Assembly (NCBI RefSeq): GCF_017744135.1
Contig: NZ_JAGHQU010000006.1
Coordinates: 62,001 to 126,000 of the forward strand
DNA: 64,000 nt
Source: Endozoicomonas sp. G2_2
GTDB taxonomy: Bacteria; Pseudomonadota; Gammaproteobacteria; Nevskiales; Salinisphaeraceae
Direction of reading: 5' to 3'
This document shows positions 1 to 64,000 of the stretch, one piece after another; the stretch's first letter is position 1; every line of letters starts with the position of its first letter. The notes below the pieces were generated by a model. The model saw only the letters and a program-made list of their open reading frames with translations, made no database searches and was not told the origin of the DNA. Both the position numbers and the translations under genes were made by a program.

Positions 1-54
1 AGTGTGCAGGCCATGAATACCGGCATGCGCCTGCTCCGAGATCGTAATACTCAT
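1..54 (-). CDS. hisC: Histidinol-phosphate aminotransferase, N-terminal fragment (inferred)
   Basis: Only the first 18 codons are inside the window, from an ATG at position 54 running off the left edge. The peptide reads MSITISEQAHAGIHGLHT, compatible with the short leader that precedes the conserved core of HisC. The assignment rests mainly on position: in many gammaproteobacteria hisC directly follows pheA in the gyrA-serC-pheA-hisC order, and this frame starts 35 bp after the pheA stop on the same strand. HisC converts histidinol phosphate and 2-oxoglutarate in histidine synthesis and often also transaminates phenylpyruvate. Too little protein is visible to exclude another gene. Confidence 0.5.
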   Translation of the reverse strand, partial: MSITISEQAHAGIHGLHT

Positions 55-89
55 GATTTCAATACGTTCCGAACAGATTTGAACGTGAC

Positions 90-1196
90 TTATGAATTCG
101 AATCGGGGCCGATCGCGCGCGGATAGGAACCCAGAACCTTCAGCATGGCCGCCTGCGACTCGATCGCGTCCAGCACCTGGCGCACACGCGCTTCCTCGAT
201 ATGGCCTTCCAGATCGATGAAGAAATTGTAGTCCCAGGCCTGGCGACGTGACGGGCGCGATTCGATCCGCGTGAGATCGACGCCGGCCTCTGCCCCGGGG
301 GTGAGCAGCCGATGCAGCATGCCCGGCTGATTGCGGATCGCCACCAGAATCGACGTCATGTCGTTACCGGTCGCCGGCACGCGCTGATTGCCGAGCACGA
401 GAAACCGTGTGGTGTTGTTCGGCTCGTCCTCGATGTTCGAGGCCAGCATGGGCAGCTCGTAGAACTCGGAGGCGGCACGACCCGCGATCGCAGCCGCCTG
501 GCTTTCGGCAGCAACGCGACGCGCGGCCTCGCCATTGCTGGACACCGCTTCGCGAACCACGCCGGGCAGCTGGCGATCCAGCCACTTGCGACACTGGGCG
601 AGCGACTGCGCATGGGCAACCACCCGCTTGACCGACCCGAGATCGCTCTCGCGCGAGAGCAGGTGATGATGCACCGCCAGCGCCACCTCGCCGCAGATGG
701 CCAGCGAACTGCCGACCAGCTGATCCAGCGTGTGGCTGACCACCCCTTCCGTCGAGTTCTCGACCGGCACCACGCCGAAATCGGCGTTGCCGGCCTCGAC
801 TTCGCGAAAGATCTCGTCGATCGCGGGCAACGGCAAGGCCCGCACCGAGTGGCCGAAATGCTTGTAGACCGCGGCCTGGGTGTATGTGCCTTCCGGCCCG
901 AGATAGGCGACTCTGAGCGGCGATTCCAATGCCAGACACGCCGACATCACCTCGCGCATCAAACGCGTGATGGTGGCGTTGTCGAGCGGGCCTTCGTTGC
1001 GTTCGGCAACGCGGCGCAGCACATCGGCCTCGCGCTCGGGCCGATAGAAATCGGTTCGCTGCTGGGCCTGCTTGATCTGCGCGACATCGAGCGCGACACC
1101 GGCGCGCTCAGCGATAAGAGACTGGATCTGCTGATCCAGTGTATCGATACGCTGGCGCGCCTCGGCCAGTGCCTGATCGTCGGACTTGTCGCTCAT
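90..1196 (-). CDS. pheA: Bifunctional chorismate mutase / prephenate dehydratase (P-protein)
   Basis: A 368-residue cytoplasmic enzyme that converts chorismate to prephenate and then to phenylpyruvate, the committed branch to phenylalanine. Three parts are visible: an AroQ-type chorismate mutase helix bundle (about residues 10-92, with the Arg- and Lys-rich segments around RIDTLDQQI and YRPERE), the dehydratase domain (about 95-275, with YLGPEGTYT, VPVENSTEG and the catalytic Thr of TTRF at 263-266), and a C-terminal ACT domain (about 281-355, with GMLHRLL and IESRPSR) expected to bind phenylalanine for feedback inhibition. Length matches the family. It starts 9 bp after the serA stop on the same strand, so the two are probably co-transcribed. 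Confidence 0.97.
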   Translation of the reverse strand: MSDKSDDQALAEARQRIDTLDQQIQSLIAERAGVALDVAQIKQAQQRTDFYRPEREADVLRRVAERNEGPLDNATITRLMREVMSACLALESPLRVAYLGPEGTYTQAAVYKHFGHSVRALPLPAIDEIFREVEAGNADFGVVPVENSTEGVVSHTLDQLVGSSLAICGEVALAVHHHLLSRESDLGSVKRVVAHAQSLAQCRKWLDRQLPGVVREAVSSNGEAARRVAAESQAAAIAGRAASEFYELPMLASNIEDEPNNTTRFLVLGNQRVPATGNDMTSILVAIRNQPGMLHRLLTPGAEAGVDLTRIESRPSRRQAWDYNFFIDLEGHIEEARVRQVLDAIESQAAMLKVLGSYPRAIGPDSNS

Positions 1197-1205
1197 GGCC
1201 GCGCG

Positions 1206-2399
1206 CTAGGCCGCGTCGCTGCCTACCGCGCCGAGATAGCGTACGCACAGCACGCCTTCGATACCGCGCAGTTCCTCGAGCGCCTCGTCGGCCACCTCGG
1301 CGTCAACATCGACCAGCGTGTACGCCACTTCGCCCTTCGACTTGTTGAGCAGATCGGCGATGTTGTGGCCATGCCGCGCGAGCGTCGACGAGATCTGCCC
1401 GACCATGTTTGGCACGTTGTTGTTCACGACCGCAATGCGATGGGCATTGGCGGTCGGCGGCATGATCGCTTCCGGGAAGTTCACCGAATTGCGGATGTTG
1501 CCGACTTCCAAATAGTCACGCAGCTGCTCGGCGATCATGACCGCACTGTTGTCCTCGGCCTCGTCGGTGGACGCACCCAGATGCGGCAGCGTGATCACGC
1601 GCTCGTGGCCACGCAGCTTTTCGGACGGAAAATCGCAGACATAGTAGTTGATCTTGCCGGACTCCAGCGCGCCGAGCACCGCGTCCTCGTCGACGATTTC
1701 GGCACGCGAGAAGTTGAGCAGCACAGCGCCCTTGCGCATCAGCTTGATGCGCTGGGCATCGATAAGCCCGCGCGTATCCTCCACCAGCGGCACATGCAGG
1801 GACACGAAGTCCGAGCGCGACAGCAACTCGTCGATCGACAGCGCTTCGGACACGCCGGCGTTGAGGCGCCAGGCGTTGTTCACCGTGATGCCGGGATCGA
1901 AGCCCTGGACGCTCATGCCCAGGCCCTGGGCGGCATTGGCCACGTTCACGCCGATTGCGCCCAGGCCGGCGACGCCGAGCGTGCGGCCCGGCAGTTCGAC
2001 GCCCTTGAAACGCTTCTTGCCGGCTTCGACCTCCTTCTTGAGGTCGTCGCCCGTGGAGGTGAGATCCTCCACATAGCGCCAGGCGCTCATGAGGTTGCGC
2101 GAGGACAGCAGCAGCCCGGCCAGGACCAGCTCCTTCACCGCGTTGGCGTTGGCGCCGGGAGCGTTGAACACCGGCACGCCACGCTTGCTCATGTCGGCCA
2201 CTGGAATATTGTTCACGCCTGCGCCGGCACGGCCGATGGCGCGCACGGAATCCGGAATGTCCATGTCGTGCATGTTGTGCGAACGCAGAATGATCGCGTC
2301 CGGCGTGGACAGTTCGGAAGCGATCTCATAGAGATCGCGAGGCAGGCGGTCGAGGCCCTTGGCCGAAATGCTGTTGAGCGTTTGTACCTTGAAGGTCAT
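1206..2399 (-). CDS. serA: D-3-phosphoglycerate dehydrogenase with ACT domain
   Basis: Predicted 397-residue NAD-dependent dehydrogenase that oxidises 3-phosphoglycerate to 3-phosphohydroxypyruvate, the first step of serine synthesis. The Rossmann dinucleotide motif GLGAIG lies near residue 147. Catalytic-region signatures NFSRAEIVDEDA (Arg and Glu) and LPHLGASTDEAE (His) follow, and an ACT domain occupies the last 75 or so residues. The start is the ATG at 2399, which has AAAGGA 6 bp upstream; a non-ATG start 18 bp further upstream gives a longer frame but lacks that spacing. The gene sits between serC and pheA. Having serA beside serC puts two consecutive steps of one pathway together. Confidence 0.95.
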   Translation of the reverse strand: MTFKVQTLNSISAKGLDRLPRDLYEIASELSTPDAIILRSHNMHDMDIPDSVRAIGRAGAGVNNIPVADMSKRGVPVFNAPGANANAVKELVLAGLLLSSRNLMSAWRYVEDLTSTGDDLKKEVEAGKKRFKGVELPGRTLGVAGLGAIGVNVANAAQGLGMSVQGFDPGITVNNAWRLNAGVSEALSIDELLSRSDFVSLHVPLVEDTRGLIDAQRIKLMRKGAVLLNFSRAEIVDEDAVLGALESGKINYYVCDFPSEKLRGHERVITLPHLGASTDEAEDNSAVMIAEQLRDYLEVGNIRNSVNFPEAIMPPTANAHRIAVVNNNVPNMVGQISSTLARHGHNIADLLNKSKGEVAYTLVDVDAEVADEALEELRGIEGVLCVRYLGAVGSDAA

Positions 2400-2453
2400 G
2401 ACTATCCTTTGATCCACGAAAATCGTTGACGGCGAGCGGCGACGGTTCGCGTG

Positions 2454-3536
2454 TCAGCCGTTGTCCTTTTCGAAGCCGCGCATGAAATCGATCAGCGCGT
2501 CGACGCCCGCTTCGGGCATGGCGTTGTAGATCGACGCACGCATGCCGCCGACCGACCGGTGACCCTTGAGCGTCGACAGACCGGCCCCTTCGGCTTGGGC
2601 CAGAAACGCCTTGTTCAGATCGTCGTCGGCAAGCAGGAACGGCACGTTCATGCGCGAGCGCGCCTCGGGCGCAACCGGGTTGCGATAGAAATCCGAGCTG
2701 TCGATGAAGCCGTAGAGCTTGTCGGCCTTGCGCTTGTTGCGCTCGGCCATGCCCTCGAGGCCGCCGTTGGCGAGAATCCACTCGAAGGTTAGGCCGGCCA
2801 TGTACCAGGCAAAGCACGGCGGCGTGTTGAGCATGGAATCGGCATCGGCCTGCTGCTGGTAGTCGAGCACCATGGGCGTGGACTTGATCGCACTGCCCAT
2901 GAGGTCGTTGCGCACGATGACCACGGTCACGCCGGCCGGGCCGGCGTTCTTCTGCGCGCCGGCATAGATCACGCCGTATTTGGAGACGTCGATCGGCTTG
3001 GACAGAAACGCCGACGACCAGTCGGCCACCAGCGGCACGTCGCCGACCTCCGGCACATCCGGAAATTCGACGCCCTGAATGGTCTCGTTCGGGGTGTAGT
3101 GGACATAGGCCGCGTCGTCGCGCAGCTGCCAGCCATCACGTCCCGGAATCTCGGTAAACCCGCCTTCTTCGCTGGAGGCGGCGACCGCGATATCGCCGTA
3201 CTTCTTGGCTTCCTTGACCGCCTTCTTGCCCCAGTTGCCGGTCACGACGTAATCGGCCTTGTCACTGTCGCCGAACAGGTTCATCGGCACGCCGGCGAAC
3301 TGGCCCGCGGCGCCGCCCTGCAGGAACAGCACGCTGTAGTTGTCCGGCACGTTCAGCAGCTTGCGCAGGTCCTGGGTGGCCTTCTCCGCAATGGAGACAA
3401 AGGCATCGCCGCGATGGCTCATTTCCATCACGGACATCCCGCTGCCCTGCCAGTCGAGCAGATCGGCCTGGGCCTTTTCGAGCACTTCGACCGGCAGCGT
3501 GGCCGGACCTGCACTGAAATTGTAGACGCGTGCCAT
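2454..3536 (-). CDS. serC: Phosphoserine aminotransferase
   Basis: A 360-residue PLP enzyme that transfers an amino group from glutamate to 3-phosphohydroxypyruvate (serine pathway) and to the C4 intermediate of pyridoxal phosphate synthesis. It begins with the family hallmark [10 protein letters not shown], and the PLP-binding lysine lies in [15 protein letters not shown] at about residue 198. The C-terminal [13 protein letters not shown] segment is also typical. The ATG at 3536 has GGGAGA about 9 bp upstream. The gene is 42 bp downstream of gyrA and 54 bp upstream of serA on the same strand, so it likely belongs to the gyrA-serC-serA-pheA-hisC series. Confidence 0.97.
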
Positions 3537-3578
3537 AGAACAAGTCTCCCGTTTTAAAATCGACAGCGCGCGCGGCGT

Positions 3579-6239
3579 CTAATCCGCGGCGTCGTCCGAA
3601 TCCGAATCGTTGTCGTCGTCGGCGGCCGGTGCGTCGGGCAGGTCGTCATCGACCGCCGCGCCATCGGCGTCGCCGTTTTCATCCTCGTCGTCTTCCGTGA
3701 CGATTCGATCAACGCCAACCAGATGCTGGTCGTCGGCGACGCGGATGATACGCACGCCCTGGGTGTTGCGCCCGAGCACCGAAATCTCGGCAACCGCGGT
3801 GCGAATCAGCGTACCCATATTGGATATCAGCATGATTTCGTCGTCTTCGAGCACCTGGGTGGCGCCCACCACCGCACCGGTCTTGTCGGACTGCTTGAGC
3901 GCAAGCACACCCTGACCGCCGCGGCCACGCAGCGGATAGTCCTCGACCGGCGTGCGCTTGCCATAACCCTGGGCGGTGACCGTGAGGATCTCGCCATCGC
4001 GGATCACGATCAGCCCGATCACGGCCGCATCGGCTTCGTCGTCGGGCAGGCGAATGCCGCGAACGCCGGCCGCGTTGCGCCCCATTTCACGCACGTCGGC
4101 CTCGGCGAAACGAATCACCTTGCCGCCCGAGGAAAACAGCATCACCTGATCCTGACCCGACGTGCGATCGACACCGACCAGCGCATCGTCTTCGCGCAGA
4201 TCGATGGCGATAATGCCGTTGGAACGCGGCCGCGAGAACTGCTCCAGCGCGGTCTTCTTCACCGTGCCGTTGCGGGTCGCGAAGAACACGTTTTCGTTGG
4301 TGTTGAAATCCTTGATCGGCAACACCTGCGAGATGCGCTCGTCGTTTTCCAGCGGCAGCAGGTTGACGATCGGCTTGCCGCGCGCGCCGCGACCAGCACT
4401 GGGCAGTTCATAGACCTTGAGCCAGTACGCCTTGCCGGCCGAGGAGAAGCACAACAGCGTGTCGTGCGTGTGCGTCACCCACAGCTTGTCGATGAAGTCG
4501 GCATCCTTGGTTGCCGTGGCCGACTTGCCGCGCCCACCGCGACGCTGGGCACGATAGGCATCCAGCGGCTGGGACTTCACATAGCCTTCGTGGGTGAGCG
4601 TGACCACCACGTCTTCCGGCGAGATCAGGTCCGCCGTGGTCAGATCCAGATGATTGCCGAGGATCTCGGTCTTGCGCTCGTCGCCGTAGTCGCGACGGAT
4701 CGCTTCCAGCTCTTCGCGGATCACCTCGAACAGCCGGTCCATATTGGACAGGATCTCGATATAGTCGGCGATCTTGTCGAGCAGCTGCTCGAACTCTTCG
4801 ATGATCTTGCTCTGCTCGAGCCCCGTCAGACGATGCAGGCGCAGATCGAGAATCGCCTGTGCCTGCGTCTCGGTCAGCCGGTACTTGCTCTGGCCTTGGC
4901 CGTTGTCCTGCAGACCATAGGCCTTGGACAGATCTGCCGGGCGCGAGGATTCCGCGCCCGCGCGCTCGAGCATGTCCACGACCTGCCCCGGCGGCCATTC
5001 GCGATTGATCAGTGCCTCGCGCGCCTCGGCCGGGCCGCTGGAGGCCTTGATCAGCGCGATCACCTCGTCGATGTTCGCCAGCGCGATGGTCAGGCCTTCC
5101 AGCACATGGGCCCGGGCGCGCGCCTTGGCCAGCTCGTACTGGGTGCGCCGGGTGACGACCTCTCGCCGGTGGCGGATGAACGCCTCGAGCATCTGCTTGA
5201 GATTGAGCGTGCGCGGCTGGCCGTCGTCGAGGGCGACCATGTTGATGCCGAACACAGTCTGCATCTGCGAATGCCGATACAGGTTGTTGAGCACGACCTC
5301 GGGTGTTTCGCCGCGCCGCAGCTCGACGACCATGCGCATGCCGTCCTTGTCGGACTCGTCGCGCAGTTCGGTGATGCCTTCGACGCGCTTTTCCTTGACC
5401 AGCTCGGCGATCTTTTCCAGCAGCCGCGCCTTGTTGACCTGGTACGGCAGCTCGGTGACCACGATCGCCTGCTTGCCGCGCTCGTCCACTTCTTCAAAGT
5501 GCGCCCGGGCGCGCATGTAGATCCGCCCGCGGCCGGTCTCATAGGCCTCGCGGATGCCGTCGGCGCCGTTGATCATGCCGGCGGTCGGGAAATCCGGGCC
5601 CGGCATGTGTTCCATCAGGCCCGCGATGCTGATCTGCGGGTCGTCCATCACCGCCAGCACGGCGTTCACCACCTCGACGAGGTTGTGCGGCGGGATGTTC
5701 GTGGCCATGCCGACCGCAATACCGGTACCGCCGTTGACGAGCAGGTTCGGCAACCGGGTCGGCAATACCGCCGGCTCCGATTCGGACTCGTCGTAGTTCG
5801 GGATGAAATCGACCGTATCCTTTTCGATATCGGCCAGAATCTCGTGCGCCAGGCGCGCCATGCGCACTTCGGTGTAGCGCATGGCCGCTGGCGCGTCGCC
5901 GTCCACGGAGCCGAAGTTGCCCTGGCCGTCGACCAGCACATAGCGCATGGAAAAGTCCTGCGCCATCCGCACGATGGTGTCGTAGACCGCGCTATCGCCG
6001 TGCGGGTGGTACTTACCGATCACGTCGCCGACCACGCGGGCGGACTTCTTGTACGACTTGTTCCAGTCGTTGCCCAGCTCGCGCATGGCGTAGAGCACAC
6101 GCCGGTGCACCGGCTTCAACCCGTCGCGCACATCGGGCAACGCACGCCCGACGATCACGCTCATGGCGTAGTCGAGATACGACTGGCGCATCTCGTCTTC
6201 GAGGTTGATCGAAAGAATCTCTTTTGCGACGTCGGCCAT
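3579..6239 (-). CDS. gyrA: DNA gyrase subunit A
   Basis: An 886-residue subunit of the type II topoisomerase that negatively supercoils DNA. Starting from the ATG at 6239, numbering in the breakage-reunion domain is identical to E. coli: Ser83 and Asp87 of the quinolone-determining region (GDSAVYD) are both the susceptible-type residues, and the DNA-cleaving Tyr122 is in AMRYTEV. The GyrA box QRRGGRGK opens the C-terminal wrapping domain. The protein ends in an unusually long acidic tail of Asp, Glu, Ala and Ser (about 40 residues). A GTG start 39 bp upstream is possible but would add residues not found in homologues. No clear Shine-Dalgarno is visible before 6239. A perfect hairpin lies just upstream. 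Confidence 0.97.
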
Positions 6240-6258
6240 AGACTTGTTCTGGTAGAGC

Positions 6259-6276
6259 GGCCTGCACGCGCAGGCC
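6259..6276 (-). promoter_or_regulatory. Hairpin in the gyrA leader
   Basis: GGCCTGC and GCAGGCC form a perfect 7-bp stem with a 4-nt loop, ending 20 bp upstream of the gyrA ATG. It has no T-tract and is therefore not a terminator. It could influence mRNA stability or access to the weak gyrA ribosome site. Function is not known. Confidence 0.35.
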
Positions 6277-6467
6277 ACGGTCTTCGCGTATCCACGGGCT
6301 GGCGGTCAGCGTGTTTTCAGGCCTGTTCACAAGCCCGTCCAACGCAGTTCAGCGCCGTCGCGTAAAGCCGGTCATGTTAGCACAGCGGCGTGTGCCAAAA
6401 ACGCTTGATTGCGCTAGAGTGGCGGGCGTTCGCGCTCCCCGGCTTCCAACCCTTCGAAACGATCCCC

Positions 6468-7805
6468 ATGCGCAAGATCGATACGCTGATTCACGCCCGT
6501 TGGGTGGTGCCGGTCGACGGCCCCGCACGGGTGCTCGAGAACCACGCCGTGGCCGTTCATCACGGCACGATCGAGGCCGTGCTGCCCTGCGCCGAGGCGC
6601 GCGCCATGTTCGAGGCCGACGAGGTCATCGAGCTGGACAGCCACGCTCTGCTGCCGGGGCTGATCAACACCCACACCCATGCCGCGATGAACCTCATGCG
6701 CGGCATCGCCAACGACATGCCGCTCATGCCGTGGCTCACCGAGCACATCTGGCCGATCGAGGGCGAGTTCATGTCGCCCGAGTTCGTGGCCGACGGCACC
6801 GATCTCGCCATGGCCGAAATGCTGCGTTGTGGCACTACCTGCTTCAACGACATGTACTTCTTCCCCGACGTGGTCGCCGAACGCGTCGAGGCCGTCGGCA
6901 TGCGCGCGACCGTGGGTATGATCGTGATCGACTTCCCCACCGTCTGGGCCGCCAACGCCGACGAGTATCTGGAAAAGGGCCTGGCCCTGCGCGACGCCTG
7001 GCGCGGCCATGAACGCATCTCCACCGTGTTCGCGCCGCATGCGCCCTACACCGTGTCGGACGAGCCGCTGGAAAAGATTCGCACCTACGCCGACGAAATG
7101 GATCTGCGCGTGCACATGCACGTTCACGAGACCGCGTTCGAGGTGAACGACGCGCAGCAGAAGACCGGCAAGCGGCCGCTCGCGCGACTCAAGGACATGG
7201 GCCTGCTCACGCCCAATTTCCTCGCCGTGCACATGACCCAGCTCACCGACGACGAGATCGCCACCTGCGCGACCCACGGCGTGCACGTACTGCATTCGCC
7301 CGAATCCAACCTCAAGCTCGCGAGCGGCCTGTGCCCGGTACAGAAGCTCATCGATGCCGGTATAAACGTGGCGCTGGGTACCGACGGCGCGGCCTCCAAC
7401 AACGATCTCGACATGATCGGCGAGATGCGTACCGCCGCCTTCATCGGCAAGATTGCCGCAGACGACGCCGCCGCGGTCAGCGCCGATACCGTGCTGCGCA
7501 TGGCCACGCTTAACGGCGCCGAAGCACTGGGCATCGCCGATCACACCGGTTCGATCACGCCCGGCAAGGCCGCCGACCTTTGCGCCATCGACCTCGACGC
7601 GATCGAAACGCGGCCGACGTTCGACCCGGTTGCCGCCGTGGTCTACAACGCGTCGCGCGAACAGGTCACCGATACCTGGGTCGCCGGCCAGCGGCTGCTC
7701 GCCGATCGTCGCCTGACCACGCTCGACGAAGCGGACCTGCGCGAACGTGCTGCCGGCTGGCAGCAGAAACTGGCGGCACAGGACAAGAACGAGGACAGCC
7801 AATGA
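6468..7805 (+). CDS. mtaD: TRZ/ATZ-family amidohydrolase, probable 5'-methylthioadenosine / S-adenosylhomocysteine deaminase
   Basis: A 445-residue metal-dependent deaminase of the amidohydrolase superfamily. Family members of this neighbourhood deaminate methylthioadenosine, S-adenosylhomocysteine or 5'-deoxyadenosine. Metal ligands are visible in order: the HxH of INTHTHAAM, the His of HMHVHETAF, the His of LAVHMTQL and the Asp of LGTDGAASNNDLDM. The ATG at 6468 gives the normal N-terminus (MRKIDTLIHARW); the open frame continues upstream without homology. The gene is divergent from gyrA and starts the mtaD-ubiG-mupP-yciK run. Its stop overlaps the ubiG start (ATGA at 7802-7805). Substrate is inferred from context and family. 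Confidence 0.88.
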   Translation: MRKIDTLIHARWVVPVDGPARVLENHAVAVHHGTIEAVLPCAEARAMFEADEVIELDSHALLPGLINTHTHAAMNLMRGIANDMPLMPWLTEHIWPIEGEFMSPEFVADGTDLAMAEMLRCGTTCFNDMYFFPDVVAERVEAVGMRATVGMIVIDFPTVWAANADEYLEKGLALRDAWRGHERISTVFAPHAPYTVSDEPLEKIRTYADEMDLRVHMHVHETAFEVNDAQQKTGKRPLARLKDMGLLTPNFLAVHMTQLTDDEIATCATHGVHVLHSPESNLKLASGLCPVQKLIDAGINVALGTDGAASNNDLDMIGEMRTAAFIGKIAADDAAAVSADTVLRMATLNGAEALGIADHTGSITPGKAADLCAIDLDAIETRPTFDPVAAVVYNASREQVTDTWVAGQRLLADRRLTTLDEADLRERAAGWQQKLAAQDKNEDSQ

Positions 7806-8512
7806 CAAGCGATCAGAACGCCGAACTGGCCAAGTTCGGCCGTCTCGCCGAACGCTGGTGGGACACGTCGGGCGAGATGCGCCCGCTGCACGACATCAAC
7901 CCACTGCGTACGGAGTTCATCGACCGGCGCGCGCCGCTGGCTGGCAAGCGTGTGCTCGACGTCGGCTGCGGCGCTGGCATCCTCTCGGAAGCGCTGGCGC
8001 GGCGCGGCGCGCAGGTGACCGGCCTGGACCTGTCGCCCGAGTTGATCGAGGCGGCCAGCGCCCATGCGGCGGAAAGCGATCTGGCGATCGACTATCGCTG
8101 CGTGTCGAGCCGCGATCTGGCGCGCGAAATGGCCGGCGCCTTCGATATCGTTGTCTGCTACGAAATGCTCGAGCATGTCGACACGCCGGCCTATGTGGTC
8201 GACGACTGCGCCATGCTCGCGGCACCCGGTGGCGATCTGTTCTTCTCGACCATCAACCGCAGCCCGAAATCCTGGCTTTTGGCGATCGGCGGCGCCGAGT
8301 ACGTGCTGGGGCTTTTGCCGCGCGGCACGCATGAATACGCCAAGCTCATTCGGCCATCCGAGCTGGGCACCTGGTGCCGCCACGCCGGGCTCGAAGTCAA
8401 CGAAATCGCAGGCATGCGCTACAACCCGCTCACGCGTCGCGCGGCGCTCGAAAAACGCCCGGACGTGAACTACTTTCTGCACGCCAAGCGCCCCGTGAGG
8501 CAGCGCACATGA
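7802..8512 (+). CDS. ubiG: Ubiquinone biosynthesis O-methyltransferase
   Basis: A 236-residue class I SAM-dependent methyltransferase that performs both O-methylations in ubiquinone synthesis. It opens with the UbiG signature FGRLAERWWDTSGEMRPLH, followed by the SAM-binding loop VLDVGCGAGIL at about residues 50-60 and CYEMLEHV near 118. The C-terminal part contains the conserved GMRYNPLT. GAGGA precedes the ATG. It overlaps mtaD upstream and mupP downstream by 4 bp each, which suggests translational coupling. Confidence 0.96.
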   Translation: MTSDQNAELAKFGRLAERWWDTSGEMRPLHDINPLRTEFIDRRAPLAGKRVLDVGCGAGILSEALARRGAQVTGLDLSPELIEAASAHAAESDLAIDYRCVSSRDLAREMAGAFDIVVCYEMLEHVDTPAYVVDDCAMLAAPGGDLFFSTINRSPKSWLLAIGGAEYVLGLLPRGTHEYAKLIRPSELGTWCRHAGLEVNEIAGMRYNPLTRRAALEKRPDVNYFLHAKRPVRQRT

Positions 8513-9216
8513 GTGTCGCGCCCTACCAGGCGGTGCTGTTCGATCTCGACGGCACCCTGCTCGATACCGCGCCCGATCTGGCCGGCGCGATCAACGACAT
8601 GCGCCGCGAACGCGGCCTCGAGCCGATGCCGCTGGCCGAACTGGCGCCGCTATGCTCGTTCGGCGGCCGCGGCATGCTCGGCAAGGGCCTCGACCTGCGC
8701 CCGGAAGACGACGATTACAGCACCGCCTACGACGCCTTCATCGAAACCTATCGTGGCCGCATGACCCGCGACACGCGCGCATACGACGGCATGCGCGAGC
8801 TGGTGCGCGAACTCACCGAGGCCGGCTGCGCCTGGGGCGTGATCACCAACAAGATGGAAGCGCTCGCCCTGCCCCTGATGACCCACATGGCTTTCGATCC
8901 GGCGCCGGCCTGCGTGATCGGCGGCGACAGCGCGGGCGTGGCCAAACCCGACCCGGCGCCGATGTATCTCGCCTGCGAGCGGATCGGCGTCGATCCCGCG
9001 CGCTGCATCTACGTCGGCGACTCGGATCGCGACGTGGCGGCAGGGCGCGCTGCCGGCATGGCCACGATCGGCGTGGCCTACGGCTATATCCCGCCGGGCG
9101 ACGACATCCACGGCTGGAACGCCGATGTCGTCGTCGATACCGTGGCCGATCTGCTGCCCGCCATCGAGCGCCTGAAACAGATCCGTTTTTCGACCGCAAA
9201 GACCGCACCGCAATGA
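8509..9216 (+). CDS. mupP: HAD phosphatase, probable N-acetylmuramic acid 6-phosphate phosphatase
   Basis: A 235-residue haloacid-dehalogenase hydrolase with motif I FDLDGTLLDT, motif II VITNK, motif III Lys in VAKPDPAPM and motif IV GDSDRDVAAGRAAG. The sequence alone would also fit phosphoglycolate phosphatase (Gph). Position between ubiG and yciK matches the Pseudomonas MupP locus, where the enzyme dephosphorylates MurNAc 6-phosphate in a cell-wall recycling route that bypasses de novo UDP-MurNAc synthesis. The partner genes amgK and murU are not in this window. It overlaps ubiG and yciK by 4 bp (ATGA). Confidence 0.85.
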   Translation: MSVAPYQAVLFDLDGTLLDTAPDLAGAINDMRRERGLEPMPLAELAPLCSFGGRGMLGKGLDLRPEDDDYSTAYDAFIETYRGRMTRDTRAYDGMRELVRELTEAGCAWGVITNKMEALALPLMTHMAFDPAPACVIGGDSAGVAKPDPAPMYLACERIGVDPARCIYVGDSDRDVAAGRAAGMATIGVAYGYIPPGDDIHGWNADVVVDTVADLLPAIERLKQIRFSTAKTAPQ

Positions 9217-9965
9217 CCGACTCCGATTCCTCCCGCCCGCTCGCCGATCGCGTGATCCTGATAACCGGCGCCGGGGGCGGCATCGGCGCCTCGGTCGCCC
9301 GTGCGATCGCCGCGGCCGGCGCTGAATGCGTGCTGATCGGCCGGCGCGAGCGCACGCTCACGCCGGTTTTCGATGCGATCGTGGCCGACGGCAGCCCGGA
9401 GCCCGCACTGTTCCCGCTCGACGTGACCAAGGCCGGCGAAGACGACTACCAGCGTCTGGTCGACGGCATCGCCGCCGACTGCGGCGGCCTGCATGGCGTG
9501 GTCCATCTCGCCGCGCGCTTCGACGGGCTCATGCCGCTGGCGACGCACGCCATCGACGGCTGGCAACGGATCATGCACATCAACCTCACCGCGGCCTTCG
9601 CGCTGACCCAGGTCTGCCTGCCGCTGCTGCAGGCGGCCGAGGATGCATCGGTGGTCTTCACCGTCGACCAGGCCGCCGCCCAGCCCAAGGCGTTCTGGGG
9701 CGCCTACGGCGTGAGCAAGGCCGGGCTTGCCGCTCTCGTGCGCCTGTTCGCGGTCGAGCACGAGCAGAATCCGCGCCTGCGCTTCAACGCCATCGACCCC
9801 GGCCCGCGCGACACGGGCCTGCGTTCCGCGGCATTTCCGGCAGACGACCCGGCGGCCCGGCCCGTGGATGAGCTCGGCGCCCATTACGTGAAGCTGCTTT
9901 CCGGCGCATCGCGCGGCACCACGGGACGCATTTTCGGCGTGGACGGCACCAGCACCGCGGCCTAG
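9213..9965 (+). CDS. yciK: YciK-family short-chain oxidoreductase with altered catalytic Ser
   Basis: A 250-residue Rossmann-fold oxidoreductase. The NAD(P) motif TGAGGGIG is at residues 18-25, Asn124 is in HINLTAAF, and Tyr165 and Lys169 form YGVSK. The catalytic Ser of classical SDRs, 13 residues before the Tyr, is replaced by Asp152 (sequence FTVDQAAA, where YciK proteins normally have FTSSSVG). Activity may be changed or lost. The physiological substrate of YciK is not known. It is the last gene of the mtaD-ubiG-mupP-yciK series and starts within an ATGA overlap with mupP. It converges with the next gene with a 5-bp gap. Confidence 0.9.
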   Translation: MTDSDSSRPLADRVILITGAGGGIGASVARAIAAAGAECVLIGRRERTLTPVFDAIVADGSPEPALFPLDVTKAGEDDYQRLVDGIAADCGGLHGVVHLAARFDGLMPLATHAIDGWQRIMHINLTAAFALTQVCLPLLQAAEDASVVFTVDQAAAQPKAFWGAYGVSKAGLAALVRLFAVEHEQNPRLRFNAIDPGPRDTGLRSAAFPADDPAARPVDELGAHYVKLLSGASRGTTGRIFGVDGTSTAA

Positions 9966-9970
9966 CGTTT

Positions 9971-10660
9971 TCAGCGCACCGCGTTCACCCCGCGCTGCGC
10001 ACAGCGCGCCTGTAACGCGCAGGCGCGGCAATCCGGCCGGCTCTTGTGACAGCGCTGTTTGGCGTGGGTCACGATCAGCGCATGCAGTTCGTCGTAGAAC
10101 GGCGCATCGTCGACAGGGCCGGCGGCTTCGACGCGCTTGCGCAAACGCTCGTAGTTACGCGCCCCGGCCGACCAGCCGTAGCGCTCCATGATGCGAAACG
10201 CGTAGGCGTCGGCCACGAACGACGGTCGGCCAAAGGCATAGAGCAAAATCACGTCCGCGGTTTCGTGGCCGATGCCGTGTAGCGCCAGCAGTTCGCCGCG
10301 CAGCGCTGGCGTATCCATGCGTGCGAGCGCTTCGAAGCCGCCACGCGCCACGAACCACTCGCAAAGCGCGCGCAGGCGTTTCGCCTTAACATTGTGCGGC
10401 CCGGCGCGCCGGATCAGTGCTGGCAGGTCGGCATGGGCGAGCAGGGACTCCGCCGTCAGCGGGCCGGCATCGCGCAGCTGTGCGATCGCGATCTCGACGT
10501 TCGTCCAGGCCGTGTGCTGGGTGAGCACGGCGCCGATGAGAATCTCGAACCGAGGGTTGTCGACGTCCTGGGTCGGCCACCAGCGCTGCGGCCCGTAGGC
10601 CTGGAACAGCCCGTCGTAGAACCTCCGAAGCCCGGCCGCGCTGGGGCCCGCGACATCCAC
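9971..10660 (-). CDS. Endonuclease III-like HhH-GPD DNA glycosylase with Lys-to-Glu change
   Basis: A 229-residue HhH-GPD family protein. It carries the helix-hairpin-helix LHGIGHETADVIL (about 127-139), the catalytic Asp151 in FVADAYAFRI, and a complete [4Fe-4S] ligand set C204-x6-C211-x2-C214-x5-C220. The lyase Lys of EndoIII, which lies 18 residues before the Asp, is Glu133 here. The protein is therefore predicted to be a monofunctional glycosylase without beta-lyase activity, acting on an unknown damaged base. The start is a GTG directly after the rluB TAG (no gap), which points to translational coupling. No clear alternative start exists nearby. Confidence 0.85.
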   Translation of the reverse strand: MDVAGPSAAGLRRFYDGLFQAYGPQRWWPTQDVDNPRFEILIGAVLTQHTAWTNVEIAIAQLRDAGPLTAESLLAHADLPALIRRAGPHNVKAKRLRALCEWFVARGGFEALARMDTPALRGELLALHGIGHETADVILLYAFGRPSFVADAYAFRIMERYGWSAGARNYERLRKRVEAAGPVDDAPFYDELHALIVTHAKQRCHKSRPDCRACALQARCAQRGVNAVR

Positions 10661-11404
10661 CTAGCGCTGCAGATCGACCAGCGAGGCGAGCGCGCGCACC
10701 TCCTTGCGGTCCAGCTCGCGCCAGCCGCCGGCCTTGACGCCACTGGGTAGCGCGACGTTACCGAAGCCGGTACGCATGAGCCGCGATACGGTCACGCCCT
10801 GGGAGTCCCAGAGGCGACGAACGACCCGGTTTCGGCCTTGGCGCACGGTGACCTCGAACCAGCGGTTCGCGCGGTTGTTCTCCTCGCCCACGCGAATGGA
10901 CTCGAAACGCGCGACACCGTCGTCGAGCTCTACGCCTTCGAGCAGCCGTTCGATCATGGCGTCGTCCACTTCGCCGCGCACGCGCACCGCATAGCTGCGC
11001 ATGATCTCGTAGCTGGGATGTTCGAGCCGCCGCTTGAGTTCGCCATCGGTGGTGACCAGCAGCAGCCCGGAGGTGTTCACGTCGAGCCGCCCGATCGCCA
11101 GCCAGCGTCCCGCCTTCATCTTCGGCAGACTCTTGAAGATGGTGGGCCGGCCCTCCGGGTCCTTGCGGGTGACCACCTGGTCGACATGCTTCTTGTAGGC
11201 CAGCACGCGACAGCGTACCTGCAGCCGTTCCTCGAGATTGAGGCGTTTGCCATCCATGCGGATCTCGTCGCGCGGGCCGGCCTTGTCGCCGAGCGTCGCG
11301 ACCTGGTTGTTCACACGGATACGGCCGGCCTCGATCACCTGCTCGATCTGGCGGCGCGAGCCATAGCCGGCGCGCGCGAGCAGTTTCTGGAGACGTTCGG
11401 TCAT
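10661..11404 (-). CDS. rluB: 23S rRNA pseudouridine(2605) synthase
   Basis: A 247-residue RsuA/RluB-family pseudouridine synthase. An N-terminal S4 RNA-binding domain (MTERLQKLLARAGYGSRRQIEQ) is followed by the catalytic domain with GRLDVNTSGLLLVT, in which the Asp is the nucleophile. It lacks the long basic C-terminal extension of E. coli RluB. The ATG at 11404 has AGGA about 6 bp upstream. scpA-scpB-rluB is a conserved order; here fpr and a repeat element lie between scpB and rluB. RluF or RsuA paralogues are less likely given the context. Confidence 0.92.
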   Translation of the reverse strand: MTERLQKLLARAGYGSRRQIEQVIEAGRIRVNNQVATLGDKAGPRDEIRMDGKRLNLEERLQVRCRVLAYKKHVDQVVTRKDPEGRPTIFKSLPKMKAGRWLAIGRLDVNTSGLLLVTTDGELKRRLEHPSYEIMRSYAVRVRGEVDDAMIERLLEGVELDDGVARFESIRVGEENNRANRWFEVTVRQGRNRVVRRLWDSQGVTVSRLMRTGFGNVALPSGVKAGGWRELDRKEVRALASLVDLQR

Positions 11405-11451
11405 GGGGGTCCTGGCGGCTGCTGGGCGAGCGTGGGTTGGTGGCGTTCCGG

Positions 11452-12228
11452 TTACTTGGAGACGAAAGCGCGTTCGATGACGTAATCGCCCGGCGCGCCG
11501 ATATGCGGCGAGATCTCGAAGCCACGCGCGTCGAGCAGCGCCGCGGAATCCTCCAGCATGGCCGGGCTGCCGCAGATCATCGCACGATCGTGCTTCGGAT
11601 CGAGCGGTTCCAGGCCGAGATCCTCGGTCACCCGCCCCTCGTCGAGCAGCGTGGTCACACGACCGCTGTTCTCGTACGGTTCGCGGCTGACCACGGGGTA
11701 GTAATGCATCTGGCGGCTTATCATCTCGCCCAGCAGCTCGTCGTTGGGCAACGTCTGCGAAAGCAGTTCGTGGTAGGCGAGATCGTCGATATAGCGCACG
11801 CCGTGCATCACGATCACGCGCTCGAAGCGTTCGTAGGTTTCCGGGTCGCGCACGATCGAGAGAAACGGCGCCAGACCGGTGCCGGTCGACAACAGATACA
11901 GATTGCGGCCCGGATGCAGGTCGGAGATCAATAACGTACCGGTCGGCTTGCGGCTGACCAGGACTTCGTCACCCGCCTCGAGATGCTGAAGCTGGGAGGT
12001 GAGCGGCCCGTCCGGCACCTTGATGCTGAAGAACTCGAGATGCTCCTCGTAATTGGCCGAGACGATGCTGTAGGCACGCAGCAGCGGTTTGCGTTCCTGG
12101 GCAAGCCCGATCATCACGAACTGCCCGTTCTCGAAGCGAAGTGCGCGATCACGCGTGGTCGTGAAACTGAACAGCGAATCGTTCCAGTGGCGAACGCTGA
12201 GCACGCGCTCGGAGTTCAATGCGGCCAT
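11452..12228 (-). CDS. fpr: Ferredoxin/flavodoxin-NADP+ reductase
   Basis: A 258-residue FAD enzyme that exchanges electrons between NADPH and ferredoxin or flavodoxin. The FAD-binding RAYSIVSANYEE (about 51-62), the NADP-binding GTGLAPFLSI (about 116-125) and CGSPAMLED are visible. It ends in ERAFVSK, a short tail after the conserved aromatic region, as in proteobacterial subclass IIA reductases (the Azotobacter/Pseudomonas type). GGGAG lies 7 bp before the ATG. The gene stands between the repeat element and rluB. Confidence 0.93.
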   Translation of the reverse strand: MAALNSERVLSVRHWNDSLFSFTTTRDRALRFENGQFVMIGLAQERKPLLRAYSIVSANYEEHLEFFSIKVPDGPLTSQLQHLEAGDEVLVSRKPTGTLLISDLHPGRNLYLLSTGTGLAPFLSIVRDPETYERFERVIVMHGVRYIDDLAYHELLSQTLPNDELLGEMISRQMHYYPVVSREPYENSGRVTTLLDEGRVTEDLGLEPLDPKHDRAMICGSPAMLEDSAALLDARGFEISPHIGAPGDYVIERAFVSK

Positions 12229-12361
12229 GAGGCTCCCGTGAATTACAGACGGCTACCGCGCGCCCGTCGGGCACGCAGGCGTCTCGTTACACCTGCTGAT
12301 GGCATCAACATGGGTACCGATGGCAACGAATCCAACCCCGCGGCGGGGCGCGGCGCCCGAC

Positions 12362-12632
12362 TAGGGCCTGTTGCCGTTTCATGCGAGCGCCGCGTTGGAG
12401 ACCGCAAATCGTGTTCTGCAAGGCGCGAGTCGCCGGTCGTGGCGTGCCACGATCAAGGCTCGCAACGCCGCAGAGCGCCATTTGCGGCCCAACCCTTCGG
12501 GACAAGGGCTGTTTTGCGGCAATCCAGCGTTCTAGCACGCTTGCGCAGAATGACTGCGCGGCGCGTGCTACGCCTTGTCTTGCCGCAAAACAGCCCTTGG
12601 CGCGGACTCGCACGAAACGGCAACAGGCCCTA
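12362..12632. repeat. Compound palindromic repeat element A (271 bp, 26-bp terminal inverted repeats)
   Basis: Ends at 12362-12387 and 12607-12632 are inverted copies differing at one of 26 positions and reading inward from TAGGGCCTGTTGCCG. Inside are nested stems: 12402-12409 with 12480-12487 (8 bp), a hairpin 12438-12451, a perfect 20-bp pair 12503-12522 with 12580-12599, and within that 12533-12540 with 12563-12570 and 12543-12548 with 12554-12559. No gene is encoded. Both ends lie at TA dinucleotides, so a 2-bp TA target duplication is possible. The right end supplies the scpB stop codon. The rest of the fpr-scpB gap (12229-12361) shows no further feature. Confidence 0.85.
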
Positions 12633-13439
12633 ATGGACCGAATCCGACGACGGCGGACGATTCGGCCCGGTGTTATCCGTATCGGACGGTTCGTCGCCGG
12701 GCGACGCGGATTCACCTGACGGATCACCGGCCTCGTCTGTCTCGGGCTCGTCTTCAGCGCCGCTCTCGCCCGTCTCGCCAATCTCGCCCGTCTCACTGCT
12801 TGGGCTGTCGCCCTGCAGCCGAGCGATCGCCGCGTCGAGCGCATCGAGGTCCTTGATTTCCGGCAGACTCGGCAGATCGGACAACCGCTTCACGCCGAAG
12901 TCGTCGAGAAACTTGGTCGTGGTGCCGAACAGTGCCGGCCGGCCCGGCATGTCGCGATAACCGACCACCTTGATCCAGTCGAACTCCTGCAGCGTCTTGA
13001 CGATGTTCGACGACACCGACACGCCGCGCACCGCTTCGATATCCGAACGCGCGATCGGCTGGCGGTAGCAGATCAGCGCCAGGGTCTCGAGCATGGCGCG
13101 CGAGAGCTTGGGCGGGCGTTCTTCCCACAGGCGGGACACAAGCCCGGCATAGTCGGCGCCGACCTGAAAGCGCCAACCGCCGGCCACTTCGACCACGTTC
13201 ACCGCGTTGGCCGCGTAGTTCTCCGCCAGTGCCGCCAGCGCGACCCGCACATCCGCACGCTCGACCGCGTGCGTGGTTTCCAGCAGTCGCACGATCTGAT
13301 CCACCGACAGCGGTCCATCGCTGGCCATGAGCAGCGCCTCGATACAGCGCAGCACCACTTCGGACACCACCGGCTCGTGCCCGGAGGCGTTGTCGGTCGC
13401 CGCTGCACTCGCGTCCGATCGGGGTTCGTTCGTATTCAC
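12630..13439 (-). CDS. scpB: Segregation and condensation protein B
   Basis: A 269-residue non-SMC subunit of bacterial condensin, with two winged-helix domains that bind ScpA and the SMC head. The core (about 25-195) includes VVLRCIEALLMASDGPLSV, AMLETLALICYRQPI, VRGVSVSSNIVKTL and the GYRDMPGRPALFGTT segment. A low-complexity acidic and Ser/Thr-rich tail of about 60 residues follows. The start is a GTG at 13439 preceded by GAGAGG. The last codon before the stop is followed by a TAG that is the first triplet of repeat element A. It lies 13 bp downstream of scpA. Confidence 0.95.
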   Translation of the reverse strand: MNTNEPRSDASAAATDNASGHEPVVSEVVLRCIEALLMASDGPLSVDQIVRLLETTHAVERADVRVALAALAENYAANAVNVVEVAGGWRFQVGADYAGLVSRLWEERPPKLSRAMLETLALICYRQPIARSDIEAVRGVSVSSNIVKTLQEFDWIKVVGYRDMPGRPALFGTTTKFLDDFGVKRLSDLPSLPEIKDLDALDAAIARLQGDSPSSETGEIGETGESGAEDEPETDEAGDPSGESASPGDEPSDTDNTGPNRPPSSDSVH

Positions 13440-13452
13440 GGGCGCCCTCTCA

Positions 13453-14295
13453 TCATTCGTAGGCGGATTCCGGGGCCGGACCGGCGAGGCGTAACGCGAC
13501 CGGGGCGTACGGCGCGCTCTGTTCGATCGCGATCAGGGCCTCGCGCGCCAGCTCCAGAATGGCGAGAAAGGAGACCACCACGCCGAGGCGCCCTTCGCTC
13601 GTGTCGACCAGGGTGACGAACGCACAGGGCGCGCCGCTGCCCAGCCGCTCGAGAATCCGGCTCATATGTTCGCGTACCGACAACGGTTCGCGCTCGATAC
13701 GGTGCTCGGTGAACAGCTCGGCGCGAGTCAATACATCGTGCAGCGCATGCAGCAGCACCCGCAGGTCGGTGTCCGGCTCGGGGCGCTCGATCTCGAGGCG
13801 CTCGGGGCCGTGCTGGACGGGCGTGATGTCGCGGCCGACTCGCGGTGTCTCCTCGAGCCGCTCCGCGGCCTCCTTGAACTGCTCGTATTCCTGCAGCCGG
13901 CGCACGAGTTCGGCCCGCGGGTCATCGCCCTCCTCTTCTTCCTCGGTCGGCTTGGGCAACAGCATGCGCGACTTGATCTCGGCCAGCATCGCGGCCATGA
14001 GCAGGTATTCACCGGCGAGTTCGATCGCCATCTCCTGCATGACCTCGATATAGGTCATGTACTGGTGCGCGATGGTGTGCACGGGAATATCGAGGATGTC
14101 GAGATTCTGCTTGCGGATCAGATACAGCAGCAGGTCCAGCGGCCCCTCGAAGGTCTCGAGAAACACCCGCAGCGCATCCGGCGGGATATACAGATCCTCG
14201 GGCAGCGCATCGACCGGTTCGCCGGCGACCCGGATCGCCGCCAGTGCCGGCATCCCGGGCGGCTGTGTGGCCTGCTCGGGCTCGGTCGAGCTCAT
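13453..14295 (-). CDS. scpA: Segregation and condensation protein A
   Basis: A 280-residue kleisin that bridges the SMC heads and binds ScpB. Family signatures are VFLETFEGPLDLLLYLIRKQNLDILDIPV (here summarised by FEGPLDLLLYLI near residue 50) and YLLMAAMLAEIKSRMLLP (YLLMAA near 97), followed by an acidic linker and a C-terminal winged helix with LAILELAREALI. The partner smc lies about 9 kb away on the same strand, so all three condensin subunits are in this window. The N-terminal 35 residues are not conserved. Confidence 0.95.
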   Translation of the reverse strand: MSSTEPEQATQPPGMPALAAIRVAGEPVDALPEDLYIPPDALRVFLETFEGPLDLLLYLIRKQNLDILDIPVHTIAHQYMTYIEVMQEMAIELAGEYLLMAAMLAEIKSRMLLPKPTEEEEEGDDPRAELVRRLQEYEQFKEAAERLEETPRVGRDITPVQHGPERLEIERPEPDTDLRVLLHALHDVLTRAELFTEHRIEREPLSVREHMSRILERLGSGAPCAFVTLVDTSEGRLGVVVSFLAILELAREALIAIEQSAPYAPVALRLAGPAPESAYE

Positions 14296-14347
14296 CCGCG
14301 CGCGCCCCTCGGCCTGACAGACGCGGCATAACGGCGCGCGACGATGC

Positions 14348-15361
14348 TCATGCCGGCGGCAGAAAACCGGTCAGCGCGAAGGCGCGCTCCAGCGTCGGTT
14401 CTGCGCGCTGGCGGGCCGCGGCCGCGCCCCGGGCCAGCAACGCATCGAGGCCGGCGGTGTCGTCGCGGAATTCGCTGTAGCGCTGCTGCAGCGGCTCGAG
14501 AAACGCGACCACGGCATCGGCCAGATCGCCCTTGAGCGCCCCGTAGCCCTGGCCCGCATAGCGATTTTCCAGTTCGCCGATCGACTCGTCGGTGACCGCC
14601 GAGTAGATCGACAGCAGGTTCGACACGCCCGGCTTGTTCTCCTCGTCGAAGCGAATCTCGCCGTCGGAGTCCGTGACCGCGCGCTTGATCTTCTTGACCA
14701 CCTTATTCGGCTCGTCGAGCAGCTTGATGACGTTGGCCTCGACATCGTCGGACTTGCTCATCTTCGCGGTCGGATCACCCAGGCTCATCACCCGCGCGCC
14801 GACCTCCGGAATGAACGGCTCGGGCACGGTGAACAGCGCCTCCCCGGCGCGCGCATTGAAGCGCTCGGCGAGATTGCGCGCCAGTTCCAGATGCTGCTTC
14901 TGGTCATTGCCCACCGGCACCGCATCGGCCTGATACAGCAGGATGTCCGCCGCCATGAGCACCGGATAGTCGAACAGGCCCGCGTTGATGTTGTCGACGT
15001 TCTTCGCCGACTTGTTCTTGAACTGCGTCATGCGGTTGAGCTCGCCCATCGACGTATGACAGTTCAAGAGCCAGGCGAGCTGGGCATGGGCCGGCACGTG
15101 CGACTGCACGAACATGGTCGCGCGATCCGGGTCGATGCCGGCGGCGAGATACAGGCACAGGAACTCGTGGCAGCGTTCACGCAGCGCGGCCGGGTCCTGC
15201 CGCACCGTGATCGCATGCATGTCGACCAGCGCAAACAGGCAGTCGTGGGTGTCCTGCATGGCCACCCAGTGCTTGAGCGCACCGATATAGTTGCCGAGCG
15301 TCAGCTCGCCGGAGGGCTGGATGCCGGACAGGACGATGGGTTTGGCGATCTCGGAACTCAC
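14348..15361 (-). CDS. trpS: Tryptophan-tRNA ligase
   Basis: A 337-residue class I aminoacyl-tRNA synthetase that charges tRNA-Trp. The HIGH-like motif is in [13 protein letters not shown] (about residues 14-26) and the KMSKS loop is exact (TAKMSKSDD). The start is taken as GTG at 15361, which has GAGG about 7 bp upstream and gives the family's usual length; a TTG 54 bp upstream would add residues without homology. A TATACT sequence on the minus strand (15423-15428) about 60 bp upstream could be a -10 element, but no good -35 pairs with it. trpS-scpA-scpB is a conserved order. Confidence 0.95.
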
Positions 15362-15483
15362 ACGCGGCCTCGGGACAATATCGGTTGGGCGCTCAAGTCG
15401 GCGCTGAACGATCAAAGGCGCGAGTATACATTCGCGTGCTTTGTGCCATCAGGCGCGAGCCGCTGGAACAAGCAACACAAGCC

Positions 15484-15627
15484 CGCCAATAAACGCCAAT
15501 ACAGGCCGAGGCCGGGTTTCGAGGCGTGGTTGAACAAACGGGTCTCACGCAAAGCCCCCAAGGCAGAAAAACCGACCGATCGGGACATATGACGTTTCAC
15601 TTCGCGGCTTTGCGCCTTTGCGTGAAA
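15484..15627. repeat. Short intergenic repeats between yciO and trpS
   Basis: The 391-bp gap 15362-15752 has no gene. It holds an inverted pair TCACGCAAAG / CTTTGCGTGA (about 15543-15552 and 15615-15624) embedded in longer imperfect arms, and a direct repeat of CGCCAATA at 15484-15491 and 15494-15501 with a 10-bp period. Arms of the type CACGCAAAGGCGCAAAG resemble dispersed intergenic repeats I know from other bacterial genomes. Function is unknown. Confidence 0.5.
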
Positions 15628-15752
15628 ACCAGCAAATCACGGATCGCGAGTGCGCTATCGCCGGTGACACGCGGCGTTCTCTCTCTTCCTCTACGCGCAC
15701 CCGCGGTCATTCTCGGACCACAGCGCGTCGCCGCGCTGCTTCGGCGCGACGC

Positions 15753-16391
15753 TCAGGCCTCGACGGGCTCCAGGCCGAGCGCTTCCGCACTGCCCTTGCC
15801 CAGCCGCAGGATCTGGGGCACGGCCGGGGTGAGATCGACGATGGTGGTCGGCTCGACGCCGGTCGCGCCGCCGTCGACGATCATGTCGAGCTGCTTGTCG
15901 AAGGCCTCGCGCACATCGAAGGCCTCCGACAGCGGCACGTCCTCGTCCGGTCGCTGCGCGGTGATCGACATGATCGGTTCGTCCATGGCCTCGGCGATGG
16001 CCCGGGCGACGGGGTGACCCGGCACGCGAATGCCGATGGTCTTGCGCTTCGGATGCGCCAGCCAGTTGGGCACGACCTTGGAGGCAGGCAGCACAAACGT
16101 GTAGGCGCCGGGGGTTGCCGCCTTGAGCAGACGAAAGCTGGTGTTCTCCACCTTGGCGTACGTCGAGATCTCGGACAGATCACGACAAACCAGCGTGAAG
16201 AAATGCTCGCGCCCGAAGCCGCGCATCTGACGTATGCGTTCGATGGCGTTCTTGTCGCCCATCGCACAGGCCAGGCCGTACGACGAATCCGTCGGGTAGG
16301 CGATGACCCGGCCCGCGCGCAGCGCATCGGCAACCTGCGCAATACGGCGCGGCTGGGGGGTTTCGGCGTGTACGTGAACAATCTCTGCCAT
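15753..16391 (-). CDS. yciO: Sua5/YciO/YrdC-family protein, YciO type
   Basis: A 212-residue YrdC-like domain protein. The conserved core AYPTDSSYGLACAMGDKNAIERI (begin at about residue 31), followed by the RxR region near FGREHFFTLVC and SITAQRPDEDVP, matches the YciO branch. YrdC/TsaC make threonylcarbamoyl-AMP for the universal tRNA t6A modification. YciO is a diverged paralogue whose cellular role is less certain. Its place upstream of trpS is conserved in related genomes. No Sua5 C-terminal domain is present. Start ATG at 16391; divergent from the YciI gene. Confidence 0.88.
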   Translation of the reverse strand: MAEIVHVHAETPQPRRIAQVADALRAGRVIAYPTDSSYGLACAMGDKNAIERIRQMRGFGREHFFTLVCRDLSEISTYAKVENTSFRLLKAATPGAYTFVLPASKVVPNWLAHPKRKTIGIRVPGHPVARAIAEAMDEPIMSITAQRPDEDVPLSEAFDVREAFDKQLDMIVDGGATGVEPTTIVDLTPAVPQILRLGKGSAEALGLEPVEA

Positions 16392-16545
16392 GGCGGCGAT
16401 TATATCGCGTACCGCCCTATTGCCGCCCGTGTTTCGCGCAAACTTTTATCGCCGCCGTGGCCCGCGCGTCACCGCATGCGGCACACTGACCATCATTCGC
16501 GCGCCGGCCTAGGCCCGCGGCCACTCAACCGCCAAGGAACTGAAT

Positions 16546-16845
16546 ATGGACTATTTCGCAATCGTCTCCTTCGATGTCGCCGAAAGCAGCGATGGCCGCA
16601 AGAAAGCCGTGGGCGAACACCGCGCGCGTCTGGAAGAACTCGACCAGGCCGGACGCCTGCTCACCGCGGGCCCGCTGCCGCGCGTGGACGCCTACGGCAA
16701 GGTTGTCGACGGGTTCCAGGGCAGCATCATCATCGCGGCCTTCGAAAGCCTTGAAGAAGCGCGCCAGTGGGCCAAGGTCGACCCCTACAACGCCGAAGGC
16801 GTGTACATGGAAACCACGGTCTATCCGTACAAGAAGGTCTTCTAG
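16546..16845 (+). CDS. YciI-family protein
   Basis: A 99-residue single-domain protein of the YCII fold (ferredoxin-like dimer). The characteristic pattern is present: MDYFAIVSFD at the N-terminus, the conserved His of GEHRARLEEL (about residue 24), GPLPRVD, and the Asp of KVDPYNAEGVYMET near the end. The His/Asp pair forms a putative active site in the family, but the reaction is unknown. AAGGA lies 8 bp before the ATG. The next gene is a BolA-family gene 67 bp downstream on the same strand. Confidence 0.9.
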   Translation: MDYFAIVSFDVAESSDGRKKAVGEHRARLEELDQAGRLLTAGPLPRVDAYGKVVDGFQGSIIIAAFESLEEARQWAKVDPYNAEGVYMETTVYPYKKVF

Positions 16846-16912
16846 TTTCCGGCGCCGGCCTACAGGGCACGCGGCGAGAAGACGCAACGCGTACCAACAC
16901 AGGACACGCACG

Positions 16913-17179
16913 ATGAGTGATCGCATACCGCGAATCCGCGCGGCCCTGGAACAGGGTCTGGACACCGAGGACGTCGCAATCCGCGACGACAGCCACCTGC
17001 ACGCCGGCCACGCAGGCGCCAAGAGCGGGCTCGGCCACTACCACGTGACCATCCGCTCGCCGCGTTTCACGGGCACGTCGCCGATCGAGCGCCACCGCCT
17101 GGTCTATGAAGCGCTCGGCACGCTCATGCAGACCGATATCCACGCAGTGTCGATTCGCGCCATGGCGCCCGAGGAATAG
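16913..17179 (+). CDS. BolA-family protein
   Basis: An 88-residue protein with the BolA fold. The residues DDSHLHAGHAGAKSGLGHYHV contain the HxGH-type surface and the C-terminal helix pattern RHRLVYEALGTLMQTDIHAVSIRA fits the family (ending IHALSIKA in many members). BolA proteins partner with monothiol glutaredoxins in iron-sulfur and stress biology. AGGA is 9 bp before the ATG. Pairing with a YciI gene is common in proteobacteria. Confidence 0.9.
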   Translation: MSDRIPRIRAALEQGLDTEDVAIRDDSHLHAGHAGAKSGLGHYHVTIRSPRFTGTSPIERHRLVYEALGTLMQTDIHAVSIRAMAPEE

Positions 17180-17259
17180 CCACGAGAACCAGCCGGACCG
17201 CTTCGGCAGACGAAACCGTGCGATTGCGGTAAAAAACGAACGATAACCAGAACACGAGG

Positions 17260-17275
17260 GAACGCCGCGGCGTTC
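17260..17275 (+). promoter_or_regulatory. Perfect 16-bp palindrome before the TonB receptor gene
   Basis: GAACGCCGCGGCGTTC reads the same on both strands and ends one base before the GGGGGAG Shine-Dalgarno of the receptor gene. It may be a hairpin controlling ribosome access or an operator site. No Fur-box-like sequence was seen in 17180-17288. Confidence 0.4.
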
Positions 17276-17288
17276 GGGGGAGACAATC

Positions 17289-19367
17289 ATGACTATTCGC
17301 CCTGACCGGCGTGTGCCGGTGGCGTGCGCGCTAGCTCTGGCGCTCGGACTGCCGGCCCATGCCCAGAACGACGATGGCGCCGGCGAGGCGAGCAGCCTGC
17401 AGTCGCTGGCGCCCATCGAAGTGGAAAGCGTGCGTCTGAATACCGAAGTGCTGACCACGCCGGCGGCGGTCGACGTGACCGAGGCCCAGGATATCCAGCA
17501 GGGTCGCGCCAAGGCGCAGCTGGATTCCGCGCTCAATCGCACGCCCGGCGTCTACGCCAACAACGGCAGCAACTTCGCCCAGAACCTGCGCATTTCGATT
17601 CGCGGTTTCGGCGCGCGCTCGGCCTTCGGCGTGCGCGGCGTTCGCGTACGCGTCGACGGTATTCCCGAAACCCTGCCCGACGGTCAGGCCCAGACCGACA
17701 GCATCGATCTCGGCGCGGTCGAACGCCTGGAAGTGATCCGTGGGCCCTTCTCCGCGCTCTATGGCAACGCCACCGGCGGCGTGGTCGACATCACCACCAC
17801 AACGCCCGCGAGCGGGCCGGTGGACCGCGGCGAACTGACGCTCGGCAGCTACGGCTATCGCCGCATCGAAGCCGCCACGGCACACGAACGCGGCGACTGG
17901 GGCTATGCGCTGACCGCATCCCAGCTCGACCTGGACGGCTACCGCGAAAACAGCGAAGTGAAAAAGCAGCAGCTGACCGGCAAGCTCGAACGCCGCGTGG
18001 GCGCCACCGGCACCCTGCGGCTGATGACCCGGATTCTCGACGCGCCCGACACCCAGGATCCGGGCGGCGTGACCCTCGAGCAGGCCCGCGCCGACCGTCG
18101 CGCCGCGCGCGACGCCAATATCGCCTTCGACTCGCGCCAGTATGCGTCGCAGCAGACGGTGGGGCTGGTCTACGAGGATCAACTCTCCGATCGGCAATCT
18201 TATGAAGCCAATCTGTTCTATACCAACCGCGATTTCATCCAGTACCTGCCCTTCGAGGACGGCGGCGTGGTCGCCTACGACCGCGATTTCTTCGGCGGCG
18301 GCGTGCAGACCACGCGCTTCGACGATCTGTTCGGCCATGCCAATCAGCTGGTCGCCGGCGTCGATGTTCAAGTCCAGCAGGATGCGCGCGAACGCTTCGA
18401 CAACGTCGCCGGCGACAAGGGCGCGCTGGGCCTCGAAGAAGACCAGCAGGCGACCAGCGTCGGCGTATTCGCACAGAACGTGTTCTCGCTCACCCGCGAT
18501 CTGGAGCTCACGACCGGCGTTCGCTACGACTATCTCGACTTCGATATCGACGACGCCTTCGTCACCGACACCGACCCGGACGATTCCGGCTCGCGCACCT
18601 ATCACGAACTCTCGGCCAACGCCGGGCTGAGCTATGCGTGGGCCGAGCGCCAGCGCGTCTATGCCAACGTCGCGAACGCCTTCGAATCCCCCACGTTCAC
18701 CGAATTCGCCGACCCGGCCGGCAACGGCGGCTTCAACGCCGACCTGGAACCGCAGAAGGCCGTACAGTACGAGATCGGCGCCAAGGGCGAGCTCGGCGGC
18801 TCGGCGCGCTATCAGATCAGCGCCTTCTGGATCGACGTAAAAGACGAGCTCATCGTATTCAACGACGACGGGCGGCGCGACTTCTTCGAGAACTCGGGCA
18901 AGTCGCGCCGCAAGGGCATCGAGGCCAAGCTGGAATACGCGCTGACGCCGGATCTGTCGGCCACCGCGGCCTACACGCTGGCCGACTACGAATACCGCGA
19001 ATTCGTCGACAACGGCGGCAATGACTATGCGGGCAACGCCATTCCCGGCCTGCCCGAGGAACGGCTGTTCGGCGAACTGGCCTGGCGCCGGCCCGGCGTG
19101 GGCTATGCAGTGGCCGACATGCGCTACGCCAGTTCATTCTTCGCCGACAACGCCAATATCGCACGGATCGAAAACGCCTGGATCTTCAACGGCCGCCTCG
19201 GCAAGACCATTCCGGCCGGCAACGACGAACTGACCGTCTATCTGGGCATCGACAACATCTTCGACGAGATGTATTTCGACAATATCCGGATCAACGCCTT
19301 CGGCGGGCGCTACTACGAGCCCGCCCCGGGGCGCACGTTCTATACCGGGCTGGCGTACGAACTGTAA
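17289..19367 (+). CDS. TonB-dependent outer-membrane receptor
   Basis: A 692-residue outer-membrane protein. A signal peptide ends near residue 25 (ALALALGLPAHAQ). A plug domain follows (about 45-155) with LRISIRGFGARSAFGVRGVRV, DGIPETLPDGQAQ and VERLEVIRGPFSALYGNATGG, and then the 22-stranded barrel with typical ANAFESPTFTEF and the NIFDEMYFDNIRIN C-terminal box. The last residue is Leu rather than Phe. It resembles the FecA/YncD group, whose members take up iron chelates or other bulky ligands; the ligand cannot be told from sequence. SD GGGGGAG precedes the ATG. No TonB-ExbBD genes are nearby. Confidence 0.9.
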   Translation: MTIRPDRRVPVACALALALGLPAHAQNDDGAGEASSLQSLAPIEVESVRLNTEVLTTPAAVDVTEAQDIQQGRAKAQLDSALNRTPGVYANNGSNFAQNLRISIRGFGARSAFGVRGVRVRVDGIPETLPDGQAQTDSIDLGAVERLEVIRGPFSALYGNATGGVVDITTTTPASGPVDRGELTLGSYGYRRIEAATAHERGDWGYALTASQLDLDGYRENSEVKKQQLTGKLERRVGATGTLRLMTRILDAPDTQDPGGVTLEQARADRRAARDANIAFDSRQYASQQTVGLVYEDQLSDRQSYEANLFYTNRDFIQYLPFEDGGVVAYDRDFFGGGVQTTRFDDLFGHANQLVAGVDVQVQQDARERFDNVAGDKGALGLEEDQQATSVGVFAQNVFSLTRDLELTTGVRYDYLDFDIDDAFVTDTDPDDSGSRTYHELSANAGLSYAWAERQRVYANVANAFESPTFTEFADPAGNGGFNADLEPQKAVQYEIGAKGELGGSARYQISAFWIDVKDELIVFNDDGRRDFFENSGKSRRKGIEAKLEYALTPDLSATAAYTLADYEYREFVDNGGNDYAGNAIPGLPEERLFGELAWRRPGVGYAVADMRYASSFFADNANIARIENAWIFNGRLGKTIPAGNDELTVYLGIDNIFDEMYFDNIRINAFGGRYYEPAPGRTFYTGLAYEL

Positions 19368-19397
19368 GCAGCGCCGCCGTTCAAGGGCTGCGCGGCG

Positions 19398-19799
19398 CTA
19401 GGCCTCGTCGAGAAAGCGCTCGATCGTATCGGCGTCGATATCGTCGAGACGCACGATACGGGACGTCGGCTGGGCAGCGGCGCCCTCGGCCTTGGCGCGC
19501 AACACCACAAGTGGCTGATACGCGTCGAATTCGGCGATACGAAACGCGAGCGTCGGGTCGCGTTCGAAGGCGCCCGGGCTGTGCACACCGCAACGCACGA
19601 CAGACCATTCCGTATCGTGCATCTCGACGTATTCCCAGCCGCCTTGCGCCGCGGCGGCGCGAAATGCCGGCGCCACCACGTCGTTCACCACGCCCCGCGC
19701 GCGCTCGGCAATAGTGTCGCGGCGCTCTGCCAGGCGCGCATTCGCACCCAGTTTGGACTGCACTTCATCGGTGGTGACTTCAAGCCAGCTACGCGCCAC
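19398..19799 (-). CDS. Hypothetical protein (133 aa)
   Basis: A 133-residue soluble protein from a GTG start with no signal peptide or membrane segment. I do not recognise the family. It contains a basic N-terminal helix (about residues 5-40, rich in Ala, Arg and Glu), a central region with WEYVEMHDTEWSVVRCGV and a C-terminal acidic stretch ending in FLDEA. Codon use looks like the neighbouring genes. It is convergent with the TonB receptor gene (30 bp gap) and followed upstream by the long palindrome at 19812-19921. The start is uncertain. Confidence 0.6.
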   Translation of the reverse strand: MARSWLEVTTDEVQSKLGANARLAERRDTIAERARGVVNDVVAPAFRAAAAQGGWEYVEMHDTEWSVVRCGVHSPGAFERDPTLAFRIAEFDAYQPLVVLRAKAEGAAAQPTSRIVRLDDIDADTIERFLDEA

Positions 19800-19811
19800 G
19801 AGACTCTACCT

Positions 19812-19921
19812 GTGTGAATTCGAAAATCGGCGGCCAAGCGTAAGCGGTGGCGTGATGACACACAAGCACGCGAGCCGGGCCCGGTTGGTCATCACGACGC
19901 GCGGTGCGCCGATTTTCACAC
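19812..19921. repeat. Long palindrome C
   Basis: The 143-bp gap between two minus-strand genes is largely one interrupted palindrome. AAAATCGGCG at 19823-19832 pairs with 19907-19916, flanked by GTGTG/CACAC. CGTGATGAC at 19851-19859 pairs with 19888-19896. The centre is the 10-bp palindrome CCGGGCCCGG (19875-19884). There is no T-tract, so an ordinary intrinsic terminator is unlikely. Confidence 0.65.
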
Positions 19922-19942
19922 CCAAACGGGGCAATGGCTCGA

Positions 19943-20236
19943 TTAGCCCGCCTTGGGTTTGCGGGCGCGATCCGAGGACGGCGTATCCGGCGCTTCGTAG
20001 CCGCAGCTCGCCCGGGCATGGTCGGCGGCGTCCACGAGCAGATCGAGCATCGGCTGACGCGCCTCGGCGCTCACGCCGTCGGCCAGCGCGCGGCGCGCCG
20101 CCCCGGCCGCGTTCTCGACCTCGGCGAGATCACGCGCGCACTGGCTGTCGTCGCTGCGCACGAACAGCGTGCTGCAGCCGGCCAGCGTGGTCGCGATGAG
20201 TACGCTCGCCAGAACTCTCGATACCGATCGTTGCAT
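19943..20236 (-). CDS. Small putative lipoprotein
   Basis: A 97-residue protein with a basic N-terminus, a hydrophobic segment and a lipobox LAGC ending at residue 21 (VLIATTLAGC), so it is probably a lipoprotein. The mature part has two further Cys residues (in DSQCARDL and RASCGYE) that could form a disulfide, and is otherwise Ala-rich and helical, ending in a short Ser/Arg/Lys tail. I do not recognise a family. It is located 80 bp downstream of ligA on the same strand. Confidence 0.7.
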   Translation of the reverse strand: MQRSVSRVLASVLIATTLAGCSTLFVRSDDSQCARDLAEVENAAGAARRALADGVSAEARQPMLDLLVDAADHARASCGYEAPDTPSSDRARKPKAG

Positions 20237-20316
20237 GTCTCTCCCTCTGGCTGGCCTCGACCAGCCGTTGCGTCTAAAGCTTCACGGACGTCCCGCAACG
20301 ATCGCGCCATGCCGCC

Positions 20317-23336
<3,020 letters not shown>

Positions 23337-23373
23337 AGGCGGTTGTCTTGGTTTGCGTTGCGTGGCGCCGGCT

Positions 23374-26300
23374 TCAGCCGGCCATGTCGAGAGCCTGTTC
23401 GATGTCGACACTGACCAGCCGGGATACGCCGGGCTCGGCCATGGTGACGCCGTGCAGTTGCTCGGCGAGCGACATCGTCAGCTTGTTGTGCGTAATCACG
23501 ATGAACTGAACCTGGGCGGACATGCGCCGCACCAGGTCGCAGAAGCGCGATACGTTCGCGTCGTCCAGCGGCGCGTCGATCTCGTCCAGCATACAAAACG
23601 GCGCCGGGTTAAGTTCGAACAGCGCGAATAATAACGCAACTGCGGTCAGCGCCTTCTCACCACCGGACAGCATCTGGATCGAGGCGTTGCGCTTGCCCGG
23701 GGGGCGCGCCATCACGCGGACACCGGTGACGAGCCAGTCGTCCTCGGTGAGTTCCAGCGCGGCTTCACCGCCACCGAACAGCTCGGGGAACATGCTCGCG
23801 AAGCGGCTGTTGACCTGTTCGTAGGTGGCCTTGAAGCGCTGGCGGGTTTCGCGGTCGATCTTGGCGATCGCACTTTCGAGCGTTTCCAGCGCTTCGGCCA
23901 GATCCGCGTGCTGCTCGGCCAGGTACTTTTCGCGCTCGGCCTCGGCCTCGTATTCCTCGATCGCCGCCAGGTTGATCGCGCCGAGGCGCTGGATCTTGCG
24001 CTCCAGGGTCTCGATCTCGGCGCTGCAGGCGTCGATGGTCGCGCCTTCTGCAATGCGGGCGACGAGTGCGGCCGGGGTTTCGCCCAGCTCCTCGATCTGT
24101 TCGGCGATTCCGGCACGGCGCACGCCGGCCGTCTCGACGTCGATCTTGGCCTGCTGCAGCGACTCGCGCGCGCCGTCCACCTGCTGCTCGGCGCGCATCA
24201 GCGCCTGTGATGCCTCGCCGAGCGCGTTCTCGCTGGCCTTGAGCGCATCGCGCGCGGCGCGCAGTTCGCGCTCGGCCTGATGCTGGGCCTCGAGCGCCTG
24301 CTCGTGTTCGCTTTCGTCCGGCGCCTTGTCCTGCGCCGGCGTGGCCTCACGCTCGGACTCGAAACCGGCGAGGCGTGTCTGAACCTCGTCATGCGCGGTG
24401 CTCGTGTCGGCCAGCCGCTGGGCGATATTCTCGCCGCGGCTGCGGTTCTGTTCCAGCCGCGATTCGATCTCGCGCAACGCGCGCTCGGCGCGTGTGTGTG
24501 TCTGCCGGGCCGCATCGCGGGCCTGACGACTGTCCGCGAGGCGCTGTTGCGCTTCGCGACGCGCGGCGCTGAAGGATTCTGCCTCGTTTTCCAGGCGTGC
24601 CACTTCGATCTTCAAACGCTCGTTCTCGCGCGTGGCCTCATCGAGCTGTTCGCCGAGTTCCGCGAGTTCGGCGTCCAGTTCCTCGGCGCGCTTTCGCAGC
24701 TGCTCGGCGCGCATGCGCCGGCCCTGCTGCTCGGCACGCGCCGCCTCGAGTTCGCGCCGCGCTTCGGCGATCCCGCGCTCGAGCGCCTGACGCGCCTGTG
24801 CACTCGCTTCGCGGCGTTCACGCAGCTCGACCAGCGCTGCTTCGCGCGCCTCGAAATCGCGCTCTTCATGCGCCTGCTGATCGCCCAAAGCCTCGATGCG
24901 CTGTTCGCGCTCGAGCACGCCACGTTCGGCCGACTCGCCGGCAGGCGTGACGAGGCTGTGCGGGCCGACACAGCAGCCGTCGAGCGTGACGAACCGCTGG
25001 GTTGGACCGAGTTCCGTGCGTCGGTCGAGGGCATCGGCGAGCGTGTCGATCAAGAACACCCGCTCGGCGAGCGCACGAATGACCGCCGGCGCGTCGATGC
25101 CTTCGGCAAGGCTGGGCGTACCGCCCGGGCCGGGCGCGCTGGCCGCCGCGCTCGCGGATTCGGGCTCGACCAGGGTGATGGACTCGCCCGGCCAGTCACC
25201 GCCGAGCATCGGCAGCGTGTCCACCAGAAAACCGCGCAGCCACGGCCCGAGCACAGCCTCGGCGGCGGTTTCCCAACCCTTACGCACCTTCACACGACGC
25301 GCCACGCCGGTCGCCGCCTGCTGCCCCTGGGTGTCGAGCCAGGCAGCGAGCGTGGCGTCGTCCTCGCGCAGCACGGACTGCTGGAGCTGACGCTCGGAGG
25401 CCAGCCGGGCCCGCGTCTCGCCCAGGCGCGTGCGCAGGGCCTCGCGCTGGGTTTCGGCTTCGGCGATCGACTCCCGCAGCGCCTCGTCGGTTTCGGCCTG
25501 CTCGCTGGCGCGGGCTTCGTCGGCGGCGAGGCGTTCGGCGCGGGTTTCGATATCACGCTCGCCGGCGTCCAGGTCGTCCTGCTGCTCGCCGGCGAGCGCT
25601 TCGCGCTCCTGTTGGCGCTTGTCGCGGCGTGCGCTCAACTGGCCAAGCCGTTCCTCGGCGTAACGTGCCCGGCGGCGTTCGGCGTCGAGCTGTTGAACCG
25701 GGTTCTGTTCGGCGTTGTTGTGGGCATCCCAGGCGCTTTCGGCATCGCGCGCGGCCTGCTCGCGGGCGTCCAGCTGCTCACGGGCCTGCTTGAGCTCGGC
25801 CTCGGCCTGTTCGCGTTCGCGGTTCGCGCTGTCCTGTTCGGCGCGCACGGCATCCGCGGCTTCGCGGTCCTCGTCGATACGGCGCGCGAGCGCATCGCGG
25901 CGCTCGACCAGTTCGTCGTGCTCGCGCTCGCGCAGCTGACGCATTTCGCGGGCATGGGCCAGCGCCTGTGCAATGCGCGAGGCTTTGGATTGCGCGTCGT
26001 AGAAAGCCGCCTGCTGGGTCTGCACCTGGTTCATGGCGCCCTGCTGGGCGTTCGACTGCGTCTCGCGCGCGCTCTGGGCTTCACGCTGGGCGGAGACCGC
26101 GTCGCGCAGCCGGTCTTCGCATTCGCGCAGGTGCTGTTCCGCAGCCTGGACCTTTTCGTCGTGCGCGGACCAGCGCAGGGCAAGCAGATCGGCGCGCAGG
26201 CGCCGTTCCTCGGCCTTGAACTGCTTGAACTTCTCCGCGTTCGCGGACTGGCGCTTGAGCACGCCCAACCGCTGGGTGACCTCGCCGATCAGATCGTTCA

Positions 26301-26883
26301 GGCGATCCAGATTCTCGCGCGTGTGGCGGATGCGGTTCTCGGTCTCGCGCCGGCGTTCCTTGTACTTCGAAATGCCGGCGGCTTCTTCGAGGACCTGGCG
26401 CATGTCTTCCGGCTTGGCCTCGATCAGGCGGTTGACCGCGCCCTGCTCGATCACCGCGTAATTGCTGCGCCCACCCAGGCCGGTACCGAGAAACAGATCG
26501 ATCACGTCGCGCCGGCGGGCCTTGGTGCCGTTGATGAAATAGCGCGAACCACCGTCACGCGACAGCTCGCGCTTGATCGAGATTTCACTGAACGCGCCGT
26601 ACTGGCCGGCGAGCTTGCCTTCGCTGTTGTCGAACTTGAGTTCCACGGACGCACGACCGACCGGCTTGCGCGCCTTGGAACCGTTGAAGATGACATCCTC
26701 GAGCGCTTCGCCGCGCAGCTGGCGCGCGCTGGATTCGCCGGTGACCCAGCGCACGGCATCGATGACGTTGGACTTGCCGCAACCGTTCGGCCCGACGACG
26801 CCCGTGAGGTTGGAGTTCAGCGCCAGCGTCGTGGGATCGACGAACGACTTGAAGCCGGCCAGGCGTATCGAGGTCAGGCGCAT
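23374..26883 (-). CDS. smc: Chromosome segregation protein SMC
   Basis: A 1169-residue SMC ATPase that with ScpA and ScpB forms bacterial condensin. Walker A GPNGCGKSN is at residues 32-40. Two long coiled-coil arms flank a hinge (about 500-650), and the C-terminal head carries the signature LSGGEKALTA and Walker B MLDEIDAPLDDAN. The hinge holds an Ala/Ser/Pro/Gly-rich insertion near residues 570-590. The start is the ATG at 26883 (MRLTSIRLAGFKSF). A possible promoter on the minus strand (TTGATA at 27041-27046, TACACT at 27016-27021) has a long 19-bp spacer and is weak. zipA follows 37 bp downstream. Confidence 0.97.
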   Translation of the reverse strand: MRLTSIRLAGFKSFVDPTTLALNSNLTGVVGPNGCGKSNVIDAVRWVTGESSARQLRGEALEDVIFNGSKARKPVGRASVELKFDNSEGKLAGQYGAFSEISIKRELSRDGGSRYFINGTKARRRDVIDLFLGTGLGGRSNYAVIEQGAVNRLIEAKPEDMRQVLEEAAGISKYKERRRETENRIRHTRENLDRLNDLIGEVTQRLGVLKRQSANAEKFKQFKAEERRLRADLLALRWSAHDEKVQAAEQHLRECEDRLRDAVSAQREAQSARETQSNAQQGAMNQVQTQQAAFYDAQSKASRIAQALAHAREMRQLREREHDELVERRDALARRIDEDREAADAVRAEQDSANREREQAEAELKQAREQLDAREQAARDAESAWDAHNNAEQNPVQQLDAERRRARYAEERLGQLSARRDKRQQEREALAGEQQDDLDAGERDIETRAERLAADEARASEQAETDEALRESIAEAETQREALRTRLGETRARLASERQLQQSVLREDDATLAAWLDTQGQQAATGVARRVKVRKGWETAAEAVLGPWLRGFLVDTLPMLGGDWPGESITLVEPESASAAASAPGPGGTPSLAEGIDAPAVIRALAERVFLIDTLADALDRRTELGPTQRFVTLDGCCVGPHSLVTPAGESAERGVLEREQRIEALGDQQAHEERDFEAREAALVELRERREASAQARQALERGIAEARRELEAARAEQQGRRMRAEQLRKRAEELDAELAELGEQLDEATRENERLKIEVARLENEAESFSAARREAQQRLADSRQARDAARQTHTRAERALREIESRLEQNRSRGENIAQRLADTSTAHDEVQTRLAGFESEREATPAQDKAPDESEHEQALEAQHQAERELRAARDALKASENALGEASQALMRAEQQVDGARESLQQAKIDVETAGVRRAGIAEQIEELGETPAALVARIAEGATIDACSAEIETLERKIQRLGAINLAAIEEYEAEAEREKYLAEQHADLAEALETLESAIAKIDRETRQRFKATYEQVNSRFASMFPELFGGGEAALELTEDDWLVTGVRVMARPPGKRNASIQMLSGGEKALTAVALLFALFELNPAPFCMLDEIDAPLDDANVSRFCDLVRRMSAQVQFIVITHNKLTMSLAEQLHGVTMAEPGVSRLVSVDIEQALDMAG

Positions 26884-27070
26884 GGACTGTGTACGCAGCG
26901 ACGATGCGCCGGATGGCGCGTGTATCGCCTAAGTGGTTGTCTGGATGCCCCGCGCAAATCGGCCTCCCGGTGATGGCCCTGAGGATCGGCTGCGTTACCG
27001 TGCGCAAAGCCGGCTAGTGTACCCTAGCGCGCCCTGTTCTTATCAAAGAGCGCTGCCCACGGAGGCCCGC

Positions 27071-27460
27071 ATGGCGACCCAGCCGAGCCGCGATCTCGAC
27101 ACCTTTCCGAACCCGACGCCGGAACGCGACTACACGATCCGCATGCGTATTCCCGAGTTCACCTGCCTGTGCCCGAAGACCGGTCAGCCGGACTTCGCGA
27201 CGCTGCATCTGGAATACGTGCCGGACGCCACCTGCGTCGAACTCAAGTCGCTCAAGCTCTATATCTGGTCGTTCCGCGACGAGGGCGCCTTTCATGAAGC
27301 CGTGACGAACCGGATTCTGGAAGATCTCGTGGCCGCGACCGAGCCCCGTTTCATGCGCCTGCGCGCCGAGTTCTGGATGCGCGGCGGCATCGACACCACC
27401 GTCATCGCCGATCACCGCGCCGACAACTGGCATCCCGGCACGCCGGTTCATTTGCCCTAG
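27071..27460 (+). CDS. queF: NADPH-dependent 7-cyano-7-deazaguanine reductase (type I QueF)
   Basis: A 129-residue unimodular QueF that reduces the nitrile preQ0 to preQ1 in queuosine synthesis. The catalytic Cys is in [13 protein letters not shown] (about residue 36), and the QueF motif [16 protein letters not shown] follows with a downstream Asp and His. The short length separates it from the bimodular type of E. coli. GGAGG lies 5 bp before the ATG. Divergent from smc. No preQ1 riboswitch was recognised in the 187-bp leader. queH, a later queuosine enzyme, is at 62.3 kb. Confidence 0.96.
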
Positions 27461-27538
27461 TTCGTCTGCCCTAGGTCGGCGGTTCTGGGCGCGCGAGCGG
27501 CCGCCGCGCCACGGCGGCGGCCGGCGTGATCCGCGCGT

Positions 27539-28219
27539 CTAGCGCATGAGCACCAGATTGTTGCCCTGCACCTGAACGCGGGTACCCGGAGAGATGCCGC
27601 TGGTGGTGTCGACATTCACGCTGCGCGACCCGCCCGTGTCCATGGCGACATCGACCTGGTAATAGGTCTTGCGGCGCACGCGCTTTTCGATTTCGCGACC
27701 GGCGAACACACCGCCAAGCGTGCCGGCGATCTGCGCGACGGTCTTGCCCGATCCGCTGCCGATCTGGCTGCCGACCACGGCACCGGCCACACCGCCGGCG
27801 ACGCTGCCGATCAGGCTCGGGTCGCCGTTGGTGGTGACCGGCGTGATCGAACTCACGGTGCCGCAGTCGTTGCAGACCGGCTTGTCCTCGCTGCGCGCCT
27901 GCTCGCGGGCCTCGGTGCGCGCCTGCTGGGTCGCGGTCTTGGATTGGGCCCTGGCCTCGGTCTGGCGTGCAGCAGCTTCCTGTTTCTCGGCCTTGGCATC
28001 GGCGACCTGCTCTTGCGCGGCGGCCTTTTCCTTGGCTGCCTGCGCATCGGCCTGGGCCTTCTCAGCGGCCTCGACCTTGGCCTGCGCGGCTTCGAGTTCG
28101 GCGTTGGCCTGTTCCAGTTCGGCCTGCGCGTCGGCGGCGTCGTTCTGCGAACAGGCCGACAGCGCGAGCGCCAGACTCACCAGCATGGCGCCGATCCATT
28201 TCGATCGATGGGTTTGCAT
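27539..28219 (-). CDS. Glycine-zipper 2TM lipoprotein (SlyB/PcpY-like)
   Basis: A 226-residue predicted lipoprotein. The ATG at 28219 has GGGAG 8 bp upstream and yields a signal peptide with the lipobox LSAC ending at residue 22. A long Ala/Glu/Gln/Lys helix (about 25-110, coiled-coil-like) follows, then a CxxC pair (VCNDCG) and a glycine-zipper region with SVAGGVAGAVVGSQIGSGSG and TLGGVFAGREIEKR, and a C-terminal beta region. Family members are envelope proteins of poorly known role, some PhoP-regulated. The alanine-rich coiled coil is longer than in SlyB. Confidence 0.8.
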   Translation of the reverse strand: MQTHRSKWIGAMLVSLALALSACSQNDAADAQAELEQANAELEAAQAKVEAAEKAQADAQAAKEKAAAQEQVADAKAEKQEAAARQTEARAQSKTATQQARTEAREQARSEDKPVCNDCGTVSSITPVTTNGDPSLIGSVAGGVAGAVVGSQIGSGSGKTVAQIAGTLGGVFAGREIEKRVRRKTYYQVDVAMDTGGSRSVNVDTTSGISPGTRVQVQGNNLVLMR

Positions 28220-28330
28220 CACGAGACTCCCGTTGTTTCTTCTACACTCTCGACGGTCCCGGCAGCGGGCAGCATCTGCCATGCCTGTTCCTGTGGACCG
28301 TGACTCTATGAATTCGCAACCGAACGCCAG

Positions 28331-29095
28331 ATGAATCCGATTACCGAGTTTACCGCCGGCCCGCGCTATCTGCTGCGCGGCTTCACCATGCTGCGCGAAC
28401 CGGCATTGCGGCGTTACGTGGTGATCCCGATCGTGATCAACATCGCCCTAATCGCGCTGATCGTGTCGCTGTTTGGTTGGCAGCTCGACAGTTGGCTCGA
28501 TGCCTGGCTCGCCGGCCTGCCCGACTGGCTCGCCTGGCTGGAAACCCTGCTCTGGTGGTTCGGTGTCCTGCTGTCGACGCTGGCGTTTTGCTATGTGTTC
28601 ACTCTGCTCGCCAACCTGATCGCCAGTCCGTTCAACGGCCTGCTTTCGGCACGGGTGGAAAAGCTGGTCACCGGCCGCGCGCCGGAATCGGGGATGAGCC
28701 TCGCGCGGGAAATGCTCGACGGCGTGGTCGGCGAGCTGCGGCGTCTGCGCTACTACTTCGCCCGCGCCCTGCTTCTCGGCGTGGTGAGCGTGGCGCTGTT
28801 CTTTCTGCCCCCGGCCAATCTCGCGATCGCGCCGCTGTGGTTCATCTTCGGCGCTTTTATGCTGTCGTTCGAATACCTGGACCAGCCGATGGCGAACCGC
28901 GGGCTGCGCTTCGACGACAAGATTCTGCAGCTGCGCGCGCGGCGCTGGCGCCATCTCGGCTTCGGCAGTCTGGTGACGGTGATGACCGCGATTCCGCTGG
29001 CGAATCTGGTCGTGATGCCGGCGGCCGTGGTGGGCGCGACGCTGCTTTATATCGAATCCCAGCCGGCGTCGGCCATCGCCCGACGGCGCCGTTGA
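28331..29095 (+). CDS. cysZ: Sulfate transporter CysZ
   Basis: A 254-residue inner-membrane protein of the CysZ/EI24 family. Four or more hydrophobic segments are visible (about residues 28-50, 66-98, 145-175 and 205-235), together with the conserved FNGLLSARVEKL and MLSFEYLDQPMANRGLRF segments. CysZ mediates sulfate uptake for cysteine synthesis. No Shine-Dalgarno of quality precedes the ATG at 28331. Its location near smc-zipA-ligA is seen in other gammaproteobacteria. Confidence 0.92.
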   Translation: MNPITEFTAGPRYLLRGFTMLREPALRRYVVIPIVINIALIALIVSLFGWQLDSWLDAWLAGLPDWLAWLETLLWWFGVLLSTLAFCYVFTLLANLIASPFNGLLSARVEKLVTGRAPESGMSLAREMLDGVVGELRRLRYYFARALLLGVVSVALFFLPPANLAIAPLWFIFGAFMLSFEYLDQPMANRGLRFDDKILQLRARRWRHLGFGSLVTVMTAIPLANLVVMPAAVVGATLLYIESQPASAIARRRR

Positions 29096-29108
29096 GTACT
29101 CTTGCGGC

Positions 29109-29909
29109 TCAGCCCGCCCCGCGCGTGTGCGCCAGCGCCGCGGCACTGGTGCGGCGGAGCACGTCCAGATCGACATAGTCGAAGTCGAAGCCGGGCGACT
29201 TGATGATACCGACCGGCTTGTCCGGCTCGCCGAGGGAGTCGAGCACGGCGATCGCGTGTTCGAAGGCTTGATCACGGGTGTCGTCGTTGACCGTGACCAG
29301 CGCGGGCACGCGCGCCGCATGGGCCGCGGTCACGCCGGCGTTTGAATCCTCGATTGCGATGCAGCTCTCCGGGGCACAGCCCAGGCGCTCGCAGGCCATG
29401 CGGTACAGGTCCGGCGCGGGCTTCTTGTGTGCGACCTCGTCGCCGCAGACCGTCAGTTCGATATGCGCCAGCAGCGCATCACCAAGCGCATAGGCCAGAA
29501 ACGGTTCAAGCGTGGCGCGCGTGGCGTTGGTCACGATCGCGATCCGCATGCCGGCCTCGCCGGCCTCCTGGATCAGACGCGCGACGCCCGCTCGCAGCGG
29601 CACCTGACCGTCCTGCAGGCGATCCCGAAAATACCGCGACTTGCTGCGGTGAATCTCGTCGATCCAGCCCGCGCGATCGTCGCGCACGCGCTCGTCGTGC
29701 GGGCCGAGCTCGGGATCGTAGCGATCCAGGTAGTGATCGATTCGCTCACGCCCGCCGGAGATCAGCAACAGCTTGCGGTAAAGCTTCTTCGTCCACGTCC
29801 AGTCCAGGCCATGTTCGCGAAACGCGCGATTGTAGGCAGGCAGATGGCCTTCGGGTTCCGTGTCGGCGAGCGTGCCGTCGACATCGAATAAAAGCGCGCC
29901 AAGCGTCAT
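29109..29909 (-). CDS. HAD-superfamily hydrolase, CbbY/Gph-like
   Basis: A 266-residue HAD subfamily IA phosphatase. Motif I is LLFDVDGTLADTEPEGH at residues 6-22, motif II IVTNAT, motif III Lys in VAHKKPAPDLY, and motif IV EDSNAGVTAAHAA. The cap domain resembles CbbY/YieH proteins, which hydrolyse sugar phosphates such as xylulose 1,5-bisphosphate; the actual substrate is not determined. The ATG at 29909 begins just before motif I; the open frame extends upstream without homology. Convergent with cysZ (13-bp gap). Confidence 0.85.
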   Translation of the reverse strand: MTLGALLFDVDGTLADTEPEGHLPAYNRAFREHGLDWTWTKKLYRKLLLISGGRERIDHYLDRYDPELGPHDERVRDDRAGWIDEIHRSKSRYFRDRLQDGQVPLRAGVARLIQEAGEAGMRIAIVTNATRATLEPFLAYALGDALLAHIELTVCGDEVAHKKPAPDLYRMACERLGCAPESCIAIEDSNAGVTAAHAARVPALVTVNDDTRDQAFEHAIAVLDSLGEPDKPVGIIKSPGFDFDYVDLDVLRRTSAAALAHTRGAG

Positions 29910-30051
29910 GTTGCGGGGGCTGCGGCGAAGTGGTGTCAAGCGGGCAGAGTTTGCCAGAACCGTGCCAGGATCGCAGCCCCGCGAACTTTTTATTGCGCGA
30001 CGGCCTTTTTCCGTGCTAATGGTACGCGCTGTTTTCCGACCCGAGGCCAGC

Positions 30052-30495
30052 ATGGCTGCAACTCAGAAAGACTCTAAACTCGAGGCGCCTCAGCAGTTTA
30101 CGCCCTACACCCCGAAAGAGGGTGAAGAGTATATGAATGAGGCGCAGCGCGATCATTTCCGCCGCATCCTCATGAACTGGAAGCGCGAACTCATGGAAGA
30201 GGTCGACCGCACCATGCATCACATGAAGGATGAGGCGGCGAACTTCCCGGACCCGACCGATCGCGCCAGCCAGGAATCCGAGTTCAGCCTCGAACTGCGC
30301 ACGCGCGATCGCGAACGCAAGCTCATCCGCAAGATCGATCAGGGCATCTCCCGCGTCGATCGCGACGAATACGGCTTCTGCGACACCTGCGGTACCGAGA
30401 TCGGCATTCGCCGTCTCGAGGCCCGCCCGACCGCCACGCTGTGCGTCGACTGCAAGAGCCTGGACGAGATCCGCGAGCGCCAGCTCGGCCGCTAA
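30052..30495 (+). CDS. dksA: RNA polymerase-binding transcription factor DksA
   Basis: A 147-residue cofactor of ppGpp that binds the secondary channel of RNA polymerase and represses stable RNA promoters during starvation. The coiled-coil tip motif DxxDxA is intact (FPDPTDRASQES), and the Cys4 zinc finger is CDTCG ... CVDC. GAGG lies 6 bp before the ATG. An intrinsic terminator follows at 30522-30548. The nearby tRNA-fMet promoter has the GC-rich discriminator expected of a DksA/ppGpp-controlled promoter. Confidence 0.97.
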   Translation: MAATQKDSKLEAPQQFTPYTPKEGEEYMNEAQRDHFRRILMNWKRELMEEVDRTMHHMKDEAANFPDPTDRASQESEFSLELRTRDRERKLIRKIDQGISRVDRDEYGFCDTCGTEIGIRRLEARPTATLCVDCKSLDEIRERQLGR

Positions 30496-30521
30496 GCGGT
30501 ACGCGTGCACGTCGACCCTGG

Positions 30522-30549
30522 AACGCCCGCCTTCGTGCGGGCGTTTTCG
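30522..30549 (+). terminator. dksA terminator
   Basis: AACGCCCGC (30522-30530) pairs perfectly with GCGGGCGTT (30537-30545) around a CTTCGT loop. A short TTTC follows, so it is a stable hairpin with a modest U-tract. Confidence 0.75.
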
Positions 30550-30661
30550 TGTCCGACGTTTGGACAGCTACGTTCGCATCGATCGATCTGGCACAATCGT
30601 ATTGCCGCAATGCAGCAACGCTGCGCGCCGCGGCCTTTCTCAAAACGACGGGGCGACAGGA

Positions 30662-31195
30662 ATGAGTGACGAGACGCGGATCATCAAGAAGTATCCGAAC
30701 CGGCGGCTCTATGACACCGAAGTCAGCCGCTACATCACTCTGGAAAACATACGCCAGCTCGTGATCCGCGGCGAGCATTTCACCGTGATCGACAAGCGCA
30801 GCGGCGACGACATTACCCGCACCATACTGCTGCAGGTGATCAGCGAACAGGAGGAAGGCGGCGACCCGATCTTTCGTACCGAAGTGCTGCGCAACATCAT
30901 CCGCTTCTACGGCGACTCGATGCAAAGCACGGTGAGCTCCTATCTCGAGCTCTCGCTGGAGTTCTTCAGCGACCAGCAGCAGCAGTTCAAAGACCGCATG
31001 CGTCGGCTTCTGGGCGCGAACAATCCGCTGACCGCCCTACGGGAGCTGTCGCAGTACCAGGTGCCGATCTGGCGTTCGGTTCGACGCGAATTCCTGGCCA
31101 ATCTCAAGCGCAAGGAGCGCGGCGAGGACAACACCTCAGAGGCCTCCAGTGACAACAATTCCGACAGCGCGGGGAACGATCGCGAAAAACAATAG
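30662..31195 (+). CDS. phaR: Polyhydroxyalkanoate synthesis repressor PhaR
   Basis: A 177-residue regulator. The N-terminal DNA-binding region IIKKYPNRRLYDTEVSRYITLENI (from about residue 7) and the accumulation-regulator domain VIDKRSGDDITRTILLQVI are diagnostic, followed by a Gln-rich helix and a hydrophilic Ser/Asn/Asp tail. PhaR represses phasin and its own gene until bound by PHA polymer. No pha synthesis gene is in this window. No good promoter was found upstream; a TGGCAC...TTGC pair near 30589 has 7 bp between the boxes instead of 5 and is not a sigma-54 site. A small RNA gene begins about 75 bp downstream. Confidence 0.95.
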   Translation: MSDETRIIKKYPNRRLYDTEVSRYITLENIRQLVIRGEHFTVIDKRSGDDITRTILLQVISEQEEGGDPIFRTEVLRNIIRFYGDSMQSTVSSYLELSLEFFSDQQQQFKDRMRRLLGANNPLTALRELSQYQVPIWRSVRREFLANLKRKERGEDNTSEASSDNNSDSAGNDREKQ

Positions 31196-31236
31196 TCTTG
31201 ATAGAAACGCAGTTCCACGATTCTGCGGATCGATAG

Positions 31237-31265
31237 TTGACTAAAGTCGTAGATCGCCCTATACT
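31237..31265 (+). promoter_or_regulatory. Sigma-70 promoter of the candidate small RNA
   Basis: TTGACT (31237-31242) and TATACT (31260-31265) are separated by exactly 17 bp. Each hexamer matches 5 of 6 consensus bases. This is the best promoter seen in the window and no coding gene lies downstream of it before a terminator. Confidence 0.75.
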
Positions 31266-31271
31266 GCACCG

Positions 31272-31364
31272 CAACATCAGCGAACACGCTGATCAACCGA
31301 ATCTCCTCCGAAAGGCCTGACGGCCTTTCTCGCACTTGCCCCCTTACCCTAGGGGGCTTTTTTT
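31272..31364 (+). ncRNA. Candidate small regulatory RNA (about 93 nt)
   Basis: Downstream of the promoter are three stem-loops: 31276-31282 with 31287-31293 (ATCAGCG/CGCTGAT, AACA loop), 31310-31317 with 31322-31329 (GAAAGGCC/GGCCTTTC), and an intrinsic terminator 31338-31344 with 31351-31357 followed by seven T. Between stems 1 and 2 is an unpaired stretch containing CTCCTCC (31303-31309), complementary to a GGAGG ribosome site. There is no ATG-initiated frame in the transcript. Such architecture is typical of trans-acting, Hfq-type small RNAs. I do not recognise a known family. The transcription start is estimated. Confidence 0.65.
31338..31364 (+). terminator. Intrinsic terminator of the small RNA (and possibly phaR)
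   Basis: GCCCCCT pairs with AGGGGGC over a 6-nt loop, followed by TTTTTTT at 31358-31364. Confidence 0.85.
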
Positions 31365-31421
31365 ATGCGCGACATATACGTGCGACCGGCCAAAGCGTGA
31401 GCCGGTCTAAACGTCGCCCAT

Positions 31422-31446
31422 AAAAAAGGCGCCCCGCAGGGCGCCT
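31422..31446 (-). terminator. pnp terminator
   Basis: On the minus strand AGGCGCCC (31446-31439) pairs with GGGCGCCT (31434-31427) around a 4-nt loop and is followed by a run of T (A-tract 31422-31427 on the plus strand). It closes the long rimP-pnp transcription unit. Confidence 0.85.
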
Positions 31447-31489
31447 TCAAGACCGGGCGGGCTGCGCGAGCCCGCCTGACAAGCGTAAC

Positions 31490-33610
31490 TTAGCCTTCCG
31501 CCTGCTCTTCTTCGGCCAGTTCCTTCATCGACAGGCGCACACGGCCCTGACGGTCGACTTCGAGAACCTTGACCTTGACAACCTGGCCCTCGGACAACTC
31601 GTCGCTGACCTTCTCGACCCGATGGTCGGCGATCTGCGAGATGTGAACGAGACCATCGCGCCCCGGCACGAGGTTGACGAAGGCGCCGAAATCGACGATG
31701 CGCACGACCTTGCCCTCGTAGACCTGCCCGGCCTCGATATCGCGTGTGATGTCCTCGATACGCTTGATCGCCATGTCCGCCGCGCTCTTGTCGACCGCCG
31801 CGACGTGGATGGTGCCGTCATCTTCGATATCGATGCTGGCACCGGTCTCCTCGGTGATCGAGCGGATGGTCGCGCCACCCTTGCCGATTACGTCGCGGAT
31901 CTTGTCCGAGTCGATCTTGATGGTGAAGATGCGCGGCGCCCACTCGGAGACTTCCTGACGCGGCTTGTCGATGGCCTCGGACATCACGCCGAGAATGTGC
32001 AGCCGGCCTTCCCGGGCCTGTTCCAGCGCCACTTCCATGATCTCGCGGGTGATACCGCCGATCTTGATGTCCATCTGCAGCGCGGTCACACCGTCGGTGG
32101 AACCGGCCACCTTGAAGTCCATGTCGCCGAGATGATCCTCGTCACCGAGGATGTCGGTGAGCACGGCGAACTTGTCGCCTTCCTTGATCAGGCCCATGGC
32201 CACGCCGGCCACCGGCGCCTTGATCGGCACGCCGGCATCCATCAGCGCCAAGCTGGTGCCGCACACCGAGGCCATCGAGGACGACCCGTTGGACTCGGTG
32301 ACTTCCGAGACGATACGCATGACGTAGGGGAATTCTTTCTCGAGATCCGGCAGGACGCCCATGATGGCGCGCTTGGCGAGCTTGCCATGGCCGATCTCGC
32401 GGCGCTTCGGGCTGCCCATGAAACCGGTCTCGCCCACGCAGTAGGGCGGGAAGTTGTAGTGAAGCATGAAGGGATCTTCATACTTGCCTTCCACCGCGTC
32501 GATCATCTGCGCGTCGCGGCCCGTGCCCAGCGTGGACACGACCAGCGCCTGCGTTTCGCCGCGGGTGAACAGGGCCGAGCCGTGGGTACGCGGCAGCACG
32601 CCGGTCTTGATGTCGAGCTGGCGCACGGTGCGGGTGTCACGGCCGTCGATGCGCGGTTCGCCTTCGAGGATACGCGAACGCACCGTCTTCTTCTCGAGTG
32701 CGCCGAGCGCGCCCTTGACGTCGTCACGGCTCCAGCCTTCCTCGCCCTCTTCCACGGCGAGCTCGGCAACCACGGCTTCCTTGATCTCGCCCAGGCGCGT
32801 GCCACGATCCTGTTTGTCGGCGATCTGGTAGGCGGCCGTCACGTCGTCCTTGGCGACACGCTCGACGGCCTGCGCCAGGGTTTCGTCGGTGGGCGCGGGC
32901 TGCCAGTCCCAGGCCGGCTTGCCGGCTTCAGCGGCCAGCTTGCCGATGGCGTCGATGGCGGCCTGCAGCTGCTCGTGGCCGAAAAGCACGGCGCCGAGCA
33001 TGATCTCCTCGGAGAGCTGCTTGGCTTCGGATTCCACCATGAGCACCGCTTCGCTCGTCCCGGCGACCACGAGGTTGAGGTCACCGTCCTTGAGCTGGCT
33101 GGCGCTCGGGTTGAGGATGTACTCGCCGTTGGCATAGCCCACACGCGCGCCGCCGATCGGGCCGGCGAACGGCATGCCGGAGATGGCCAGAGCCGCGGAC
33201 GCCCCGATCATGGCCGGGATATCGGAATCGATTTCCGGATCGACCGACATCACGGTCGCCACGATCTGCACTTCGTTATAGAAGCCCTTCGGAAACAGCG
33301 GGCGGATTGGCCGGTCGATGAGACGGCAGGTCAGCGTTTCCTTCTCGCCGGGACGGCCTTCGCGCTTGAAGAAACCGCCGGGGATCTTGCCGCCGGCGTA
33401 GGTGCGTTCCTGGTAATTGACGGTCAGCGGGAAGAAGGCGGCGTTCGGCGCGGCTTCCTTCTTGCCGACCGCCGTGACCAGCACGACCGTGTCGCCCATG
33501 CTCACCTTCACGGCGCCATCGGCCTGGCGCGCGATCTCGCCGGTTTCGAGGGAAACGGCGTGCTCGCCGAACTGGAATGTCTGCTTGCTGGTGACGGTAA
33601 CGTTGCTCAC
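31490..33610 (-). CDS. pnp: Polyribonucleotide nucleotidyltransferase (PNPase)
   Basis: A 706-residue phosphorolytic 3'-5' exoribonuclease and degradosome component. Two RNase PH domains (about 1-225 and 315-550, the second with the active region [19 protein letters not shown] and [18 protein letters not shown]), then KH ([16 protein letters not shown], about 565) and S1 ([13 protein letters not shown], about 625). The start is a GTG at 33610 giving the family N-terminus; it has AGGA 9 bp upstream. A TTG 27 bp further upstream is less likely. A terminator-like hairpin separates it from rpsO, as in E. coli. Confidence 0.97.
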
Positions 33611-33634
33611 TAGAATTATCCTGTGTCTTTCAAA

Positions 33635-33671
33635 CAAAAAAGCGCCCGGCTCGGTTTACCGAGGGGCGCTT
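33635..33671 (-). terminator. rpsO-pnp intergenic terminator/attenuator
   Basis: On the minus strand AAGCGCCC (33671-33664) pairs with GGGCGCTT (33647-33640), with an inner CTCGG/CCGAG stem and a TAAA loop, then a T-run. Part of transcription presumably ends here after rpsO and part reads on into pnp. Confidence 0.8.
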
Positions 33672-33698
33672 TCGTGGGCGTGGATCTGATGCTCGCGC

Positions 33699-33968
33699 TT
33701 AGCGACGCAGACCCAGCTCGCTGATCAAGGCCTTGTACCGCGAAGCATCACGACGCTTGACGTAATCCAGCAATTTACGACGCTGGTTGACCATCTTCAG
33801 CAGGCCGCGGCGCGAATGGTGATCCGCCTTGTGGGCATTGAAGTGTTCGCCAAGCTGGCTGATACGGGTCGTCAGTAGTGCAACCTGCACCTCGGGGGAA
33901 CCGGTATCGCCGGTGCCACGACTGAATTTGTTGATGACTTCGGCTTTTTCTTCGGTGGACAGGGCCAT
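33699..33968 (-). CDS. rpsO: 30S ribosomal protein S15
   Basis: An 89-residue primary 16S rRNA-binding protein. The family pattern is complete: [34 protein letters not shown] and [18 protein letters not shown] is 7 bp before the ATG. rpsO follows truB by 257 bp, a gap that holds palindrome D, and precedes pnp. Confidence 0.98.
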
Positions 33969-34012
33969 GTTTACTCCTGAGTATCAATACAAACACCGCA
34001 GCCCCCACCTAC

Positions 34013-34102
34013 CTGGAACAGGCCGGCTTTTTCCAAACCACAAGTCGGGAAGAGCGGTTGCTCACATCCCACGAAACGGTTTGGAAAAAGCCCGTGCTCC
34101 AG
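34013..34102. repeat. Palindrome D between truB and rpsO
   Basis: GGCTTTTTCCAAACC (34025-34039) is perfectly repeated in inverse at 34078-34092. The arms continue outward to CTGGA (34013-34017) and TCCAG (34098-34102) with small bulges. The 38-bp central part is not obviously structured. It might act as a truB processing or termination signal, or be a dispersed repeat. The rest of the 257-bp gap shows nothing else. Confidence 0.7.
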
Positions 34103-34225
34103 GCGCCGGGTGGCAGCCGCGTGTGCCGCGAGGCGCATATTCTAGCCGCTTGCCGCCCCGCTGTACAATAAATTTCGGGCTAGCGAGCAGTCCCCGCCAA
34201 GGCATCGCGCGTGCCGCACTCGGCT

Positions 34226-35149
34226 CTAGCGCTGCGGACGGGCAAACAGTCGCCGAGGCGCGAGTTGGCCGCGGTCGTTGATCCGGCCCAAACCAAGCAG
34301 TTGCCCTCGATCGTCCTCGATCAATAACGTGTCCGGCAGCGGGGACGGCAGGCTGCAGTCCACGGCACGGCCATGGTTCATGTCGGCAGCGCCGACCGCG
34401 TCGAGCGCAATACGGGGCCAGTCCTCCACCACGGTGGAGAGCGGCAGCAACCATTGGTCGAGCGGGCCGCCGCTCTGTGCCGCGGCCTCGATCTCGGCCA
34501 GGGGCGTCATGCCCAGCTCACGGCCCAATCGACCGACGCCGGTGCGATGCAGCGTACCCACATGGGCCACACCGCCCCAGGTACGCGCGATATCTTCCAC
34601 CAGTGTCCGGATGTACGTCCCGCTGGATACCCGCGCGTCCAGCGTAAAGGTGCTCGCATCGCAATCGACGAGTTGCAGCTCGTGTACCACGATATCGCGC
34701 GGCTCGCGCTCGACGGTCTCGCCCGCGCGGGCATGCTCGTACAGCCGCTTGCCATCCTTCTTCAAGGCCGAATACATCGGCGGTATCTGCTGTTGCGGGC
34801 CGATGAAGTCCGCGATGACCGCCTCGAGGCGCTGGCGGTCGGGCATTGCCACATCGCTGCGGGCCACCACCTCGCCCTCGCGATCGCCGGTCGCGGTCTG
34901 TGCGCCGTGAAGCGCGGTCACGCGATAGCGCTTCGCCGCCGAAAGCAGATAGGAGGAGACTTTGGTCGCCTCGCCGAGACAGACGGGGAGCAGCCCGCTG
35001 GCAAGTGGATCGAGACTGCCCGTATGGCCGGCCTTGCGCGCGTCGTAGGCACGCCGAACACGCTGAAGCGCCGCGTTGGACGAGCAACCGACAGGCTTAT
35101 CGAGCAGTACGACGCCGTCGATATCCCGACCGCGCTTACGACGTCCCAT
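34226..35149 (-). CDS. truB: tRNA pseudouridine(55) synthase
   Basis: A 307-residue enzyme that makes pseudouridine 55 in the T-loop of nearly all tRNAs. GVVLLDKPVGCSSN opens the catalytic domain, and the nucleophilic Asp lies in GHTGSLDPLASGLLPV (about residue 47). KRYRVTALHG, PPMYSALKKDGKRLYEHAR and VSSGTYIRTLVED are further signatures, with a C-terminal PUA-like region. It overlaps the end of rbfA by 14 bp. Confidence 0.97.
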   Translation of the reverse strand: MGRRKRGRDIDGVVLLDKPVGCSSNAALQRVRRAYDARKAGHTGSLDPLASGLLPVCLGEATKVSSYLLSAAKRYRVTALHGAQTATGDREGEVVARSDVAMPDRQRLEAVIADFIGPQQQIPPMYSALKKDGKRLYEHARAGETVEREPRDIVVHELQLVDCDASTFTLDARVSSGTYIRTLVEDIARTWGGVAHVGTLHRTGVGRLGRELGMTPLAEIEAAAQSGGPLDQWLLPLSTVVEDWPRIALDAVGAADMNHGRAVDCSLPSPLPDTLLIEDDRGQLLGLGRINDRGQLAPRRLFARPQR

Positions 35150-35561
35150 GGTCGTCGCCAGCGTGCTCGGCGCCGTCGCCGAGCGGATCGCCGTGACGTT
35201 GATCCTCCGCGACCGCCGAGTCGATCAGACTGCTCAGATGCTGGGCATCGCGTTCCGTGGTGTCTTCAATGAAACGCAGCTCGGGCATCGATCGCAGACG
35301 CAGGCGCTTGCCGAGCGCGCGCTTGAGAAAACCGCGTGCTGCACGCAGGCCTTCCAGCGCTTCGCTTGGGTCTTCCGTGGCTGCCGTCACGTCGAAGGAA
35401 CCGACGAATACCTTGGCGTGCTTGAGATCCTGCGAAACCTCGACATCGGTGATCGCCACCAGACGCACCCGCGGGTCTTTCACCTCGGTGGTGATCAGTA
35501 TGCCCAGCTCGCGCTTGAGCTCCTCGGCAACGCGGTGCTTGCGAGAAAATTCCCGTGCCAC
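35136..35561 (-). CDS. rbfA: Ribosome-binding factor A
   Basis: A 141-residue KH-like 30S maturation factor needed for 16S 5'-end processing and cold adaptation. It begins REFSRKHRVAEELKRELG and contains DPRVRLVAITDVEVSQDLKHAKVFV (from about residue 29), both typical. The start is a GTG at 35561. It lies 21 bp after infB and overlaps truB. Confidence 0.96.
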   Translation of the reverse strand: MAREFSRKHRVAEELKRELGILITTEVKDPRVRLVAITDVEVSQDLKHAKVFVGSFDVTAATEDPSEALEGLRAARGFLKRALGKRLRLRSMPELRFIEDTTERDAQHLSSLIDSAVAEDQRHGDPLGDGAEHAGDDHGTS

Positions 35562-35582
35562 GACTGAACGCCCCGAGCCGGC

Positions 35583-38204
35583 TTATGCCGGCTCGGCGGT
35601 CTGGACTTCGCGCTGGACTTCCGTGCGCTCGTAGACCTCGATCTGGTCGCCGGGCTTGATGTCGTTGTAGTTCTTGACACCAATACCGCATTCGGTACCC
35701 GCCGGCACGCGATTGACGTCGTCCTTATGGCGACGCAGCGACTCGAGCTCGCCTTCGTAGACGACCACGTTGTCGCGCAGCACGCGAATCGGCTGACCGC
35801 GAACCACGGCGCCATCGGCCACGAGACAGCCGGCGATCGCGCCGAGCTTGGACGAGCGGAACACGTCCCGCACCTCGGCCAGGCCGATGATCTCTTCGCG
35901 CACCTCGGTGCCGAGCAGGCCGCTGACCGCATCGGTGACGTCCTGGATCGCTTCGTAGATCACGCTGTAGTAGCGCACATCCACGCCCGATTCCTGGATC
36001 ACCTTGCGGGCCTTGGCGTCGGCCCGGACGTTGAAGCCGATGATGATCGCCTTCGACGCCAGCGCCAGCTCCACGTCGGACTCGCTGATACCGCCCACAC
36101 CACTCGAGATGATGCGGATCTTGACCTCTTCCGAGGGAATCTTGCCGAGCGACTCGACCAGCGCTTCCACGCTGCCCTGCACGTCGCCCTTGATGAGCAG
36201 GTTCAGATCCTTGGTCTCGGCGGGGCCGTCCTCGCCGATGGCCGAGAAGACTTCCTCGAGACGCGCAGCCTGCTGCTGGGCCAGCTTGTTCTCGCGCTGG
36301 CGCTCGTCGCGCTGATCCGCGATTTCGCGCGCCTTCTTTTCGTTGGCGACCACGAAGGCGTCATCGCCGGCTTCCGGCGTGCCGGACAGGCCGAGCACCT
36401 CGACAGGAATCGACGGGCCGGCCGATTTCACCTGCTCGCCCAACTCGTTGAACATGGCGCGCACGCGACCGAAATGCGGGCCGGCCAGAATGGCGTCGCC
36501 GCGCTTGAGCGTACCCGCCTTGACCAGAATCGTGGCCACCGGGCCGCGACCTTTCTCGAGGCTGGATTCGATCACCGTACCGCGTGCCGGCACATCGACC
36601 GGCGCCTTGAACTCGGCGACTTCGGCCTGCAGCAGAATCGCGTCGAGCAGATCGTCGATGCCTTCGCCGGTGTGCGACGAGACCGGCACCACCATCGTGT
36701 CGCCGCCCCAGTCTTCCGGGATGATCTCTTCGGCGGACAGGCCACTCTTGACCTTCTCGATATCCGCGCTGGCGACGTCCATCTTGGTGACCGCGACGAC
36801 CATCGGAACACCGGCAGCACGGGCGTGCTGGATCGACTCCTTGGTCTGCGGCATGACGCCGTCGTCGGCCGCGACGATGAGAATCGCGATATCGGTGATC
36901 TCGGCACCACGGGCACGCATGCGGGTGAACGCGGCGTGGCCCGGCGTATCGATGAAGGTGATCGCGCCCTTGTCGTGCTTCACGTGATAGGCGCCAATAT
37001 GCTGCGTGATGCCGCCCGCCTCGCCGGCCTGCACCTTGGTGCGCCGGATGTAATCGAGCAGCGACGTCTTGCCGTGGTCGACGTGACCCATGATGGTCAC
37101 GACCGGGGCACGGGACACGCCTTCGACTTCCTCTTCCTCTGCGCGGACCTCGTCGATGAGCGTCTCTTCGGCGCTCTCGGACTTCACCGGCTTCGGATTG
37201 TGTCCCATCTCCTCGACGAGCAGATAGGCGGTGTCCTGATCGACGGTCTGGTTGATCGTCGCCATGACGCCGAGCTTCATCATGCGCTTGAGCAGATCGC
37301 CGCCCTTCACCGCCATGCGCTGAGCGAGATCCGACACGGTGATGAGTTCCGGAATCTCCACATCGCGCACGACAGGCGCGGTCGGGCGCTCGAAGCCATG
37401 CTCGGTCGCCACGTTGACCTTGCTGCTGCGCGTCACGCGCTTCTTCTTGCTCTTGCGCCGGCCCTGCTTGCCCTCGGCGACGTGCAGCTCCTTGCGCTTG
37501 CCGCGGTTCTTCTCGCGTTCGACATCCTCTTCGGTACGGCCGTGACTCTCGGCCGCGCGGCGCAGGTTCTCCTGTGCGCGCGAGCGCGCATCGTCGACGC
37601 GAACCGTACGCTTGGCACGCTCCTTCTCCAGCGCTTCGCGATCGGCCTGTTCCTTGGCCTCGCGCTGCGCATTGATCTCGGCTTCGCGGCGCGCCCGCTC
37701 CTCGGCTTCCTGGCGTAGCGCTTCTTCATGCTCGCGCTGCGCCTTGGCGTCCGCCTCCTGGCGCTCGGCCTCTTCCTGGCGTGCCTTTTCCGCAGCCTCC
37801 TGGGCCTCGCGATCCTGCTCTGCCTTTGCAGCCTGCTCGCGCGCCTCTTCCTCGCGGGCCTTTTCGTTTTCGGCCTCCTGCTCGGCACGGCTGGTATAGG
37901 TGCGGCGTTTACGCACCTCCACGCTTACCGTACGGCCCGAGGTGGCGCCGCGGCCGGTATTGACCTTGAGCTCCGAGGTCGAACGCCGACGTAGCGACAC
38001 GCCACTCTTGCGCGTGCCGAGCTTGCCGCCCGACTTGGAACCGCCGCTGTCACGCAGGTGCCGCAGCAACTTGAGCTTGTCCTCGTCGCTGATGCCGTCG
38101 CTCTCCGTCGAAGCGGAGACACCGGCTTCGGCCAAGCGCGTGATCAGTCGCTCCACCGGAATTCCGACTTCCGATGCCAGCTGTTTGACTGTCGTTTGCG
38201 CCAT
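35583..38204 (-). CDS. infB: Translation initiation factor IF-2
   Basis: An 873-residue GTPase that places initiator tRNA on the 30S subunit. An N-terminal IF2-N domain ([20 protein letters not shown]) is followed by a long charged, coiled-coil-like region (about 90-300, rich in Glu, Ala, Arg), and the G domain with [20 protein letters not shown], and TKMD, then domains II-IV. The ATG at 38204 has GGAG 12 bp upstream; the frame extends upstream without homology. It lies 70 bp downstream of nusA. In-frame internal starts (IF2-beta) were not assessed. Confidence 0.97.
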
Positions 38205-38274
38205 ATTCTGCTTACTCCATGGGGCCCGCGCTGGTGCGTTGCCCGCGCCGGGCGTCCGTTTATTCAGGACAATT

Positions 38275-39804
38275 CTATTCGGCGCCGGCCTGCTCGTCAG
38301 CAAACCAGTGCGCCCGGGCAGCCATGATCAGCTTGCCGGCCGCGGCCTCGTCCATCTCGATCATCTCGACGAGTTCGTCTGCACCGAGTTCGGCGAGATC
38401 GTCGCGCGAGAGGATACCGTTTTCCGCCAGCGCTGCAGCGATTTCGTCGTCAACGCCCTCAACCTCGTAGAGATCGTCTTCCGGGGTGGCGGCGTCGCCG
38501 CCTTCGGCCGACGAAATCGCCTTCGAGAGAAGATAATCGCGCGCGCGGTTGCGCAGCTCCTCGACGATGTCCTCGTCGAACTCCTCGATCTCGGCGAGTT
38601 CGTCGAGCGGCACGTAGGCGATCTCTTCCGTGGTGGTGAAGCCTTCCTGCACCAGGATGACCGCCACCTCGTCGTCCACGTCGAGCTGCTCGCGGAACAT
38701 CGCCTGCAGGGCTTCGCCTTCGGCTTCGCTCTTGGCGTCGGCATCCTCGACGGTCATGACATTGAGCTGCCAGCCGGTCAGATCCGAAGCCAGGCGAATG
38801 TTCTGGCCGCCGCGACCGATAGCCTTGGCGAGCACGTCCTCGGCGACCGCGAGATCCATGCTGCTCGAATCCTCGTCGAGCACGATGGATTCCACTTCCG
38901 CCGGCGCCATCGCGTTGATCACGAACTGGGCCGGGTTCTCGTTCCACATGATGATATCGATGCGCTCGCCGGCCAGCTCGTTCGATACGCTCTGTACGCG
39001 CGAACCGCGCATGCCGACGCAGGCCCCGACCGGGTCGATACGGCGGTCCTTGGCCTGTACCGAAATCTTGGCCCGCAGACCCGGGTCACGCGCGGCGCCG
39101 CGCAGCTCGATCAGGCCCTGACCGACCTCCGGTACTTCCAGCTTGAACAGCTCGAGCAGGAACTCGGGCTTGGTACGCGAGACAAACAGCTGCGGACCGC
39201 GCTGCTCGGGCCGTACGTCGTAGAGAAAGCCGCGTACGCGGTCGCCGGGGCGCATCGGCTCGCGGGGAATCATCTGATCACGCGGAATGATCGCTTCGGC
39301 ATTGCCGCCGAGATCGAGGATTACCGCGCCGCGCTCCATGCGCTTCACCAGCCCGGTGATCAGTTCACCGACCCGGTCCTTGTACTGGTCGACGATCTGC
39401 GCACGCTCGGCTTCGCGCACCTTCTGCACGATGACCTGTTTCGCGGCCTGCGCGGCGATACGGCCGAATTCCACGGATTCCATGGGCTCTTCGACGAAAT
39501 CGCCTGCCGCGATCTCCGGATTCTTCTCGCGCGCGCTCTCCAGCGAGATTTCGCGATCCGGCTCTTCGATGAAGACCGGTTCGCCGTCTTCGTCTTCCAT
39601 GCCGGGCTCGATCACATGCCAGCGGCGGAACGTCTCGTAGTGGCCGGTCTTGCGATCGACCGCAACCCGCACGGCGATCTCGCCGCCATGCTTCTTGCGC
39701 GTCGCGGACGCCAGCGCGGCCTCAATCGCTTCGAAGATGATCTCTCGATCGACGCCTTTTTCATTGGATACCGCTTCGGCGACCAAAAGGACATTTTTAT
39801 TCAT
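38275..39804 (-). CDS. nusA: Transcription termination/antitermination factor NusA
   Basis: A 509-residue RNA polymerase-binding factor. An N-terminal domain ([18 protein letters not shown]), S1 (about 140-200), two KH domains ([28 protein letters not shown]) and two acidic C-terminal AR repeats as in E. coli. The start is the ATG at 39804; a GTG three codons upstream gives almost the same protein. It follows rimP by 60 bp. NusA autoregulates this operon in E. coli. Confidence 0.97.
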
Positions 39805-39864
39805 CGCTGCCACCCGAAATCGTTCGTGTTGCGTTGCACCGGCAAAACCGACCCTGTTGCGCGT

Positions 39865-40317
39865 CTATTGCTCAAATACCGGCTCCAGCCGCGCCTTGGC
39901 CATGTCACCCGTGGCGAGGCTGTATGTCTGGTCGTCGCAGCCCAAATCAACCGTGTCGCCGTTGACGGCCAAAATCGTGCCGCGAAACTTCCGCTGCCCG
40001 GCCACGGGCGCGAACATGTTGATGCGAGCGCGCTCGCCGATGAAACGGCGAAAATGTTCGCCCGTCACCAGCGGCCGATCCATGCCCGGAGACGACACCT
40101 CGAGGCTGTACTGGCTATTGCTCGAATCCTCGACGTCGAGAACCGCGCTGACCTCGTGACTGACCTTCTCGCAGTCTTCGAGCGCGATGCCTTCGGGGGA
40201 ATCGATATACAGCCTCAGCACACTGCTGCGCCCGGCACCCACGGACTCCAGATGCCAGAGCTCGTAACCGAGATCGGTCACGATGGGTTCGAGCAGGTTA
40301 CGGAGTCGTTGCGACAT
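39865..40317 (-). CDS. rimP: Ribosome maturation factor RimP
   Basis: A 150-residue 30S maturation factor. LEPIVTDLGYELWHLESVG, VLRLYIDSPEGIALEDCEKVSHEVSAVLD and YSLEVSSPGMDRPL (in parts of the first 85 residues) are diagnostic. The ATG at 40317 has no Shine-Dalgarno: the T-run of an intrinsic terminator ends only 11 bp upstream and another ATG out of frame lies at 40327. Translation initiation may therefore be unusual or the true start slightly different. Confidence 0.95.
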   Translation of the reverse strand: MSQRLRNLLEPIVTDLGYELWHLESVGAGRSSVLRLYIDSPEGIALEDCEKVSHEVSAVLDVEDSSNSQYSLEVSSPGMDRPLVTGEHFRRFIGERARINMFAPVAGQRKFRGTILAVNGDTVDLGCDDQTYSLATGDMAKARLEPVFEQ

Positions 40318-40325
40318 AAAGCGCC

Positions 40326-40353
40326 ATAAAAAAAGCCCCGCATCGGGGGCTTA
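40326..40353 (-). terminator. Terminator between tRNA-fMet and rimP
   Basis: On the minus strand AAGCCCC pairs with GGGGCTT around CGATG-C, followed by TTTTTTT. It should end most tRNA-fMet transcripts, with readthrough into rimP-nusA-infB. Confidence 0.8.
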
Positions 40354-40369
40354 GAATCCAACCAAGATG

Positions 40370-40446
40370 TGGTAGCGGGGGCAGGATTCGAACCTGCGAC
40401 CTTCGGGTTATGAGCCCGACGAGCTGCCAGACTGCTCCACCCCGCA
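40370..40446 (-). tRNA. metY: tRNA-fMet (CAT), initiator
   Basis: A 77-nt tRNA with encoded CCA. Anticodon CAT sits in the loop of a stem with three consecutive G-C pairs (GGG/CCC), the A11:U24 D-stem pair is present and positions 1 and 72 do not pair; all are initiator features. Here the end pair is T1:T72 rather than the usual C1:A72. Upstream of rimP-nusA-infB is the normal place of metY. Confidence 0.93.
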
Positions 40447-40460
40447 CCCGATGGCGCGAA

Positions 40461-40489
40461 ACTATAATGACTTGCGACTCACAATGCAA
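40461..40489 (-). promoter_or_regulatory. Promoter of tRNA-fMet
   Basis: On the minus strand TTGCAT (40489-40484) and TATAGT (40466-40461) are 17 bp apart, followed by a GC-rich discriminator (CGCGCC) typical of stringently controlled stable-RNA promoters. The -35 is weak (3 of 6). Confidence 0.55.
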
Positions 40490-40506
40490 GGACTGCGAGT
40501 GATCAT

Positions 40507-40527
40507 TACAGTTTCTGGAAAACTGTA
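40507..40527. promoter_or_regulatory. AT-rich inverted repeat upstream of the tRNA-fMet promoter
   Basis: TACAGTTT (40507-40514) and AAACTGTA (40520-40527) form a perfect 8-bp inverted repeat with a 5-bp gap, 18 bp upstream of the -35 box and 30 bp after the CBS-gene stop. It could be an operator, or a weak terminator of the CBS gene; there is no T-tract. Confidence 0.4.
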
Positions 40528-40557
40528 TTCGTCAGGCCGAAACCGGCGCTTGACGAA

Positions 40558-40956
40558 CTACCTCTGGCGTTCGAATGCCCGGAGTACGTCGCGACGCGTA
40601 AGCATTCCGGCGAGACGCCCATTGAGCATCACCGGCAGCGTTTTCATCGACGAATCCCGGAATATCCGAGCTGCAGCTACTATACTGTCTTCGGCATCCA
40701 CTGTCACGACTTTTTTCGACATCAGTCGTTCGACGGTGCCGGCGCTGTCTTCGTAGTAGCCGGCGTCGAGCGCAATGCCCATCACGTCCTTCTCGGACAG
40801 AAAGCCGATGATGTTGCCGAGCCGATCGATGACCGGCGCGCCCGACACGCCCTTCTCCAGCAACAGGTGCACGGCACGGAGCACATCGGTATCCGGACGG
40901 AAGGTGACGAGCACCTCGCGCATGTACTCCTTGATGACCAGCGACGGGCGTGACAT
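40558..40956 (-). CDS. CBS-domain pair protein
   Basis: A 132-residue protein consisting only of two CBS motifs. The first covers about residues 8-65 (YMREVLVTFRPDTDVLRAV, GVSGAPVIDRLGNIIGFLSEKD) and the second 77-130 (MSKKVVTVDAEDSIVAAARIF, TLPVMLNGRLAGMLTRRDVL). Such stand-alone Bateman modules bind adenine nucleotides and regulate partners. It starts in the nqrM stop (TGATG, 1-bp overlap), so it is tied to the nqr cluster. A role in sensing energy state for Nqr is only a guess. Confidence 0.9.
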   Translation of the reverse strand: MSRPSLVIKEYMREVLVTFRPDTDVLRAVHLLLEKGVSGAPVIDRLGNIIGFLSEKDVMGIALDAGYYEDSAGTVERLMSKKVVTVDAEDSIVAAARIFRDSSMKTLPVMLNGRLAGMLTRRDVLRAFERQR

Positions 40957-41144
40957 CAGGACGTTTCAGCCTTGTCGGTCGTCGGGCAATTGCCGCCCTT
41001 GCTGCAGGCGCAATCGCCACCGCCCACGCCGCCGCAACTGCCCTTGATCTCGCGGCCGGTCACCATGACGCCGACAGCCATGCCGGCCACGACCAGGGCC
41101 ATGACGCCGAATGCGACCAGGGTAAGAATCAGTAGCTGTGTCAT
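40956..41144 (-). CDS. nqrM: Na+-NQR maturation protein NqrM
   Basis: A 62-residue single-pass membrane protein. One N-terminal hydrophobic segment (residues 3-28) is followed by IKGSCGG and a Cys-rich tail (DCACSKGGNC), the NqrM pattern. NqrM is required to deliver iron for the Fe centre between NqrD and NqrE. Its ATG overlaps the apbE TGA (ATGA), and apbE-nqrM after nqrF is the conserved order. Confidence 0.9.
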   Translation of the reverse strand: MTQLLILTLVAFGVMALVVAGMAVGVMVTGREIKGSCGGVGGGDCACSKGGNCPTTDKAETS

Positions 41145-42217
41145 TTCGCCTCCTTAAGATAAGGCTCGAAGGCTTTCGAATAGCTCTCAGTATACGCCTG
41201 TGCCGTGCCACTCACGAACAACGCCGCGATGTCGTGCGCATCGGCATAGCGGCGCCCCGCGTCTGCGCCCATGACGAGCAGAGCGGTGGCCATCGCATCG
41301 GCAGTCATCGCGTCGTCGGCCACTACCGTCACCGAACGCAGATCGTGGGCAACCGGCCGGCCCGTACGCGGGTCGATGGTGTGCGAAAAGCGACGACCAT
41401 CGATTTCGAAGAAGTCGCGATAATCGCCGGAGGTGGTCATGCCGGCGTTGGCGAGCCCGACCACGCGCTCGATCTCGCGCGTGCCGGCCTCCGGTTTCTC
41501 CACGCCGATGCGCCACGGTGTACTCCCCTGCTTGTTCCCGCGGGCATAGAGCTCGCCGCCGAACTCGACCAGATAACGCCGCGCGCCCATGTCGTTCAGG
41601 CGCTGCGACAACTGGTCCACCGTGTAACCCTGCGCGAGGCCCGCGAGATCAAGGGTGACCTGCGCTGCCTTCTTGCGTAATGCCGGCGGCTGATCGCGCA
41701 CCTCGATCATGCCGATGCCGGTACGCTCGCGCGCGGCCGCCAGCTCATCGGTGGTGGGTAGTCTCGTGGGCTGCTCGGCGTCTGCGCCGAACCCCCACAC
41801 CTGAAGAATCGGCCCCAGTGTTACGTCGAACGCGCCATTGGTATCGCGACCTATGCCGAGCGCCTCGCGCGTGAGCCCGGCCAGCTCTGGCGAAACCGGC
41901 ACCCATTCGCCTGCGGGCGCCGCGTTGAAGCGCGCCACTTCCGAATCGTCGCGCCACGTGGACATCTGGGCGTCGATGCGCTCGATGACCTGCGTCATCG
42001 CGCCTTCCAGCGCGCTTCGATTCATTTCGGACGGGGGATTCATGACCGTGACGCTGTAGGTCGTGCCCTGCGCCGGCCCGCTTACACGGACCGGATCACG
42101 CGCGTCCTCGCAAGCCGTGAGCAGGCCGATCAGGGCCAGCAGCAGCATCCAGAACGCGAAGCGCGCCGGGGCCGCGCGCGCCACCTGTGCAGTCATCGGG
42201 TATGTGCTCGGGCTCAT
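41141..42217 (-). CDS. apbE: FAD:protein FMN transferase
   Basis: A periplasmic lipoprotein-type flavin transferase that attaches FMN covalently to Thr residues of NqrB and NqrC. A hydrophobic leader with the lipobox LLTAC ends about residue 36 from this start. Core motifs are GTTYSVTV, MSTWRDDSEVARFN, ALGIGRDTNGAFDVTLGP, LDLAGLAQGYTVDQL and HTIDPRTGRPV; the Asp/Thr near DDAMTADAMATALLVMG bind the metal. About 358 residues. The exact start is uncertain: ATGs at 42226, 42217 and 42196 are all possible and none has a strong Shine-Dalgarno. An intrinsic terminator lies between nqrF and this gene. Confidence 0.93.
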   Translation of the reverse strand: MSPSTYPMTAQVARAAPARFAFWMLLLALIGLLTACEDARDPVRVSGPAQGTTYSVTVMNPPSEMNRSALEGAMTQVIERIDAQMSTWRDDSEVARFNAAPAGEWVPVSPELAGLTREALGIGRDTNGAFDVTLGPILQVWGFGADAEQPTRLPTTDELAAARERTGIGMIEVRDQPPALRKKAAQVTLDLAGLAQGYTVDQLSQRLNDMGARRYLVEFGGELYARGNKQGSTPWRIGVEKPEAGTREIERVVGLANAGMTTSGDYRDFFEIDGRRFSHTIDPRTGRPVAHDLRSVTVVADDAMTADAMATALLVMGADAGRRYADAHDIAALFVSGTAQAYTESYSKAFEPYLKEAK

Positions 42218-42267
42218 GGCTTGCATTCTGTCACGACATCCCATCACGGCGTTGCGCTCACGCAACG

Positions 42268-42302
42268 AAAAAGCCCCGCGCTGCCATGGGCGGACGCAGG
42301 GC
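42268..42302 (-). terminator. Terminator between nqrF and apbE
   Basis: On the minus strand GCCCTGCG (42302-42295) pairs with CGCGGGGC (42280-42273), one G-U pair, over a 14-nt loop, followed by TTTTT (42272-42268). It may reduce apbE-nqrM-CBS expression relative to nqrA-F. Confidence 0.65.
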
Positions 42303-42325
42303 CGAGCAGCCAGTTTCCGACGCGT

Positions 42326-43555
42326 TCAGCCGCCGAAATCGTCCAGCATGATGTTTTCGGGCTCGACGCCCAGATCCTCGAGCATGTTGATCACCGACGC
42401 ATTCATGATCGGCGGGCCGCAGAGATAGTACTCGCAGTCTTCCGGGGCCGGATGATCCTTGAGATAGCGCTCGTAGAGCACGTTATGGATGAACCCGGTC
42501 TCGCCTTCCCACTCGTCCTCTTCCTTTGCGTCGGAAAGAGCGACCGTCCACTCGAAGTTGTCGTTCTCTGCCGCGAGCGTGTCGAAGTCGTTCACGTAGA
42601 ACATTTCGCGCCGGGAGCGTGCGCCGTACCAGAACGTCATCTTGCGGTCGGTCTTGATCCGCCCGAGCTGGTCGAAGATGTGCGAGCGCATGGGCGCCAT
42701 ACCCGCGCCGCCGCCGACGAAGACCATCTCGGCATTGGTGTCCTTGGCAAAGAACTCGCCGAACGGCCCGGAAATGAGCACCTCGTCGCCCGGTTTGAGG
42801 CCGAAGATATAGGAACTCATCTCGCCGGGTTTGACATCCGGGTTACGCGGCGGCGGCGTCGCGATCCGGACGTTGAGCATGATGATGCCCTCTTCTTCCG
42901 GATAGTTCGCCATCGAGTAAGCGCGGGTCACGGTTTCGTCGACCTTGGAAACGTAGCGCCAGAGGTTATGGGTATCCCAATCCTCGTGGAAGCGCTCGTC
43001 GATAGCGTAGTCCTTGTAGGCCACCTCGTGCGGCGGGCAGCTGATCTGGATATAACCACCGGCACGAAAGTTCACGTGCTCGCCCGCGGGCAGTTCGAGG
43101 ACCAGTTCCTTGATGAAGGTCGCGACGTTATCGTTCGAGCGGACCTTGCACTTCCACTGCTTGACGCCGAAGACCTCTTCCGGAACCTTGATCTTCATGT
43201 CCTGCTTGACGGTGACCTGGCAGGACAGACGATCGCCCTCACGGGCTTCGCGCTTGTTGATGTGGGTCTCTTCCGTGGGCAGGATCGACCCGCCGCCTTC
43301 AAGCACCTTGACCTTGCACTGCGCACAGGTGCCGCCACCACCGCAGGCCGACGACACGTAGAGCTTGGAATCCGCCAGGGCGCCGAGCAGCTTCGCGCCG
43401 ACCGGGGCCTTGATCGTCTTCTCGCCGTTGATTTCGATATTGACGTTGCCGGTCGCGACCAGACGCGACTTGGCAATCAGGATCACCGCGACGAGGAACA
43501 ACACGACGCCGGTGAACACGCCGACACCGAGACTGATTTGCGCTACTTCACCCAT
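42326..43555 (-). CDS. nqrF: Na+-translocating NADH:quinone reductase subunit F
   Basis: A 409-residue subunit that takes electrons from NADH. An N-terminal membrane anchor (about residues 3-25), a 2Fe-2S ferredoxin domain with [14 protein letters not shown] and a downstream Cys (SCQVTV), FAD-binding [11 protein letters not shown] and NADH-binding [14 protein letters not shown] and [12 protein letters not shown] are all present. It ends with the typical [10 protein letters not shown]. It is 29 bp downstream of nqrE. Confidence 0.98.
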
Positions 43556-43584
43556 GGGTTCTCACGTTCTCCGAAGCGGCGTAT

Positions 43585-44193
43585 CTAGAGCTGGATGCCG
43601 GAAAAGGCCATGAAGCCCAGCGACATGAGCCCGACCGTGATGAAGGTAATGCCGAGCCCCTGCAGGCCGTCCGGCACATCGGAATACTTCAGCTTCTCGC
43701 GCACACCCGCAAGCGCCGCGATGGCCAGCGCCCAGCCGATACCACTGCCGAAGCCGTAGGTCAGACTCTCGCCGAAACCGTAGTCGCGCTCAACCATGAA
43801 CAGCGAACCGCCCATGATCGCGCAGTTCACCGTGATCAGCGGCAGGAACACGCCGAGGGCGGCGTAGAGCGCGGGCATGAACCGGTCCAGAAACATCTCC
43901 AGGATCTGCACCATCGCCGCGATCACGCCGATGTAGCTGATCAGCCCGAGAAAGCTCAGGTCGACGTTGGGCAGGCCGGCCCAGCCGAGCGCGCCTTCCT
44001 TGAGCAGAAACTGATAGATCAGGTTGTTGACCGGTACGGTCAGGCCCTGCACCACGATCACGGCCACGCCCAGGCCAATGGCCGTCGAGATCTTCTTCGA
44101 CAGCGCCAGAAACGTGCACATACCGAGAAAGAAGGCGAGCGCCAGATTCTCGATGAAGATCGATTTGATCAGGATGCTGAGATAGTCTTCCAC
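43585..44193 (-). CDS. nqrE: Na+-translocating NADH:quinone reductase subunit E
   Basis: A 202-residue integral membrane subunit with six predicted segments. Conserved half-motifs with Cys are visible ([14 protein letters not shown] and [14 protein letters not shown]); NqrD and NqrE each supply Cys pairs to the intramembrane iron centre. The start is a GTG at 44193 with GAGGA about 9 bp upstream. Rnf subunit RnfA is a homologue, but the nqr context is clear. Confidence 0.97.
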
Positions 44194-44215
44194 GTCGAAC
44201 GTCCTCGGCTATCCG

Positions 44216-44881
44216 TTAGACCACTTCGGTGCGGTGCACCTGGTGAATCTGGTACTCGGCTTCCTCGACCTGATCCTGCTTCCAGCTGCGCAGGCCCCAG
44301 ATCAGAAAACCGATGATGAAGAACGCACTCGGTGGCAGCAGCATGATGCCGACCGGCACGTACCAGCCGCCCGCGCTGGCCAGCGGCAGGATCTGGTAAC
44401 CGAGCAGCGACCCGGCACCGAACAGTTCCCGAACGACACCAACGAGAATCAGAATCAGGCTGTAGCCGAGACCGTTACCGATGCCGTCCAGAAACGCCAG
44501 ACCCGGCGGCTCCTTCATGGCAAACGCCTCGGCGCGCCCCATCACGATGCAGTTGGTGATGATGAGCCCCACGAATACCGACATCGATTTCGCCAGATCG
44601 TAGGCGAACGCCTTGAGCAACTGATCCACCACGATTACCAGCGACGCGATGATGGTCATCTGGACGATGATTCGAATGCTCGACGGGATATGGTTACGGA
44701 TCAGGCTGATCGAGAAGTTCGAGCAGGCCGTCACGGCAGTCAGGGCGATAGACATGAGCAGCGCGGTGGCGACCTGGTTGGTCACCGCCAGCGCACTGCA
44801 AATACCCAGAATCTGGAGTGCAATCGGGTTGTTGTTGACCAAGGGCTCGGTCAACACCTTCATTGCCTGGCTCTGTGCCAT
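44216..44881 (-). CDS. nqrD: Na+-translocating NADH:quinone reductase subunit D
   Basis: A 221-residue membrane subunit homologous to RnfE. Conserved [10 protein letters not shown] and [17 protein letters not shown] carry the Cys residues that bind the Fe centre with NqrE. The ATG at 44881 is preceded at 9 bp by GGAGG, which lies inside the terminal repeat of element B. Normally nqrC and nqrD are nearly contiguous; here 291 bp separate them. Confidence 0.97.
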
Positions 44882-44886
44882 GTTAC

Positions 44887-45175
44887 GAAACCTCCGACCC
44901 GGTTATCCGCGGATCGCGTTTGAGTCCCCCGAAGGGATAGATGCAAGACACACTGCGCAGCGTCGTAGTTACTCTACGGCCACGCCGTGCAACGCCGCAG
45001 CTGCCCTTTCGGGGCCAAACCATTTCGCTGCTCGCGAAAAGGCCGGGCTTCAGCGCGCCCCTGAGCTGCGTCATTCGTCGTTCATGTGCGCGATGCACAT
45101 TACTCTCCTTATTCCTCGCCAGTCGCGCGCTGAAGACGCCGGCGCGACCGTGCATAACCGGGTCGAAAATTTCTA
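44887..45175. repeat. Compound palindromic repeat element B (about 289 bp) between nqrC and nqrD
   Basis: Terminal inverted repeats at 44887-44906 and 45154-45173 share 17 of 20 positions (core CGACCCGGTTAT perfect). Inside are a small hairpin CGTAG/CTACG (44964-44968, 44974-44978), the block GCAACGCCGCAG (44989-45000) also found in element A, and a perfect 11-bp pair CTTCAGCGCGC (45048-45058, 45125-45135). No credible gene is encoded. The layout TGCAAG, about 45 nt, GCAACGCCGCAG is shared with element A. Confidence 0.8.
44891..44895 (-). promoter_or_regulatory. nqrD: nqrD ribosome-binding site inside element B
   Basis: GGAGG on the minus strand, 9 bp before the nqrD ATG. Three of the bases by which the two terminal repeats of element B differ create this site; the partner repeat reads GAAAA there. 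Confidence 0.8.
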
Positions 45176-45982
45176 CCCCTCGGCGGAGAGGTTGCCGCTA
45201 CGAATTTTCTTCAGAAAAGGCTCGAAACCGTTCGCGCCCAGCCAGTAGTGGATCGTGTTGGATACGCCGCGGCTGGTCAGCGTCGCACCGGACAGGCCGT
45301 CGACCTTGTACTCGGCGTTTGCGGTATTGGCACCCACACTACCCTTGATCACGCTCAGCTGCACTTCGCCGTCGTCGCCATAGACCTTCTTGCCTTCCCA
45401 CTTGGCGCGCCACCGCGGGTTCTCGACTTCGGCACCAAGACCCGGGGTTTCGCCCTGCTCGTAGTACTTGATCCCTTCAACCGTATTGGCATCCGGTTTG
45501 AGCGCGAGAAAGCCGTACATTGTGGACCAGAGCCCATAGCCGTGAACCGGCAGTACGATCGTTTTCAACTCGCCCTGCTCGTCGTTGACGAGATAGACCT
45601 CGGCGAATTTGGACCGACGCTTGATGTCGGCAAGATCCTCGCGCGGTGCGATCTTGATGCTCTGCTCGGGGTCGGACGCGGCGTCACGCTGATCAAAACC
45701 GGAGGCTTCCAGGTCCTCGGCATACTCGCCGGTCGACAGATCGACCACGCGGCTCTCGATACGATCGTTGAACACCTCGTTGACGTCGACATCCGGTCCG
45801 CTGGGCAAGCCGGCGACTTCGAGAATGTTGCTGCGACGATCTGCCTTGGCGTTGACCGTCTGCATCGGCTTCAGGAAGGTGGCCGCGGACGCCACGAGCA
45901 CGGAGCAAACCAGGCACACCGCCAGCGCCACCACCACGATGTAGCCGACACCGTCTCGGGAAAAACCTACGATTCCTACCAT
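45173..45982 (-). CDS. nqrC: Na+-translocating NADH:quinone reductase subunit C
   Basis: A 269-residue subunit with one N-terminal membrane helix (about residues 11-33) and a periplasmic FMN-binding domain. The flavinylation motif SGATLT lies in VDGLSGATLTSRGV (about residue 240); the Thr is the covalent FMN site. The gene starts 3 bp after nqrB. Its stop codon coincides with the end of element B. Confidence 0.97.
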   Translation of the reverse strand: MVGIVGFSRDGVGYIVVVALAVCLVCSVLVASAATFLKPMQTVNAKADRRSNILEVAGLPSGPDVDVNEVFNDRIESRVVDLSTGEYAEDLEASGFDQRDAASDPEQSIKIAPREDLADIKRRSKFAEVYLVNDEQGELKTIVLPVHGYGLWSTMYGFLALKPDANTVEGIKYYEQGETPGLGAEVENPRWRAKWEGKKVYGDDGEVQLSVIKGSVGANTANAEYKVDGLSGATLTSRGVSNTIHYWLGANGFEPFLKKIRSGNLSAEG

Positions 45983-45985
45983 GAT

Positions 45986-47251
45986 CTACTCCGCGGGCAC
46001 CGCGTCGGCGTCATCGGCAACATCGCCGCGCGCACCGTTGACTGCCGCCAGCCGTTTCTGACGCCGTCGAACATTGGCCTGCACGACAAAGTAGTCGATC
46101 AGCGGCGCGAAGATGTTGGCGAACAGGATCGCCAGCATGATGCCTTCCGGGAACGCCGGGTTCACGACCCGCACCAGCCCAGTCATCACGCCGATGAGCG
46201 CACCGTAGATCAGCCGGCCCTTGTTGGTCATGGCGGCACTGACCGGATCGGTGGCCATGAACACGGCACCAAAGGCGAACCCGCCGATGACCAGATGCCA
46301 GTACCACGGCATCGCGAACATCGGGTTGTTCTCGCTGCCGATCAGATTGAACAGCAACGTCGTAGCGATGAGACCGCCCACGCAGCCCGCCATGATGCGC
46401 CAGGAGGCGACGCGCGTGTAGAGCAGGAACGACGCGCCAAGCAGGATGGCTAGCGTGGAGGTTGAACCCAGCGAACCCTGAATACCGCCGGCAAACGCAT
46501 CCCACCAGGTCAACTGACTGGTGATCGCGCTCATGCCGTCACTCGCACCCAGGCCCAACGGCGTCGCGGCGGACCAGCCGTCAACGGCCGTCCACACGCT
46601 GTCGCCCGACATATAGGCCGGAAATGCGAAGAACAGGAACGCGCGCCCGGTCAACGCCGGATTGAGAAAGTTCTTGCCGGTGCCGCCGAAGACTTCCTTG
46701 CCCACGACGATGCCGAAGGTAATGCCGAGCGCGGCTTGCCAGAGCGGAATCGCCGGCGGCAGGGTCAAGGTGTAGAGAATCGAGGTGGCGAAGAAGCCCT
46801 CGTTGATTTCGTGGTTGCGCACGGCCGCGAACAGCACTTCCCACAACCCGCCGACCAGGAAAGTCACGAAATAAACCGGGGCGAAATACCAGAAACCAAA
46901 GACGAAATTGTCCCAGAAACTGTCCGGATCGTGTCCCACGCCGAGCAGGTGCAGCGGCATTTGCCGCCAGTTGTCGACGGTGTCGATACCCATCTGCGCC
47001 ATGGCGGCATTCGCCTGGAACCCGGTGTTCCAGCAGGCCATGAAGATACAGGGGAACGTCGCGAGCCAGACGTAGATCATCACCCGCTTGAGGTCGATGC
47101 CGTCACGCACATGCGGCGCGGTGCGGGTCGTGTCGCCCGGCGAATAGAGGAACGTATCCACCATTTCGTAAACGGCATAGAACCGTTCCAGCCGTCCGCC
47201 CTTGGCGAACAGCGGGTGCATTCGATCCAGCGTTTCTCTCAAGCCGGCCAT
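45986..47251 (-). CDS. nqrB: Na+-translocating NADH:quinone reductase subunit B
   Basis: A 421-residue polytopic subunit forming the sodium channel. It begins MAGLRETLDRMHPLFAKGG and carries the covalent-FMN Thr in DGWSAATPLG (about residue 226; canonical S-G-A-T appears as S-A-A-T). GKNFLNPALTGRAFLFFAFP and FMATDPVSAAMTNKGR are family blocks. The ATG at 47251 lies one base after the nqrA TGA. The open frame extends upstream in the nqrA region without homology. Confidence 0.97.
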   Translation of the reverse strand: MAGLRETLDRMHPLFAKGGRLERFYAVYEMVDTFLYSPGDTTRTAPHVRDGIDLKRVMIYVWLATFPCIFMACWNTGFQANAAMAQMGIDTVDNWRQMPLHLLGVGHDPDSFWDNFVFGFWYFAPVYFVTFLVGGLWEVLFAAVRNHEINEGFFATSILYTLTLPPAIPLWQAALGITFGIVVGKEVFGGTGKNFLNPALTGRAFLFFAFPAYMSGDSVWTAVDGWSAATPLGLGASDGMSAITSQLTWWDAFAGGIQGSLGSTSTLAILLGASFLLYTRVASWRIMAGCVGGLIATTLLFNLIGSENNPMFAMPWYWHLVIGGFAFGAVFMATDPVSAAMTNKGRLIYGALIGVMTGLVRVVNPAFPEGIMLAILFANIFAPLIDYFVVQANVRRRQKRLAAVNGARGDVADDADAVPAE

Positions 47252-47252
47252 G

Positions 47253-48736
<1,484 letters not shown>

Positions 48737-48758
48737 ATGATCGTGGACCAGCGCCCGC

Positions 48759-49223
48759 CTATTCGGGCACTTGCGCGCTGGTATCGGCCTCGTCGGCGTT
48801 ATCGCCGGCGCTGCCTTCTGACTGTTGCGCCCCCGACTGCTCGGGCGCTGCATCCTGACTCCGGGCCTGACCGCTGTCGCCGGTCACGGCTTCATCACCG
48901 GCCACCCCGTTATTGTTGCCGTCGGACAACAACGACGAGCCGGGGGCCTGCTGCTGGACCTGATCGGTCACACTGCCCGTGGGCGTGCTTGCGCCATTGA
49001 TCAGATACGCCAGCGTCAGGCTGATAGCAAAGAATACCGTGGCAAGCGCCGCGGTTGCGCGGGTCATGAAATTAGCGGAGCCCTTGGCCCCGAAAACCGT
49101 GCCCGATGCGCCGCTACCGAAAGCGGCGCCTGCGTCTGCGCCCTTGCCGTGCTGCACAAGGATAAGCCCTACGAGAGCCAATGCAACAACGACCTGGACG
49201 ATGACCAGTATTGTATAAACCAT
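48759..49223 (-). CDS. secG: Protein translocase subunit SecG
   Basis: A 154-residue SecYEG subunit with two membrane helices (about residues 2-22 and 52-73). The conserved LILVQHGKGADAGAAFGSGASGTVFG block (parts at 22-47) and FMTRATAALATVFF are diagnostic. The C-terminal tail after residue 80 is long and acidic (Gln, Ser, Asp, Glu), about 40 residues longer than in E. coli. Start ATG at 49223 with a weak AGG upstream. 22 bp before tRNA-Leu. Confidence 0.95.
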   Translation of the reverse strand: MVYTILVIVQVVVALALVGLILVQHGKGADAGAAFGSGASGTVFGAKGSANFMTRATAALATVFFAISLTLAYLINGASTPTGSVTDQVQQQAPGSSLLSDGNNNGVAGDEAVTGDSGQARSQDAAPEQSGAQQSEGSAGDNADEADTSAQVPE

Positions 49224-49248
49224 GCCAGAGCCTGTGAACGCCGCGAGC

Positions 49249-50004
49249 CTAACCGGCCGCGTGCGCGATGTCCAAGAATGAATCGGCCTTGAGCGAAGCG
49301 CCGCCAACCAGCGCGCCGTCGACGTCCGCCCCGGCGAAAAGTGCCGCGGCATTGTCCGGCTTTACGCTGCCGCCGTAAAGCAGCTGAACCGATTGCGCCA
49401 GTGTAGCATCCCTGTCGGCGATTTGTCCGCGCAGGAATGCGTGAACGCCCTGAGCCTGCTCCGGCGTGGCCGACCGGCCGGTACCGATCGCCCAGATCGG
49501 CTCATAGGCGATCGTGACCTGCGCGAGCGTGGCCGCGTCGCACTGTTCGAATAGCGCCGCGATCTGCGCACCCAGCACCGCCTCGGTTTCGTCGGCCTCG
49601 CGCTGTTCCAGCGTTTCACCGACGCATACGATGGGCTTGAGGTTCGCCGCCACACAGGCGTCGGCCTTGGCCGCGACCACCGCATCGGTCTCGCCGTAAA
49701 TTGCGCGGCGCTCGGAATGACCGACGATGACATGGCTGCAGCCGGTGTCGGCGAGCATTGCACCGTTCACCTCGCCGGTGAATGCACCGGCGTCCACTTC
49801 GGCCGCCAGATTCTGCGCGCCGAGTGCGACCCGGCTACCCGCCAGCCCCTGCTTCATGCGCTCGATATACACGAACGGCACGCACACGAGCAGATCCGCC
49901 GACAGACTATCGCTGCCCTGGGTCACATCACGCGCGAATGCATCGACCTGCGCGGCGTCGCCATTCATTTTCCAGTTGCCTGCGATCAGCATGCGTCGGC
50001 TCAT
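49249..50004 (-). CDS. tpiA: Triosephosphate isomerase
   Basis: A 251-residue TIM barrel that interconverts dihydroxyacetone phosphate and glyceraldehyde 3-phosphate. Catalytic residues: Lys in AGNWKMNG (residue 12), His in VIVGHSERR (about 96) and Glu in IAYEPIWAIGTG (about 168). The phosphate-binding GGSVKPDNAA is intact. Located between glmM and secG as in Pseudomonas. Confidence 0.98.
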   Translation of the reverse strand: MSRRMLIAGNWKMNGDAAQVDAFARDVTQGSDSLSADLLVCVPFVYIERMKQGLAGSRVALGAQNLAAEVDAGAFTGEVNGAMLADTGCSHVIVGHSERRAIYGETDAVVAAKADACVAANLKPIVCVGETLEQREADETEAVLGAQIAALFEQCDAATLAQVTIAYEPIWAIGTGRSATPEQAQGVHAFLRGQIADRDATLAQSVQLLYGGSVKPDNAAALFAGADVDGALVGGASLKADSFLDIAHAAG

Positions 50005-50035
50005 CGTCTGCCCCTTGCTCTACAAATTGTCCAAA

Positions 50036-51421
50036 TCACGCCGCGCCGGCAGCGTCGCGCACGGTGTCGGCAAGGCGGTTCGCGCAGTCCTCGACTGCCA
50101 CCGCATCCATGCCTTCCACCATCACGCGCAACAGCGGCTCGGTACCGGAGGGCCGCAATAATACGCGACCTTCCTCACCAAGCGAGCTCTCGACTTCGCG
50201 TACGGCGCTGGTGACACGCTCGTCGTCCATCAGAGTGCCGGCGCTGCCACGCGTCACGCGCACATTGACGAGCGTCTGCGGACATTTGTCGACCGGCTGG
50301 ACGAGCGTTTGAAGGCTCTCGCCGGCGGCGACCATCGCCGCGAGCACCTGGAGTGCGGACACGATGCCGTCGCCGGTGGTGGCGCGATCCAGGCAGAGAA
50401 TATGGCCCGAGGATTCGCCGCCAATATTCGCCCCGAGCGCGCGCAGACGCTCGAACACATGCCGATCGCCCACCTGGGCGCGTTCGAAGGCCACGCCATC
50501 ACGCTTGAGCGCGAGCGCCAGACCGAGGTTGCTCATGAGCGTGCCGACCACCGGCCCCTGCAGCTCACCGGCACGCCGGCGCGCATCCGCGATCACGTAG
50601 AGCAGCTGGTCGCCGTCAACGATGTTGCCTTCGTGGTCGACCATGATGCAGCGATCACCGTCGCCATCGAGCGCGATGCCGACATCCGCACCGGCTTGAC
50701 GCACGGCTTCGGACAGGCCTTTGGGATGGGTCGAGCCGCAATCGCGGTTGATATTGAGCCCGTCCGGCTTGTCGCCGATGACCTCCACCTGCGCGCCAAG
50801 CTCCCGAAACACGTCGGGCGCGACGTGGTAGGTCGCGCCGTTCGCGCAGTCGATCACGACTTTCAGGCCCGACAGCCCGCCGTTCTCAAAGCGTGCGGTG
50901 GATTTGCAGAATTCGATATACCGGCCGGGGGCACTTTCGACGCGCCGCGCGCGGCCGAGCTTGTCCGACGCCACGCAGGTCAGCGGCTCGTCGATCGCGG
51001 CCTCGATCTCCCGCTCGACTTCGTCCGCCAGCTTCTGACCGAAGTGCGAGAAGAATTTCACGCCGTTATCGGCGTAGGGGTTGTGCGACGCACTGATCAC
51101 CACGCCCGCCGCCGCCCGAAAGGTGCGCGCGAGATAGGCAATCGCGGGGGTCGGCAACGGCCCGACCAGCAGCACATCCACGCCTGCCGCCGCGAAACCC
51201 GCCTCCAGCGCGGATTCGAACATGTAGCCGGACAGGCGCGTGTCCTTACCGATCAGAACCTGGGCACGCTCGCCCGGGCTTTCCGGGACCCCGTGCTCGC
51301 CCAGACGTCGAATCAGCACGCGGCCGGCCGCCCAACCGAGCTTGAGCGAAAAATCCGGCGTCATCGGCGATTCGCCGACCTCGCCTCGAATACCGTCCGT
51401 TCCGAAGTATCGCTGTGCCAC
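50036..51421 (-). CDS. glmM: Phosphoglucosamine mutase
   Basis: A 461-residue enzyme that converts glucosamine 6-phosphate to glucosamine 1-phosphate for UDP-GlcNAc. The phosphoserine is in [15 protein letters not shown] (about residue 109), the metal loop is ALDGDGDRC, and the C-terminal phosphate-binding loop is [17 protein letters not shown]. The start is GTG at 51421 with AAGGG 8 bp upstream, only 2 bp after the folP stop. Confidence 0.97.
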
Positions 51422-51423
51422 GT

Positions 51424-52308
51424 CTACCCTTTGCCTGATGAAGCCATCGCCTGGTTATCGGCCAGTGCGCGCGCCAGCGTAAGCACCTGCGTCGTCTCGC
51501 GCACATCGTGGGTGCGGATGATACCCGCGCCGTGCTGTGCCGCCCAGAACGCCGCGGCGAGACTGCCGTTGATTCGCGATGGCATATCGTCAGCGTCGAA
51601 CAGCTGCTTGAACATCGACTTGCGCGAGACACCCACAAGCACCGGCAATGGGCCACTCGTGAACACGTCGAGCGCGCGCATCAGCGTGAGATTGTGCGTG
51701 AGCGTCTTGCCGAAACCGAACCCGGGGTCGATGCATAGCCGTTCGTCGGGCACGCCGGCCGCTCGACAGGCGGCCACACGCGCATCCAGAAAGGCGCGCA
51801 CGTCGGTCACGACGTCGTCGTACGCCGGCGCCTGCTGCATGGTGCGCGGCTCGCCCTGCATGTGCATGAGACACACGGCCGCGCCAGTGCGCGCGGCGGC
51901 CTCCACCGCGCCGGGCGCACGCAGCGCCATGACGTCGTTGATCAGGTCCGCGCCTGCGGCGCAGGCCGCCTGCATGACCTGCGGCTTGACCGTGTCGATG
52001 GAGATGAACACATCGCTGCGCGCGCGTAGCGCCTCGATTACGGGCAATACGCGAGCGAGTTCCTCGTCTGCATCGACCGGCGTGGCGCCGGGACGCGTCG
52101 ACTCACCCCCGACATCGATGATGCGCGCGCCCTGCGCGACCATGTCCAGCGCATGGGTCACGGCGCGCTCGGTTTCTACAAAGCGCCCGCCATCGGAAAA
52201 GGAGTCCGGCGTGACGTTGAGAATCCCCATCACCGCCGGCTCCCGCAGATCGAGGCGGGCCCGGGCGCTGGCAATGAAGCGCGGCGGCGTTTTCGCTATC
52301 TCAGACAT
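51424..52308 (-). CDS. folP: Dihydropteroate synthase
   Basis: A 294-residue TIM-barrel enzyme of folate synthesis and the target of sulfonamides. Signatures: [16 protein letters not shown] (about 22), [17 protein letters not shown] (about 60), [10 protein letters not shown] and [13 protein letters not shown]. The ATG is at 52308, 84 bp after ftsH with a terminator between. Confidence 0.97.
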
Positions 52309-52344
52309 AGCTCGAGGTATGGAAACGACCGTTTTGATTTCAAA

Positions 52345-52375
52345 TAAAAAAAGCCGCCAGAGAAACTCTGACGGC
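52345..52375 (-). terminator. ftsH: Terminator between ftsH and folP
   Basis: On the minus strand GCCGTCAGAG pairs with CTCTGGCGGC (one U-G) over a TTT loop, then seven T (A-run 52346-52352 on the plus strand). Wobble pairing fits the minus-strand RNA only. Confidence 0.8.
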
Positions 52376-52392
52376 CTTTCACTATCGAAGGC

Positions 52393-54363
<1,971 letters not shown>

Positions 54364-54469
54364 GATCTACATCCTCGACCGCTAGGTTGCGGTCGTGTGA
54401 ATATCGTCGTTGCGTCTTTGCAGGACAGTATAAACAATCGGCCTGCCCGGCCGTTGAATTCTTTCCGAC

Positions 54470-55087
54470 TCATGTACGCCAACCCTGGCCGAGCAGATAC
54501 ATCTCGCGGCTGGCATCGCGCGAGGCCTTGGGCTTGCGCACGGCCACGCGCCGGAAACGCTGGCGCATGTCCACCAGCATCTCGTCGAAACCTTCGCCCT
54601 GAAAGACCTTTATCAGCAGATCGCCGTTGGAATCGAGCACCTCGTTACACAGATCCAGCGCAAGCTCGGCCAGCTGCATGACCCCGGCCTGATCGGCGAC
54701 CATGATCCCTGTCAAGTTGGGGGCCATGTCGGAAAGTACAAGATCGACGCGATCGCTACCGAGCGTGGCGAGCAGCGCATCCACGCCGGCCTGCTGATCG
54801 AAATCCACGTTCAGGAACTCGACACCCTCGATCGGCTTCATGTCCAGGCGGTCGAGGGCTACGACACGGGCCTCGGGACGCTGGCGCCGGCAATACTGGC
54901 TCCAGCCGCCCGGCGCCGCGCCGAGATCCACCACGCAGCGCTTGCCCTTGAGCAGGCGGTCGCGCTCGTCGACCTCGGCGAGCTTATAGACCGCGCGGGA
55001 GCGATAGTTGTCCTGCTGCGCGGCGCGCACATAGGGATCGTTGCGATGCTTGTTCAGCCAACGCTTCGTGTCGCTGCGCTTGCTCAT
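54470..55087 (-). CDS. rlmE: 23S rRNA (uridine-2552-2'-O)-methyltransferase
   Basis: A 205-residue FtsJ/RlmE methyltransferase acting on the A-loop of 23S rRNA. The substrate-binding RSRAVYKLAEVDERDRLL (catalytic Lys), the SAM motif VVDLGAAPGGWSQY (about residues 52-65), the catalytic Asp in LSDMAPNLTG and Lys in LLIKVFQGEG are present. The ATG at 55087 is 48 bp from the divergent yhbY. rlmE-ftsH is a conserved pair. Confidence 0.97.
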   Translation of the reverse strand: MSKRSDTKRWLNKHRNDPYVRAAQQDNYRSRAVYKLAEVDERDRLLKGKRCVVDLGAAPGGWSQYCRRQRPEARVVALDRLDMKPIEGVEFLNVDFDQQAGVDALLATLGSDRVDLVLSDMAPNLTGIMVADQAGVMQLAELALDLCNEVLDSNGDLLIKVFQGEGFDEMLVDMRQRFRRVAVRKPKASRDASREMYLLGQGWRT

Positions 55088-55135
55088 GAGTCGTATACTG
55101 TTGGGCTGTTTTCTACCCGTTCCCGGCAAACAGCC

Positions 55136-55420
55136 ATGTCTCTAACCCTCGATGCCGCGGCGCGCCGCGCGCTCAAGAAGCAGGCCCATCATCTCAAGCC
55201 TGTCGTGCAGACAGGCGCGGCCGGGCTGAGCGAACCGGTACTCGCCGAGCTCGACCGCGCCCTGCTCGACCACGAACTGGTCAAGATCAAGCTCGCCAGC
55301 GACGAGAAAAGCGAGCGGCGTGCCGAAGTGGACGCCGCCTGCGCCCGTCTCGACGCGGCTTGCGTGCAGCAGATCGGCAAGACCGCGACCCTTTATCGCC
55401 CGAATCCCGACAAGCACTAG
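55136..55420 (+). CDS. yhbY: YhbY-family RNA-binding (CRM) protein
   Basis: A 94-residue CRM domain protein associated with 50S assembly. The pattern LKKQAHHLKPVVQTGAAGLSEPVLAELDRALLDHELVKIK (parts from residue 15) is diagnostic, although the usual GxxG loop (GKxG in many) reads GAAG here. It is divergent from rlmE, the classical arrangement, and convergent with greA. Confidence 0.93.
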   Translation: MSLTLDAAARRALKKQAHHLKPVVQTGAAGLSEPVLAELDRALLDHELVKIKLASDEKSERRAEVDAACARLDAACVQQIGKTATLYRPNPDKH

Positions 55421-55432
55421 GGCGCGTCGGGA

Positions 55433-55915
55433 TCAGACGTAACGCACCGTCACGATCTCGAGCGTGCGCCGACCGCCGGGCACGTCGACGTCGACGACAT
55501 CGCCCTCGGTCTTGCCGATGAGCGCCCGCGCGATGGGCGAGGCGAAAGACAGCAGACCGTTCTTGATGTCGGCCTCGTCCTCGCCAACGATCTGATAGGT
55601 CAGCTCCTCGCCGGTGTCCTCGTCGGCCAGTTCGAGGGTCGCGCCGAAAATGACGCGGCCATTGGCCTGTGCGCCGGCACGGGCCACATCGATGATCTGC
55701 GCGGTGGCGAGCTTGCTCTCGATCTCGTTGATGCGGCCTTCGTTGAAGCCCTGCTCCTCCTTCGCCGCGTGGTATTCCGCGTTCTCCTTGAGATCGCCGT
55801 GCGCGCGTGCTTCCTCGATCGCCGCGACGATGCGCGGACGCTCGGTCTTCTTCAGGCGCTTGAGCTCGTCACGCAGGGCATCCGCACCGTTCTGCGTCAG
55901 CGGAGTCTTGTCCAT
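55433..55915 (-). CDS. greA: Transcription elongation factor GreA
   Basis: A 160-residue factor that stimulates transcript cleavage by backtracked RNA polymerase. The N-terminal coiled coil has the acidic tip [17 protein letters not shown] ... [19 protein letters not shown], and the C-terminal domain has [33 protein letters not shown] (from about residue 108). GreB is excluded by the pattern. Upstream lies the bioA terminator. Confidence 0.97.
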
Positions 55916-55942
55916 CTCGATCTACCTCGAAATATGCTGCCC

Positions 55943-55977
55943 TAAAACAAAACGGCCGCCGTGTCGGGCGACCGTTT
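55943..55977 (-). terminator. bioA: bioA terminator
   Basis: On the minus strand AAACGGTCGCC (55977-55967) pairs with GGCGGCCGTTT (55960-55950), one U-G pair, over a 6-nt loop, followed by TGTTTT. It lies 35 bp before the greA start. Confidence 0.7.
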
Positions 55978-56057
55978 CTCGATTGCTGGCGGGCAAGAAT
56001 CGGTAAGTCTCGGGGCCACGTTGGCCCGGGTGGTTTCAGGCTAGCAGTGCGCGCGAT

Positions 56058-57428
56058 TCAAGTCGAGACGGCGCGCTCGATGCCCTCGGCGGCCACCTGG
56101 CCGAGATGCGCGATCTGTTCCGGCGTGATCACGTAGGGCGGCATGAAGTAGATCACGTCGCCGAGCGGGCGCAGCAGTGCCCCCTGTGTGAGCGCATGGC
56201 GATAGACCTCGATACCGCGGCGCTCGCGCCAGTCGAACGGCGTTTTCGTGGCCTTGTCCCGAACCATCTCGATAGCCAGCACCATGCCGGTCTGGCGCAC
56301 CTCCCCGACGTTGGGATGATCCTTGAGCGGCGCGACCGCATCGGCCATGTGCTGGGCCAGGCGCCGGTTGACGTTGACCTGGTCGAGACGCTCGAACTCG
56401 TCGAGCGTCGCCAGTGCCGCCGCACAGGCCAGCGGGTTGCCGGTATAGGAATGCGAGTGCAGGAACGCGCTCAGGTTGGCGTAGTCGTCGTAGAACGCCT
56501 GATAGATGTCCTCCGTGGTCATGGTCACCGACAGCGGCAGATAGCCAGCGGTCAAGCCCTTGGACAGACACATGAAATCGGGGCTGATGCCGTTGGGCTG
56601 GCCTTCCGGGCCGGCCTGTTCGCACGCGAACAGCGTGCCGGTGCGCCCGAAGCCGACCGCGATCTCGTCGGCGATGAGATGAACCCCGTGGCGGGTACAG
56701 GCCTCGCGCAGCAATTCCAGATACACCGGGTGATACATGCGCATGTGGCCCGCGCACTGCAACAACGGCTCGACGATCACCGCGCAGGTTTCGTGCGCGT
56801 ATTCGGCAAGCAGCGCCTCCATGTCGGCGAACACGGCGCGGCTGTGTTCCTCCCAGCTCACGCCGGGTTCGCGCTCGTAGCAGTCCGGCGAGCGTGCAGT
56901 CAGCGGCTTGAGCAGCAGCGGCTCGTAGGTTTTCTTGTAGAGATCGACGTCGCCGACCGCCAGCGCGCCGAGGGTTTCACCGTGGTAGCTGTTCGACAGG
57001 TTGATGAAACGCGTCTTCTCGCCGTGGCCAGTATTGCGCCAGTAATGAAAGCTCATCTTGAGCGCGACTTCCACCGCGGCCGAACCGTTGTCGGCATAGA
57101 ACGCGCGCGTAAGCCCGGCCGGCGTCGCCTTGACGAGACGCTCGGCCAACTCCACGGCCGGCTCATGCGAGAAGCCGGCCAGCATCACGTGTTCCAGCGT
57201 GTCGAGCTGGGTCTTGATCCGGTCGTTGATGGCCGGATTGGCGTGGCCGAAGATATTCACCCACCAGGAACTCACCGCATCGATATAACGATTGCCCTCG
57301 AAATCCTCGAGCCAGACGCCCTCGCCGCGCTTGATCGGGATCGGCGGCATGCGCTCGGTGTCCTTCATCTGGGTGCAGGGGTGCCAGACGACCTGGAGGT
57401 CGCGCGCGACCATATCGGCGTTACTCAT
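56058..57428 (-). CDS. bioA: Adenosylmethionine-8-amino-7-oxononanoate aminotransferase
   Basis: A 456-residue class III PLP aminotransferase in biotin synthesis, using SAM as amino donor. VWHPCTQMKD at the N-terminus and the active-site VSSWWVNIFGHANP are BioA hallmarks, and the PLP Lys lies in DFMCLSKGLTAGYLPLS (about residue 282). The C-terminal IYFMPPYVITPEQI is typical. No other bio gene is in the window. Confidence 0.95.
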   Translation of the reverse strand: MSNADMVARDLQVVWHPCTQMKDTERMPPIPIKRGEGVWLEDFEGNRYIDAVSSWWVNIFGHANPAINDRIKTQLDTLEHVMLAGFSHEPAVELAERLVKATPAGLTRAFYADNGSAAVEVALKMSFHYWRNTGHGEKTRFINLSNSYHGETLGALAVGDVDLYKKTYEPLLLKPLTARSPDCYEREPGVSWEEHSRAVFADMEALLAEYAHETCAVIVEPLLQCAGHMRMYHPVYLELLREACTRHGVHLIADEIAVGFGRTGTLFACEQAGPEGQPNGISPDFMCLSKGLTAGYLPLSVTMTTEDIYQAFYDDYANLSAFLHSHSYTGNPLACAAALATLDEFERLDQVNVNRRLAQHMADAVAPLKDHPNVGEVRQTGMVLAIEMVRDKATKTPFDWRERRGIEVYRHALTQGALLRPLGDVIYFMPPYVITPEQIAHLGQVAAEGIERAVST

Positions 57429-57465
57429 GTGTCCTCGCTTTTGGAGCCGGGTTCGTGACGGTCGA

Positions 57466-58506
57466 TCAGGCGACCGCCAGCAACGTATAGGGTGCCTCGT
57501 GCGGCGCGCGCGAATCGCGCGGATGTTCGGCCTCGAGCGTCATGTCGCGGTCCGGATCGTACACGACGAGCAAGCGCCCGCCACCCAGAACCGCAACCCC
57601 CTCGGCCTTGTTGGCGAACTCGAACACGTGCCCGGCTTGTGCCTGCACCGGTGCCGGGTCGCGCCGCGCCGCGAAGTCGTCGAGCGCTATCCACCATAGA
57701 TAGGCACCCACGCACTCGGCGCCATCATCGTCCTCGACTTCGAAGCTGGTGAGTAGATACAGGCCCCGGTTTTCCGGGTCGTATTCCAGACTCGACAGAC
57801 CGACATCGAACCGGATGCCGGCCCACTGTGACGGGTCGAAGTCGTAGACAACCTCGAACTCGCCGGTAAACACGAGTTCGTCGTCATCCACGCGATACGG
57901 CACGGCCACGACACGGCATACATAATCGAAATTCTCGTGGTCCACGCCCACTTCTCGCACGCCGAACAGCAGGCGGTCGTCACCGCCCTCGCGCCCGGGA
58001 ATCGCGGCCAGGCCTTCGATCTTGTAGTACGGCGCGCCGAGCGCGGTTCCCAGATCGCGCCGCAGATCGACCGAGCTGCGCACGCCGTTATCCACGCTTT
58101 CGCCCGCCAGCCGCGGCAGATCGGGCCGATCCACGGGCCAGACCAGTAGGCGGTTGTAGTGATGTAGGCCAGCGGACTGGCTATCGACCCGGTCGAACCC
58201 GGTGGTCGCGATCACGTGCGTGCCGTTTGCGGTGAGCGCGAAGTCCTCGTACTTCTCGGCGTTGCGAATCAGGTCCGCGGTGTAATAAGCAATGGTGTCG
58301 TGCTGTGGTCGGCCGTCGATGCAGTCCATGGCGAAGACCGGCGAACGCGCTTCGCCGGGCACGCTCTTGTCGCTGGCCATCACCAGGCGGCGACCATCCC
58401 AGACGACCGCCGATACCTCTGCATTGACCGGCTCACCGGACGCGTCGGTCAGGCCGGACTCGAAACAATCGAACACGCCTTTTTCGAGGATGCGAATACG
58501 GGGCAT
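57466..58506 (-). CDS. Hypothetical protein (346 aa), propeller-like
   Basis: A soluble 346-residue protein without signal peptide or membrane segment. Repeated short beta units with patterns such as VVWDGRRLVMASD, FALTANGTHVIATTG, GLAAIPGREGGDDRLLFGVRE, LEYDPENRGLYLLTSFEVED and GVAVLGGGRLLVVYDPD suggest a beta-propeller and recall the esterase-like/phytase-like propeller families. Acidic residues are frequent. I do not recognise it with confidence and propose no reaction. It lies between bioA and ubiA on the same strand. Confidence 0.7.
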   Translation of the reverse strand: MPRIRILEKGVFDCFESGLTDASGEPVNAEVSAVVWDGRRLVMASDKSVPGEARSPVFAMDCIDGRPQHDTIAYYTADLIRNAEKYEDFALTANGTHVIATTGFDRVDSQSAGLHHYNRLLVWPVDRPDLPRLAGESVDNGVRSSVDLRRDLGTALGAPYYKIEGLAAIPGREGGDDRLLFGVREVGVDHENFDYVCRVVAVPYRVDDDELVFTGEFEVVYDFDPSQWAGIRFDVGLSSLEYDPENRGLYLLTSFEVEDDDGAECVGAYLWWIALDDFAARRDPAPVQAQAGHVFEFANKAEGVAVLGGGRLLVVYDPDRDMTLEAEHPRDSRAPHEAPYTLLAVA

Positions 58507-58542
58507 GCAACGGATCCCGCGGTTGGAGTGCGACGGCGCAGG

Positions 58543-59418
58543 CTAGCGAATCGCCAGGTCCGCCACAATGCCGGCGAAAATGACCCCGCCAAGGATGTTG
58601 TGCTGCATGAACACGCGAAAGCAGGCGTCGCGATCGCGATCACGCGCCAGCCATTGATGGTAGAGCGCCATCACCACGCCACCGGCCAGTCCGAGGTAAT
58701 AGAACACGCCGAGACCGAACTGCAGCCCCACGACCACCAGCAATGCGAAGAACAGGCACTGGCACAGGCCAATCACGGCACGGTCGTGGCGCCCCCAGAG
58801 AATCGCGGTCGATTTCACCCCGATCTTGAGATCGTCGTCGCGGTCGACCATGGCGTAGAAGGTGTCGTAGACCAGCGCCCAGATGAGCGTCGCGACGAAC
58901 AGTGTCCAGCCCCCTGCCGGCACCCCGCCCGCCTGCGCGGCAAAGGCCATCGGTACCGCCCAGCCAAACGCGGCACCGAGAAACATCTGAGGCCAATGGG
59001 TCACCCGCTTGGTAAACGGATAGAGCACGGCCAGGCCCGCGCCGACGAACGCCATGGCGATCGTCAGCGCGTTGAGCGTGAGCACCAGCCCGAAGGCCAT
59101 CAGGCAAAGCACCGCGAACAGGACGAGCGCCTCGCGCGGGCTGACTTCCCCGGTCGCTAGAGGCCGCGCCTTGGTGCGCTTGACATGGCCGTCGATCTTG
59201 CGATCGGCGAAATCGTTGATCACACAGCCGGCCGAGCGCATCAACACCGCACCGAGCACGAAGGCACACAGCACCCACGGGTCCGGCAAACCACCGGCCG
59301 CAAGCCATAGCGCCCAGAGCATCGGCCAGACGACCAGAAAGATGCCGATCGGCTTGTTCAGCCGGGTCAGCCGAAGCAGGGCATCGAAGCGCTGCGGCGA
59401 CAGCGTCGTGGCGTTCAT
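58543..59418 (-). CDS. ubiA: 4-hydroxybenzoate polyprenyltransferase
   Basis: A 291-residue integral membrane prenyltransferase that joins the isoprenoid tail to 4-hydroxybenzoate in ubiquinone synthesis. The two Asp-rich motifs are [20 protein letters not shown] (about residue 70) and [20 protein letters not shown] (about 190). Eight or nine hydrophobic segments are visible. Starts with ATG at 59418; no chorismate lyase gene is visible beside it. Confidence 0.96.
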
Positions 59419-59619
59419 CGCGAAACCTCTATATGGCGCTGGGTCGCGGGTATCGGGCCGTGGCGAGCGCGCGAATGCGGCGCTGACGGACTCCGAGCCG
59501 TTGATTGCATTGACCAGCTACCCCGAAACACACGTTTTAACGTTACCATGCGCCAAATTCAGACTGCAGCATGAACCGGGCCTGGCCCGCCGGCCGGTTC
59601 ATCGGTGATTGGAGAGTCC

Positions 59620-60984
59620 ATGTCCGCGCCCTCGCAATCCGGCGGCGCGACGATCACGGATCGTCGTCAGCTCATCGAGTACTTCGAAAACGCCTGCAAG
59701 CCGCCGAGTCGCTGGCGCCTGGGCACCGAACACGAAAAATTCGTGTTCGAGCACGACACGCTGCGGCCGCTGCCCTATGAAGGCGAGCGCGGCATCCAGG
59801 CCTTTCTCGACAAGCTCACGCGCTTTGGCTGGCAGCCGATGATGGAGAGCGGCAAGGTCGTGGCCCTGGAACTCGGGCGCTGCCACATCACGCTCGAACC
59901 GGGCGGCCAACTGGAACTCGCCGGCGCCCCGCTGGAAACCATCCACGAAACCTGCGACGAGATCCACGTGCATCTCAAGCAGGTTAAGGAAGTGGCGGCC
60001 GAGATGGACGTAGGCCTGATCGGGCTGGGCTTCCAGCCGAAATGGCGTCGCGACGAATCGCCGTGGATGCCCAAACCGCGCTACGACATCATGAAGGCCT
60101 ACATGCCGAAAGTCGGCAATCTCGGCCTCGACATGATGCTGCGTACCTCGACCGTACAGGTGAACATCGACTACGGTTCCGAAGCCGACATGGTGAAGAA
60201 ATTCCGTGTCGGTCTCGCCCTGCAGCCGGTCGCCACCGCGTTGTTCGCGAACTCGCCGTTCACCGAAGGCAAGCCGAACGGCTTCGTCAGTTACCGCAGC
60301 CAGATCTGGACCGATACCGACCCGGACCGCAGCGGCATGCTGGACTGGGTTTTCGACGACGGCATGGGCTTCGAGCGTTATATCGAGTACGCGCTGGATG
60401 TACCGATGTACTTCGTCTATCGCGACGGCCAGTACATCGACGCCTCGGGCCAGTCGTTTCGCGATTTCCTGGCCGGCAAGCTGCCGGCGCGCCCGGGCGA
60501 GTTGCCCACGCTCTCGGACTGGGACGACCATCTCACCACGCTGTTCCCGGAGGTCCGCCTCAAGCGTTTCATGGAGATGCGCGGCGCCGACGGTGGACCG
60601 TGGCGGCGGCTTTGTGCCCTGCCCGCACTGTGGGCCGGGCTGTGCTACGACAGCGAAGCGCTGGACCAGGCCTGGCAATTGTGTCGCGATTTCACCGCCG
60701 TAGAGCGCAACGCGCTGCGTCTTGAAGCGCCGGTGCACGGCCTGGCCACGCCGTTTCGCGGCGGCACCCTGCAGGACATCGCCCGCGAGGTGGTGCGCAT
60801 CGCACGCGGTGGGCTCGAACGGCGCGCGCGCCTGGATTCGCAGGATCGCGACGAGCGCATGTTCCTGGATCAGCTCACCGAGATCGCCGAAACCGGCATC
60901 ACCCCGGCCGAGCACCTGCTCGAACGCTATCACGGACCGTGGGGCGGCTCCGTCGACCCGGTCTTCAGCGAGTTCGCCTACTAG
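59620..60984 (+). CDS. gshA: Glutamate-cysteine ligase, plant/proteobacterial type
   Basis: A 454-residue ligase that makes gamma-glutamylcysteine, the first step of glutathione. It belongs to the plant-like class, not the E. coli class I: WRLGTEHEKFVF at the N-terminus, LELGRCHITLEPGGQLELAG, and the long MMLRTSTVQVNIDYGSE block, and the end YHGPWGGSVDPVFSEFAY. The ATG at 59620 has GGAG 6 bp upstream; the upstream in-frame start at 59605 is less likely. Its TAG overlaps the opposite-strand TAG of the CDF gene in CTAG. Confidence 0.93.
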   Translation: MSAPSQSGGATITDRRQLIEYFENACKPPSRWRLGTEHEKFVFEHDTLRPLPYEGERGIQAFLDKLTRFGWQPMMESGKVVALELGRCHITLEPGGQLELAGAPLETIHETCDEIHVHLKQVKEVAAEMDVGLIGLGFQPKWRRDESPWMPKPRYDIMKAYMPKVGNLGLDMMLRTSTVQVNIDYGSEADMVKKFRVGLALQPVATALFANSPFTEGKPNGFVSYRSQIWTDTDPDRSGMLDWVFDDGMGFERYIEYALDVPMYFVYRDGQYIDASGQSFRDFLAGKLPARPGELPTLSDWDDHLTTLFPEVRLKRFMEMRGADGGPWRRLCALPALWAGLCYDSEALDQAWQLCRDFTAVERNALRLEAPVHGLATPFRGGTLQDIAREVVRIARGGLERRARLDSQDRDERMFLDQLTEIAETGITPAEHLLERYHGPWGGSVDPVFSEFAY

Positions 60985-62189
60985 CGGGCATCCGCGTCCG
61001 GGGCGCGACGCGTGTCGCGCCTCGCGCCGTAGAGCAGGCGAATGCAGGCCACCGCATCGATATCGCGCGCCACGCGCGTGAACGCCGCCTGCTCCTGTGC
61101 GTGACGATCCACGCGTGCCAGCGGCAGGTGAATCTCGACTTCAATCACGTCGTCGACATAGTGCAGCGTCACCCGCTGAATATCGGAGGCAGCCGGCAGA
61201 TGCGCCCATGCCTGCTCGAGTTCGGGCAGGACCTGCTCGCGCAGCGGCAAGGCGTGGGCGGCATCCGAATCCGCGTGGCCGTCGGGTTCGATATGCACGC
61301 AGATATCCGCGATCTCGTCGACGTGGCGGACCAGCCGGGCGGTGATCGCCTCGCTGATCCGATGCGCTTCGGTCAGGCTGACATACGGGTCCACGAACAC
61401 CCCCACATCGGCGAAGGCATCGTGGCCGCCCATGGTGCGCGTACGCAGGCGCCGCATGTGCCGTACACCCGGCACGGTCGAGATCTGGTCGCGCACGACC
61501 TGGATACGGTCGGCCTTCAGTCCGGTATCGACCAGCTCGCGAAAGCTCTGCCAGCCATAACGGGCGCCGATGAAGGCGAGCATAAGTGCGATGAGAATCG
61601 CGCCCAGCGCGTCGAGCGCGGGATAGCCCGCCATCGCGCCGCCGATCGCGACCAGCGCCGCGACCGACGACAACGCATCGCTGCGATGGTGCCAGGCGTT
61701 GGCTTCGATCAGTTTCGACTTCGATTTACGCGCGACGCGCAGCGTGTACCAGAACAGTGCTTCCTTGATCACCAGCGACAGCACCGCGACCGCCAGCGCC
61801 CAGCGTGTCGGCGGCATGATCGCGCCAGCGCCGGCCAGATGGCTCACCCCGTCGTACGCCAGCGCCGCCGCAGTCAGCAACAGGAACAGCGATACCAGGG
61901 TCGTCGCCGCTGTCTCCATGCGCGCGTGGCCGTAGGGATGCTCGCGGTCCGCCTTCTGCATGCTCACGCGCACCGCGCCGAGCACGATGGCGTCGCTCAG
62001 CAGGTCGGCCGCGGAATGCACGCCATCGGCGATCAGCGACTGCGAATGGCCGAGAAACCCCACCACGATCTTGACCAGCGCCAACGGCAGATTGACGAAC
62101 GCCCCGACCAGGGTCGCCCGCTGCTTGGCGCGAAAATCGGCCTTGCTCTGGCGATGGGCCGCGGCGGAATGAACATGCGGTTGGGTCAT
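60981..62189 (-). CDS. Cation diffusion facilitator family transporter
   Basis: A 402-residue membrane transporter exporting divalent metal ions such as Zn, Co, Fe or Mn. It has a His-containing N-terminus, six predicted membrane segments (from about residue 25), TM2 motif SLIADGVHSAADLLSD and TM5 motif NAWHHRSDALSS that carry the metal ligands, and a long cytoplasmic tail with an extra region after the usual FieF-like domain. The metal cannot be told. Convergent with gshA with a shared CTAG stop. Confidence 0.93.
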   Translation of the reverse strand: MTQPHVHSAAAHRQSKADFRAKQRATLVGAFVNLPLALVKIVVGFLGHSQSLIADGVHSAADLLSDAIVLGAVRVSMQKADREHPYGHARMETAATTLVSLFLLLTAAALAYDGVSHLAGAGAIMPPTRWALAVAVLSLVIKEALFWYTLRVARKSKSKLIEANAWHHRSDALSSVAALVAIGGAMAGYPALDALGAILIALMLAFIGARYGWQSFRELVDTGLKADRIQVVRDQISTVPGVRHMRRLRTRTMGGHDAFADVGVFVDPYVSLTEAHRISEAITARLVRHVDEIADICVHIEPDGHADSDAAHALPLREQVLPELEQAWAHLPAASDIQRVTLHYVDDVIEVEIHLPLARVDRHAQEQAAFTRVARDIDAVACIRLLYGARRDTRRAPDADAR

Positions 62190-62334
62190 GAAGCAATTAT
62201 AAGTGGCGCGCGCCGGCGGCGCCCGCGCGCGTTGGCGTTGTACACGAGCATGCCCTGCGCCAGGCGCGGCTCGGGCGTTTCGACCGCGCCGCGCAGCGGC
62301 AAGGGCCTGCTACCCGGCGAGCCGGCGTGTCAGC

Positions 62335-63060
62335 CTAGCGCTCGCTGTCGTTGAGCGCGGGGTATTCGCCGCGACCGGGGATATTGCTCTTGAGCGCCTC
62401 GCGACCATAGAACTTGATGCCCTTCTGGATGCGCGGGCGGCCCGACGCCGTGCGATGACGATTGGTGTCGCGTAGGCTGTAGACGCAGCCGCAGTATTCC
62501 TGCTGGTAGAAGGCCTCGCGTTTGGCGATCTCGATCATGCGGGCCGCGCCGCCCTGCTTGCGCCAGTTCAAGGTCCAGTAGGTGACATCGTCATAGCGGT
62601 TGGCTGCGCGCACGCCGGCCTCGTTGATCTGGGCCATGTTCTTCCAGCGCGAGATGCCGAGCGTGCTCGATACCAGCCCATAGCCGTGCTCGGCTGCATA
62701 CAGCGCGGTCCGCTCGAAGCGCATGTCGAAACATACGGTGCAGCGGCGCCCGCGCTCGGGCTCGTTCTCAAGCCCGCGAATACGGTCGAACCAGTTGTCG
62801 GTGTCGTAGTCGCCGTCGATATGCGGAATGCCGAGCTGCTCGCAGTAGCGGATGTCCTCCGCCTTGCGCATCTCGTATTCCTGCACCGGGTGGATGTTCG
62901 GATTGTAGAAATACACCGTCACGTCGATGCCGGACGCCTTGACCGCCGCCAGCACTTCGCCGGCGCAGGGCGCGCAGCAGGAATGCATGAGCAGCTTCGC
63001 GTCGGAATCGGGTGGTTCGAGCTCCGGGCGTTCGTACTGATCGAGACTGTAGCGGTTCAT
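62335..63060 (-). CDS. queH: Epoxyqueuosine reductase QueH
   Basis: A 241-residue enzyme that reduces epoxyqueuosine to queuosine in tRNA, an alternative to QueG. Conserved Cys clusters are all present: [11 protein letters not shown] (about residues 25-35), [14 protein letters not shown] and [12 protein letters not shown]. The segment [12 protein letters not shown] is also typical. The ATG at 63060 starts [14 protein letters not shown]; the upstream extension has no homology. With queF at 27 kb, two queuosine steps are in the window. Confidence 0.94.
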
Positions 63061-63150
63061 GGCCGTGCGGTACTGCGATGCGATAATGGCGCGTATTGTC
63101 CGGTTTTGACCCCGCCTCGTCCACGCGGGGCGCTTTCGAGGATGCAACGT

Positions 63151-63462
63151 ATGCGACAAGGCAGCCTGGTGATGGCAATGATCTGGATGGCGGTGCTTTC
63201 GCTGCTGCTGTTCTGGCTGCCGCTGTTCGGCCCGCTGATTGCGGGCTTCGTCGGCGGACGTACCGCCGGCAGTGCGTCGCGCGGCCTGCTGGCTGCCGTG
63301 TTGCCGGCCGCCGTGCTGTGCTTCGTGCTGATCGGCGCCGGCACCGCGCTCGCCGGTCTACCGCTGATCGGCATCATCGCGAGCGCGAGCCTGTTTCTGC
63401 TGATCGTGGTACAGAGCCTGCCGCTGCTCGTCGGCGCCCTGCTCGGCGGTCTGAGCGTCTAG
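63151..63462 (+). CDS. Small hydrophobic membrane protein
   Basis: A 103-residue protein with three hydrophobic segments (about residues 8-32, 45-66 and 72-97) and glycine-rich turns ([14 protein letters not shown]). The start at 63151 has GAGGA 8 bp upstream. I do not recognise a named family, and the function is unknown. It is divergent from queH and ends 38 bp before a bidirectional terminator shared with ectC. Confidence 0.75.
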
Positions 63463-63494
63463 ACGCCGCGCGTTCTCCTCGCCGGAGACCTCAC

Positions 63495-63525
63495 AAAAAA
63501 AAGCCCCGGTCATCGACCGGGGCTT
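63495..63525. terminator. Bidirectional terminator between the small membrane protein gene and ectC
   Basis: AAGCCCCGGT (63501-63510) pairs perfectly with ACCGGGGCTT (63516-63525) over CATCG. On the minus strand a run of eight T follows (for ectC); on the plus strand only TTT follows. Confidence 0.85.
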
Positions 63526-63549
63526 TCGATGCTGAATCACGCCGCGTGA

Positions 63550-63939
63550 TCAGTCTTCCGGCGGCACATAGGCGCCGTCCGCGTCGTGGGTCTCGCGACC
63601 CGTGACCGGCGGGTTGAAAGCACAGACCAGCTTGAGCTCGGTCTTGGCCTTGAGCGTGTGCTTGTCGTGGTTGTCGAGCGCGTACACGGTGCCCGGCTCG
63701 ATCTTGTGCTCTTCGCCGGTGTCCCGGTTCACGAGCGTGCCTTCACCCTTGTAGCAGAACACGGCTTCGAGGTGGTGCTTGTACCACATGTCGAACTCGA
63801 GCCCCGGCGGGAAGGTCGTCTCGTGGAACGAAAAGCCCATGTTGTCGCTCTTGAGCAACCAGCGAACACTGGTCCAGCCATCCTTGCTGATGACTTCGCG
63901 ATCGGTACCACGCAGGTCTTCGGTGCGGACGATTTTCAT
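63550..63939 (-). CDS. ectC: L-ectoine synthase
   Basis: A 129-residue cupin that cyclises N-gamma-acetyl-diaminobutyrate to the compatible solute ectoine. MKIVRTEDLRGTDREVI, MGFSFHETTFPPG and MWYKHHLEAVFCYKGEG are diagnostic; the metal-binding Glu, Tyr and His of the cupin core are present, with TVYALDNHDKHTLKAKTELKLVCAFNPP toward the end. AAGGAG is 6 bp before the ATG. As the usual last gene of ectABC it presumably follows ectB outside the window. It indicates salt stress adaptation. Confidence 0.97.
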   Translation of the reverse strand: MKIVRTEDLRGTDREVISKDGWTSVRWLLKSDNMGFSFHETTFPPGLEFDMWYKHHLEAVFCYKGEGTLVNRDTGEEHKIEPGTVYALDNHDKHTLKAKTELKLVCAFNPPVTGRETHDADGAYVPPED

Positions 63940-63973
63940 GCAATCTCCTTAATGGTTAGTCGGACGAGTTGTA

Positions 63974-64000
63974 CGCCGTTGCCATGCATATGACAACGGC
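63974..64000. repeat. Inverted repeat upstream of ectC at the window edge
   Basis: GCCGTTG and CAACGGC face each other across 12 bp. It may be a leader hairpin or the end of an upstream structure cut by the window edge. Confidence 0.4.

Follow-up and report, generated by a model that had tools for sequence, protein, structure and literature searches.

The gap between phaR and the convergent gene pnp in the window, by which we mean the whole 64-kb stretch of DNA analysed here (positions 62001-126000 of contig C30 in the genome under study, G000), probably contains a stand-alone gene for a trans-acting anti-Shine-Dalgarno small RNA (sRNA) of about 93 nt, which its sequence features suggest is kept off by PhaR until PHB granules titrate this regulator away. 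A free-standing small RNA had been proposed at this position by a sequence-only reading; the PhaR-type operator, which that reading overlooked, likely gives the gene its role.

In the mechanism that we propose, PhaR would occupy, in cells without PHB, an operator lying over the -10 box and the start site and thereby keep the gene off; an operator covering -10 and +1 would prevent initiation. Once PHB granules bind PhaR, the operator would become free and the RNA would be made. Its exposed UCUCCUCC would pair with strong Shine-Dalgarno sequences of the form GGAGGAG and block the translation of selected mRNAs, probably with Hfq, for which a gene is present in the genome. The likely targets would be genes of carbon uptake and oxidation, perhaps including a thiolase gene with a PhaR-type box, with intake being trimmed after storage begins. 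From sequence we infer the transcription of the RNA, the binding of PhaR, the direction of control, the pairing and the targets. Sequestration of PhaR by PHB, with relief of repression, is described for S. meliloti and other bacteria (PMC12542648, PMC9049629). Some genes are also activated by PhaR (PMC12849132, PMC12542648), and hence repression as the sign of control over the sRNA is put forward as a proposal.

Anatomy of the locus

The element occupies positions 31237-31364 of the window, and the features of the locus are as follows:

30606-30614, + strand: PhaR-type box CGCAATGCA 5' of phaR, from a box search; possible autoregulation
30662-31195, + strand: phaR, PHB-responsive regulator, with PF07879 and PF05233 matches
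31237-31265, + strand: sigma-70-type promoter, TTGACT-17-TATACT, from a sequence scan, 10 of 12 consensus positions matching
31265-31276, + strand: PhaR-type operator TGCACCGCA(ACA), by consensus fit, running from the last T of the -10 box over the inferred start site
31272-31364, + strand: predicted small RNA of about 93 nt, from the fold and a match to covariance model R2; start site inferred from the -10 box
31276-31293, + strand: hairpin 1, AUCAGCG-AACA-CGCUGAU, from the predicted fold; varies across the family
31303-31309, + strand: unpaired CUCCUCC, anti-Shine-Dalgarno motif, from the predicted fold and conservation
31310-31329, + strand: hairpin 2, GAAAGGCC-UGAC-GGCCUUUC, from the predicted fold and compensatory changes across the family
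31330-31337, + strand: linker UCGCACUU, in which UCGCAC is invariant in 37 aligned sequences, all from the order
31338-31364, + strand: intrinsic terminator, a 7-bp stem at 31338-31357 followed by T7 to 31364, from a terminator scan and the fold
31490-33637, - strand: open reading frame that we take, from its protein sequence, to be pnp; convergent neighbour

The near-consensus promoter that had been claimed is indeed present, and is the sole match of its kind in the 1.5 kb scanned; shuffles yield 0.3 such matches (sd 0.5), so that on its own the promoter match is weak and not significant. The two perfect stem-loops and intrinsic terminator described earlier are recovered in the computed fold, the 95-nt stretch 31272-31366 having a predicted energy of -38 kcal/mol against -18.9 (sd 2.7) in shuffles (z -7.06, with 0 of 200 as low). 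The absence of a start codon also holds, in that 31272-31364 contains no ATG or GTG and one TTG, and the CUCCUCC reported between the stems is single-stranded in the predicted minimum-energy and centroid structures alike. The sequence features of a trans-acting intergenic sRNA, namely a promoter of its own, an intrinsic terminator and no open reading frame, are thus found together. The element scores 55.3 bits with R2, while the Rfam scan gave no family at threshold at the element, either in the window or in 12 representative loci; its matches in the window are two tRNAs away from the element.

Distribution and conserved structure

BLAST searches with the 141-base element recovered matches in 52 of 61 relatives, and beyond the close ones the matching part extends approximately from CUCCUCC through hairpin 2 to the terminator. 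The R2 model finds the element in 80 of the 85 genomes of the order and in 20 of its 21 genera; those without a match at the cut-off are G010, G014, G016, G345 and G348. Two of these, the small relatives G014 and G016, have phaR, and show neither a PHB synthase nor an RNA match. Lack of conservation among relatives, which the sequence-only reading had named as evidence against itself, is not what we observe. Of the first 30 loci, 22 combine the element with both phaR and pnp (phaR in 25, a pnp orthologue in 25, some loci being cut by contig ends). The genome around the window is Salinisphaera-like: the loci retrieved with its PhaR bear the names Salinisphaera, Solimonas, Panacagrimonas, Sinimarinibacterium, Hydrocarboniphaga and a Nevskiales MAG. 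In a class-wide sample of 274 genomes, where matches with E < 1e-9 were taken further, three families beyond the order also gave strong matches (G097; G171/G287; G197/G309). These comprise six copies in five loci, and two of the copies (L065, L066) adjoin phaR. Some weaker class-wide matches (E above 1e-9) have a layout similar to that of the element.

The model yielded 84 matches. Two were set aside, L130:3023 as a nearly identical tandem copy and L122 as an antisense match of 20 nt, which left 82 for counting; all these counts span related species rather than independent events. Up to five model matches occur in a genome, and tandem and dispersed copies were seen in L130, L126, L127, L147 and L150 and in genomes G333 and G334. 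Beside the main copies, L020, L023 and L029 harbor an additional degenerate one in which CUCCUUGAG replaces CUCCUCC and the -10/operator fusion described below is missing; these are possibly decaying or retargeted paralogues.

Compensatory changes had been expected in all three stems, and this held for hairpin 2; hairpin 1 varies across the family. In an alignment of the 84 matches (77 distinct) that was fitted to the hairpin 2 structure, and hence leans to its own structure, both-side changes are seen at 4 of the 8 pairs of hairpin 2 and 98.2% of the cells pair. Compensatory cells number 11 as against 0.7 in shuffles, none of 500 shuffles reaching that value, and the signal is lost when the partner strand is slid out of place. 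A first MAFFT alignment (A1) was unusable for this purpose, as an inserted A had displaced hairpin 2; its place was taken by a model from 21 uniform copies and an alignment fitted to that model. Searching for the arms in the 82 copies without the fitted alignment recovered the compensated pairs AGAAAGGC/GCCUUUCU, AGAAAGAC/GUCUUUCU, AGGAAGGC/GCCUUCCU, GAAAGGUC/GACCUUUC and UGAAAGGAC/GUCCUUUCA, among others; this alignment-free search found no arms in two of the 82 copies (L137, L140). Hairpin 2 accordingly shows the conserved structure with compensatory changes that is typical of trans-acting sRNAs. For hairpin 1, similarity is confined to the seven aligned Salinisphaera copies, where L006 and L007 display a compensated change from A-U to G-C, and it differs in other genera, so that the three stems are not all features of the family.

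The conservation of CUCCUCC, a form known for anti-Shine-Dalgarno sRNAs, is borne out, with the motif present in 78 of the 82 model-found copies. It is also invariant in the 37 aligned sequences, yet the pattern that selected these required CUCCUCC, and the count of 78 was used instead. When the 78 copies were folded with 60 nt of upstream sequence, the predicted unpaired probability of the motif averaged 0.78, with a lowest value of 0.33 and values above 0.7 in 68% of them. A generic anti-Shine-Dalgarno motif, present in several copies per genome, would also suit an RNA that sponges or mimics a partner of another kind, either a second sRNA or an RNA-binding protein, rather than as a direct blocker of ribosome sites; with the motif so widely kept and mostly unpaired, we hold this to be very improbable. 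The presence of the core in nearly the whole order, the covariation and the retention of CUCCUCC together support the free-standing small RNA gene as the best reading.

A PhaR-type operator fused to the promoter

The sequence TGCACCGCA at 31265-31273 is a near-palindrome that begins at the last base of the -10 box TATACT and overlaps the start site. It fits YGCRNYGCR, the consensus recognised, with AT-rich arms, by S. meliloti PhaR (PMC12542648), and hence has the form of a PhaR-regulon operator. In gel shifts with purified PhaR from S. meliloti, the mmgR promoter is retarded unless its palindrome is changed, and the level of the sRNA MmgR is raised in the absence of phaR (PMC12542648). The operator agrees at 11 of 12 positions with TGCRNYGCASMA, the form of PhaR sites in Bradyrhizobium (PMC6201568). 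Of the sequence TG[N]TGC[N]3GCAA bound by PhbF, the Herbaspirillum homologue of PhaR (PMC3206438), it fits the TGC-N3-GCAA core and not the leading TG[N].

Across the family, YGCRNYGCR occurs within 170 nt upstream of 67 of the 82 copies, as against 9.7 (sd 2.8, maximum 18) in shuffles, and is fused to the -10 box in 61 of 82, as against 0 in 200 shuffles. Anchoring on the -35 and -10 boxes independently of the box gave 67 promoters, in 58 of which the box starts at the last T of the -10. A loose promoter pattern (TTGA[CT]-N16-20-TANNNT) is found within 170 nt upstream of 67 of the 82 copies, a count that stands without a shuffle control. These unanchored and independently anchored counts were used in place of a box-anchored conservation profile, in which the anchor pattern itself fixes many of the 'invariant' positions. 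The six extra-order copies do not possess the fusion, although two of them adjoin phaR.

These data bear on the view that the hairpins belong to phaR, as its 3' untranslated region and terminator, and that a small RNA would arise there only as a by-product of read-through. The terminator scan found no terminator-like site between the phaR stop codon (31195) and the element, so read-through from phaR into the element is also possible, and phaR lies at 25 of the first 30 loci. Among the 76 copies from the order, phaR is situated just upstream in the fetched stretch in 58 (49 with the fusion), whereas the 18 without phaR there include 12 that nonetheless retain the -10 box and operator; three of the other six come from genomes with no phaR match. 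The conservation of hairpin 2 and CUCCUCC moreover goes beyond the needs of a terminator.

Of the 61 relatives, phaR (PF07879) is missing from four, G001, G009, G010 and G013, two of which are incomplete (G009 87%, G010 81%). G010 has neither a phaR nor an RNA match. The other three keep the RNA behind promoter-like sequence, and the gene is therefore more than phaR read-through, the alternative that the sequence-only reading had itself singled out as damaging. Weighing this, we regard the read-through explanation as distinctly unlikely. All four of these genomes have a PHB synthase match, so that the control of PHB may differ in them.

In each of the three genomes that keep the RNA without phaR the PhaR box is absent, and phaR is present in all seven Salinisphaera genomes with the operator at the RNA; yet three genomes with phaR (G002, G006, G008) also have no operator there. 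G006 and G008 show no box at the sRNA, thiolase or phaR, and G002 retains one before phaR. The thiolase gene of the genome under study is preceded by a PhaR-type box like that of the sRNA. Searches for it gave 63 matches in all, of which 30 loci were read (13 from Salinisphaera and 17 from outside). Among the 13 Salinisphaera orthologues, a box lies 71-73 bp before the start codon in exactly the seven genomes that have the sRNA operator. The remaining six have none at that position, G001 showing only an off-position match, at -114. Beyond the genus, just 3 of the 17 orthologues contain a box of any kind in the 200 bp before the gene, which makes this a feature of Salinisphaera. As the species are related, the joint pattern of phaR, box and thiolase represents few independent events.

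A real anti-Shine-Dalgarno sRNA might still carry in its TGCAYYGCAACA block a start-site element, or an operator for a regulator other than PhaR, and have no tie to PHB. Consistent with this, G002, G006 and G008 possess phaR and the RNA and not the block, and a second conserved spacer element, AAGTCGTA, located upstream of the -10 box in 12 of 13 Salinisphaera copies and within 31237-31260 in the window, persists in genomes that have lost phaR. On the other hand, the block fits, fully or nearly, the operator consensus of three PhaR proteins, and is lost in Salinisphaera along with phaR and together with the thiolase box. Such boxes are found in 45 of 57 phaR upstream regions (a few genomes being counted twice), as against a mean of 13.0 and a maximum of 21 in shuffles, and occur in the genome under study before the thiolase and near other genes of PHB or acyl-CoA type. 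We thus view the alternative without PhaR as unlikely, and continue with PhaR as the putative repressor. In five of the six Salinisphaera genomes without the PhaR box, AAGTCGTA is part of a perfect palindrome, TACGA-AAG-TCGTA, and another regulator may therefore act there. Solimonas L046 and L047 have TTGACCGATCGGTCAA at a similar position.

Within the genome under study, TGCANYGCAACA occurs eight times, as against once for the reversed control. Apart from phaR and PhaC, the names of the genes at these sites are our own assignments from reading the proteins: 1) the sRNA; 2) before the thiolase; 3) before a FabG-like reductase; 4) the gap between a PhaC-like gene, with PF07167 at 22.4 bits and below the cut-off, and an aldo-keto-reductase-like gene; 5) beside an AMP-ligase-like gene; 6) upstream of a PQQ-dehydrogenase-like gene; 7) inside a transporter-like frame; and 8) before nusA. 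In the window, the PhaR-type 12-mer TGCAACGCAACA (minus strand, 39827-39838) stands just before what we take to be nusA and after what we take to be rimP, and may be there by chance. No PhaR-type box was found in the 200 nt upstream of the PHB synthase gene phaC, or close before phasin, in this genome.

Related small RNAs and candidate targets

The element reaches the threshold of no Rfam family, and lies outside RF00519 and RF02278 by both score and layout. Its closest analogue is MmgR of Sinorhizobium. MmgR (RF00519 'suhB', alpha-r8, which includes Caulobacter SisA-D) combines an anti-Shine-Dalgarno stretch, a terminator, a link to PHB and several copies in some genomes (PMC12542648, PMC12559287, PMC8401924, PMC7143759), and an anti-Shine-Dalgarno 10-mer is present in four relatives from Caulobacter (PMC12559287). 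MmgR is repressed by PhaR (AniA) and its promoter bears a PhaR site (PMC12542648). A further mark of MmgR is its effect on PHB granules and on the level of phasin. The Nevskiales sRNA is likewise small, with an anti-Shine-Dalgarno stretch, a terminator, multiple copies in some genomes and, as in the 61 fused promoters, a PhaR-type site. In contrast to MmgR, it has an extra hairpin, GAAAGGC/GCCUUUC, comes from Gammaproteobacteria, usually resides beside phaR, and has its putative operator across the start site and -10 box, where MmgR has its own in the spacer that separates -35 from -10; its motif is UCUCCUCC, as against UUUCCUCCCU in the RF00519 consensus. Membership in RF00519 was rejected, the window scoring 17.5 bits and the highest score seen being 26.2 (L010, out of register with the anti-Shine-Dalgarno motif) against a cut-off of 41, and with no match at the gathering threshold in 12 loci.

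RF02278, the Betaproteobacteria toxic small RNA, resembles the element in having CUCCUCC followed by a terminator and several copies per genome, and its members are thought to pair with ribosome sites (PMC7011215). Here too membership was rejected, the score being 16.7 bits against a cut-off of 50, and G000 has no match at E <= 0.001. At that threshold RF02278 matches 82 of the 274 class genomes, only two of them above the cut-off. Many of the matching loci in the class have CUCCUCC-AUCCUCC-UUUGGUGG and do not have the GAAAGGC hairpin of the Nevskiales sRNA, and in none of the 30 examined (L081-L110) was phaR found. These constitute a distinct type of sRNA, with CUCCUCC-AUCCUCC-UUUGGUGG and a terminator, several loci lying behind a TTGACAAG...TAGAATATTAGAAAATACTTACATACTGATT-like promoter. 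A PhaR-type box was noted in 5 of 29 (L082, L092, L097, L102, L106), as against 1.1 with a maximum of 5 in shuffles, the 30th locus having no usable anchor. The rhizobial CCUCCUCCC-loop sRNAs of the SmelA075/SmelA099 type share the anti-Shine-Dalgarno motif (PMC3927594), which they carry in three or four hairpin loops, whereas the Nevskiales sRNA has it in a single linker between hairpins. The impression that no sRNA had been described at this locus persists: among the matches listed from open-licence literature, none describes this locus.

A wider interpretation is that PHB granules soak up PhaR and so allow an anti-Shine-Dalgarno sRNA to shut off carbon uptake and oxidation, in a circuit that arose, or was rebuilt, separately from alphaproteobacterial MmgR; we offer this as a tentative idea and lean against it as it stands. 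The genes shut off would include GGAGGAGA-led TRAP solute-binding proteins, a malonate transporter, a PQQ alcohol dehydrogenase and sigma-54 activators. A PhaR operator plus an anti-Shine-Dalgarno sRNA would on this view represent a recurrent design that couples storage to translation. The mechanism proposed at the outset has consequences of its own, as the state of the plastic granules of the cell may through it control protein synthesis. If it is right, nearly every sampled genome in an order of PHB-related Gammaproteobacteria, these salt-loving bacteria and their kin, would have an sRNA under the granule sensor PhaR, mostly in one constant genomic position, and MmgR would gain a functional counterpart outside Alphaproteobacteria. 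Control of translation by storage status would then be testable in culturable Salinisphaera, Solimonas and Hydrocarboniphaga.

With regard to candidate targets, the exposed UCUCCUCC is complementary to GGAGGAGA, which is followed by ATG at 22 places in the genome under study, as against two for the reversed control. Twenty of these frames were checked by Pfam, the short L183 and L189 being left out. Two DctP solute-binding proteins are among them, as are MadL of the malonate transporter, a PQQ dehydrogenase and a cytochrome/solute-binding fusion; two sigma-54 activators, two short-chain dehydrogenases and one universal stress protein also occur, alongside genes of unrelated function. Highly expressed genes often have strong ribosome sites, and the GGAGGAGA-led genes are therefore a list of candidates. 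The ribosome sites with which CUCCUCC could pair are so numerous that target specificity is not accounted for, a point against the proposed mechanism.

Among the start regions tested, the thiolase with the PhaR-type box (-26.4 kcal/mol) and one DctP (-24.8 kcal/mol) give the strongest predicted pairing; in the background, taken from 72 frames of the window that are not all genes, the median is -11.5, the 5% point -19.3 and the strongest pairing -26.1, so that the thiolase is not outside its range. Phasin (-13.2 kcal/mol) and PHB synthase (-11.6 kcal/mol), where the predicted pairing is weak and near background, are unsupported as Shine-Dalgarno targets, and the effect on phasin reported for MmgR is accordingly unsupported here as direct pairing. 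The thiolase was rejected as a target of extended pairing, since the long complementarity is not conserved, other Salinisphaera keeping GGAGG and not its flanks. A DctP gene (L184) shows 12 contiguous complementary bases, read by eye; its extended pairing was likewise rejected, GGAGGAGA being kept in 4 of the 4 orthologues found and the flanks not, with the gene in only 4 of the 14 genomes of the genus.

Two clusters may be mentioned in addition. On contig C22, a PQQ-dehydrogenase-like gene has near it a PhaR-type box (L053) as well as a small gene led by GGAGGAGA (L178). On contig C11, about 35 kb (L170, L171, L172, L173) contain a PQQ dehydrogenase, a cytochrome/solute-binding protein, a LuxR-type regulator and a sigma-54 activator, all led by GGAGGAGA-ATG.
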